A DNA stretch of 36,338 nt from positions 1-36,338 of the forward strand of contig CABMDO010000018.1 of NCBI GenBank assembly GCA_902384935.1. The letters run 5' to 3'. The stretch's first letter is position 1. Each line of letters starts with the position of its first letter. The translations under genes were made by a program, and so were the position numbers. Under the pieces are notes generated by a model. That model searched no databases, was not told the DNA's origin, and saw only the letters and a list, made by a program, of their open reading frames with translations. This document shows positions 1 to 36,338 of this stretch, one piece after another. This stretch comes from Candidatus Norongarragalina meridionalis (lineage in GTDB: Archaea; Micrarchaeota; Micrarchaeia; Norongarragalinales; Norongarragalinaceae).

Positions 1-816
1 CGCTATCTTTTCGGCTTGTACAACGACGAAAGGCAGTCCTGCGCGCGCCGCATGAAGAAAAGCGGCGAGCCGGCCGACGCCTTGCGTGCGAGGATACTCG
101 AAAAAAGCGAGGAGGCGGAGGCGTTCGACGAGGCGGAAGCCGCGATGGCTCAGGCCGAGGAGGCGCTGAAAAAGAAGCAGGACAACGAGACGCACGAACG
201 GGCGCTTTCCGAATCATTGAAGCTGAAAGAGGACGCGGTTGAAAAGCAGGCGGAAGCGTGGGAAAAAGAACGTATGCTTCTTGACAAGGGAAGGCAGGAG
301 CTTTTCGCAGTCGAAGACACGATAACCAGGAAGCGCGACGCTCTCGCCAGCCAGCTGATGCCGTTGCAGCGCGTCTTCCGCAAGGTGGAGCGCAACGCGG
401 GCGACAAGGCGCTTGCGGAAGCGGCGCGCGCTTACGCCGACGCGCCTGTCGACGCGGTTCTGGCGGACGACGGCGTGCGCCTCGAAAGCACGATGAAGGC
501 GGCGAAGGCTTACGTCGAGGATTTGAAGCAGGACGCGGTAATAGACGAACTTCTTTCGGGAAAAATACTGCAGGACGCCTCCGCGCTGAAGCGCGAAGAA
601 GCAATCCGCGAGGAAAAGAGGAAGTCGCTCGCGCCGTTTTACGAGCAGGAGGCGCGGCTCAAGGACGCGAAAAAGGCGAAGGACGAGGCGAGCTCGGAAT
701 TCCAGCGCACGTGCGAGAAAACCACTTATCTATTGAACGAGTTCGAGGGCAAGCGCAAGCAGGCGGAGGAAAAAGCCGCCGCGTTGCTCGGCGCCAAGGT
801 AATACTCAAGGCGTGA
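1..816 (+). CDS. Coiled-coil protein, 5' end missing
   Basis: The frame is open from the first base, so the start lies outside the window; 271 residues and a TGA stop are visible. Most of the visible part is highly charged helix rich in Glu, Lys and Ala (for example EAEAAMAQAEEALKKKQ), with few glycines or prolines, which is what a long coiled coil looks like. There is no signal peptide, membrane segment or catalytic motif in the visible part. A TTG at base 16 could be read as a start, but the frame continues upstream of it without a stop. It converges on the giant surface-protein gene with 7 bases between the stop codons. It could be the coiled-coil arm of a larger ATPase or a structural protein; the visible part cannot decide. 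Confidence 0.7.
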   Translation, partial: RYLFGLYNDERQSCARRMKKSGEPADALRARILEKSEEAEAFDEAEAAMAQAEEALKKKQDNETHERALSESLKLKEDAVEKQAEAWEKERMLLDKGRQELFAVEDTITRKRDALASQLMPLQRVFRKVERNAGDKALAEAARAYADAPVDAVLADDGVRLESTMKAAKAYVEDLKQDAVIDELLSGKILQDASALKREEAIREEKRKSLAPFYEQEARLKDAKKAKDEASSEFQRTCEKTTYLLNEFEGKRKQAEEKAAALLGAKVILKA

Positions 817-823
817 GCCGCTA

Positions 824-3800
824 TCAGATTATTTTGCACTTCATCGATGCTTCGTCCGCTACCGGATTGAGTGTCGCCGTCACGCCCATTTCGGGATCTA
901 CACGCAGTATCTCCTTCTCCATTCCAATGTTGAAAGCCCCTGTAAGATACCACTTGCCTTCATAAAGCTTCTCTATTTTGTTCTGAATCAGCGAGTTGTA
1001 GATGCCCATGTAGGTTGACATCACTTCGGTTTCCCAGTCGCTGCTATCTACTCGGTTGCTGCGGTATCCTTTCGAGTTTATGCATGCATGGTTATTGTCG
1101 CATTTCAATTTGAACGCAATAACCAGCACTTTGGCTTCGAAGAATGCCGCGTTCTCCAACCTGAGAATTCCTTTCCGGTCCAGATCCTTGTAGCCGTTCC
1201 GATAGTTGTTCGCCATCTCGGGTGTCAAAAATATCGTCACCTTGTGAGCGGTGTTGTCTATCAGGCAACTGGGCGGCACTGGAGAGCCGGCGGGAATGCC
1301 CTGGGGGACTATGTAGGACGCAAGTTTCTGGTTTTCTGAGTCATATAGCGCTATTTCGTCTCCAACATCTACGACTTTGCCTCCGCACGTTCGTGAGAAC
1401 GAAATGCTGGGGCCGGTACCAGGCGTATGGGTGCCATCTGGATTAGTTATTGTGAGATCCGCGTAGTTGGGATATGTCTTCACGTCGTCAATAAGGCAGT
1501 ATCCCTGAGAGTTCCGGCTTATCAGAAGCTTATTCGTCGGCTCGTTCGCGGTCGTATACTCGTAAGTCACCTTTACCAGGGTTTCGCTTATGATGGCTTT
1601 GAGGTTCTTGACCTTGTCGCCGACCGCAGGCGCGACCGCCGCGGCAACGCAATACTCGCCGCTTCCGCAGGCGGCGTAACCGACAGTCGTGACGTACTTC
1701 CACGCGAGGTTGCTCTGCACGTGGTCGTAGTTCGCGCTCGCTATGCAGCACTTCTTGGTCGCCACGGTGCAGGGCTTCGGCAAATAGCCCTTGCTGTCGA
1801 GCTCAACTGTTGATTCGCCGCTAGCGCACGCATCCTTGCATGTTCCGGAGTACGCCCACTTGTCGCCCACCATCAAGCCGCATTCTCCTGCAGCCATCGG
1901 GCCGACAAGCTTGTAGTATTCAATTGTGGAATCGCTCGGCGCACTGCCGCACGTTCCTTCAGTGGGCGGTTTGTCTGTCGCGACGGATTTTTCAAGCTTG
2001 CACTTGCTGCCGCTTGCCGGGGGCGTAATCGGCGTCTCCTTCACACGCTTCTCGTGAGTCAGCGTGTTGATTTCCTCGTTGGGATTGTCCGGGTTCGGCT
2101 TCCAATCGCCGTTTATCGTTATCTCGATGGGCTTCTCGCGCGGGCCGTATTCCCCGCCTGGCTGAACCTGCTCCTTGCCGGAACCCGCCTTCGCGTCTAC
2201 CTTGAATTCGGTTTTCGTGCAAGTAACGCCGCTCACTCCGCTGCAGGATGGTTCCGCCTGCAGGTTCCAAACATACGCGTTGCTTGGGTTCGCTTCCAGG
2301 ATTCTTCCTGCGCTTGCCACGACGGGTATCTCGCGCATCTGGTAGTCGCTGCCGTAGTTGCTTATCTTGAGGATTCCTCCGGTGCATTCGCCTCCCTTCT
2401 CCGCCGAAGCGGTAAGGGTGCCCTTCTTCCACGTAATCTTGGCGCACTTGTTGTTGCTCGTCACCTTAGCATCCGTCAAATCGACGTCGAACGTGACGCC
2501 CTTGTCGTTTTCGCCCTTGTCCGCTATTTCGGTGCTCCTGAGCATCTGTATCACGGCGGGCCTGAAGTCGTCCTCTTCGACTGTGACGGAAACGGACTTC
2601 GGCTTCTGCATTCCAGCGCGGTACATCTCGATTGTTCCCGAATCGTCGCCGCAAGAACTGTCCTTGCCCGTAATCTTGCAGTCGTACGTCGCGGTTATCT
2701 TCGTCCCGCTGCATGAAACCTTAGCCTTCGTGTCCTTGGGAGCCTTGCACAGGACGGAAAGCCCGTTCATTGATGGAAGTTCGCGCTCGTACCTGCCCTT
2801 GCCTGAAACGGGGTTGTACTTTATCGTAATCTCGTCGGGCAAGCCGTACTGGTCCAAATCCTCGGTGCCTGCCTGCGCCTGAAGTTGCGGGAACATGCAG
2901 TTGGACGGCATCGTTCCGCCCATCAGCGGGAACGGAGAGTATTGCGCGGGTTGCGCGCCGAGCGCCTGCGCGGTCGAGACAAGCGGCGTCTGCACGGTCA
3001 CGCGGATCGGCACGCGCTTCAGCTGTCCGGGTCCCGTCTTTATGACGAGGAATCCCTCCTGCGTGCCTCCGAGCCCGCCGTTGTAGAAGTAATCCGCGCC
3101 CGTGTACTTCGCGGTTATCTGAAGCTCGGAAGCGGTGCAGGATTCGATCGTTACTTTAACGGGAGGAGTCGAGGAAGAAGTCTGCGGCGCGATGGTGTTC
3201 TGCGTCTGTTGCTGGCAAAGCTGCTGGTAGCTTGCGCCTCCGCTAAGATACATCGACGAGCCGTAGCCCGACGCCGAGTAGGAGCAGAGTTGCGGGTTCT
3301 GGCAGATGTAGGGATACTGGCAGTACATCGACATGCCGTAGGAAGAGTAGGCGTTCGTTCCGTATGCCGAGGTGCCGGTTGTTCCATAACCCGACGTGCC
3401 CGTGCCGTACATGGACCACGGCGACTGGTACTGCGCGGAGCCGTAGCCCGAAGCGAGCGTCTGTGAATTGACGGAAGTGGGGCAGTTTGCGGCGGTTCCG
3501 TAGGAAAGCGATGCGCCGTATCCCTGTCCGTAAGCCGAAGCGCCTGCGGTAACTCCGCTCTGCGAGGAAAGCGCGCCGTATGCATTGTAGTAGGATTGCG
3601 TCGAATACGGCGAATACGAAGACCACACGTTGCTCTGCGGCTGGTACTGGTTCTGCTGGTAGCCGTAGTAGGACTGCGGCGTGGTGCCGTAGTTCTGCTG
3701 GTACTGCTGGGAAGTGAGCGAGGTTACGGGCGCGTCGAATCCCTCGACGCGGCATTCCTCGGGCGGGGTATCAAGCGAAATCAGGAATCCCTGCGTGTCC

Positions 3801-6800
3801 GACGGCTTGGTGTTGCTTACCGCGAAGTCTATCTGCGAGGGCAGCGTCTGCGGCCCGACATCGCACTCGAAACACTTCATGCTGTTGGAGCACTTCATGG
3901 AGGGAACGTAGGCGCAGTCGCGCGCTATTGCTTCGGCGTCCGCGAGGCATGCGTACGGCTTCACGCACGCAGCAGGCGGCGGACCCTGCACGGTTACCTT
4001 TACTGCAACTGTCGCGGTGGCCTTCTGCTTCGGCGACAATTTCGCGGTAAACGTTATGATGCAGTTCGCCGTAGCGGTCGCGTTCGTCTTCACGTACACC
4101 TCGACAGGCACTTCGCTGTCAGGCGTGAGAGTGAACGACTGCGGCGAGGTGTAAATCAAGCCCGCCATGTCCGCGGCTGTTGCGTTCCCGGCTGCGTCGG
4201 CGCATACGACGTCCGCGGAAACCGAGGAGCGTACGGGCAGCAGCGTATTAACGATAACCTGCTTCGTAGTTGCGCGCACGTCCGCGGACGAACCCTCGAT
4301 TGCAAGAGTCTCGGGCTGCACCTGCACGAAATCTCCGGCGAGCGAGGTAATCGCGCATTCCTCGTACGTCTGGAACGCGGGGTTCTGCACGCGCACGCCG
4401 ATTATCCCGATGGAAGCGGACTGGAGCTTTGCGGCGTATTTTCCGTCGGCTCCGAGGTTGCGGGCGTTCTCGCCTACGAGCGCGAGTTCCTCGCCGTTGA
4501 GCGGCGCGCCGTCGCAGTCAAAGAACGTAACCGTAGCATCGGTAACCGGAACGTCGAGCCTGTCAAGCACCGTAACCTTCACGTTCTCCGACAATCCCGC
4601 CACGAGTTCGGTGGGCTTTATCAGAACTTTGAAAGCATTCGTGCCCGTTATTTTCGCGTACGACTGAAGCACCGCGGGTTCAACGCCGCTGTCTGCGAAA
4701 TTGATGGTGAACTGGAACGGCTCGTAATCCGACGCGCGCAACGCACGCAAAGTTATCACGCCCGACGCGCGTTCGCCGGGAGCGATTGAAACCTGCACGC
4801 TGCGCTCCTTCGCCGTATCTGCAGCAGCCATGGACGCTCCGCCGGCAACCTGCCACGAGACTATTTCGACGTTCGTGCCAGTGCCGAGCGTAAGGCGGTT
4901 CGCCGTAGCGTCTATGGCGAGAACGTCGTAATAAAGCTTGAACGTCTTTCCGAGCTCGATTTCAGGGGCGTCGCGGTAGATTTTCCCGTCCACGTCGAAA
5001 TACAAACGCACACAAACGCTTCCGGAGCATAGCATCGGCTCCTTCGTTACCGCGATCTCGTCCTTGTTCGTCTTGGCGCCGCAGAAGTCGGCGTCGGTTA
5101 TATACGCCTTCGGAAGCAGCGAGTTGATGAGCGCCGAATCGGTCGGAACGGTGAATGGAACGCCGCCGCGGAAGCCATGCATCGACGAGAATATTTTCAC
5201 GCTGTCGTTGGATTTAGCCTCGGGGCTCACCGCTATCTTGAGTTCTATTTCCTTGGTGCCGACGAATCCTTCGGGCAGGACGAACTGCACCCATTTAAGC
5301 ATCGAGGACGTCTCGTTGCCCTGCGCGAGGCAGTTGCTGGAGTCGAAGGACGAACCCGAATAAACCGTGTCGCTTATCGAGGAATCGAACGACTGAATAG
5401 CCGCGATTTCCTCGCCCACCGTCTGCTTGTCGCCGACTTTTATGAAAACGTTCGTAGCGTTGAAATCGCTCGACGGAACCGTAGCGAGGAAGCGGGCGTA
5501 ATACGAGTCGCCGTTGCTTACCTCCTTGACCGCGTCGCCCTTGGCGTCGAAGAGTCCCTCGAATCTCAGGGAAACGTCCTTCGCGATCGCAGTCGGATAC
5601 ATGTATAGCGGCGCGTAGGCGCGTTCGCCGGGATTAAGCGTAATCGAAGCGGTTTCCGCGTTCAAGTATCCTTTGACAGATGCCTTGAAAGTGAACTCTT
5701 CGTTCGGTGCAACTGCGAAGACGCACGCCGAACCGTTCGAGGTGCACGTCGCGATCGTCTTTCCTCCCGCATTCAGCGAGACAAGCGCGTTCACGATGGA
5801 TACGTTGGTTGCCACGTCGCGCGGCTCTATTGAAAAGAACGCGGGCGGGTACTGCATCACTACGAATAGTTGCGCGCCCTCCTTCACGTCGACGATGTCG
5901 CTCTTGCCGTCGGCGTTGTCAAGCGTCGCGGTTGCGTAAATCTTGTAGGACTTCCCGTTGAGCTGCTTCGGCACGCGCACGTACGCAGTACCATCCGAGG
6001 CGGTGCCCCATGTCGGAACGCCGAGCGGGAATCCCTCGCCGCGGAACAGCGAAACGTAGGCGTTCGGCGCGGGCTGCTGCGCCTGCGTCACGGTGACGAG
6101 AACATCCACGTAGTTGCCTGCGCTTTCCTTTTCAAGCACGAACGCCTTGGAATCCCCTGCACGCAGCTGATCGTCGTAAGAAGGAAGACAACCGTCCTTG
6201 TAGGCGGTGACGTAGAACGCCTTGTTCTTCGCCAGCGCCACCCTCGCAGAACCAAGAGCATCGGTCTGCTCCTGCGCGAGTTGCACCTTGGTGGAGCGGT
6301 CGTACACCGTCACGAACGCGCCTTCGAGCCTGGAGCCGTCGGCATCGGTAACCGCCACCGAGAGGAAGTTCCCGCCGTCAGTTGCGCGCTCCATGCGCAC
6401 AACCGCGAGCGGCGCGGAAGACGTTTTATCGAATGAATAGGATTCCGTTCCGGAATACGCGACGTATCCGTCCGTCGGGTCCTTCGCGCTTATCGTGAAC
6501 GAAGTGCCGTACGCCATGTCCTCGAACAGCGCGTTGCCCGATGCGTCGGTGCGTGCGCTCTTGATTACCGCAGATGTTGCGGAATCGAACAAAGTGACGA
6601 GGATGCCCGACAGAACGTCGCCTTCCGTTGATTTAACCGAAACAAGCGCGGGTCCCGTTTTCGCCGCATCCTGGCTGGGCGCGACCTCTACTATTATCAT
6701 CTGTTGCAGCTGCGCGGAATAGACGCTCGCCTGCTTTTTCGCGAATCCTTCCTTGTCGACGGAGAGCGTGGCGTGGTCCGGAAGCGCGCCCTCGAGGCGT

Positions 6801-7342
6801 ATCACCGCTTCGCCGAAATAATCCGTAATCTTTGTGCGCGCGTTGCCGTCGTCGAGCATGAGCATCACGTTCGCTCCCTCGACGTCGTTTCCGTCCGCGT
6901 CCTTCACCTTTATCGTGACGTCGGTTGCCGCAGGCGCCGACGAGGTAAGCGTAACCTCAGGCGTGCTTATGGAAATGGACTGCTTGGAAAGCGATTCAAA
7001 ACCCGTTGCGTCGACGTTGACCGCGAGCTGCGACGTGGCGGGAACGCCTGCGAACGAAACAAGCCCCGACGTGTCGGAATACGCGTTGTCGAACGCCGAG
7101 CCGTCCACGTAAAGCGCGACGCGCGCCCCTGGAACCGACTTTCCGCTCTGGTCCTTGACTGAGAAAGAGAGCGTCTTCTTCTCCGCCGCAGGCGCAAGAA
7201 GGTTCGGGAACGCGAGCATTGCGAGCGCCCCTACGAGCAGCAGCACGATAATCGGGACGAGGACTTCCGGCATCGGAACGCCCTTGTCTTTAAGGCTCCC
7301 TATGAAGGATTCGTAACGCTCCTTCAAGTCGTCAAGTACCAT
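824..7342 (-). CDS. Giant membrane-anchored surface protein with Ig-like repeats and a Tyr/Gln-rich domain
   Basis: A 2172-residue protein. A short cytoplasmic N-terminus is followed by one membrane segment at about residues 29-50 (VPIIVLLLVGALAMLAF). Residues about 55-575 hold six successive beta modules resembling carboxypeptidase-regulatory/CNA-B domains, each with a V.D..G..V.GA.V..... pattern followed by a T-D-x-x-G turn. Further Ig-like beta segments follow. Residues about 1205-1390 form a low-complexity stretch dominated by Tyr, Gln, Ser and Gly. The remaining C-terminal part is rich in Cys and extracellular-looking. The gene lies 35 bases after the stop of the 503-residue anchored protein, with a TATA-like CTTTTTAATAG about 25 bases before its ATG, so it probably also has its own leaderless promoter. 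It is inferred to be an adhesin or S-layer-associated envelope protein; the exact role is unknown. Confidence 0.85.
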   Translation of the reverse strand: MVLDDLKERYESFIGSLKDKGVPMPEVLVPIIVLLLVGALAMLAFPNLLAPAAEKKTLSFSVKDQSGKSVPGARVALYVDGSAFDNAYSDTSGLVSFAGVPATSQLAVNVDATGFESLSKQSISISTPEVTLTSSAPAATDVTIKVKDADGNDVEGANVMLMLDDGNARTKITDYFGEAVIRLEGALPDHATLSVDKEGFAKKQASVYSAQLQQMIIVEVAPSQDAAKTGPALVSVKSTEGDVLSGILVTLFDSATSAVIKSARTDASGNALFEDMAYGTSFTISAKDPTDGYVAYSGTESYSFDKTSSAPLAVVRMERATDGGNFLSVAVTDADGSRLEGAFVTVYDRSTKVQLAQEQTDALGSARVALAKNKAFYVTAYKDGCLPSYDDQLRAGDSKAFVLEKESAGNYVDVLVTVTQAQQPAPNAYVSLFRGEGFPLGVPTWGTASDGTAYVRVPKQLNGKSYKIYATATLDNADGKSDIVDVKEGAQLFVVMQYPPAFFSIEPRDVATNVSIVNALVSLNAGGKTIATCTSNGSACVFAVAPNEEFTFKASVKGYLNAETASITLNPGERAYAPLYMYPTAIAKDVSLRFEGLFDAKGDAVKEVSNGDSYYARFLATVPSSDFNATNVFIKVGDKQTVGEEIAAIQSFDSSISDTVYSGSSFDSSNCLAQGNETSSMLKWVQFVLPEGFVGTKEIELKIAVSPEAKSNDSVKIFSSMHGFRGGVPFTVPTDSALINSLLPKAYITDADFCGAKTNKDEIAVTKEPMLCSGSVCVRLYFDVDGKIYRDAPEIELGKTFKLYYDVLAIDATANRLTLGTGTNVEIVSWQVAGGASMAAADTAKERSVQVSIAPGERASGVITLRALRASDYEPFQFTINFADSGVEPAVLQSYAKITGTNAFKVLIKPTELVAGLSENVKVTVLDRLDVPVTDATVTFFDCDGAPLNGEELALVGENARNLGADGKYAAKLQSASIGIIGVRVQNPAFQTYEECAITSLAGDFVQVQPETLAIEGSSADVRATTKQVIVNTLLPVRSSVSADVVCADAAGNATAADMAGLIYTSPQSFTLTPDSEVPVEVYVKTNATATANCIITFTAKLSPKQKATATVAVKVTVQGPPPAACVKPYACLADAEAIARDCAYVPSMKCSNSMKCFECDVGPQTLPSQIDFAVSNTKPSDTQGFLISLDTPPEECRVEGFDAPVTSLTSQQYQQNYGTTPQSYYGYQQNQYQPQSNVWSSYSPYSTQSYYNAYGALSSQSGVTAGASAYGQGYGASLSYGTAANCPTSVNSQTLASGYGSAQYQSPWSMYGTGTSGYGTTGTSAYGTNAYSSYGMSMYCQYPYICQNPQLCSYSASGYGSSMYLSGGASYQQLCQQQTQNTIAPQTSSSTPPVKVTIESCTASELQITAKYTGADYFYNGGLGGTQEGFLVIKTGPGQLKRVPIRVTVQTPLVSTAQALGAQPAQYSPFPLMGGTMPSNCMFPQLQAQAGTEDLDQYGLPDEITIKYNPVSGKGRYERELPSMNGLSVLCKAPKDTKAKVSCSGTKITATYDCKITGKDSSCGDDSGTIEMYRAGMQKPKSVSVTVEEDDFRPAVIQMLRSTEIADKGENDKGVTFDVDLTDAKVTSNNKCAKITWKKGTLTASAEKGGECTGGILKISNYGSDYQMREIPVVASAGRILEANPSNAYVWNLQAEPSCSGVSGVTCTKTEFKVDAKAGSGKEQVQPGGEYGPREKPIEITINGDWKPNPDNPNEEINTLTHEKRVKETPITPPASGSKCKLEKSVATDKPPTEGTCGSAPSDSTIEYYKLVGPMAAGECGLMVGDKWAYSGTCKDACASGESTVELDSKGYLPKPCTVATKKCCIASANYDHVQSNLAWKYVTTVGYAACGSGEYCVAAAVAPAVGDKVKNLKAIISETLVKVTYEYTTANEPTNKLLISRNSQGYCLIDDVKTYPNYADLTITNPDGTHTPGTGPSISFSRTCGGKVVDVGDEIALYDSENQKLASYIVPQGIPAGSPVPPSCLIDNTAHKVTIFLTPEMANNYRNGYKDLDRKGILRLENAAFFEAKVLVIAFKLKCDNNHACINSKGYRSNRVDSSDWETEVMSTYMGIYNSLIQNKIEKLYEGKWYLTGAFNIGMEKEILRVDPEMGVTATLNPVADEASMKCKII

Positions 7343-7377
7343 GAATTAATCTGTGCGGACTCTATTAAAAAGCGTTA

Positions 7378-8889
7378 TCAGGCGGGCGCGGAGGACGAAC
7401 CCGGCGAATAGTAAATCGGCTCCGCCCACCAGCAGAAATTGTTCAGGAGAATCGGGTCGATTCTGTACGTCGGATCATAATCCACGAATCTGAATTGTAT
7501 GCGCGGACCGCCGCCGCCCTGCGAAGACGGACCGATGTAGGTGCACGTGCCTTTGGTTTCGCCGGTACCGCACGTCTCCTCGTTCGTGCTGAGGGAGTCC
7601 AGCGTCGGCCACGTCGGCCCCGTCGGTCCCAGAAGCGTCTTCGTGCAGTTCGTCCAACTGCCTTCATCGTGCGCAGTGTAGTCGGGCAACGGGCACAGCG
7701 TCGAGGTGTCCGACGCGCATACCTGGAGCATGAGCATGTCGCCGCCTCCGAGCTTGCCTTCGCCCGGCGCGAGCTTCGTGGATATTCCGCTCGCGCACGA
7801 CGGAAGGAGCACGTTATTCTTGAACGAAGTCACGGTGTCCGGGTTCAGGCCGCTGCCCGTGAAATGCTGCTGCGAACCGTAAAGCGCGATGCTCTCGCAA
7901 TTCCCGTTTTCTCCCTGGTTGCAATATCCCTCGACTACTCCGTTCTTTTCTCCGCTTCCGCCGCCCGGCGTCGCGTCGGCGCCGTACGCCAATCCCGCCC
8001 ACACCTTGAACGCCCGGTCGTAGTACCTGAACAGCGGGTAGTTTATCGGCAGATAGAAGTTGGCGTCGCTGATTGCGCCGGAACGCACCTGGTTGCCCGT
8101 CTTGTCGTCGCTGAATATGCGCGGCATTATCGGGTAGATGTTCGGATCCTGCACGTTAACCTTCACGAAGAACGCGCCGTTCTCGCACCCGGGAATCACG
8201 ATGCCCGGGTTTCCCTTGGCGTCCTTGCGCACGGTGCACGCCGGCGCGTCGACGCCGTCCGCCGGCACGGAGCAGCACTGCAGGTTTCCGTTCGCGAATT
8301 CGCCGCAATCGAGCATCCCCCCGCCGAGAAGCGCGCGGCATAGCTCGGGGTAGCGCGGGTCCTGCGAATTAAGGAACACCGAGAACTGCTCGGAGTTCGC
8401 GGGCGCGAACGTTATGCCCTCGAACGGAACGGTTTCATTGAGCGCGTATATCCAAGCAGGCAGTCCGTAGAGAGCGCTGTGCTGGCACGACGGATTGTCC
8501 TTCCCGCGCTCGCCCTGGCATTCCTCGCCTCCGCCGCTCGCGTACGAGCATACCACTTCCTCGAGGATTCCGTTGATTTTCTTGCACTCGTTGAAGCGCA
8601 GGTTTTTCAGAGTTTCCGAATTCTGCGCGTTCCTGATGTCGAACAGCGTCCACCAGCACTCCTTCGTCAGGTAGGTTTCGATGACTCGGCTGAGGCTTTC
8701 GCGGAATACCGAGCCCAGGTCGGTCCTGTAAATTTCCAGAAGCGAGACTATTCGGTTGTGGTAGGCGTCGTTCGTTATTATCGCGGTTTCGCCAACTTCG
8801 ATTTTGTTCAGCGAAACGACGAAGATGATGGCGGCGAGGAAGACTATGGTGCCCAGAAGGGGCGCCGCGATGAAAGCACGCCGTGCCAT
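7378..8889 (-). CDS. Membrane-anchored surface protein, 503 residues, unknown function
   Basis: A basic N-terminus (MARRAF) runs straight into one membrane segment at residues about 7-27 (IAAPLLGTIVFLAAIIFVVS). A helical segment of about 60 residues follows, then a large Cys- and aromatic-rich, probably extracellular, domain with recurrent Cys-Trp-Trp (near residue 78 and near the C-terminus). The N-terminus faintly recalls archaeal type IV pilin-like proteins, but I see no clear prepilin peptidase site, so I do not call it a pilin. It is the first gene of a minus-strand unit with the giant surface protein and is divergent from the two tyrosine-rich secreted proteins; a TATA-like TTTTAAAAGC lies about 25 bases before its start. 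The family is not recognised. Confidence 0.75.
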   Translation of the reverse strand: MARRAFIAAPLLGTIVFLAAIIFVVSLNKIEVGETAIITNDAYHNRIVSLLEIYRTDLGSVFRESLSRVIETYLTKECWWTLFDIRNAQNSETLKNLRFNECKKINGILEEVVCSYASGGGEECQGERGKDNPSCQHSALYGLPAWIYALNETVPFEGITFAPANSEQFSVFLNSQDPRYPELCRALLGGGMLDCGEFANGNLQCCSVPADGVDAPACTVRKDAKGNPGIVIPGCENGAFFVKVNVQDPNIYPIMPRIFSDDKTGNQVRSGAISDANFYLPINYPLFRYYDRAFKVWAGLAYGADATPGGGSGEKNGVVEGYCNQGENGNCESIALYGSQQHFTGSGLNPDTVTSFKNNVLLPSCASGISTKLAPGEGKLGGGDMLMLQVCASDTSTLCPLPDYTAHDEGSWTNCTKTLLGPTGPTWPTLDSLSTNEETCGTGETKGTCTYIGPSSQGGGGPRIQFRFVDYDPTYRIDPILLNNFCWWAEPIYYSPGSSSAPA

Positions 8890-8910
8890 AAGCGGAGAAC
8901 GCGCTCCTGC

Positions 8911-8961
8911 TTTTAAAACCCAACAAAACCCTTAAAAGCACAAAAGACACCACTATATAGG
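8911..8961. promoter_or_regulatory. Divergent promoter region of the surface locus
   Basis: Between the divergent starts at 8889 (minus) and 8970 (plus) there are TATA-like elements for each side: TTTTAAAAGC at 8911-8920, about 26 bases from the minus start, and CTTAAAAGC at 8931-8939, about 34 bases before the plus ATG. A further AT-rich CTATATAGG lies at 8953-8961. The minus transcript is predicted to be leaderless, the plus one to have a very short leader. Confidence 0.5.
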
Positions 8962-8969
8962 GGATACAA

Positions 8970-9245
8970 ATGCGTTTGACTGCGTTCGCACTGCTCGTGC
9001 TCGTCGCGAGCGTGAGCGCCTGGAACTATTACTACGACACTTGGCAGTCGGAAGGGGTCCGCAACAACCAGTATTACTCTTATTCGACGGTCGGGATAAC
9101 GCCAATAGTGCAGCAGCCCGCCTACCAGCCCGTTTACTACGGCTATTACTGGCAGCCCGTCGTCTACAGGGTCCAGCCGTACTGGGTTTACGGCGCATGC
9201 TGGGACAGCCGCTGGGGATTCGGCTCCTGGTACTGCAACGATTAA
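8970..9245 (+). CDS. Small secreted Tyr/Trp-rich protein
   Basis: A 91-residue protein with a classical signal peptide (MRLTAFALLVLVASVSA, cleavage likely near residue 17). The mature part of about 74 residues contains 15 Tyr and 7 Trp, plus many Gln, Pro and Val, in short repeats such as PVYYGYYWQPVVY. Two Cys near the C-terminus could form one disulfide. There is no membrane anchor and no catalytic motif. A second protein of the same character follows 93 bases downstream, and the giant protein across the divergent promoter has a Tyr/Gln-rich segment, so an extracellular structural, adhesive or oxidative cross-linking role is a reasonable guess. The family is not recognised. Confidence 0.7.
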   Translation: MRLTAFALLVLVASVSAWNYYYDTWQSEGVRNNQYYSYSTVGITPIVQQPAYQPVYYGYYWQPVVYRVQPYWVYGACWDSRWGFGSWYCND

Positions 9246-9338
9246 CGCCCTGCAGGACGCACGCTGCTGCGGCGTCAAGTTGGAAAAACGCAACGTTTTT
9301 ATGCGGTTCAACTCCGAGTTTAGCAGAGGGGGATTTGA

Positions 9339-9689
9339 ATGAAGAACGCACTGTTCGTTTTCGCGGTTCTGGCAGCTGCTTCCAGCGCCAGCGCATGGTA
9401 TTTCTACCTCGACGGCTTGGGATTCGGCAACAGCCACCCCACGTATTACTACCAGCCCGCGCCGACGGTGATATACAACCCGCCGGTTTACTCGCCCTAT
9501 CCGTATTACCCGGCGTATTACTCGCCCTACCCGTACTACTCTTACGCGCCCGCGTACTACTACAGCGGCACGTACAACACGTACAGCTACAGTTACGATT
9601 ACGACTACAGCTACCATTCCAGCGGGCCTTCCACGGTGGAGCACTACCACTACTGCTGCAGCGGCTCGTCCTGCGGCTGGAACTGCTGA
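9339..9689 (+). CDS. Small secreted tyrosine-rich protein
   Basis: A 116-residue protein with a signal peptide (MKNALFVFAVLAAASSASA). About 28 residues are Tyr, in a proline-tyrosine repeat (YSPYPYYPAYYSPYPYYSYA is the core) followed by alternating Tyr-Ser/Asp and a C-terminal HYHYCC...CGWNC cluster with four Cys. A Shine-Dalgarno stretch (AGAGGGGG at 9324-9331) sits 7 bases before the ATG, and a TATA-like CGTTTTTATGC lies at 9295-9305, so it has its own promoter separate from the upstream Tyr/Trp-rich gene. The composition recalls secreted structural proteins whose tyrosines stack or are cross-linked. That is inference; no enzyme activity is visible. Confidence 0.7.
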   Translation: MKNALFVFAVLAAASSASAWYFYLDGLGFGNSHPTYYYQPAPTVIYNPPVYSPYPYYPAYYSPYPYYSYAPAYYYSGTYNTYSYSYDYDYSYHSSGPSTVEHYHYCCSGSSCGWNC

Positions 9690-9720
9690 ATTTTTAATTC
9701 CGTAACGCCATTCGTAGAGT

Positions 9721-10521
9721 ATGGCCAAGCCCGAGCCCCGCTATGAATTTACCCACCCCGGGCTCATCTATCCGGAGCAGGAAGCGGACATACGCAGAGT
9801 ACTCGCCGCCATGCCTCACGGAAACAGGGCCGCTTTTGTCAGGGATTTCGACCACGGCATACCGCATGCGTATACCGTTCTCGAAATAGGCAAGGAACTG
9901 CTTGAGGACCCGCGATACAAGGGAAAGCTCAACCTGCGCGCCGCAGTGATCGCCGCCGCGCTGCACGACATCGGCAACTCCGCGAACCGCTTCCCGAACG
10001 CCTTGCCGAGCCAACGGCAGAGGGCGCGCGAACTTCACGAAAAAGGCGGCGCGGCTCGTCTTTCGAGGTATATGCGCAAGGCGGGTTTCGACGAGGAGTT
10101 GATAAGCGAGGTGGTTGAAGGCGTACGCGCCCACGATTCGGGACCGCACGAAACGCTTATCGCGCAGTTCGTCAGCGACGCGGACAAGCTCGCACGATTC
10201 CCGTGGGGCGTGGAGCGCACGTTCAGCTACGGCAGGACAAAAGCTGGCGAACGCCCGCTGTTCGACCCCGCGATAAGCGAAGAGGAGAGGCTCGGCGGAC
10301 ATCCCGTCAGGTTCAGCCACAGCAGGGATTCGTTCGGTTCGCTGTTGAAGACCGCCATGACTCCCGTCGGCGCGTTCTATTCGAAAACCGCAAAACGGAA
10401 AGTGGAGAAGCTCCGCGCGGAGTTCGTCGAGGACGTGCGCATGATGATAGCCGGGCACGAGCACGAGAGCGAAATGCTCAGGCTGCTCCAAAAAGCGCTG
10501 CGGAAAGGCAAGCGCCAGTGA
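9721..10521 (+). CDS. HD-domain metal-dependent phosphohydrolase
   Basis: A 266-residue protein with the HD signature spread in the usual order: H49 (GIPHAY), the H82-D83 pair (ALHDIGN) and a distal Asp near 155 (SDADKL). H138 and H143 (RAHDSGPHE) supply further possible metal ligands. HD proteins hydrolyse phosphate esters, commonly nucleotides or cyclic nucleotides, using a metal at these residues; the substrate here cannot be told. It is cytosolic, without signal or membrane segments. An AT-rich TTTTTAATT lies about 25 bases before the ATG and there is no clear Shine-Dalgarno site, which suggests a leaderless transcript. The predicted sRNA promoter begins directly at its stop codon. Confidence 0.85.
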   Translation: MAKPEPRYEFTHPGLIYPEQEADIRRVLAAMPHGNRAAFVRDFDHGIPHAYTVLEIGKELLEDPRYKGKLNLRAAVIAAALHDIGNSANRFPNALPSQRQRARELHEKGGAARLSRYMRKAGFDEELISEVVEGVRAHDSGPHETLIAQFVSDADKLARFPWGVERTFSYGRTKAGERPLFDPAISEEERLGGHPVRFSHSRDSFGSLLKTAMTPVGAFYSKTAKRKVEKLRAEFVEDVRMMIAGHEHESEMLRLLQKALRKGKRQ

Positions 10522-10530
10522 TTTTTAAGA
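10522..10530 (+). promoter_or_regulatory. TATA box for the candidate C/D sRNA (and possibly dus)
   Basis: TTTTTAAGA directly follows the stop codon of the HD gene. Its centre is about 25 bases before position 10551, which is where box C of the candidate sRNA begins. It is the only good TATA-like element in the 99-base gap before the dihydrouridine synthase gene. Confidence 0.5.
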
Positions 10531-10547
10531 CGGCGGCGCATATCATT

Positions 10548-10619
10548 GCATTGATGAAAACGTATGAGTTATGAGCTTTCGAAAGGAAGCGATGATTTGG
10601 ACCTTGAGTGCTGAATTGC
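10548..10619 (+). ncRNA. Candidate box C/D guide sRNA targeting wobble C34 of tRNAs
   Basis: In order: box C TGATGA (10552-10557), 13-nt guide, D' ATGA (10571-10574, one base off CTGA), 14-nt spacer, C' GCGATGA (10589-10595), 15-nt guide, box D CTGA (10611-10614). A GCA/TGC pair (10548-10550 with 10617-10619) can close the ends. By the rule that the target base pairs with the fifth nucleotide before D or D', the D guide reads ACTCAAGGTCCAA (complement of 10597-10609), an anticodon arm of tRNA-Leu(CAA) with C34 methylated. The D' guide reads CTCATA, a CAT anticodon loop, again with C34 opposite position 5. Archaeal C/D RNAs that make Cm34 in tRNA-Met are known. Neither target tRNA is in the window, and the D' guide carries at least one mismatch to a normal stem. 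Confidence 0.68.
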
Positions 10620-10620
10620 C

Positions 10621-11451
10621 GTGATAGGACTTGCGCCAATGGCGGGCTACACGGACTTGCCCTTCCGCCTACTGTGCAGGCGCGCCGGCGCGGAACTCTG
10701 CTATACGGAAATGATATCCGCGGAAGCGCTTATTCGCGGCAAGGCGGAAGTAATGACCAGCAAAGCTGACGTCCCCCTCGCCGTGCAATTATTCGGTTCG
10801 CGGGAACGCGCCATCATTGACGCCGCGACCATGGTTGAAAAAAAGGCGGACTTCGTGGATTTGAACGCAGGCTGCCCCGCGCCTGATTTGACGGATGTGG
10901 GCGCAGGCGCAGCGCTGATGAAAAAGCCGAAAACGCTCGCCTCTCTCGTTTCCGCCATTTCCTCGACTACCAAAAAACCGACCAGCGTCAAGATTCGGCT
11001 TGGCTGGAATGCCAACGAATGCGTGCGCATCTGCAAAATGCTCGACAAAGCGGGCGCCGCCCGAATCGCAATCCACGGCAGGACGATGAAGCAGGGATTT
11101 TCGGGAAAAGCCGAATGGAAAACCATAGGAAAGGCGAAGGAAGACGCGTCGTGCGAAATTTATGGAAACGGCGATTTGAAAAATGCCGACGATGCGCGGG
11201 AAAAAATCGCGGCATTCAACCTCGACGGCGCGTTGATTGGAAGGGCTGCGTTGGGCAATCCCTCTGTTTTCGGCAAGAAGATGGACAAGCGCAAGGCGTT
11301 TCTGGAATGGCTGCGCGGTTCCGAGGATTTGTCGGTTGCGAAACGGGAGGCGATGGCTTTTTCACGCGGCTTTCCCGAGGCGAAAAAAATGCGCAACGGG
11401 ATAGCGAGGGCGAAGGACGAGAATGCGCTGAAGGCTATTTTCGCCGATTAG
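10621..11451 (+). CDS. dus: tRNA-dihydrouridine synthase
   Basis: A 276-residue flavoenzyme of the Dus/COG0042 family, which reduces uridine to dihydrouridine in tRNA. The family landmarks are present in order: PMAGYTD at 6-12, VPLAVQLFG near 51, LNAGCPAP with catalytic Cys85, VKIRLGW with Lys124, IHGRT with His152, then NGD and GRAALGNP at the FMN phosphate site. It is shorter than bacterial Dus (about 320), with a reduced C-terminal RNA-binding helical domain. The start is a GTG: an in-frame stop sits 9 bases upstream and the PMAG motif leaves no room for a later start. The gene begins only 6 bases after box D of the candidate sRNA. Its stop overlaps that of the convergent small gene by 4 bases. 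Confidence 0.92.
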   Translation: MIGLAPMAGYTDLPFRLLCRRAGAELCYTEMISAEALIRGKAEVMTSKADVPLAVQLFGSRERAIIDAATMVEKKADFVDLNAGCPAPDLTDVGAGAALMKKPKTLASLVSAISSTTKKPTSVKIRLGWNANECVRICKMLDKAGAARIAIHGRTMKQGFSGKAEWKTIGKAKEDASCEIYGNGDLKNADDAREKIAAFNLDGALIGRAALGNPSVFGKKMDKRKAFLEWLRGSEDLSVAKREAMAFSRGFPEAKKMRNGIARAKDENALKAIFAD

Positions 11452-11762
11452 CCGAACACTGTTCCGAACCCGTGCGCCGCATTGTCTTCTTCCGCCGCAA
11501 TCTGCGCGATTACTTTCTGCTTCTCTTCGGGCTTCGACTCGGCGAACGAGGGAACGGTTTTCAGCTTTTCAATCAGCATTTTCGCGACGCTTTCGTCGCA
11601 CTTGAAATGCAGGACGTTTTTCCCGGCGTCCAGACCCATCGCCTTGGAATCGCGCAGCGTGTAGCCGATGCGCGCGAACGAATTGTCCGCGAGCGAATCC
11701 GCATCGAGAACCGCCTTCAGTTTTCCGACGTCCGCGGAAGCGAAAAGGAACACGAAATCCAT
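11448..11762 (-). CDS. Uncharacterised 104-residue protein
   Basis: A small soluble protein without signal or membrane segments. Alternating strands and helices (FVFLFASADVGKLKAVL, then FARIGYTLRDSKAMG, then VLHFKCDESVAKMLIEKL) suggest a compact alpha/beta fold of the ferredoxin-like kind, followed by a charged helix and a Gly-rich tail. A Shine-Dalgarno GAGGTG lies 8 bases before the ATG, supporting this start, with AT-rich promoter sequence further upstream that is shared divergently with tRNA-Thr. The family is not recognised. Confidence 0.7.
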   Translation of the reverse strand: MDFVFLFASADVGKLKAVLDADSLADNSFARIGYTLRDSKAMGLDAGKNVLHFKCDESVAKMLIEKLKTVPSFAESKPEEKQKVIAQIAAEEDNAAHGFGTVFG

Positions 11763-11783
11763 TAAACCAACACCTCGGAAAGG

Positions 11784-11794
11784 ATATTAAAAAC
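11784..11794 (+). promoter_or_regulatory. TATA box of tRNA-Thr
   Basis: GATATTAAAAA lies about 26 bases before the first base of the tRNA at 11816, the expected archaeal spacing. A second AT-rich block at 11797-11808 (TCTTAATAAAAT) is placed better for the divergent minus-strand gene. Confidence 0.5.
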
Positions 11795-11815
11795 CGTCTT
11801 AATAAAATATTCCAC

Positions 11816-11887
11816 GCCTCCGTAGCTCAGCGGTAGAGCGACTGCCTCGTAAGCAGTAGGTCATGGGTTCAAATCCCATCGGGGGCT
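11816..11887 (+). tRNA. tRNA-Thr (anticodon CGT)
   Basis: A complete cloverleaf without an intron: acceptor GCCTCCG/CGGGGGC with one T-G pair, D stem GCTC/GAGC, anticodon stem ACTGC/GCAGT with loop CTCGTAA (anticodon 11848-11850), and T arm ATGGG-TTCAAAT-CCCAT. The discriminator base is T, as usual for archaeal tRNA-Thr. CCA is not encoded. The ATG of the DUF92 gene follows after 5 bases, so the downstream mRNA is probably made by processing of a common transcript. Confidence 0.96.
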
Positions 11888-11892
11888 TTCAC

Positions 11893-12759
11893 ATGGCGTT
11901 CTCGCAGCTCAACGCGCTTCTCGGATTGATTGCCGCGCTAGCGCTCGCGCTGTACGCGTTCACGCGCCAGGACCTGAGCAGCACCGGCACGCTCGCCGCG
12001 CTTTTCGTGGGAATGATAGTCTTTTCCTTCGGCGGCTGGACGTGGTTCCTCCTGCTCGTGATGTTCTTCGTCTCGTCCAGCTGGCTCACGGCTTTCCGGG
12101 AGAAGGAGAAAACCGAGGTGCAGAAGGAGTTCGCCAAAGGCGGCGTCCGGGACTTCTGGCAGGTGATGGCGAACGGTTCGCTTCCCGCGCTGTTCGCGCT
12201 CCTCTTCTTCCTGCGCGGCAACGTGCTTTTCTTCGTGGCGTTCGTCGGCGCGCTCGCGACGGCTAACGCGGACACGTGGGCGACCGAACTCGGCGTGCTC
12301 AGCGAACGTCCGCGCATGATTACCAACGGGAAACGCGTCGCGAAGGGAGCGTCGGGCGCGGTTTCGGGGATCGGATTGCTCGCCGCGCTCGCGGGGGCGG
12401 CGTTCATCGCGCTCTGCGCAGTCGGGCTGAACCTGTTCAACAACTATCTCGCGGATGCGCAGGCGCTCGGCATACTGCGCAACTATCTCGTTGATTTGTT
12501 CGTAGGAGGCGGGAAATTCGTGTTCGTCGTAATCGCCGCGGGATTCCTCGGCTGCCTCGCGGACAGTTTCTTCGGCGCGACGATTCAGGGCATGTTCTGG
12601 TGCCCGAAGTGCAAGAAAGAAACGGAAAGGCACGTGCACAGGTGCGGCTTCCAGACGCATTACTACAAGGGCTTCACCTTCGTGGATAACGACGTCGTGA
12701 ACTTCCTGAGCGCGTGCTTCGGCGCGCTCGCGGCGATCGCGCTGTACGAACTTCTTTAA
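11893..12759 (+). CDS. DUF92/TMEM19-family integral membrane protein
   Basis: A 288-residue polytopic membrane protein with the DUF92 landmarks in order: N-terminal hydrophobic helices, ANADTWATELG, the TNGKRVAKGASGAVSGIG stretch, LADSFFGATIQG, a CPKC...HRCG metal-binding-like insert and FVDNDVVNF near the end. The plant relative VTE6 is a phytyl-phosphate kinase, so a polyprenyl- or isoprenoid-phosphate kinase role in lipid metabolism is plausible; the archaeal substrate is unproven. The ATG at 11893 is chosen because an in-frame GTG further upstream lies inside the tRNA. The start is 5 bases after tRNA-Thr and has no Shine-Dalgarno site of its own. Confidence 0.9.
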   Translation: MAFSQLNALLGLIAALALALYAFTRQDLSSTGTLAALFVGMIVFSFGGWTWFLLLVMFFVSSSWLTAFREKEKTEVQKEFAKGGVRDFWQVMANGSLPALFALLFFLRGNVLFFVAFVGALATANADTWATELGVLSERPRMITNGKRVAKGASGAVSGIGLLAALAGAAFIALCAVGLNLFNNYLADAQALGILRNYLVDLFVGGGKFVFVVIAAGFLGCLADSFFGATIQGMFWCPKCKKETERHVHRCGFQTHYYKGFTFVDNDVVNFLSACFGALAAIALYELL

Positions 12760-12761
12760 AA

Positions 12762-13475
12762 TCAGATTTCGCGGATAATCGCGTAGCGCCGCGTCTTCTT
12801 TCCGGTGAGGAAGTTCAGAGTGGTTTTGCCCCAGTCCATTGCGAGCCCGAGCCAGCCCATGCTTTTGAGCCTGCGGCTGGACGTGAAGGCGGTTACGTCT
12901 TTGAAGTAGACGACACGCCCCAGCTTCGAGATGCGCACGCACAAATCCTGGTCTTCCGAAGCATGCATCTCCTCGTCGAAGCCGTTTATCTTGAAGAAGG
13001 CGTCGCGGCGGTATGCTACGCAGTTGCCCGCTATAGACGGCCTGCCTAGCCGCACGGACAGCTTCACGAAAAGGTTGAGGATTTCGAAAATGAACTCGCG
13101 CATCGGCGTGAGCTCCCCGGGCATTATCTTGCAGCCCACTCCGACGACGGAGGGATCCTCGAACGCCTTGAGCATCCGCGGAAAAAACTCCTTCTGCGGA
13201 ACCGTGTCGGCGTCTATGAAAACCAGGATGTCGGATTTCGCGGCGCGCGCCCCCGCGTTGCGTCCGGCGCCTATGGAACGGAAGCCCTTGCCCTCGAATA
13301 CGACGTGCGCCCCGCATTTAAGCGCAACCTGCTCCGTTTTGTCCGAGCTTCGCCCGTCCGCCACGACGTATTCGGCATCCGGCGCCATCTTCTTCAGCGC
13401 GTTGAGCGTCTCGCAGATGATTTTCTCCTCGTTTAGCGTCGGCGTGACTATTGAAAACTGCGGTTTTTTGGGCAT
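12762..13475 (-). CDS. Family 2 glycosyltransferase
   Basis: A 237-residue GT-A fold transferase. FSIVTPTLNEEKII at the N-terminus is the nucleotide-sugar-binding strand typical of GT2. D40 (VVADGRS) and the D-x-D motif at 88-90 (FIDAD) bind the sugar nucleotide and metal, and SEDQDLCVRI carries the later acidic motif near the base position. There is no membrane segment, so it probably acts on the cytosolic face, for example on dolichol-linked or surface-protein glycans; donor and acceptor are unknown. The ATG at 13475 is preferred to an upstream in-frame extension because the TATA box TTTTAATAAAGG lies about 25 bases before it and conserved sequence begins just after it. It ends 2 bases from the convergent DUF92 gene. 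Confidence 0.9.
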   Translation of the reverse strand: MPKKPQFSIVTPTLNEEKIICETLNALKKMAPDAEYVVADGRSSDKTEQVALKCGAHVVFEGKGFRSIGAGRNAGARAAKSDILVFIDADTVPQKEFFPRMLKAFEDPSVVGVGCKIMPGELTPMREFIFEILNLFVKLSVRLGRPSIAGNCVAYRRDAFFKINGFDEEMHASEDQDLCVRISKLGRVVYFKDVTAFTSSRRLKSMGWLGLAMDWGKTTLNFLTGKKTRRYAIIREI

Positions 13476-13492
13476 GATTTCAGTAAGCGGGG

Positions 13493-13506
13493 AACCTTTA
13501 TTAAAA
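13493..13506 (-). promoter_or_regulatory. TATA box of the glycosyltransferase gene
   Basis: On the minus strand the element reads TTTTAATAAAGGTT and is centred about 25 bases before the ATG at 13475, which predicts a leaderless mRNA. The plus-strand core AACCTTTATTAAA recurs exactly at 13571-13583 in front of rio1. Confidence 0.55.
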
Positions 13507-13562
13507 GCACTTTTTGCTTCGGCTCGTTTCGCTCGCCTCGCAAAACCTGCACTAAAAGCGGG
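13507..13562 (+). repeat. Stem-loop element shared with the tRNA-Ser intron, copy 1
   Basis: GCACTTTTT at 13507-13515, then a stem closed by TTTTGC/GCAAAA, then AAAACCTGCACTAAAAG at 13542-13558, followed by a CCTGC/GCGGG hairpin. The 17-base block AAAACCTGCACTAAAAG is identical in the tRNA-Ser intron (19338-19354), as is the leading GCACTTTTT, while the stem sequence between them differs but is still self-complementary. The element lies between the divergent TATA boxes of the glycosyltransferase and rio1 genes. Confidence 0.5.
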
Positions 13563-13573
13563 CGGCTGGCAAC

Positions 13574-13584
13574 CTTTATTAAAG
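13574..13584 (+). promoter_or_regulatory. TATA box of the rio1 operon
   Basis: CTTTATTAAAG, centred 35 bases before the ATG at 13614, predicts initiation near 13605 and a leader of a few bases. It is part of an exact 13-base repeat shared with the divergent glycosyltransferase promoter. Confidence 0.55.
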
Positions 13585-13613
13585 TAGGCGGGGAAATCTG
13601 CTAGCTGGTGGTT

Positions 13614-14360
13614 ATGGCTTACAAGGTTTCCAAGCGGAAGCTTCCTCTCCGCGAGGACAAACAGCTCCACGAAATCAACAAGATAGCCGGGCGCGTATTC
13701 GACCGCAAGACTCTCGAAGTGCTCGTGCGGATGCTCAACGCGGGGATATTCAGGAGCCTCGACTACCCGATAGCGAGCGGCAAGGAAGCCATAGTTTTCA
13801 GGGCTACCACCAAGACGGGATACGCCGCGGTGAAGGTTTACAAGTACGAGACGTCCTCGTTCCACCACATGCTTCCGTACATAGAAGGGGACCCGCGCTT
13901 CAGGGCGGTCAGGCGGAAGCGCGACCTCGTGCAGCTATGGGCGCGGAAAGAGTTCGCGAACCTGCAGATGTGTTACGCCGCGGAAATAAGCGTGCCCGAA
14001 CCCATAGCGATGCGGGACAACGTGGTGGTAATGGAGTTCCTGGGCGAGAAGGGCGTGCCGTACGCGCTGCTAGAAGACGTGGTCGTCGAAAAACCGGCGG
14101 AGGTTTGCGACGCAATCCTCAAGGACGTTAAGCGGCTTTATCGCGACGCCGATTTGGTGCACGCGGATTTGAGCCCGTTCAACGTAATCATGCGGAAGCG
14201 GGAGCCGGTGATAATCGACTGGGGGCAGGCGGTACTGACGGAACATCCCCGAGCGGAAGAGTATTTGAGAAGCGACGTCACCAATATCGTGAAATACTTT
14301 GCGCGGCTCGGCGTGAAGCGCGAGCCGGAAACAACACTGGAGGAGATCACTCATGGCTGA
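13614..14360 (+). CDS. rio1: RIO1-type serine protein kinase/ATPase
   Basis: A 248-residue RIO kinase. After an N-terminal helical part come the phosphate loop ASGKEA (54-59, family STGKEA), the ATP-binding Lys at 74 (AAVKVYK), the catalytic loop LVHADLSPFN with Asp185 and Asn190, and the metal-binding Asp202 in IDWGQAV (family IDxxQ). RIO1 acts late in small-subunit ribosome maturation in archaea and eukaryotes. ATG 13614 is favoured over an in-frame GTG two codons upstream. It is the first gene of a plus-strand run in which each gene overlaps the next; its stop overlaps the dehydrogenase start by 8 bases (ATGGCTGA), which implies translational coupling. Confidence 0.93.
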   Translation: MAYKVSKRKLPLREDKQLHEINKIAGRVFDRKTLEVLVRMLNAGIFRSLDYPIASGKEAIVFRATTKTGYAAVKVYKYETSSFHHMLPYIEGDPRFRAVRRKRDLVQLWARKEFANLQMCYAAEISVPEPIAMRDNVVVMEFLGEKGVPYALLEDVVVEKPAEVCDAILKDVKRLYRDADLVHADLSPFNVIMRKREPVIIDWGQAVLTEHPRAEEYLRSDVTNIVKYFARLGVKREPETTLEEITHG

Positions 14361-15432
14361 ATTCGACGAATGGGGTCCTGAAAAAATACTGAAGGTGTAC
14401 GACCAGAAAACCGGAATCTGGGGCGTCACCGTCGTGGATAACACCGCGCTCGGTCCCGGAAAAGGCGGGGTGCGCATGGTGCCGGACATCACAGTGGACG
14501 AGGTGAAGCGCCTCGCCCGCGCGATGACGTGGAAGAACGCGCTCGCGGAGATACCGTTCGGAGGGGCGAAATCGGGAATCTGCGCCGACCCGAAAAAGAC
14601 GGACAAGGCTACGGCAATGACCGTTTTCTCAAAGGGAGTCGCGCCGCTTATCCCCAAATATTACATCGCGGGGCCCGACATGAACGTCACGGAGAACGAG
14701 ATGGCGGTTATGGCTAGGACGCTCGGAAACGACTCGTGCACGGGCAAGCCCTCGGAAATGGGCGGGTTGCCGCACGAGCTCGGAAGCACGGGCTGGGGGG
14801 TCGCGCAGTCGACGCTCGTCGCGCTGGAGTTCAAAGGCATCAAAGCAAACGGGGCGACGATAGCGATAGAAGGATTCGGCAACGTCGGCACGTTTACCGC
14901 CAAGTTCCTCTCGGAAGCGGGCTGCCGCATCGTCGCCGTGTCCGATTCGAAAGGAACGATTTACAACGAGAAGGGATTGGACGTAACCGCGCTCATAGAC
15001 TGGAAAACGCATGGCAACAGCGTCGCGGACTTCAAGGACGGGCAGAAGAAAAGCGGCGAAGCCCTCTTCGAACTGCCCGTGGACGTCCTTATTCCGGGAG
15101 CGCGCCCCGACGTCATCAATGCGAAGAACAAGGACAAAATCCGCGCGCGCATAATCGCGGAAGCCGCCAATATCCCTATTCCCCTCGACATCGAAGCCGA
15201 GCTCGAGGCAAAGACGCTCGTCCTGCCGGACATAATCGCGAACGCGGGCGGCGTGATTTCCTCGTACATCGAAACCATACACGGAACGCCCGACCAGATG
15301 TTCAAAATCGTGAAGGAGAAGATAACCCGCAACACGAAAATCGTGCTCGAAAGGGCGCACTCCGACGGAAAGGGCACGCGCAAAGCCGCGGTTGAAATCG
15401 CGCAGGAGCGCGTCAGGAAGGCGATGAAATGA
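14353..15432 (+). CDS. Glu/Leu/Phe/Val-type NAD(P)-dependent amino-acid dehydrogenase
   Basis: A 359-residue member of the glutamate dehydrogenase superfamily, which oxidatively deaminates an amino acid to a 2-oxo acid and ammonia. PGKGGVRM and the FGGAKSG motif carry the two substrate-site lysines, AGPDMNV the catalytic Asp region, and EGFGNVG the Rossmann dinucleotide site. The NAD domain looks like glutamate dehydrogenase, but the length equals that of leucine dehydrogenases (about 360) and is some 50 residues short at the N-terminus compared with usual glutamate dehydrogenases. GGAKSG replaces the common GGAKGG. Glutamate is the likely substrate, but specificity is uncertain. The start is fixed by the overlap with rio1; the stop overlaps the thioredoxin reductase ATG by 4 bases. 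Confidence 0.88.
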   Translation: MAEFDEWGPEKILKVYDQKTGIWGVTVVDNTALGPGKGGVRMVPDITVDEVKRLARAMTWKNALAEIPFGGAKSGICADPKKTDKATAMTVFSKGVAPLIPKYYIAGPDMNVTENEMAVMARTLGNDSCTGKPSEMGGLPHELGSTGWGVAQSTLVALEFKGIKANGATIAIEGFGNVGTFTAKFLSEAGCRIVAVSDSKGTIYNEKGLDVTALIDWKTHGNSVADFKDGQKKSGEALFELPVDVLIPGARPDVINAKNKDKIRARIIAEAANIPIPLDIEAELEAKTLVLPDIIANAGGVISSYIETIHGTPDQMFKIVKEKITRNTKIVLERAHSDGKGTRKAAVEIAQERVRKAMK

Positions 15433-16358
15433 AGGAATACGACCTTGCCATCGTAGGCGGCGGACCCGCAGGGCTCAGCGCCGGCGTTTACGCCGGCAGA
15501 AGGACGCTTAAAACCGCGGTTTTCGAAACCGCGCTTCCCGGCGGCAGCATGAACTGGACTACGGACATCGACAACTATCCGGGATTCGTTCACAGCACAG
15601 GCATGGAAATCGCCGCGAAAATGAAGGAGCACGCCGAAGCCGCGGGCGCCGAAATACTCAACGAGGAAGTGATGGCGATAGAAAAGAGGGGAAGCGGCTT
15701 CCTGGTGAAGACGGCCGCGGGAAGCGAATACTCCGCAAAGGCTATCGTTCTCGCAACCGGCGCCGAACACCGCAAGCTCGGCGCGAAAGGCGAGGACGCT
15801 TTCAAAGGCAAAGGAGTGAGCTACTGTGCGACGTGCGACGCGCCCCTGTTCCGCGGAAAGAACGTGGCGGTCGTAGGGGGCGGGAACACGGCGATTACGG
15901 ATGCGCTCGTGCTCGCCGACTTGGCGGCGAAGGTTTACATCATCCACCGCAAGGACGCGTTCCGCGCCGAGGAGGTGCTGGTGAAGCGCCTTGACGCCGC
16001 GAAGAACGTTCAAAAAATATACAACAGCGTCGTGCTGGAGATAACGGGCGACAATTTCGTGAAACAGATGAAGATAATCGACACCACGACGAAGCAGCAG
16101 ACCGCGCTCGACGTGGACGGCGTTTTCATCGCGGTGGGAACCGCGCCCGCGAGCCAGCTCGCAACAAGCGTCGGAGCGGAAGTGGACGACGCGGGGCACA
16201 TAAAGACGGACGCGAGGAAGGCGACGACGTGCGCAGGAGTGTTCGCCGCGGGCGACGTCACGGGCGGCCCCCTGCAACAGGTCGTCACGGCGGCATCGGA
16301 CGGGGCAATCGCCGCTGTGAGCGCGCATGACTACCTGAAGAAGGCGGCGACTGAGTGA
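15429..16358 (+). CDS. trxB: Thioredoxin reductase
   Basis: A 309-residue low-molecular-weight flavoprotein reductase. VGGGPAGLSA is the FAD-binding Rossmann motif, C133-A-T-C136 the redox-active disulfide, VGGGNTAITDA the pyridine-nucleotide motif, and FAAGDVTGGPLQQ the second FAD motif. It passes electrons from NAD(P)H to thioredoxin or glutaredoxin-like proteins. The NADPH-selecting pattern HRRxxxRA is HRKDAFRA here, one Arg replaced by Lys, so cofactor preference is not certain. It starts inside the last codons of the dehydrogenase (ATGA overlap), and its stop overlaps a GTG that opens a 32-residue membrane peptide. Confidence 0.94.
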   Translation: MKEYDLAIVGGGPAGLSAGVYAGRRTLKTAVFETALPGGSMNWTTDIDNYPGFVHSTGMEIAAKMKEHAEAAGAEILNEEVMAIEKRGSGFLVKTAAGSEYSAKAIVLATGAEHRKLGAKGEDAFKGKGVSYCATCDAPLFRGKNVAVVGGGNTAITDALVLADLAAKVYIIHRKDAFRAEEVLVKRLDAAKNVQKIYNSVVLEITGDNFVKQMKIIDTTTKQQTALDVDGVFIAVGTAPASQLATSVGAEVDDAGHIKTDARKATTCAGVFAAGDVTGGPLQQVVTAASDGAIAAVSAHDYLKKAATE

Positions 16359-16453
16359 CCTTTGTTCTGGACGAAATCGGAATTCTCCTCGTCATGGCAG
16401 CGGGCATCCTGATATGGGAAGTCATAGAGCACGGAATGCTTTTCGGTGACTGA
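16355..16453 (+). CDS. Predicted 32-residue membrane peptide, coupled to trxB and the YggS gene
   Basis: An unusually short ORF that exactly bridges the gap between two genes. GTG at 16355 overlaps the trxB stop (GTGA), and its TGA at 16451-16453 lies 8 bases inside the next gene. The product is a short acidic head (MTFVLDEIG), one hydrophobic helix (ILLVMAAGILIWEVIEHGM) and an acidic tail. Supporting it are the precise overlaps at both ends, matching the coupled arrangement of the whole operon, and the coherent membrane-helix composition. Against it are the small size and the lack of a separate ribosome site. The function is unknown. Confidence 0.5.
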   Translation: MTFVLDEIGILLVMAAGILIWEVIEHGMLFGD

Positions 16454-17063
16454 AACGGGGATTGCGGAAAAAATAGCGGCGCTGAAGATTCCCGAAGGTG
16501 CGCTTCTTGTGGCGGTTACGAAGAACGTGCCTGCGGAACGCGTCCGCGAGGCGGTGCGCGCGGGAGTGAAGGCAATAGGGGAAAACAGGGTGCAGGAAGC
16601 CAAAGAAAAGGGCGTCTCGTCCATCCGCGGTGTTGAAAAGCACTTCATCGGAAAACTGCAGTCGAACAAGTTGAAAAAAATCGTCGAACTGTTCGATGTG
16701 ATTGAAAGCGTTGATTCGCTGCGGCTTGCCGAAAAAATCAGCGCAGAGGCGAAGAAGCAGAAAAAAGTAATGCGCGTTTTCTTGCAGGTGAACGTTTCGG
16801 GAGAACCGAAGAAGGGAGGAGTGAAGCCGAACGAAGCGGCGGCATTACTCCGAAAAATGCGCGCGCTTCCTTTCCTCTCCGTCGAGGGACTGATGTGCAT
16901 CGCTTCCCGCGAAAGTCCGCGCGTGGAATTCAGAGTTCTGAAGCGCCTGTTCGATGAAGACGGCGGGCTTCTTTTTCTTTCTATGGGCATGACCGATGAT
17001 TACAAAATTGCCCTCGAAGAAGGGGCGAACGTCGTGCGCATCGGCAGGGCTATTTTTTCCTAG
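16446..17063 (+). CDS. YggS/PLPBP-family pyridoxal-phosphate homeostasis protein
   Basis: A 205-residue single-domain TIM-barrel protein of the YggS/PROSC family, which binds pyridoxal 5'-phosphate and influences PLP and amino-acid balance without known catalysis. Landmarks: Lys26 in LLVAVTKNVP (PLP Schiff base), IGENRVQEA, HFIGKLQSNK, QVNVSGEPKKGG and, near the end, LSMGMTDDYKIALEEGAN with VRIGRAIF at the phosphate site. It is about 25 residues shorter than bacterial YggS, with the loss in the region before the LSMGM motif. The start is a GTG overlapping the 32-residue ORF. The stop overlaps that of the convergent protease gene by 14 bases. Confidence 0.9.
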   Translation: MTETGIAEKIAALKIPEGALLVAVTKNVPAERVREAVRAGVKAIGENRVQEAKEKGVSSIRGVEKHFIGKLQSNKLKKIVELFDVIESVDSLRLAEKISAEAKKQKKVMRVFLQVNVSGEPKKGGVKPNEAAALLRKMRALPFLSVEGLMCIASRESPRVEFRVLKRLFDEDGGLLFLSMGMTDDYKIALEEGANVVRIGRAIFS

Positions 17064-18903
17064 AAAGCCGCGGCGGCTTCGGCGCGACGGCGGCTTCGTA
17101 TTTCCTGCGCAGCCGCTCGTAAGTCTTTTCAGATATTTTGCGTTCGAGAAGCAGGTCGTCGAGTTCGCGCTCCCTGTCGGCGTTAGAGGGCGGTTTCCTG
17201 CGGTTCGCGAGCGAGCGCGACAGCACGAATCCGCCCACGGCAACCGCGGCGAACAGGAGCAGGATTCCGAAAAGCACGACGTATTTCTGCGTCTGCGGCG
17301 GCTGGGTTGTTTCGATAACCGCGCTTACCCGCAGTTGCGGGCTGGGTGAAACCGACGGCGAGGGCACGGAAGCGTCGGCGTACGCCGCGGGAATCCTTTC
17401 CGAAAGCAGTTTCGCAAGAAGGCGCAGCTTCACCGCGTTGGCGGAATACGCGTATTCGTTGGTGCGGTTCGCCTCCTGCACGTTGTAGAGCGCGTGCCCG
17501 TAGTAAAGCATCGCCCATACCGAGGTGTTGAAGGAGGACATCGACTCGTTCGGAAGCGTTCCGCCGCCTTCGCGAGCGCTCCTGCTTCCTTCGGACATCG
17601 CCTGGGAGAACGACGCGTCCATCATGGCGGCGAGGTAATCCCCTTCCGAGAATTCCGACTGGGCGGCGTTCAGATGACGCAGCGCTTCCGCATCCGTCGC
17701 GTAAAGGGAGGCGTTCGCCTTCGACATTGCTTCGGACGCCGCCTGCCTGACGCCCAGCTCGTTCAGCGGAACCTCCGCTTCTATTTTCGCCGCTTCGGCG
17801 TTCAGTTGCACCGCGGCGTCGTACCAGTTCTGGGCGGCGGCATAGTCCTCGAACGTTGGCGCGCCGTTCTTGCTTATCGATTCGAGCTGCTGTTTCGCCC
17901 AGTGCCAGCGCATCTGCGCCGCAGCTACCCATTCCGCATTGCGCTCGTTCTTCTGCACGAACGTGACGTTCCCGAGTTTCGCATCCAGCTCCGATATCAA
18001 CGCAGACATGGATTCGGTCGAGTTTTCGAGGCCGATGGAATCGAGCGCCATCTTCGTGAGGAACAGTTCGTTCGCCGCGGAATAATAATATCCGCGCTCG
18101 AGCATCTGCCGCGACGCGTTCAGCGACGCCTGCACCTCCTGCGCGATGAGCGCGGAGTCGTTGCCCTTCGGAAGGCCGTCGAGAGTGCGCAGAAGTTCCA
18201 GTTCCTCGTTTTCGGCGACGCGCTTCATCGGAAGCAGTTCCCTCGACGCGGGAATCGGCGTCAGATTCATCGGCGCGATCAGGAGCCGGGACGAATTCAC
18301 TGCCGAACCCGCCACGGTGAACGCGAGGCGCACCGCGTCCTCTGCCTGCGATATCTCAACAACCTGCATGCCCCACGTCGCGGGCGCATACGTCGTCAAA
18401 TCGATTCCGTCCTGTATGCTCTGCGTCCGCGGGACGAGAAAAACTTTCATGCCCTGCGACGCGGCGGCTTTCGCCTTTTCCATCACGCCGCTTATCTTTC
18501 CGATGCTCCCGTCGGGCTCTATGGTGCCCGTAATCGTCATATCCCCGCGAGGCTTCCTGCCCGTGAATTCCGAATACGCGAGCACCGTCAACACGGCGCC
18601 TCCGCTCGGGCCGTCTATGACTTCCGCGTTGGCGACGACCTTGTAAAGCAAATCGTACGCCGAGACGTCGACTCCCGCGAGCCGTGCGGCGACGCGCGAC
18701 GCCGTTCGCGCGGATTCCTGCGTGTCGACGCTGATGTACGGCTCTATATCCACGTAAACGTTCCCGTTGCCGGGAATCGCCCGCGCTTCTATGGTCGTAA
18801 GCATGCCCTGGCCGTTGGCGTCGACCGCCGGCGCGTGCATCGTGGAGAGCGCCGACGCTAAAACCGCCAGCGAAAACAATGCGATTAGGGAAAGCCGTCT
18901 CAT
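17050..18903 (-). CDS. Secreted, membrane-anchored Lon-like serine protease (S16)
   Basis: A 617-residue protein with a signal peptide (residues 1-18) and a Lon proteolytic domain at about 30-200 without any ATPase domain. Ser100 in DGPSGG and Lys143 in GVMEKAKAA are 43 residues apart, exactly as in the Lon catalytic dyad. Residues about 210-530 are helical and Ala-rich. One membrane helix lies at 540-563 (KYVVLFGILLLFAAVAVGGF), followed by a cytoplasmic tail containing ELDDLLLERKISEKTYERL, which resembles a SHOCT motif. The protease domain therefore faces outside. It is probably ATP-independent surface proteolysis or processing; the substrate is unknown. The small gene 12 bases upstream is likely in the same operon. 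GAGTGAT just before the ATG serves as ribosome site. Confidence 0.88.
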   Translation of the reverse strand: MRRLSLIALFSLAVLASALSTMHAPAVDANGQGMLTTIEARAIPGNGNVYVDIEPYISVDTQESARTASRVAARLAGVDVSAYDLLYKVVANAEVIDGPSGGAVLTVLAYSEFTGRKPRGDMTITGTIEPDGSIGKISGVMEKAKAAASQGMKVFLVPRTQSIQDGIDLTTYAPATWGMQVVEISQAEDAVRLAFTVAGSAVNSSRLLIAPMNLTPIPASRELLPMKRVAENEELELLRTLDGLPKGNDSALIAQEVQASLNASRQMLERGYYYSAANELFLTKMALDSIGLENSTESMSALISELDAKLGNVTFVQKNERNAEWVAAAQMRWHWAKQQLESISKNGAPTFEDYAAAQNWYDAAVQLNAEAAKIEAEVPLNELGVRQAASEAMSKANASLYATDAEALRHLNAAQSEFSEGDYLAAMMDASFSQAMSEGSRSAREGGGTLPNESMSSFNTSVWAMLYYGHALYNVQEANRTNEYAYSANAVKLRLLAKLLSERIPAAYADASVPSPSVSPSPQLRVSAVIETTQPPQTQKYVVLFGILLLFAAVAVGGFVLSRSLANRRKPPSNADRERELDDLLLERKISEKTYERLRRKYEAAVAPKPPRLSRKK

Positions 18904-18915
18904 TGAATCACTCGC

Positions 18916-19188
18916 TTATTTTCCGAGAATGCTTTTCAGGGCGCGGAATTCCGAGTCGTGTATCGCGAACGTCACGGTTTCGCGGCTTCCCAGCATGTCG
19001 TAGTACGCGAGTTCCGCCTCGACTTTTCCGAGCGCGAGGGAGCCTTTTTTCGTAATGCTTTCCACGTAGCCCTTCTTGACGTCGCGAGCCCTTTTTCCGA
19101 GACGCAGGGTTATGCGATCCTCGAACACGTCGATGCCGCCGACGCCGTCTGCTGTCTGGGCTGAGAACGAACGCTGGGGCTTTTCCAT
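18916..19188 (-). CDS. Uncharacterised 90-residue beta-rich protein, partner of the S16 protease gene
   Basis: A small cytosolic protein with short beta segments (GIDVFEDRITLRLG, YVESITKKGSLALG, ETVTFAIHD) and a final helix (EFRALKSILGK). The order of strands ending in one helix resembles a PH-like domain, which is inference only. GAGGTG lies 8 bases before the ATG, giving a firm start. It is followed after 12 bases by the secreted Lon-like protease, whose tail carries a SHOCT-like motif; PH-like and SHOCT modules often occur together in membrane-associated proteins. No catalytic residues are evident. Confidence 0.68.
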   Translation of the reverse strand: MEKPQRSFSAQTADGVGGIDVFEDRITLRLGKRARDVKKGYVESITKKGSLALGKVEAELAYYDMLGSRETVTFAIHDSEFRALKSILGK

Positions 19189-19238
19189 GACCGTTGCACC
19201 TCTCGAATGACGCGCGCCTTGGGCAAGACGCGCGAGGA

Positions 19239-19246
19239 TTATAAAG
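19239..19246 (+). promoter_or_regulatory. TATA box of tRNA-Ser
   Basis: TTATAAAG, centred about 28 bases before the tRNA start at 19271. A second AT-rich tract, AATATATAA at 19252-19260, is too close to the tRNA to be its TATA box and may serve the divergent minus-strand gene. Confidence 0.5.
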
Positions 19247-19270
19247 CGCCCAATATATAAATATTGGACT

Positions 19271-19446
19271 GCCGGGGTGGCGGAACCAGGTAACGCGCTA
19301 GACTCGAGGCACTTTTTTCTTTCTTTGATAAGAAAGAAAAACCTGCACTAAAAGAAAGAGGCAGGAGTGCACTAGAAAAGAAAGAGGGACTGCGCGAGCA
19401 ATCTAGTGAGCTTCGGCTTGTGCGAGTTCAAATCTCGTCCCCGGCG
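19271..19446 (+). tRNA. tRNA-Ser (anticodon CGA) with a 92-nt intron
   Basis: Exons 19271-19308 and 19401-19446 fold as a class II tRNA: acceptor GCCGGGG/CCCCGGC, D stem GCG/CGC, anticodon stem CTAGA/TCTAG, loop CT-CGA-G plus A from exon 2, an extended variable arm GAGC-TTCG-GCTT, and T arm GCGAG-TTCAAAT-CTCGT. The discriminator is G, as in archaeal tRNA-Ser; Leu would have A. The intron (19309-19400) sits after position 37. A CTCG/CGAG 4-bp helix with a 3-nt CAA bulge on the exon 2 side fits a relaxed bulge-helix element for splicing endonuclease; the helix on the intron side is weak. A TATA box lies upstream and a hairpin terminator downstream. CCA is not encoded. Confidence 0.93.
19309..19400 (+). 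other. tRNA-Ser intron forming a three-way junction; shared element copy 2
   Basis: Inside the intron GCACT (19309-19313) pairs with AGTGC (19366-19370) and encloses two adjoining hairpins: a 12-bp TTTTTCTTTCTT/AAGAAAGAAAAA stem (19314-19325/19330-19341) with a TGAT loop, and CCTGC/GCAGG (19342-19346/19361-19365). No base is left unpaired at the junction. GCACTTTTT and the 17-base AAAACCTGCACTAAAAG (19338-19354) are shared with 13507-13558. A degenerate second TGCACTAgAAAAGAAAGAGG follows at 19368-19387. Confidence 0.6.
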
Positions 19447-19453
19447 TACCCGC

Positions 19454-19484
19454 AAGGGGGGTTCCACCCCCCTTTCAGTTTTAC
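19454..19484 (+). terminator. Hairpin terminator after tRNA-Ser
   Basis: A 9-bp stem AAGGGGGGT/ACCCCCCTT with a TCC loop, followed by TTCAGTTTT, starts 8 bases after the tRNA. It resembles an intrinsic terminator and also separates the tRNA from the convergent 40-codon ORF. Confidence 0.65.
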
Positions 19485-19498
19485 GATCCTAACATACG

Positions 19499-19621
19499 CT
19501 AAGGATTTAATTTATCACAAATAACGACAAAGTCAGTCTGTTCTCTTTCGGCGCGCAGTGGTCCCAAATCGAGTTTCTCTTTCGTCGTCCTTGGAAGGAC
19601 GAAACATTGTCCGCTTCCCAT
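19499..19621 (-). CDS. Predicted 40-residue protein with a strong ribosome site
   Basis: A short minus-strand ORF from ATG 19621 to TAG 19499. GAGGTG (19627-19632) sits exactly 5 bases before the ATG, the same site and spacing as the S-layer gene. A TATA-like CTTTTATAAC lies about 65 bases upstream. The product is hydrophilic, starts MGSGQCFVLPRTTKEKL, contains two Cys and ends FVVICDKLNP; it has no membrane helix. Codon use is more AT-rich than the neighbours. It fills the otherwise empty stretch between acylphosphatase and tRNA-Ser. It may be a true small protein or the remnant of a larger gene; the family is not recognised. Confidence 0.5.
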   Translation of the reverse strand: MGSGQCFVLPRTTKEKLDLGPLRAEREQTDFVVICDKLNP

Positions 19622-19704
19622 TTTTACACCTCTTTCGAGATGCAAAGATATTACTAGGCGTCATAGAAAAAGCCATATGTTATAAAAGTTATAATGTCGG
19701 TGCG

Positions 19705-19977
19705 CTAGTGCAAACGCTTGAAGTCGGAGAACGCCCCGCTCGCCTCGCTCCATATTACCTGCGTGCGTTCGACGTGGCGCGTGCCGTCGCGCACCTGTAT
19801 CGCCTTGACGAAGCGCTCGGCGTCCGCGTCCTCCCCCTCGGCGACTATGGAAACCGAACCATCGGATTCGTTCTTCACCCAGCCGACGATGTTGTTCATG
19901 CGGGCGCGGGTTTCGACGAACGAACGGTAGAAAACGCCCTGCACGTCCCCGAAAACGCGGATTTCCGCACGCTTCAT
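19705..19977 (-). CDS. acyP: Acylphosphatase
   Basis: A 90-residue protein with the full acylphosphatase signature. GDVQGVFYRSF holds the phosphate-binding loop and catalytic Arg18, and GWVKNESDGSV holds the catalytic Asn36. The enzyme hydrolyses carboxyl-phosphate bonds such as acetyl or aspartyl phosphate. The length is normal for the family. The gene starts 10 bases after the leuS stop on the same strand, so it is probably the distal gene of a leuS-acyP transcript. There is no clear ribosome site beyond GTGAGCGTGAT in front of the ATG. Confidence 0.94.
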   Translation of the reverse strand: MKRAEIRVFGDVQGVFYRSFVETRARMNNIVGWVKNESDGSVSIVAEGEDADAERFVKAIQVRDGTRHVERTQVIWSEASGAFSDFKRLH

Positions 19978-19987
19978 GTTATCACGC

Positions 19988-22846
19988 TCACTCTACGGTA
20001 ATGGCCGGCTTCAGCGGCATCGCCTTTTCCTTCCGTTCGCTCTTGGAGTCCTCCTCCTTCTCTACCGCCACCTGCGCCCCAAGTTCCTTCGATAGGAAGT
20101 CGGCTGCCTGCGCAAGCACCGCCTTCTCGTCGAGCTCGCGAATCTTCGCGGCGGAAAGGACGTAGAAGTTCTTGGCGGCGTAAAGGGAAAGGGCGTCCTC
20201 GCCGGTAATAGCGTCCGCGGAAGGGGCGCTTTCGAGCATCTTCGCGAGGGCGTCGCGCTTCGCTTTGGAAGCGACGGTCAGCGTTATTTTCGCTATTTTC
20301 CTCGGCTGCTTTCTCGTCAGCATGGCGATTATTTCCTTCGCGTCCGAGGCCGCTTTCAGCACGTAATCCTCGGCGATTTGCGCCTTCTCATTTATGAGTT
20401 TTTCGTCGACAGCCGGCCACTCCGCTACGCTCACGAAGCCCTTGCCGCCGCTTTTCTCCCACAATTCCTCGCAAAGGTGCGGCATAACGGGCGCGAGCAT
20501 GCGTATCCACTTCGGAAGAACGCATTTCGCCACGTAATCAAGCTCTTCGCGCGAGGCGCGCTTCTGCAGGTGCTCGAACTGGTTGAGCACGCGGTAGAAC
20601 GAAACCTGAACGTAGTCGCGCAGCCGCAGCTCCTCGAGCGCCTGCGTGCTTTCCTTCAGCGCACCCTCGAAGTTGCTGAGGAACCAGCGCGCGGCGTCGC
20701 CCTCCTTTCCCGGGCGCTTGGCCGCGTCCGTCATCCCCTCGCACAGCGACGCGAATTTTGCGACGCTTCGCCTCGCGCTCTCTATGTCCTTCCTGCGGAA
20801 ATCGAGCGTTCCCGCCATGTCGGCGGAGGAAACCATGTACAATCGGAAGAGATCGGCGCCGTAGTTCTTCGCCACGTCGTCCAGAAGAACGACGTTTCCC
20901 TTGCTCTTGCTCATCTTGGTGCCCTCGCTTATCACCATTTCGTTGAGCGAGATTCCCTTGGGCCAATGCTCGCGCGGAAATACGGCGGTGTGGGCGAAAA
21001 TCATGAAACTCAGGTGGTTCGTGATATGCGAGACGCCGGTATGCCGCAAATCGTTCGGGTACCAGTACAGGAAATCGGCGCGCGTATCGTCGAGGACGTT
21101 CTTGGGCACCGAAGGCTCGCCGCTCCCTTCGCCCAGGAATACGTAGTCGAAGAACGCGGGCGTAAGCTTGTCCTCGGTTATGCCATGCTCGCGGATTTTC
21201 TTGATTGCGATGTAGAAAGCCATATAGAGGGTGGAATCGCTCAGCGACTCGATTATCCATTTGTCGTCGAAGGGAAGCTTCGTCCCGAGCCCTCGCCTGC
21301 GCGCGCAGGGGCGCTTGTCCAGCCATGCGAAGACGTCCCTGAACTGCTTGCGGTAAATCTCGGGATGAATCAGCATGTCTTCGAGGCACGAATACGATTT
21401 CTCCTTCCAGCCTTTGGCGTTGAAATCGATGAACCATTGTTCCGGCATTATCGCCGCGAGCACGGTTCCGCCGCACCTGCACTGCGCCGGCCTGCTGATT
21501 TCGTGGAACTCGTCGGCAAGCCCGTCGCGCATCAGCCACGCCCCCACGTCCTCCTTCGCTTTCTCGACGGAAGAGCCCGCGAACACGGAGCAGTTGTCCA
21601 GCATGACGCCGCCGTAGTATTCCGCCTTGTACAGCTCTGCGGTTGCCTTGTCGAGCGCGCTCTTGTCTTTTATGCTTTTAATCTTCATGCGCTCCACTAT
21701 TTCAACAGCCGGGAATTCGCCGAATCCCGGCGTCCTGATTAGCGCTATCGGCTTTATCGCTTCGACTTTCTCCTTCAATCCGGGATATTTCGCAAGGGTT
21801 TTTTCGTCCTTTTTCACGTCCTCGATTCCGATGTAGTCGTAGGGCGCATGCGCGGGGACGGAGTGAACGAAGCCCGACGCATGGTTCGGGTCCACGAACG
21901 ACGACGGAAGGATGGGAATCGTCCTGCCGAGCGGCTCGATGCAGTCCTTCCCAACGAAATAATCGCCCTTGTGTTCGCCGACGACTTCGAACTTCTTTCC
22001 CTGCAAACGCAGCTTCTCCACCGCCTGCGCGCTGACGAACCAGTACTCGAACCGCGGCTTCCTGCGCTTGTCGCCCTCGATTGGGAACGCTATCTTCGAA
22101 TACGCCGCTTCGGGGTTGACGAATGCGTTCGTGATGCCGAACACCGTTTCCGGGCGGAGCGTGCACGAGATGATGAACCCGTCCTCGAATTTCGACTTCA
22201 AGGCGTAGAAATGCTGCAGCTCCACCGGGTCGGTGTCTCCGTCGCGGATGTCGTCCTCTCCGACGGCGTTGGCGCACTTGGTGCAATAAAGAATCGGGTA
22301 GGATGCCTGAACGAGATAGCCCGCCGCTTTGTATTTCTTGAACTGCCATTCCACGAAGCGGTTGTATTCCTTGTCGCCCGTCGTGAACTGCCTGCTCAAA
22401 TCCAGGGAGAATCCCATGCGCTTGAAGTCGTAGACGAGTTTCTGCGAGAAATATTTCACGAGGTTCCACGGCTCTTTGAAGGACGAAACGATTTCCCCGA
22501 TTTTCTTCGCGTCCTTCTCGTAGATGCCCACGTAATTCTTGTAAAGCTCTATTGTCGCCGCATCGCCGTCCGAGATGCGCGAACTCACGCCGAGAACAGG
22601 CGTGCCGGTTATGTGGAACGCCATGGGCCACAAAACGTTGTATCCCGCCATCCGCTTGTAGCGCGCTATCACGTCGCCGTTCACGTACGTCCTGCCGTGC
22701 CCCACGTGGAGGTTGCCCGAAACGTACGGGTACGGGACGGTGAAGAAGAATTTCTCGCGTTTTTCCTCGCGCTTCGGCTCGAACGCCTTTTCGCCGAACC
22801 AGCGCTCCTGCCACTTTTTCTCAATGGAGGCAAAATCGTATTCCAA
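19988..22846 (-). CDS. leuS: Leucyl-tRNA synthetase, archaeal type
   Basis: A 952-residue class I aminoacyl-tRNA synthetase that charges tRNA-Leu. [19 protein letters not shown] contains the HIGH-type motif (HVGH), and [12 protein letters not shown] near residue 640 is the KMSKS loop. The CP1 editing domain lies between them, and the C-terminal anticodon-binding and tail domains have the archaeal/eukaryal arrangement and usual length. The start codon is TTG, supported by GGTGGT 6 bases upstream and by the conserved first helix ([15 protein letters not shown]). The small secreted protein gene ends 49 bases upstream; acylphosphatase follows downstream. Confidence 0.96.
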
Positions 22847-22849
22847 CTA

Positions 22850-22857
22850 GTACCACC
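22850..22857 (-). promoter_or_regulatory. Ribosome-binding site deciding the TTG start of leuS
   Basis: On the minus strand CGGTGGTA precedes the TTG start by about 5 bases and complements the archaeal 16S 3' end. No ATG or GTG occurs in frame before the conserved N-terminal helix, so TTG is the start. Confidence 0.55.
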
Positions 22858-22895
22858 GATGGAAAACCTTAGGGCGGGGTTGTTTTTAGACGTTT

Positions 22896-23309
22896 TTATT
22901 TAGAGTAGGCGACGATTTTAACCGTCTTCGAACCCTTGGCGCCCGCGTTCGCGTCGTCAAGGCGTATGTAGACGACTCCGTCGTACGCTTCGCCTGGCTG
23001 CAGCGCGACGCGGTCCACGAACGCCCCTTCCTTGGTGTAAATCTCGAATATCGCGGTCGGCTGGCGCTCCACGCCGGCGGGCGCGCCCACCACCTCTACG
23101 AGGCGCAGGAACATGCCATTCGCAAGAGCCATCTCGTTCGCCTGCATCTCGCGCGACGCGCTCACCGAAGGCGCGTCCTGCTGTTCGGATGCGACGGCCC
23201 AGCCCGTCATGACGCTCTGCTTCTGCGCAGGCGGCGCGATGCTCCCCGAAACGTTCAGGTAAATCGCGAAGAGCACGAACACCCCGAGCAGGAGAAAAGC
23301 GGTTTTCAT
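22896..23309 (-). CDS. Small secreted or anchored protein with an S-layer-like domain
   Basis: A 137-residue protein. Residues 1-20 are a hydrophobic signal or anchor (LLLGVFVLFAIYLNV), then a low-complexity stretch and, from about residue 64, a beta domain that aligns with residues about 313-388 of the neighbouring S-layer protein. Shared positions include NG...L, QP.A.F..Y...G...D, LQP...Y, G.V.I.L.DA..G..G and a final S.K. By hand I count about 22 identities in 75 positions. No Cys is present, so it is not a lipoprotein. A TATA-like CTTTTTATCC lies about 25 bases before the ATG. It may act as an S-layer accessory or anchor; that is inference. It is followed by leuS. Confidence 0.7.
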   Translation of the reverse strand: MKTAFLLLGVFVLFAIYLNVSGSIAPPAQKQSVMTGWAVASEQQDAPSVSASREMQANEMALANGMFLRLVEVVGAPAGVERQPTAIFEIYTKEGAFVDRVALQPGEAYDGVVYIRLDDANAGAKGSKTVKIVAYSK

Positions 23310-23481
23310 GATTTTGAGAGGGCGGAGAGGGATAAAAAGGTTGCGTTTCTGCGACTGGAATCAATGTCGCAGGGGATGCGGTGGGCGGGAATTAAGGGGC
23401 GAGCCGAAATGTCCGCGACGCGCCCTACGCCGACGAAAAGCGCGAGGGCATTACTCCCGCTTGCGCTGAACGGGCTAAAAC

Positions 23482-23514
23482 AAAAAAAGAAGGGGAAAGG
23501 GGGCTTTCGCCCCC
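23482..23514 (-). terminator. Intrinsic terminator of the S-layer gene
   Basis: On the minus strand GGGGGC-GAAA-GCCCCC (23499-23514) forms a perfect 6-bp GC stem capped by a GNRA tetraloop, followed by TTTCCCC and then TTCTTTTTTT. It begins 9 bases after the S-layer stop codon and is the clearest terminator in the window. Confidence 0.8.
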
Positions 23515-23523
23515 AAAATCAAA

Positions 23524-26460
23524 CTATCTCTGCAGGGTGTCCCTGTTCGTTGTCAGCCAGCCGATAAGGGCGTTCGCGGCCGAGGTCGTGTCCGCTGCGG
23601 TGTAACCCGCAACCACGATCTTGTCGCCAACTACCTTAACCATGGGCTCGTCCGTCGGGTTGATTCCGCCGCTGAGCGTCGAGGCAGCCACCGTGTTCAC
23701 GATGGGTCCACCAACGACTATCAGGGGCTGAGTGCCCGCTGCGTACGAGCTGCTGTCCAACACGACAAGCGGAGTCGAGGACGTGTCCATCGGCGTCACC
23801 GTGTAGGCGCTCGCCTCAGAGCAAGTCAAGCTCTCGGTTCCACTTACGTCGCCGCCAACGGTGCCGGTAGAGCCGCAGCCGCCAACGCCGGTTACGTTGA
23901 CTACGTAGCCGCCGCTGTTAAGCAGGGTTCCACCAACGCCCGATGAAACGGTCGCCGTGTTGCTCGTGGTGTCGGTGCCAGCGCTGCTCAGCGTGTATAT
24001 TGCGTGAGACAGCGTCGACGGGTACGAAATCGACACAGACGACGTGCCTATGGTTGCCTTTCCACCTCTCCTGGAGATGAATCCGCTCTCATAGTTCGTT
24101 GCCGTGTTGTTGATTCCGTGGTATCCGGTTGTCTGTGCTCCCGGGTGTTCTCCGTATCCGATGTACGCGAGGGATCCGGTGTTCGCGAATCCAGGCGTCG
24201 TCGTCTCGGAGCCTCCGATCGCCACCTTGAACGCCCAAAGAGCGCCGTCGGTGTCGGTCGTGTACTCGGGGATGTGTATGGCGTACTTCGTCATGGACGG
24301 CACGTTGCTCGTCAGGGCGGCCGCCTCGAGCGCGGTCGAGTTGAAGCCGAGAACCACGGACGTCGGTCCGTAGTTGTACGTGACGTAGTTCGTCAGGAAA
24401 TCAGCGACGCTGATTCCGGTCAGGGTTCCGTTGAGGACATTGGCGCCGGCAAGGTGTACCTGCAGGGAGCTACCAGCGGTGGTAACGTTGCAGTAGTACG
24501 CCGTTCCGTTTGAGGTGACACTTATATTTCCGCTGGTTGGGACCATTGAGAAATTAAGTCCGGTTGCCGAGTTGTAGAGGGTTACGGTCGCTCCGTCCGC
24601 GCTTATGGTGTCGTAGGTTCCGTTCGATGCCACAACCGAGGTTGCGGTCGCGCCGGAGATTGCCGACACGTTGGACATCGAGGACCAGTTGCCCGTTCCA
24701 GTCGAAGTCCAGCAGGACGAACCGTTGGCGGTGATCGTCGGGGTAATCTGCCATCCGGAGATGGCGATGCCCGCGGGGTTGCCGTTCGTCAGTGTCATTG
24801 CGCCGGTCACGGTGAAGTTCACCGTTGCGGCTGTGTGGTTGTACATGTTGTACATCACGGACGAGGAACCGGTCTTGTAGTAATACAAGGATCCGCGCCT
24901 CGCGTTGCCCGCGATGCCTCCGATGACGTAGTACACCGTGCTCGCAGAGTCGCCGCTGGCGAACTGGAACGCGTTGCTCCTCGTCGAAGACAGCTGAACC
25001 GCGTAGCCCTTGCTCGTGGTGTCAGTCGTCGTGTACGGGAAGTACTGCGGCACAAGAGTCGTCAACGACAAAGTGTCCGTGCTCGACGGCGTTTCCATGC
25101 CGTTGAAGGTCATCTTCATCGCTGCGGGTTTCTTGATGATGTTCATGTACTCGTTCGCGCGCAGGTACGGAACATCCGCGATGTTCTGCATCTGTATCCT
25201 GCCGAGCGATGCACCGAACGTGGTTCCGCCACCCCATATCGTCACGCGCCACGGAGAGTTGTCCGTGTTGACTACGGAGTTGTGCGTGAGCTCGAGTTTC
25301 TCCGAGAATATGCTTACCTCGGCGCTGCTCGTGCCCGCGACTCCGGTCGTCGCGTCGTACAGGTGGATGACGATTCCGTTGTCGTTGTATTCGTCAGTGG
25401 GCTGCAATATTGCGGTGTCGATTTCCGTTCCCGCGGAGTTGTAGACCTTGAAGGTCGCCTTCGGCTGAGAGACAGTTCCGTAACCGAATGACGAAATGTC
25501 GGTCAGCTTTATCTTGACTCCATTGGGCGCGGTGATCTCGTCGTTGATGCTCATGAAGGGGTTGTACGCAACCTCCTTGCCGAGCGTCACCTTCGGAGTT
25601 CCGGTCCACGCAACGCTGGTGCTTCCGCCTCCTGCGTACTCGAAGTTGTCGAGTCCGTAGATTACCCAGTCCGCACCAAGGAACTTAATCTTGATGTGGT
25701 GGCGGGCAGACTCGTAGACCTTCGACGTGCAGTCGACTCCGGAAGGCGAGGCGTTCGTGCATACGGGTATCGGGTCCGTGAACTGAGTCTCGTAACCGAT
25801 TCTCGTTGCCTTGCCCTTGACCTCCTTGGACGACGTGTCGTACGCCGGGTTCTAGTAGAGGTAGTACCTCTCCTCTTCCGTGTAGGACTTCGACGCCTTG
25901 GTGTCGGAGATGGTGCCCTTGTACGCGAGCGCCGAGGTCTCGTAGTTCGTGACCTTGCGTCCTGCGTATGAGGTACCCGATACCGAGTCGGACGGCATTA
26001 TGCGTCCGGCGGCAGTCGGGTTTCCGTCTGCGGAAGACCACGCGTCAACGCGGTTGTCCGTCGTGTCCTTGTCGAGGTAGCCCTCGATGTATGTCTTCAT
26101 CTGGTACGCCACGTTCGGGTTCACACCCGGCGTGGTGATGCTCGCGGTGCACTGTCCAGGGGTGCTTGCGCCCGTGCTGGTTCCGCCAGTGCATGTCAGC
26201 CCGGTCGTGCCGAGGACGGTAATGTCCTTGCTGGTGTACGCAAGGTTACCTACCATGGCAGCGATGTTGGCTGCTGCGACCGCGTCGCTCGGCATTGCTG
26301 CCGTGCCGACCACGATCTTTATGTTCGGCTCACCGTTCGAAAAGAACGGGAACGAGCCGAGACCCGCGTCGTCCACGGAGACTGCACCGGCAACAGCTGC
26401 TCCAAGCATTGCTGCGCCAGCCGCCGCCGCGGCGATTCTCTTTACGTTCACACTTCTCAC
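23524..26460 (-). CDS. S-layer protein, interrupted by one in-frame TAG
   Basis: Read through codon 203, this is a 978-residue protein of the methanococcal/DPANN S-layer type. The signal peptide (VNVKRIAAAAAGAAMLGAAV) is followed by the hallmark PNIKIVVGTAAMPSDAVAAA, then long Thr/Ser/Gly-rich beta domains with many N-x-S/T sites, and a C-terminus that returns to a similar motif (MVKVVGDKIVVAGYTAADTT). The coat covers the cell surface. The reading frame is unbroken on both sides of TAG 25852-25854 (YLY-TAG-NPAYD), and the intervening 87 codons up to the next possible start read as normal S-layer sequence. GTG 26460 is chosen because GAGGTG lies 5 bases upstream and it opens the signal peptide. 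The terminal stop is also TAG. Confidence 0.85.
25852..25854 (-). other. In-frame TAG, codon 203 of the S-layer gene
   Basis: The context is TAC CTC TAC TAG AAC CCG. One base change would give TAC (Tyr), which suits the Tyr-rich context. TAG also serves as the true stop of at least seven other genes here, including dus, the YggS gene, the S16 protease, the Nudix gene and the fifth cassette gene, so general reassignment is unlikely. Confidence 0.85.
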
Positions 26461-26600
26461 ACAACCACCTCTGAACGAGGATACCCCCGTTCGTTGTTGC
26501 ACTAAGGCATATCACCTTCAACTCTGGCGCAAGCTTCTGTCCCTCGAAACCTGCCCTCGGGTTGACTGTGCGTAGTCCTTACCAAAATCGGCTTTTTAAA
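26461..26600 (-). promoter_or_regulatory. S-layer promoter and structured leader
   Basis: The TATA element TTTAAAAAG (26592-26600, minus strand) predicts a start near 26570 and a leader of about 110 bases. Just before the ribosome site GAGGTG (26466-26471) is an 8-bp hairpin GAACGGGG-GTAT-CCTCGTTC (26473-26492) with one G-U pair. It ends one base before the Shine-Dalgarno region, so it could stabilise the mRNA or gate translation. The 348-base gap 26461-26808 holds no gene that I can support; it also contains a second TATA-like GGGTATTTAAACCC at 26650-26663. Confidence 0.6.
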
Positions 26601-26769
26601 CCTTCCTTGGTTACGACGGCTGACGATGGCTTCCCCGCCAATTGTTGAGGGTATTTAAACCCGATTTTGCGGCTTGAAAACCACGTCAAACGTCGTATTT
26701 CTATGGCCGAGTAGGCTTTTAACCCTCTTGTTTCGGCAAGGTTTGTAACTGAATGTTACTACCGACAAG

Positions 26770-26778
26770 TTTAAATAC
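26770..26778 (+). promoter_or_regulatory. TATA box of the five-gene membrane cassette
   Basis: TTTAAATAC lies about 35 bases before the first ATG at 26809, predicting initiation near 26800. A short GAGG sits directly before the start codon (GTGAGGATATG). Confidence 0.5.
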
Positions 26779-26808
26779 GATGGTTGAGCGTATATATAAC
26801 GTGAGGAT

Positions 26809-27174
26809 ATGCCCGCGGTAAAGGTTACGTTGGAGGAGCTCAGGGACAAGGTTAGAACCAACCCGCCCTCCCCGGCCAAGGAATGGGCGTATTCGTCCAT
26901 ATTCACGCCCGTAAACACCGAAGGCAAGGCGGTCATGAAGGTGATTCCCAGGCAGGACTTCATGAACGAGAACATCCAGTCGTGGAGGATGAAGCATCTC
27001 GGCCGCTTCGGCGGAATCGCATGCGGCATCCTCGCGCTCGTAGCGCTCCAGTACAACATACTCATATCCGCCGGCTTGGCGATAGCGGCGGGATGGCTTT
27101 ACGGCATGTACAAGTACAAGTCCTTCTGGTTCGACATCGTCATGAGGAAGAGGGACTTGCTCGAGGGAACCTGA
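26809..27174 (+). CDS. Cassette protein 1: small membrane protein, 121 residues
   Basis: The soluble basic N-terminus of about 60 residues is followed by a two-helix membrane hairpin (about 66-81 and 83-101: GGIACGILALVALQYN, ILISAGLAIAAGWLYGM) and a basic aromatic tail (YKYKSFWFDIVMRKRD). It is the first gene of a plus-strand run of five small membrane proteins, divergent from the S-layer gene. The stop is followed after one base by the next ATG (TGA-A-ATG), so translation is probably coupled. No motif or family is recognised. The hairpin plus basic flank would place both ends in the cytoplasm. Confidence 0.72.
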   Translation: MPAVKVTLEELRDKVRTNPPSPAKEWAYSSIFTPVNTEGKAVMKVIPRQDFMNENIQSWRMKHLGRFGGIACGILALVALQYNILISAGLAIAAGWLYGMYKYKSFWFDIVMRKRDLLEGT

Positions 27175-27175
27175 A

Positions 27176-27523
27176 ATGACAGTAGCTGCAACTGCAACGC
27201 AGGTCAACCCCCAGATAGCGGCACGCGAGCAGCAGAACAAGACGTTCCTGCCGCTCGCCATAAAGCCGGGCACGCCGCCGTTCCTGAAGCAGCAGAACAG
27301 GCGCGAGTACATCGACGAATACATCGGATACTACAAGGACGGCGCAAAGTTCAGCGTAAAGTCAATCGCCCTCTTCGGGCTCGGCATCGCCACGCTCGAG
27401 ATTTTCCCGCCGGGAGCGCTGTTCATGATAGCGCTTTCGGCGCGCTACCAGGACATCGCCTGGTGGGACCGCTTCATATACAAGACGTTCGGAAAGTACA
27501 GGTCGCTAACGCTCATAGATTGA
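27176..27523 (+). CDS. Cassette protein 2: small membrane protein, 115 residues
   Basis: About 58 N-terminal residues rich in Gln and Ala lead to NRREYIDEYIGYYKDGAKF, then a hydrophobic hairpin at about 61-89 broken by a Pro-Pro turn (LGIATLEIFPPGALFMIAL), then a basic aromatic tail (WWDRFIYKTFGKYRS). The plan of soluble head, hairpin and aromatic basic tail repeats that of cassette protein 1, without obvious sequence identity. It starts one base after the previous stop. Function unknown. Confidence 0.7.
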   Translation: MTVAATATQVNPQIAAREQQNKTFLPLAIKPGTPPFLKQQNRREYIDEYIGYYKDGAKFSVKSIALFGLGIATLEIFPPGALFMIALSARYQDIAWWDRFIYKTFGKYRSLTLID

Positions 27524-27532
27524 GGGAAAAAA

Positions 27533-27730
27533 ATGTCGGAAAACCCAAGCATACCGCTGCAGCTCATGTCGCTGCTCGAGGACGCGGGCATCGTCAACAT
27601 AGCGCACCGCAACAGCACCTTCGAACAGGGCATGTTCGGGGCGTCCGTCCCCTTCGTTCCCGACCGCGTCACGGATTTGATAATCATAGCATCGCTGGCG
27701 TACTGCGCCATCAAGGTGGGTTTGATATAA
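27533..27730 (+). CDS. Cassette protein 3: 65-residue tail-anchored protein
   Basis: A short protein with a hydrophilic first part containing a probable amphipathic helix (PLQLMSLLEDAGIVNIA) and one hydrophobic helix at the extreme C-terminus (about 46-65, VTDLIIIASLAYCAIKVGLI). GAGGG 7 bases before the ATG is a good ribosome site, which supports it as a real gene despite its size. Nine bases separate it from the previous gene and one base from the next. Function unknown. Confidence 0.68.
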   Translation: MSENPSIPLQLMSLLEDAGIVNIAHRNSTFEQGMFGASVPFVPDRVTDLIIIASLAYCAIKVGLI

Positions 27731-27731
27731 A

Positions 27732-28148
27732 ATGAACGGAAGAAACGGCGTCAAGGAAGCGGCTCCCGCCATCAGGAACGCCGCGTCCTCTGCGCCCGCA
27801 CCCAAGATGGATATGACGAAGCAGCCCGCCATGTTCGTCCCGCTCGAAGCCAACCGCACCATGGGGGACGGTTCGCAGATTCACTCCCTCGACGTCACCA
27901 CCAGGTCGGGAATCGTCAAGGAGTGGATACAGGACGACACGCCGCGCTCGGGCAACCTCGGCGCGGTTTACACGTATTTCTTCTACTCGTGGGTGGCGCT
28001 CATCGCGGTGCTGCTCACGTACAACGTAAATCTCTACGTGGCGGCGGTTTTCGCCTACATAACGGGTTTCTGCTGGTCCGAAACGCTCCTGAATTACGCG
28101 TGGAGCGCGGAGTGGTACAAGACCAAGGCGCTGGTGCATACCGCATAA
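27732..28148 (+). CDS. Cassette protein 4: small membrane protein, 138 residues
   Basis: The N-terminal 75 residues are polar (Ala/Pro/Asn-rich, then VTTRSGIVKEWIQDD). A membrane hairpin follows at about 80-97 and 100-117 (VALIAVLLTYNVNLYVAAVF) with a tail WSAEWYKTKALVHTA. Its hairpin shares a spacing of AL..L.YN....A..A....G with cassette protein 1 (ALQYNILISAGLAIAAG), a weak hint of common origin. The ATG comes one base after the preceding stop. No family is recognised. Confidence 0.7.
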   Translation: MNGRNGVKEAAPAIRNAASSAPAPKMDMTKQPAMFVPLEANRTMGDGSQIHSLDVTTRSGIVKEWIQDDTPRSGNLGAVYTYFFYSWVALIAVLLTYNVNLYVAAVFAYITGFCWSETLLNYAWSAEWYKTKALVHTA

Positions 28149-28158
28149 GGTGCAAAAA

Positions 28159-28455
28159 ATGGACGAACCCTTCAAGAACGTCGCGGTCTCGGGAACTATA
28201 GCGGAAGCCAAGCGCCCCTTCCTCGTCATGACTACGCGTTACGACTACATGATGACGCACCTTCCGGAGTACAAGGCCATGATCCGCTACCGCATGTACG
28301 CCTACGTTTCCTTCCTTGGCGGCGCGGCGCTCGTGCTCGCGGTTCCCGTCGCGGGCGTGGCGACGCTCTTCCTCGGCGCGTATTTCTACCAGATGTACAA
28401 GCTGCAGCGCTCGAAGACTGTCGAAAACCAGAGGACAGTCATGATAGGTCACTAG
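28159..28455 (+). CDS. Cassette protein 5: small membrane protein, 98 residues
   Basis: ATG 28159 is chosen over the in-frame GTG at 28150 because AGGTG at 28148-28152 then acts as its ribosome site, 6 bases away. After about 45 polar residues (LPEYKAMIRYRMYAY) comes a hairpin (about 47-62 and 63-79, with AVPVAG as the turn) and a basic tail (YKLQRSKTVENQ). It is the last gene of the cassette; a TATA box for the next, separate gene follows directly. Function unknown. Confidence 0.7.
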   Translation: MDEPFKNVAVSGTIAEAKRPFLVMTTRYDYMMTHLPEYKAMIRYRMYAYVSFLGGAALVLAVPVAGVATLFLGAYFYQMYKLQRSKTVENQRTVMIGH

Positions 28456-28502
28456 CAAGCGCGTTACTCACTTTTTTAAACACAGGGCATCTACATTAGT
28501 TC

Positions 28503-28820
28503 ATGAACGGCAAAACCGTCGCCGCAATCGGCATACTGATGCTCATCGTGGGCGTCCTGTTCTATTTCGACGTGCGCGTCAAGGAAACGACGGGCGCGGT
28601 GACGTCGTACGGATTGCCCGGGGATTCGCGCGGCTACGCAACGGTTTTCGTCCTTCTCGGATTCGTCGTGATGCTTTTCGCCATATTCCTGAAGAATCCC
28701 GCAACAGGCGAGGATTTGGAAGAGCCCGAGCCGAAAACGGTCTGCCCCGACTGCGGGGTGATGGCTGACGACGCGGTTTTTTGCCCGAAATGCGGCAGGG
28801 CGATGGTTCACTATATCTAA
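28503..28820 (+). CDS. Membrane protein with C-terminal zinc ribbon
   Basis: 105 residues: two membrane helices (about 5-23 and 46-63) and, after an acidic linker, a zinc ribbon with Cys81, Cys84, Cys94 and Cys97 (CPDCG...CPKCG). The ribbon would lie in the cytoplasm. A TATA box CTTTTTTAAAC at 28470-28480 is about 27 bases before the ATG, so the mRNA is probably leaderless and separate from the five-gene cassette. Its stop overlaps that of the convergent Nudix gene by 4 bases. Proteins of this plan are common in archaea and mostly unstudied. Confidence 0.78.
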   Translation: MNGKTVAAIGILMLIVGVLFYFDVRVKETTGAVTSYGLPGDSRGYATVFVLLGFVVMLFAIFLKNPATGEDLEEPEPKTVCPDCGVMADDAVFCPKCGRAMVHYI

Positions 28821-29206
28821 GCGTTAAGCGCGTTGCGAATCGCCGTTTTTTCGTCCTTCCACTTCAGCAGCCGCAGCGCCTTGTCCGCGGACACCCACCT
28901 GCTTCCGCACAGCTCGCCGTCCAGGAACCGCGGCTTTCCTTTTGCGATAACAAGAAAGACGGTTACGTCGTGGCGCAAACCCGCGAACGGATACTTGTAG
29001 GAATGCAGTTTTTTCCCGACGCGCCCCTTCAGCCCCGTTTCCTCCTTCAGTTCGCGAAGCATCGCCCGCTCGGGCGCCTCTCCTTTTTCCACGCCGCCTT
29101 TCACGAGCCGCCATGCCAGCCTGCCGCTTCGCAAATCGGGCTTGCGCACCACGAGGAACATTTTTCCGTTTTTCACTACCGCCTGGACGGCTTTGCGGAC
29201 GCGCAT
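28817..29206 (-). CDS. Nudix hydrolase
   Basis: 129 residues with a complete Nudix box at 37-59: GGVEKGEAPERAMLREL then KEETGL, matching Gx5Ex7REUxEExGU. Such enzymes hydrolyse nucleoside diphosphates linked to another group, using the box glutamates to bind Mg. The N-terminal strand (AVQAVVKNGKMFLVV) and the C-terminal WVSADKALRLL helix fit the fold. Substrate is not evident; the basic surface and small size would suit a housecleaning enzyme. The start is leaderless from the symmetric TATA box it shares with the divergent gene. Confidence 0.92.
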   Translation of the reverse strand: MRVRKAVQAVVKNGKMFLVVRKPDLRSGRLAWRLVKGGVEKGEAPERAMLRELKEETGLKGRVGKKLHSYKYPFAGLRHDVTVFLVIAKGKPRFLDGELCGSRWVSADKALRLLKWKDEKTAIRNALNA

Positions 29207-29228
29207 GAACTGAAAAGGAAACGCAGGT

Positions 29229-29239
29229 ATTTAAAAGCG
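29229..29239. promoter_or_regulatory. Symmetric TATA element serving two divergent leaderless genes
   Basis: GTATTTAAAAG reads as a TATA box on both strands. It lies about 24 bases before the plus ATG (29257) and about 28 bases before the minus ATG (29206), and the whole gap is only 50 bases. Confidence 0.55.
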
Positions 29240-29256
29240 CCAAGAGTAATGGCGTC

Positions 29257-29766
29257 ATGAGAATGCTGCTCGGGCTGCTATTCGTTTCGTCGCTGGTTTT
29301 CGCCGCTTCCTGCATCGACACCGACGGCGGGTTGAATTACGTCGTGAAGGGCACGTGCACGGACGCGTGGAAGAACCGCACGGACACCTGCGCGAACGAT
29401 TGGAGCGTCGGCGAGTGGGCGTGCACCGAAACCGACATGGGATACTGCTACACGCTGATAATGAACTGCCACAATCTCGACGGAAACGCCTATTGCTACG
29501 ACGGCGCGTGCGTCCTGCCGGGAAGAGTGACTCCGACTCCGAAACCGTCCGCAACGCCGACTATGGAGCCGGTGCGCCCAACCGCGCAGCCGCCGTTCGT
29601 GATACCGACGCCGTCGGCGCCGTCGGTTGAAGCGCAACCCGCGCCCCCTTGGGGCAGCTATGCGGTTTACATGGCGGCGTTTGTCCTCGCGATAGGTGCG
29701 GCGTGGTGGCTCGTGGGCGCAACGAAGCCGCGCATGCACGAACGGAAGAAAAAATGGAAGCGCTAA
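29257..29766 (+). CDS. Cys-rich surface protein with Pro/Thr stalk and C-terminal anchor
   Basis: 169 residues. A signal peptide (MRMLLGLLFVSSLVFAA) precedes a small domain of about 70 residues with eight Cys (19, 34, 45, 56, 64, 71, 80, 85), enough for four disulfides. Then comes a Pro/Thr-rich stalk (TPTPKPSATPTMEPVRPTAQ), one membrane helix at about 135-154 and a strongly basic cytoplasmic end (RKKKWKR). The topology is that of a small extracellular module held off the membrane. Ligand unknown. The transcript is probably leaderless. Confidence 0.75.
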   Translation: MRMLLGLLFVSSLVFAASCIDTDGGLNYVVKGTCTDAWKNRTDTCANDWSVGEWACTETDMGYCYTLIMNCHNLDGNAYCYDGACVLPGRVTPTPKPSATPTMEPVRPTAQPPFVIPTPSAPSVEAQPAPPWGSYAVYMAAFVLAIGAAWWLVGATKPRMHERKKKWKR

Positions 29767-29772
29767 TTCCGA

Positions 29773-29791
29773 TTCGCCGCTATAGGGCGAA
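29773..29791. terminator. Weak hairpin between convergent genes
   Basis: TTCGCC/GGCGAA with a GCTATAG loop lies between the stops at 29766 (plus) and 29816 (minus). There is no T-run, so its role in termination is uncertain. Confidence 0.3.
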
Positions 29792-29815
29792 ATATGCGAA
29801 GAAGCTGTAGCGCGC

Positions 29816-30607
29816 TTAGGAGAATATCTTTCTCAGCCATGCGAAGAAGCGCGACATCACGCCGGCGCGCTCGGTTTCGCGCGGGCCCGCCTGTATGAGC
29901 GACAGTGCGAACTCGTTGAGCTTCCTGCTCGCGGGCGAATCGGGGGCGTAATAAACCGCGGGAACGCGCATCGATATGCTCGCGGGAATCGTCCTGTCCT
30001 CGGGAATGCGCACGATTACCGACGACTCCGTCATCGACTCTATCTCGCGCACGGTGAGTTCGAACGGCGCGCCGGTGCACCTGTTGACGACGACGCCGCG
30101 CACGCGCTTCTTGTTCTCCTTGCACAGCTGGATTATCTTCGTCGCGCTGGAAACTCCGGGAACGTCCGGCGTCGTTACCACCACGATTTCATCGCACGCG
30201 TCCAGGATGTGCATTACGTCGTCCGTGATTCCCGGCGGGGAATCCACTATCGTGAAATCGTACGCCTTGCCTACTTCGTTGACGACGCGCGCCAGGTTGC
30301 GCAGCGACGCGCCGCGCGAGTACTTGAGAGAGGAAGGAAGAACGCGCATGCCGGTGGAGGGATGCGCGAGAATCGCGTCGCGGAAATGCTTGTGCTCGAG
30401 AAGCACGTCCTGCAAACCCGTCGGGCTGTACGGAAGCCCGAGGTGCAAACCGATGGAGGGGTTGCTGATGTCGGCGTCTATTATGATGTTCTTGTCCCCG
30501 CGCTTCGTAAGCACCGCGCCGAGATTCACGGCAAGTATGCTTTTTCCTACGCCGCCCCTGCCCGACACTATGCCGATGCTTGTCCCTGACGTCGTTGATG
30601 GCGCCAC
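29816..30607 (-). CDS. minD: MinD/ParA-family ATPase
   Basis: 263 residues. The deviant Walker A motif is SGRGGVGKS at 15-23, with DADISNPS (switch I) and FTIVDSPPG (Walker B) following in family order. The C-terminal MSRFFAWLRKIF forms an amphipathic basic-hydrophobic helix like the MinD membrane-targeting sequence. Such ATPases position surface structures or division components on the membrane. The signature lysine of the Walker motif (KGGxGK) is Arg17 here, a conservative but notable change. The start is GTG without a Shine-Dalgarno site; a TATA-like GTTTTTTAAAC about 26 bases upstream predicts a leaderless mRNA. No MinE or partner is visible nearby. Confidence 0.9.
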   Translation of the reverse strand: MAPSTTSGTSIGIVSGRGGVGKSILAVNLGAVLTKRGDKNIIIDADISNPSIGLHLGLPYSPTGLQDVLLEHKHFRDAILAHPSTGMRVLPSSLKYSRGASLRNLARVVNEVGKAYDFTIVDSPPGITDDVMHILDACDEIVVVTTPDVPGVSSATKIIQLCKENKKRVRGVVVNRCTGAPFELTVREIESMTESSVIVRIPEDRTIPASISMRVPAVYYAPDSPASRKLNEFALSLIQAGPRETERAGVMSRFFAWLRKIFS

Positions 30608-30692
30608 GGAAAGAGGAATGCGAAGCGGTTTAAAAAACTAGCGAAATCGGGACGTTTAGTGAAAAGTAATTATCTCGGCGCGAATTTCACGA

Positions 30693-30719
30693 ATATTTTA
30701 AACCTGCTGGCGCCGCAGG
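30693..30719 (-). terminator. Terminator after the Lrp-like gene
   Basis: On the minus strand CCTGC-GGCGCCA-GCAGG (30703-30719) followed by TTTAAAATATT begins 2 bases after the stop codon. A 5-bp stem with an AT-rich tail. Confidence 0.5.
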
Positions 30720-30721
30720 CT

Positions 30722-31294
30722 TTATTTTCCAAACTTAATGCGCGACACCTTGTCCAAGCTCTGCATAAGCGGGTTCTGCGGCGAACCGCGCTCCAGCATG
30801 GCGCGGAAAAGCTGCGCCTTGTCGAACTTGCGGAGTGAGCGCGCCGAGAACGTGTCTATCCTCCGGTCCTCCAGTATCCCCGCGTAAACCATCCTCGCCT
30901 TCTGCACGAAGTCCTCCATCTCCTTCTGGTTGCTGAATCCGAACAATACGACGTAGTTGTACTCGCTGCCTATGGGCTCGGCGAACATTATCAGGTTGGG
31001 CGCCGACATGAGCGCGTTTTCGGCTGCCGCCTTCTTCTTCCACGCCTCGCCCGACTGCATCTCCTTGCCCGCCACGATTTTCGCGCATATGAGGGCGAAC
31101 GTGGTTATTCCCATCGCCTCGAAGTCCAGTTCGCACGAATAGCCGCGTATCACGCCCTTTTTCTCTAGCCCCTTCCTTATCTTCCCTACTGCCTGCGGCG
31201 ATATCATTAGTTTCTTGGCAACCGCGGTGTCGGAAATTCTGCAGTTGTCAAGCATCAGCTTCAGGATCTCCCTCTCGTTTTTGGTGAGTTCCAT
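30722..31294 (-). CDS. Lrp/AsnC-like winged-helix transcription regulator
   Basis: 190 residues. Residues 1-60 form a winged helix-turn-helix (LTKNEREILKLMLDN, then ISDTAVAKKLMISPQAVGKI as the HTH and EKKGVIRGYSCELDF as the wing), typical of the Lrp/AsnC group. The remaining part is longer than a simple RAM ligand domain and does not show its usual pattern, so the effector is unknown. Its ATG follows the stop of the 578-residue surface protein with one base between (TGA-A-ATG), so the regulator is probably made together with that protein and may control the surface cluster upstream. A hairpin terminator follows. Confidence 0.85.
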   Translation of the reverse strand: MELTKNEREILKLMLDNCRISDTAVAKKLMISPQAVGKIRKGLEKKGVIRGYSCELDFEAMGITTFALICAKIVAGKEMQSGEAWKKKAAAENALMSAPNLIMFAEPIGSEYNYVVLFGFSNQKEMEDFVQKARMVYAGILEDRRIDTFSARSLRKFDKAQLFRAMLERGSPQNPLMQSLDKVSRIKFGK

Positions 31295-31295
31295 T

Positions 31296-33032
31296 TCAAT
31301 CGTTTCCCAGAACGCTGTCGCGCACCTGCTTCAGGTATCCGTCGCGCTCTTCCTCGGTTTTGTCGCGGAACTCGCGCTCCAGCTTCCGTTCGCGCCTGTG
31401 CGCCACGAACCTTCCGATGAAAACCGCCGCCACGAGAAGAACCAGCGCCGCGAGAGCGTAGATAGGCCAGTCGAATCCCGCGAACGAGAGAAGCGACTGC
31501 ACCATGAACGAGGACGTCTGCCTGAGCCCCAGGTCTTCGGAGGTTATTACGAACGCCATCACGTTGCTGCCGGCGACGTCGCCGTAAAGCGGCGTCACGT
31601 CGAACGTGACGCGCGTCGTGGTCCTCGGCACGAGGAAAAGTTGCCTGCTGTCGGGTTCCACCTTGAATCCGCTTATCGGAAGCTCGAGCGACGCCGTAAC
31701 GGTCGCGCTGTCCATCCCGCCGTAGAACAGAACCGCGGTTACCTGCGACGTCTTGCCCACCTGCATCACGGGGATGCGGAATTCCTGCACCTGCAGCAAT
31801 CCGCGCGCCTTCTCGGTGTTGAACGTCGCGGTTTGAACCGAACTCGTCGCGTACGACGAATAATCCGTGAGCATGCTATTTATGACGTATGCGACGGTTA
31901 CGCGCTCGTTGGGCTGCAGCTGCGTGAACTCCCAGGCGAGCTCGAGCGGCGCGGGCGACGCAACTACGCCGACTTTTTCCGAGAAAGTTATCTGGCTCGG
32001 GTCGGTCGCGATGCTTGACGGCACGGTGTCGAAAATGCGTATGCGCTCCACAGTTTTGCGCGACGGGTTGAAAACCGAAAGCCGCACCTGCGTTGTTCCG
32101 CTGTTGTCGTCCACGTATACCGTCTTGGAAGTGACGGGGTTCTGGTATCCCGCGGGCACCTCCTTGACGCGGAGTATGATGTAGTCGACGGTGCGCGTGT
32201 CCTCGTTTGACGCGGTCACCTTGACGAGATAATCGCCCGCAGGCGCGTCCTTCGGAACCGAGAACGCGAGAGTGAGCGCGCCTCCTTTTCCGGCTTCGAG
32301 CGTGAGCGCGTCCGCGTCCGTGGATATGAAGCCCGGCGGCGCGCCGGAGAACGCGACGACTACGTTCTGCGACGACAGGCCGTTGTTCTTAAGCGATATC
32401 GTCTCTACGTCCGTCGTGCCCGCTATCATCTCCTTGAGCACCACCTTGCTCGTGAAATCAACGACACCGCCGTACTGCGGGACTATGCTCGGCGGAAGCG
32501 GGCTGGGATAAACGGACGGATGCGGCGTGGGCGCCGAGGTTGCACTCGGCTGGGGAGTGCCGCCTCCGCCCGGCACAAATGGATTCGACGTGGGCGTCGG
32601 CGTGGGAACGAACGGCGAGACTATCGTGAAGTTGGCGGTCACCGCGTTCGTGTACGTCAAATCGTAAATGCCGAGCCCTTGGGCTTTGTATTCGCCCAGA
32701 GACAGGTTTCCCGCGCTCCACGAAGACGAAAGCGTCGAGATTTCGCCGGGCGACATGTTGAACGCATCGAAAACCAGCGCGCCCACCGTGGCGTTCGCCG
32801 CGTTCAGTATGGTGACGTTCGCCTGGACCTTCGACTCGAGGTTGCCGCGGTTTTCAAGCGAAAGCGATACTTCCGCCGTGGCGCCCTGGTTCACCTGGGA
32901 AGGCACGACGGTTAAACCCGTCAGGACTATCACCGCGGTTTCGGTAATGGTGACGCCCGCGCTCGCCTCCGTCTCGACCGCCGCGCATTGTGCGGCGATG
33001 AAAACCAGAATCAAAAATGCGGGAAAACGCAT
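31296..33032 (-). CDS. Surface protein with CARDB-like domains, Pro-rich stalk and C-terminal anchor
   Basis: 578 residues: signal peptide (1-19), a CARDB-like Ig domain (GLTVVPSQVNQGATAEVSLS, about 38-140), a Pro/Thr/Ser-rich linker at about 140-190 (FVPTPTPTSNPFVPGGGGTP), two or three further Ig-like beta domains (LKNNGLSSQNVVVAFS begins one), one membrane helix at about 523-545 and a charged coiled tail of some 33 residues inside the cell. Many N-x-S/T sites suit glycosylation. A TATA-like CTAATTAAATAG about 25 bases upstream predicts a leaderless mRNA. The Lrp-like gene follows immediately. Likely a structural or adhesive envelope protein. Confidence 0.8.
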   Translation of the reverse strand: MRFPAFLILVFIAAQCAAVETEASAGVTITETAVIVLTGLTVVPSQVNQGATAEVSLSLENRGNLESKVQANVTILNAANATVGALVFDAFNMSPGEISTLSSSWSAGNLSLGEYKAQGLGIYDLTYTNAVTANFTIVSPFVPTPTPTSNPFVPGGGGTPQPSATSAPTPHPSVYPSPLPPSIVPQYGGVVDFTSKVVLKEMIAGTTDVETISLKNNGLSSQNVVVAFSGAPPGFISTDADALTLEAGKGGALTLAFSVPKDAPAGDYLVKVTASNEDTRTVDYIILRVKEVPAGYQNPVTSKTVYVDDNSGTTQVRLSVFNPSRKTVERIRIFDTVPSSIATDPSQITFSEKVGVVASPAPLELAWEFTQLQPNERVTVAYVINSMLTDYSSYATSSVQTATFNTEKARGLLQVQEFRIPVMQVGKTSQVTAVLFYGGMDSATVTASLELPISGFKVEPDSRQLFLVPRTTTRVTFDVTPLYGDVAGSNVMAFVITSEDLGLRQTSSFMVQSLLSFAGFDWPIYALAALVLLVAAVFIGRFVAHRRERKLEREFRDKTEEERDGYLKQVRDSVLGND

Positions 33033-33102
33033 GAAGTGGGGACGCGATTCTATTTAATTAGTTTTTGGTTTGCGATACGCGGTTGCCTCTAAAAAAACGG
33101 CT

Positions 33103-33822
33103 TCAGCGTTTCTTGCCCTTCGAAAGGAAGAGATAAGCGCCGAGAATCACGACCAGCGCGACCAGCCCTATGGTGGAATACATCCAGAGGTTCTGCTCGG
33201 TTATGAGCGGTTGGGCGGAAACGGACGGGCTCGCCACCTGCTCCTCGGAATAGTCCATCGAAACTGTTCTCACCGTGAAGGCGAAGTCCCTGGACTGCCC
33301 GATTGCAACGGGCCCCGCCTCGCCGACGTCGAACCAGTTCGCGAGCGCGGTTACCTTCAAATCATAGTCCTTCCAGAGCGGAAGGTTCTTGTCGGCGGTT
33401 ACGTTTATCCGGAGAACGTGCGCGGAAACGAATCCGAACTCGCTCAGGGGAATCCATTCCATATCCGGCTCGGAAGAAGTCGGCATCTGCTTGGGCAGGG
33501 TGCTGATGTTGACGGGATCCACCACCATGTTCTCCTCGCTGGGCATGGTTTTACCCGACACGGTATAATTCGTCGTGTGGAGCGGCGGAAGTATTTCAAC
33601 CGTGAATCCCGAAGGCAGCGCCTCCGAGATTCCGGCCCTCACGTGCGTCGGCCGGTTGCCGTGCACGTTGAAGACGTATATGACGCCCACCGCGCTCTTG
33701 CCCGGCTCGACAAGTATCAGTTTGCTCTGCTGCATGGTTCCGAAATTGAACAGCCCGCCGGCTGCGCAGACTAATCCCGAAAACAGGATAAGCGCTACAA
33801 TGAGCTGCAAAACGGGCTTCAC
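33103..33822 (-). CDS. Membrane-anchored surface protein, 239 residues
   Basis: Signal peptide (MKPVLQLIVALILFSGLVCA), then a beta-rich extracellular domain (LVEPGKSAVGVIYVFNVHG and the paired VLRINVTADKNLPLWKDYD are typical of conserved archaeal surface or NEW1-like beta domains), then one membrane helix at about 212-233 with a basic end (SKGKKR). The GTG start is preceded by AAGGGG within a 10-base gap after the upstream gene, so it is probably co-transcribed with the 187-residue secreted protein. A T-run directly after the stop (33088-33094) may end the unit. Family not recognised. Confidence 0.75.
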   Translation of the reverse strand: MKPVLQLIVALILFSGLVCAAGGLFNFGTMQQSKLILVEPGKSAVGVIYVFNVHGNRPTHVRAGISEALPSGFTVEILPPLHTTNYTVSGKTMPSEENMVVDPVNISTLPKQMPTSSEPDMEWIPLSEFGFVSAHVLRINVTADKNLPLWKDYDLKVTALANWFDVGEAGPVAIGQSRDFAFTVRTVSMDYSEEQVASPSVSAQPLITEQNLWMYSTIGLVALVVILGAYLFLSKGKKR

Positions 33823-33832
33823 TATTTTCCCC

Positions 33833-34396
33833 TTATCCAGTGTCGGTTATCTGCATGTAGATTGTTCCGCTGTACGAACCCTTCGGTATCGTCGCGGGCG
33901 TCGACAGGTAAAAGTACGCGTACCTGTTTATGTCCGCCGCGGGATCCGCTATCGCGACCCAGTCGGAATGGTACGTAGCCGCCGCCGGATTTCCCGAAGT
34001 GAACGACGCGTTCAATTCCGTCTTGAAGGCGTTCGGCGCAGGCGCGGCGGTTCCGTTCGTGTACGTGATGTTGCGGACGCCGAACACCGTGCCGCCGTTG
34101 AGCATGTTGGAGCCGTTCACCCATATCTGCGTCTGCGTGTTGGTGTCGGCGTGAATCGTGATTTCGAGCGGGAAGCACGCGTTTGCTCCGGTTGAACTCG
34201 AGTTCGCCACTCCGGGCGCGAGGCTTCCGAAGCCGATGGTGGTGCAATTGACGGTAACGTCCACTATTCCCGTTACCGTGACGCTCGACGCGCTCTCGTT
34301 CGGAACGGGATCTGCGCTTACGAACGGCGCACTCGCCGAGAATATGACCAACGCGGCAACAGCCACAAACGCAACGCCGAACATCCTGATATCCAT
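33833..34396 (-). CDS. Secreted glycoprotein-like protein with a paired-Cys beta domain
   Basis: 187 residues: signal peptide (about 1-28) and one beta domain with C51 (VNCTTIGFGSLAPG) and C74 (NACFPLEITIHADTN), ending GSYSGTIYMQITDTG without an anchor. The domain is paralogous to the C-terminal domain of the next gene upstream, where VNCTAIGFGSLAPG, ADACFPLVVTIHEDTN and TYAGTIYVKV correspond. Many N-x-S/T sites occur. Its own promoter (GTATTAAAAAGG at 34449-34460) and AAGGAG site 9 bases before the ATG suggest strong expression. Possibly a secreted fibre or coat subunit; function inferred only. Confidence 0.75.
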   Translation of the reverse strand: MDIRMFGVAFVAVAALVIFSASAPFVSADPVPNESASSVTVTGIVDVTVNCTTIGFGSLAPGVANSSSTGANACFPLEITIHADTNTQTQIWVNGSNMLNGGTVFGVRNITYTNGTAAPAPNAFKTELNASFTSGNPAAATYHSDWVAIADPAADINRYAYFYLSTPATIPKGSYSGTIYMQITDTG

Positions 34397-34469
34397 GCTT
34401 TCACGCTCCTTTCAAACGGGATTCTACTGATATTAGCAACGCAGATGCCTTTTTAATACCTGCTCAACG

Positions 34470-36338
34470 CTATCCCGGCGTCGAGCTTACTTTCACGTAT
34501 ATCGTGCCGGCATACGTGGACTTGCGCTGCAGCGACGGCGCCGTCAGCCACCAGTATATGTCGCGGGTGGTGTCCCCGCCAGCGGGAATCGCAATCTGTA
34601 TCCAGTCGTCGAATGGCTGTCCGACGTTGTCGCTTCCCGACGTGAACGTCGCGTTCAGCTCGGTTTTATAATTGGTTATCGAACTGTTCGTGTACGTGAC
34701 GTTGCGGACTGTTATCGTGTTGCCGCCGCTTATCAAATCGGAACCGTTCACCGAGATGAAGGTTTTCAGGTTCGTGTCCTCGTGTATCGTCACGACAAGA
34801 GGGAAGCACGCGTCCGCTCCGCTGGAGCTGGAGTTCGTGGTTCCGGGAGCGAGGCTTCCGAACCCTATCGCCGTGCAGTTCACCGTGACGTCTATCACCG
34901 ACGCCGCGTAGTCCTTTATCGTCACTCCCAGGTTGTCGACGTCGGGATTGGTTCCGAGATTGACGCCGGTTACGTTCGCGCTGGAGTTCGCCTGGACCTG
35001 GTTGGAGGGATTGCCCGTCGTGAAGTTGTACATCAGCCAGGTGCACGACGTGTCGGTGTCCGCGCGCGCCGAACCCGCTGCAATGGAAATGCCCGTGCCG
35101 CCGATGCTCACCACGCCAGTATTTGGCTCGTACTTGCAGTAGGACGTCTTGGTTGTCCCGCTGCCGTCGTTCTTCGTGTAATAACAGCCAGTGTCGTTGT
35201 AGAACGTGCCTATCTGGTACGCCTTGTTCGTGGTGAGGTTGTGCCCGAAGAACGTGAACGTCGCCGCGCTTCCGCCGTTCTGGTCGTTGCACAGCCTGAA
35301 CTCGGCGCGGTGCATAGTGTTCACGGCGAGATTGCCGTTGGTGACGTTGTCGCACTCGGAGTTCGAGATGTTGTACCCGTACGCCGACGTGAGGTTGCAC
35401 TTGAGCGTGCCGGTGCCGAGCGTCATCTTATTGTCCTGATAAATCCTGAACTGGGCGATTTTCAGGTTTGCGGGCGGCTTGAAATAATAGCCGAGGATGA
35501 CGTCGGCAAAGAGCGGGTAATTGGAAACGGTATTGGGCGTGTTCAGGGCAACGCTCGTGTGCCTATGGCTCGGTTGGGCGACGCCTCCGCTGGTGGTTGC
35601 CCTGCCCGTGGTGTTTACCGTGGACCACGAGGAGGACATGCCAGTCATGTTGTCCGCGTGCGTATGGTAAGTGTTCCCGCCCGTTGTGCCGTAGGTGGCG
35701 CTCCCCATGATGAATTTCTCGTACATCGCCCCTCCGCTCGCGGAGATGGTTGTCCAGTTCGTGCCGGGCGTGGCGTTGAATATCCCGATGAGCCCGGTTG
35801 GCAGGGCGTCGCCGTCAACTGTCAGATACCCGAGAATCAGCGTCTCGTATGGCGGCTCGTTGTTGGAGGTGTTGAGGGTTTGCGCGGTGCCGTTGGTGTG
35901 GGCGTGCGTTTTAGCCGAGGCGGCGTTCGCCGTGGTTCCCGATGGGCTTGCAACGCCGGAAGGCGCCGTCAGCGTGTAGGAAACGTCGTGCCAGTGCGTG
36001 GCTGCGGTGCTGGCGTTGGTGCCGTTGGCGGTTACCGCGGCGCGGACGAACAGGAAGTTCGTATAGGTGTACTGCGCCCAGTTCGTCGGGACGGTTGTGT
36101 TGAAGAACGCGATTGCGCCCTGCGGAAGCGTCGCGGGAATGCCGTTCACGTCTTTGGAGCGTATCAGCGTGAGGTTCCGATATTCCGGCACATTGATGAT
36201 GGTCTGAACTGTCGGGTTTACCGTATGGGTGTGAGTGGGACCCGCCACCGTGGTTTGCGTTCCCACCTTGTAGGTGTTGCTGACTGAACCAGAGGACGAG
36301 GAAGTGAAGGTGTGCGTGTGCGTCGCCGAGCCGCCGCC
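34470..36338 (-). CDS. Secreted protein with phage tail-collar-like His repeats, 5' end missing
   Basis: 622 residues are visible; the start is beyond the right edge. The N-terminal half repeats a module with HxH signatures (THTH twice, HWH, HAH, HTH, HRH) alternating with a line of the type EPPYETLILGY followed by LPTGLIGIFN and GTNW. This is the pattern of phage tail-collar/short tail fibre domains, in which the HxH histidines bind metal along a trimer axis. Next comes a separate beta domain (about residues 265-440) and then a C-terminal domain paralogous to the downstream 187-residue protein. It is Thr/Asn-rich with many glycosylation sites. A trimeric extracellular fibre or receptor-binding role is plausible. 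Confidence 0.78.
   Translation of the reverse strand, partial: GGGSATHTHTFTSSSSGSVSNTYKVGTQTTVAGPTHTHTVNPTVQTIINVPEYRNLTLIRSKDVNGIPATLPQGAIAFFNTTVPTNWAQYTYTNFLFVRAAVTANGTNASTAATHWHDVSYTLTAPSGVASPSGTTANAASAKTHAHTNGTAQTLNTSNNEPPYETLILGYLTVDGDALPTGLIGIFNATPGTNWTTISASGGAMYEKFIMGSATYGTTGGNTYHTHADNMTGMSSSWSTVNTTGRATTSGGVAQPSHRHTSVALNTPNTVSNYPLFADVILGYYFKPPANLKIAQFRIYQDNKMTLGTGTLKCNLTSAYGYNISNSECDNVTNGNLAVNTMHRAEFRLCNDQNGGSAATFTFFGHNLTTNKAYQIGTFYNDTGCYYTKNDGSGTTKTSYCKYEPNTGVVSIGGTGISIAAGSARADTDTSCTWLMYNFTTGNPSNQVQANSSANVTGVNLGTNPDVDNLGVTIKDYAASVIDVTVNCTAIGFGSLAPGTTNSSSSGADACFPLVVTIHEDTNLKTFISVNGSDLISGGNTITVRNVTYTNSSITNYKTELNATFTSGSDNVGQPFDDWIQIAIPAGGDTTRDIYWWLTAPSLQRKSTYAGTIYVKVSSTPG

Follow-up and report, generated by a model that had tools for sequence, protein, structure and literature searches.

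A predicted stand-alone box C/D sRNA with two guides for the wobble cytidine of pre-tRNA-Met and pre-tRNA-Leu(CAA) in a Micrarchaeota genome

The window, by which we mean the whole stretch of 36,338 nucleotides of a Micrarchaeota genome (G000) that was analysed, contains at positions 10551–10614 of the forward strand an intergenic box C/D sRNA gene, very probably that of a stand-alone, dual-guide RNA for C34 of pre-tRNA-Met and of pre-tRNA-Leu(CAA). This reading is drawn from sequence, namely from the boxes, the guides, matching targets in the same genome, covariation, conservation and the presence of fibrillarin and Nop genes. From the same material we infer transcription, RNP assembly, methylation and its timing, and an effect on decoding.

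The sRNA lies in a gap of 99 bases between the stop codon (10519–10521) of an HD-domain ORF (9721–10521), its upstream neighbour, and the GTG start codon (10621) of dus. As the original prediction had it, boxes C, D′, C′ and D can be read directly and in order within this gap, all on the forward strand. Box C, TTGATGA at 10551–10557, has a perfect TGATGA core but lacks the preceding purine, and box D is CTGA at 10611–10614; TGATGA and CTGA are present in all homologues, in agreement with the terminal boxes of archaeal box C/D RNAs (RUGAUGA and CUGA). The internal boxes and the guides of about 12 nt typical of such RNAs were also found, with spacers of 13 and 15 nt. The first of these, the D′ guide (10558–10570), is followed by a degenerate box D′ (10571–10574). 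The earlier caveat that this box reads ATGA and not CTGA holds for the window copy; G003 has canonical CTGA, and CCGA, ACGA or CTTA are found in others. Box C′, a partial box, reads GATGA (10591–10595) and was recognised in the window and in the homologues; it is followed by the D guide (10596–10610). Boxes D′ and C′ are separated by a 16-nt hairpin, GCUUUC-GAAA-GGAAGC, with a GAAA loop (10575–10590). In the homologues these linkers are 10–49 nt long and differ in sequence (for example, GUUGC-GAAA-GCAAU in G001 and GCC-GAAA-GGC in G017), and a hairpin is predicted in 21 of 21, which argues that the C′/D′ motif is closed by a stem and not by a short loop.

A TATA-like element read from the sequence, TTTTTAAG (10522–10529, forward strand), stands about 22–29 nt 5′ of box C. 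Nearly all of the 21 homologues have a T/A-rich box about 25–30 nt 5′ of box C, within otherwise unrelated flanking sequence. The TATA box that had been proposed to start transcription at box C is thus present and its spacing is kept, and it is predicted to act as a promoter. A covariance search had also been named as a check; when it was run with Rfam, no family reached its gathering score at the sRNA, and a tRNA-Thr was the sole match in the window.

A DNA search of 40 relatives recovered the segment 5′ of dus in G001, a genome of the same genus, and in an unrelated neighbourhood in G003, from another genus of the same family. A first sequence model, built from these two copies and that of the window, matched genomes in four families of the order; two of its matches, L109 and L110 (E 0.03–0.05), were judged spurious because the box order is absent. 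In 16 genomes of the order there are homologues whose two guides both fall in register on C34. Run on 295 genomes of the class, a 15-sequence model (R3) gave matches in 224, the weaker of which were read in part. Among the matches read, the dual Met and Leu layout also occurs in families f9 and f21, and families f10, f14 and others keep the D guide GATCTTGAGTxCTGA together with a different D′ guide. We also noticed that this Leu(CAA) guide is present about once per genome over much of the class (R3 matches, e.g. L225–L231).

Targets were sought among all 37 tRNAs detected in G000, a 90%-complete genome. The tRNA-Leu(CAA) gene (G000:C19:42252-42371, L036) reads GATGGACTCAAG/GTCGTTG.. and the elongator tRNA-Met(CAU) gene (G000:C9:142086-142197, L030) reads GCCAGACTCATA/CGTGCG.., both with an intron after position 37, marked here by a slash. 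These 37/38 splice sites were deduced from bulge-helix-bulge geometry and set by hand: in Met, CUCA (32–35) pairs with UGAG close to the 3′ end of the intron, and in Leu, the partner of CUCA is UGCG, one position being mismatched. Since the pre-tRNA anticodon arms fold no better than shuffles, folding was used just for placing splice sites and loops. With the Leu splice site one nucleotide farther along (and hence G at 38), the D guide would pair over 12 nt with the mature tRNA.

The D guide (10600–10609) forms 10 contiguous Watson-Crick pairs with ACTCAAG/GTC of pre-tRNA-Leu(CAA), and the D′ guide (10560–10569) forms 10 with ACTCATA/CGT of elongator pre-tRNA-Met. In both cases the fifth guide nucleotide upstream of the box, G10606 and G10566 respectively, is opposite C34, as expected of an archaeal box C/D guide. 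For one guide against any of the 37 tRNAs, the chance expectation of an exact in-register 10-mer is 3.5e-5, and both guides have one. The retrieval of Leu(CAA) and CAT tRNAs from the genome itself, set out beforehand as a test, therefore bears out C34 as the target of both guides under the fifth-nucleotide rule, and with it the view that two guides in register on this nucleotide would be an unlikely coincidence. Pairing of the D guide with mature positions 31–43 of tRNA-Leu(CAA), which had also been suggested, proved wrong; the paired stretch covers 31–37 and then intron nucleotides 1–3. The D′ target, originally given as a CAT anticodon loop, is indeed C34 of a CAU tRNA and can now be narrowed to elongator and not initiator tRNA-Met. 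The initiator tRNA was rejected as a target, as its Watson-Crick pairing is limited to six positions (CTCATA), with perhaps a G-U pair at 31, and no tRNA-Ile2(CAT) is among the 37 tRNAs detected in this 90%-complete genome. Each paired stretch is thus made up of seven anticodon-arm nucleotides (31–37) and the first three of the intron, and since both run across position 37, the substrates are most likely the unspliced, intron-containing pre-tRNAs.

Other observations were made on the tRNA genes. At 19271–19446 of the window (forward strand) there is a tRNA-Ser(CGA) gene that ARAGORN mislabels as Ala, with an intron of about 90 nt made up of inverted repeats (CTTTCTTT / AAAGAAAG) together with CCTGCACTAAAA. 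Introns of similar sequence are found in further tRNAs of related genomes, at anticodon and T-arm positions, which suggests a spreading family of tRNA introns. A tRNA gene with the anticodon loop CTGTCAC, probably Asp-GUC (G000:C5:2346-2417, L037), is found by the Rfam tRNA model and missed by ARAGORN. In many relatives, elongator tRNA-Met apparently has two introns, at about 29/30 and at 37/38 (L193, L196, L197, L199, L201 and others; families f1, f2, f4 and f6).

The tRNA-Met intron of G000 carries a decoy-like ACTCAAG copy of the Leu(CAA) site. It lies in UACUCAAGGUCUGA, with which the D guide (10597–10610) pairs over 14 nt, including 3 G-U pairs. ACTCAAG or a near variant is found in the Met 37/38 intron of about 14 genomes (f1, f2 and f6), the remainder of the intron being unlike between families, and the copy could serve the D guide as a second place to dock. 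It is possible, if on balance doubtful, that this site is purposeful, the RNP gripping pre-tRNA-Met at two points and methylating Leu(CAA) in other encounters only. Slightly more tentatively, the D′ guide could dock at the anticodon/intron junction and the D guide of the same RNP on an intron mimic of the Leu(CAA) anticodon loop, within the pre-tRNA-Met segment ACTCAAGGTC, the copy having evolved to recruit the shared guide RNA and so tying both modifications together. Pairing as good as the 14 nt in G000 was reached in 4 of 50,000 intron shuffles and the joint total over 14 genomes in 0 of 5000, tests whose significance is overstated because the genomes share ancestry. With the D guide this intron scores 12.5, and none of eight other G000 introns exceeds 5. 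With G-U pairs included, the genome's own D guide pairs over 12 nt in G001, 12 in G023, 15 in G018, 12 in G028 and 11 in G015, and where the paired stretch departs from the Leu-type site in G015, G018 and G028, the changes can be accommodated by G-U pairs. In several relatives the motif also falls in a predicted hairpin loop, and the spread of the Leu guide across the class makes the intron copy look secondary. Against a purposeful second site, the motif is absent from genus g2, G003 and G014, just 6–7 nt pair in G008, G011, G013 and G021, and the predicted folds of G000 and G001 leave little of it single-stranded (unpaired probability 0.16–0.23). In addition, a methylated intron nucleotide would leave no lasting product. 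What remains as an alternative is that the ACTCAAG element has another role and that its resemblance to the Leu site is in part due to chance.

As to the form of the substrate, position 38 is A in the mature tRNAs, where the pairing of both guides ends at 37; past the mismatch with mature tRNA-Leu, the D guide of the window genome gains another four pairs. This difference at position 38 explains why one stem position per guide had seemed to conflict with a regular anticodon stem: the mismatch is real against the mature form, but the caveat is lifted if the substrates are precursors. It is quite improbable that the guides act on mature tRNAs and that the intron match is incidental. Seven pairs (31–37) do stay with either mature tRNA, and in some genomes the mature form is paired equally well, but the guides covary with the first three intron nucleotides. 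The Met intron starts with CGT in G000 and G001, CGC in G003, TGC in G002, G009 and G010, AGT in G028 and AGAG in G011, and the D′ guides vary in step with the intron start of their own genome. When guides were permuted against introns, with one genome per genus and relatedness thereby not fully removed, own-genome pairs at intron positions 1–3 numbered 23 of 27 for Met (13.5 permuted, p=5e-5) and 19 of 24 for Leu (14.0 permuted, p=0.0019). In 9 of 14 genomes the Met pairing is also 2–4 nt longer with the precursor. There are exceptions to precursor specificity: for Met in G018 and for Leu in G004 the mature form is matched equally well or slightly better, and G021 Met pairs weakly, over 6 nt.

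The Met 37/38 intron is present in all 14 sRNA-bearing genomes from which tRNA-Met was recovered. The sRNA was not detected in G006 and G007, where tRNA-Met has no 37/38 intron, nor in five other genomes, 61–88% complete, in which the intron is present. A free sRNA was likewise not detected in G012, G016 and G019, whose Met introns have guide-like sequence. In these introns (L112 in G012, family f3; L123 in G016; L122 in G019, family f7) an ATGAGT guide is followed by a D′-like box. The f7 intron adds a hairpin and an AATGA C′-like box, and that of G012 seems to hold a whole C/D RNA with two guides, its parts in permuted order. The three introns look like intron-encoded Met C34 guides comparable to that of Nanoarchaeum equitans.

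The homologues lie in unrelated neighbourhoods, yet the boxes and guides are retained. The gene that follows the sRNA in the window, dus (10621–11451, forward strand), encodes a tRNA-dihydrouridine synthase (Pfam PF01207, E=2.2e-66) and lies outside the sRNA. It is adjacent to the sRNA in 2 of the 21 homologous loci tested, both in the genus of the window. The abutment remarked on in the original prediction is therefore real, but confined to one genus, and the link is incidental. It is scarcely credible that the conserved segment is a 5′-leader regulatory element of dus and not a guide RNA: about 6 nt separate its end from the start codon of dus, and synteny is kept within the genus, but no dus match was found at the 19 other homologous loci (up to about 1.5 kb on each side), where boxes and guides are kept, and these unlinked homologues refute a dus leader as the main explanation. 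The chance that an intergenic gap merely resembles a C/D sRNA, for which the degenerate D′ and partial C′ might speak, is negligible given the homologues, the covariation and the own-genome targets.

Two partner proteins of such an RNA are encoded in G000, where genes for fibrillarin (PF01269, E=9.8e-70) and Nop (PF01798, E=1.8e-45) were found. The fibrillarin gene (G000:C9:144108-144722) is about 2 kb from the tRNA-Met gene (C9:142086-142197) addressed by its guide RNA. In the mechanism we propose, the sRNA would be transcribed from its own promoter and assemble with L7Ae, Nop5 and fibrillarin, the C/D motif and the hairpin-closed C′/D′ motif holding one guide each. Each guide would then bind an exon 1/intron junction, D′ in elongator pre-tRNA-Met(CAU) and D in pre-tRNA-Leu(CAA), and fibrillarin would methylate the 2′-OH of C34 in both pre-tRNAs ahead of intron removal. 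The methylation would be expected to restrict both anticodons to G-ending codons (AUG and UUG). Wobble-C methylation of two tRNAs would in this way be tied to one RNA and to the unspliced state. The guide–intron covariation would offer a computable reason for the persistence of tRNA introns in a reduced archaeal genome, and the intron copy of the Leu site yields a specific prediction, two-point substrate docking.

It is already known that C34 of Met and C34 of Leu(CAA) can each have an sRNA of their own, and that an sRNA can target the junction in pre-tRNA-Met. The window RNA belongs by its sequence to the pre-tRNA C34 box C/D kind, and what sets it apart, against the open-access literature, is that two intron-containing pre-tRNAs share a single RNA; this, together with a decoy-like intron copy of one target, is unusual. 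In Haloferax, Cm34 in the intron-containing tRNA-Met is guided by an sRNA (PMC2584109; PMC4033218). Haloarchaeal sR-tMet (Joardar et al. 2011) is listed in PMC4033218 and represented by 18 candidates in PMC2584109, and it is always outside the intron. As far as those descriptions go, the window RNA resembles it in being a stand-alone box C/D guide for Cm34 of the intron-containing elongator pre-tRNA-Met, in register over 10 bp and not intron-encoded, and differs in using its other guide for another pre-tRNA, that of Leu(CAA). Similarly, Pyrococcus has four C34 sRNAs for four tRNAs, Leu(CAA), Leu(UAA), Met and Trp (PMC7994747), of which sR49 serves tRNA-Met and sR50 Trp (PMC7994747, PMC2584109). 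The target nucleotides, C34 of Met and Leu(CAA), are shared with the window RNA, which has both guides on one molecule, whereas Pyrococcus has a separate sRNA per tRNA. In Pyrobaculum, the second guide of tRNA-targeting sRNAs has no target according to a review of the survey (PMC7994747), in contrast to the window RNA, both of whose guides have tRNA targets. The archaeal pre-tRNA-Trp intron harbours a box C/D RNA (PMC4090602) which likewise guides on an unspliced pre-tRNA; that guide sits within the intron of its own target, whereas the window RNA is a separate, intergenic gene. Finally, a box C/D sRNA has been reported in the tRNA-Met intron of N. equitans (PMC3491384). Like the window RNA, it is a box C/D RNA tied to the intron of elongator tRNA-Met in a DPANN archaeon, but it is intron-encoded and so closer to the Met introns of G012, G016 and G019 than to the window RNA.
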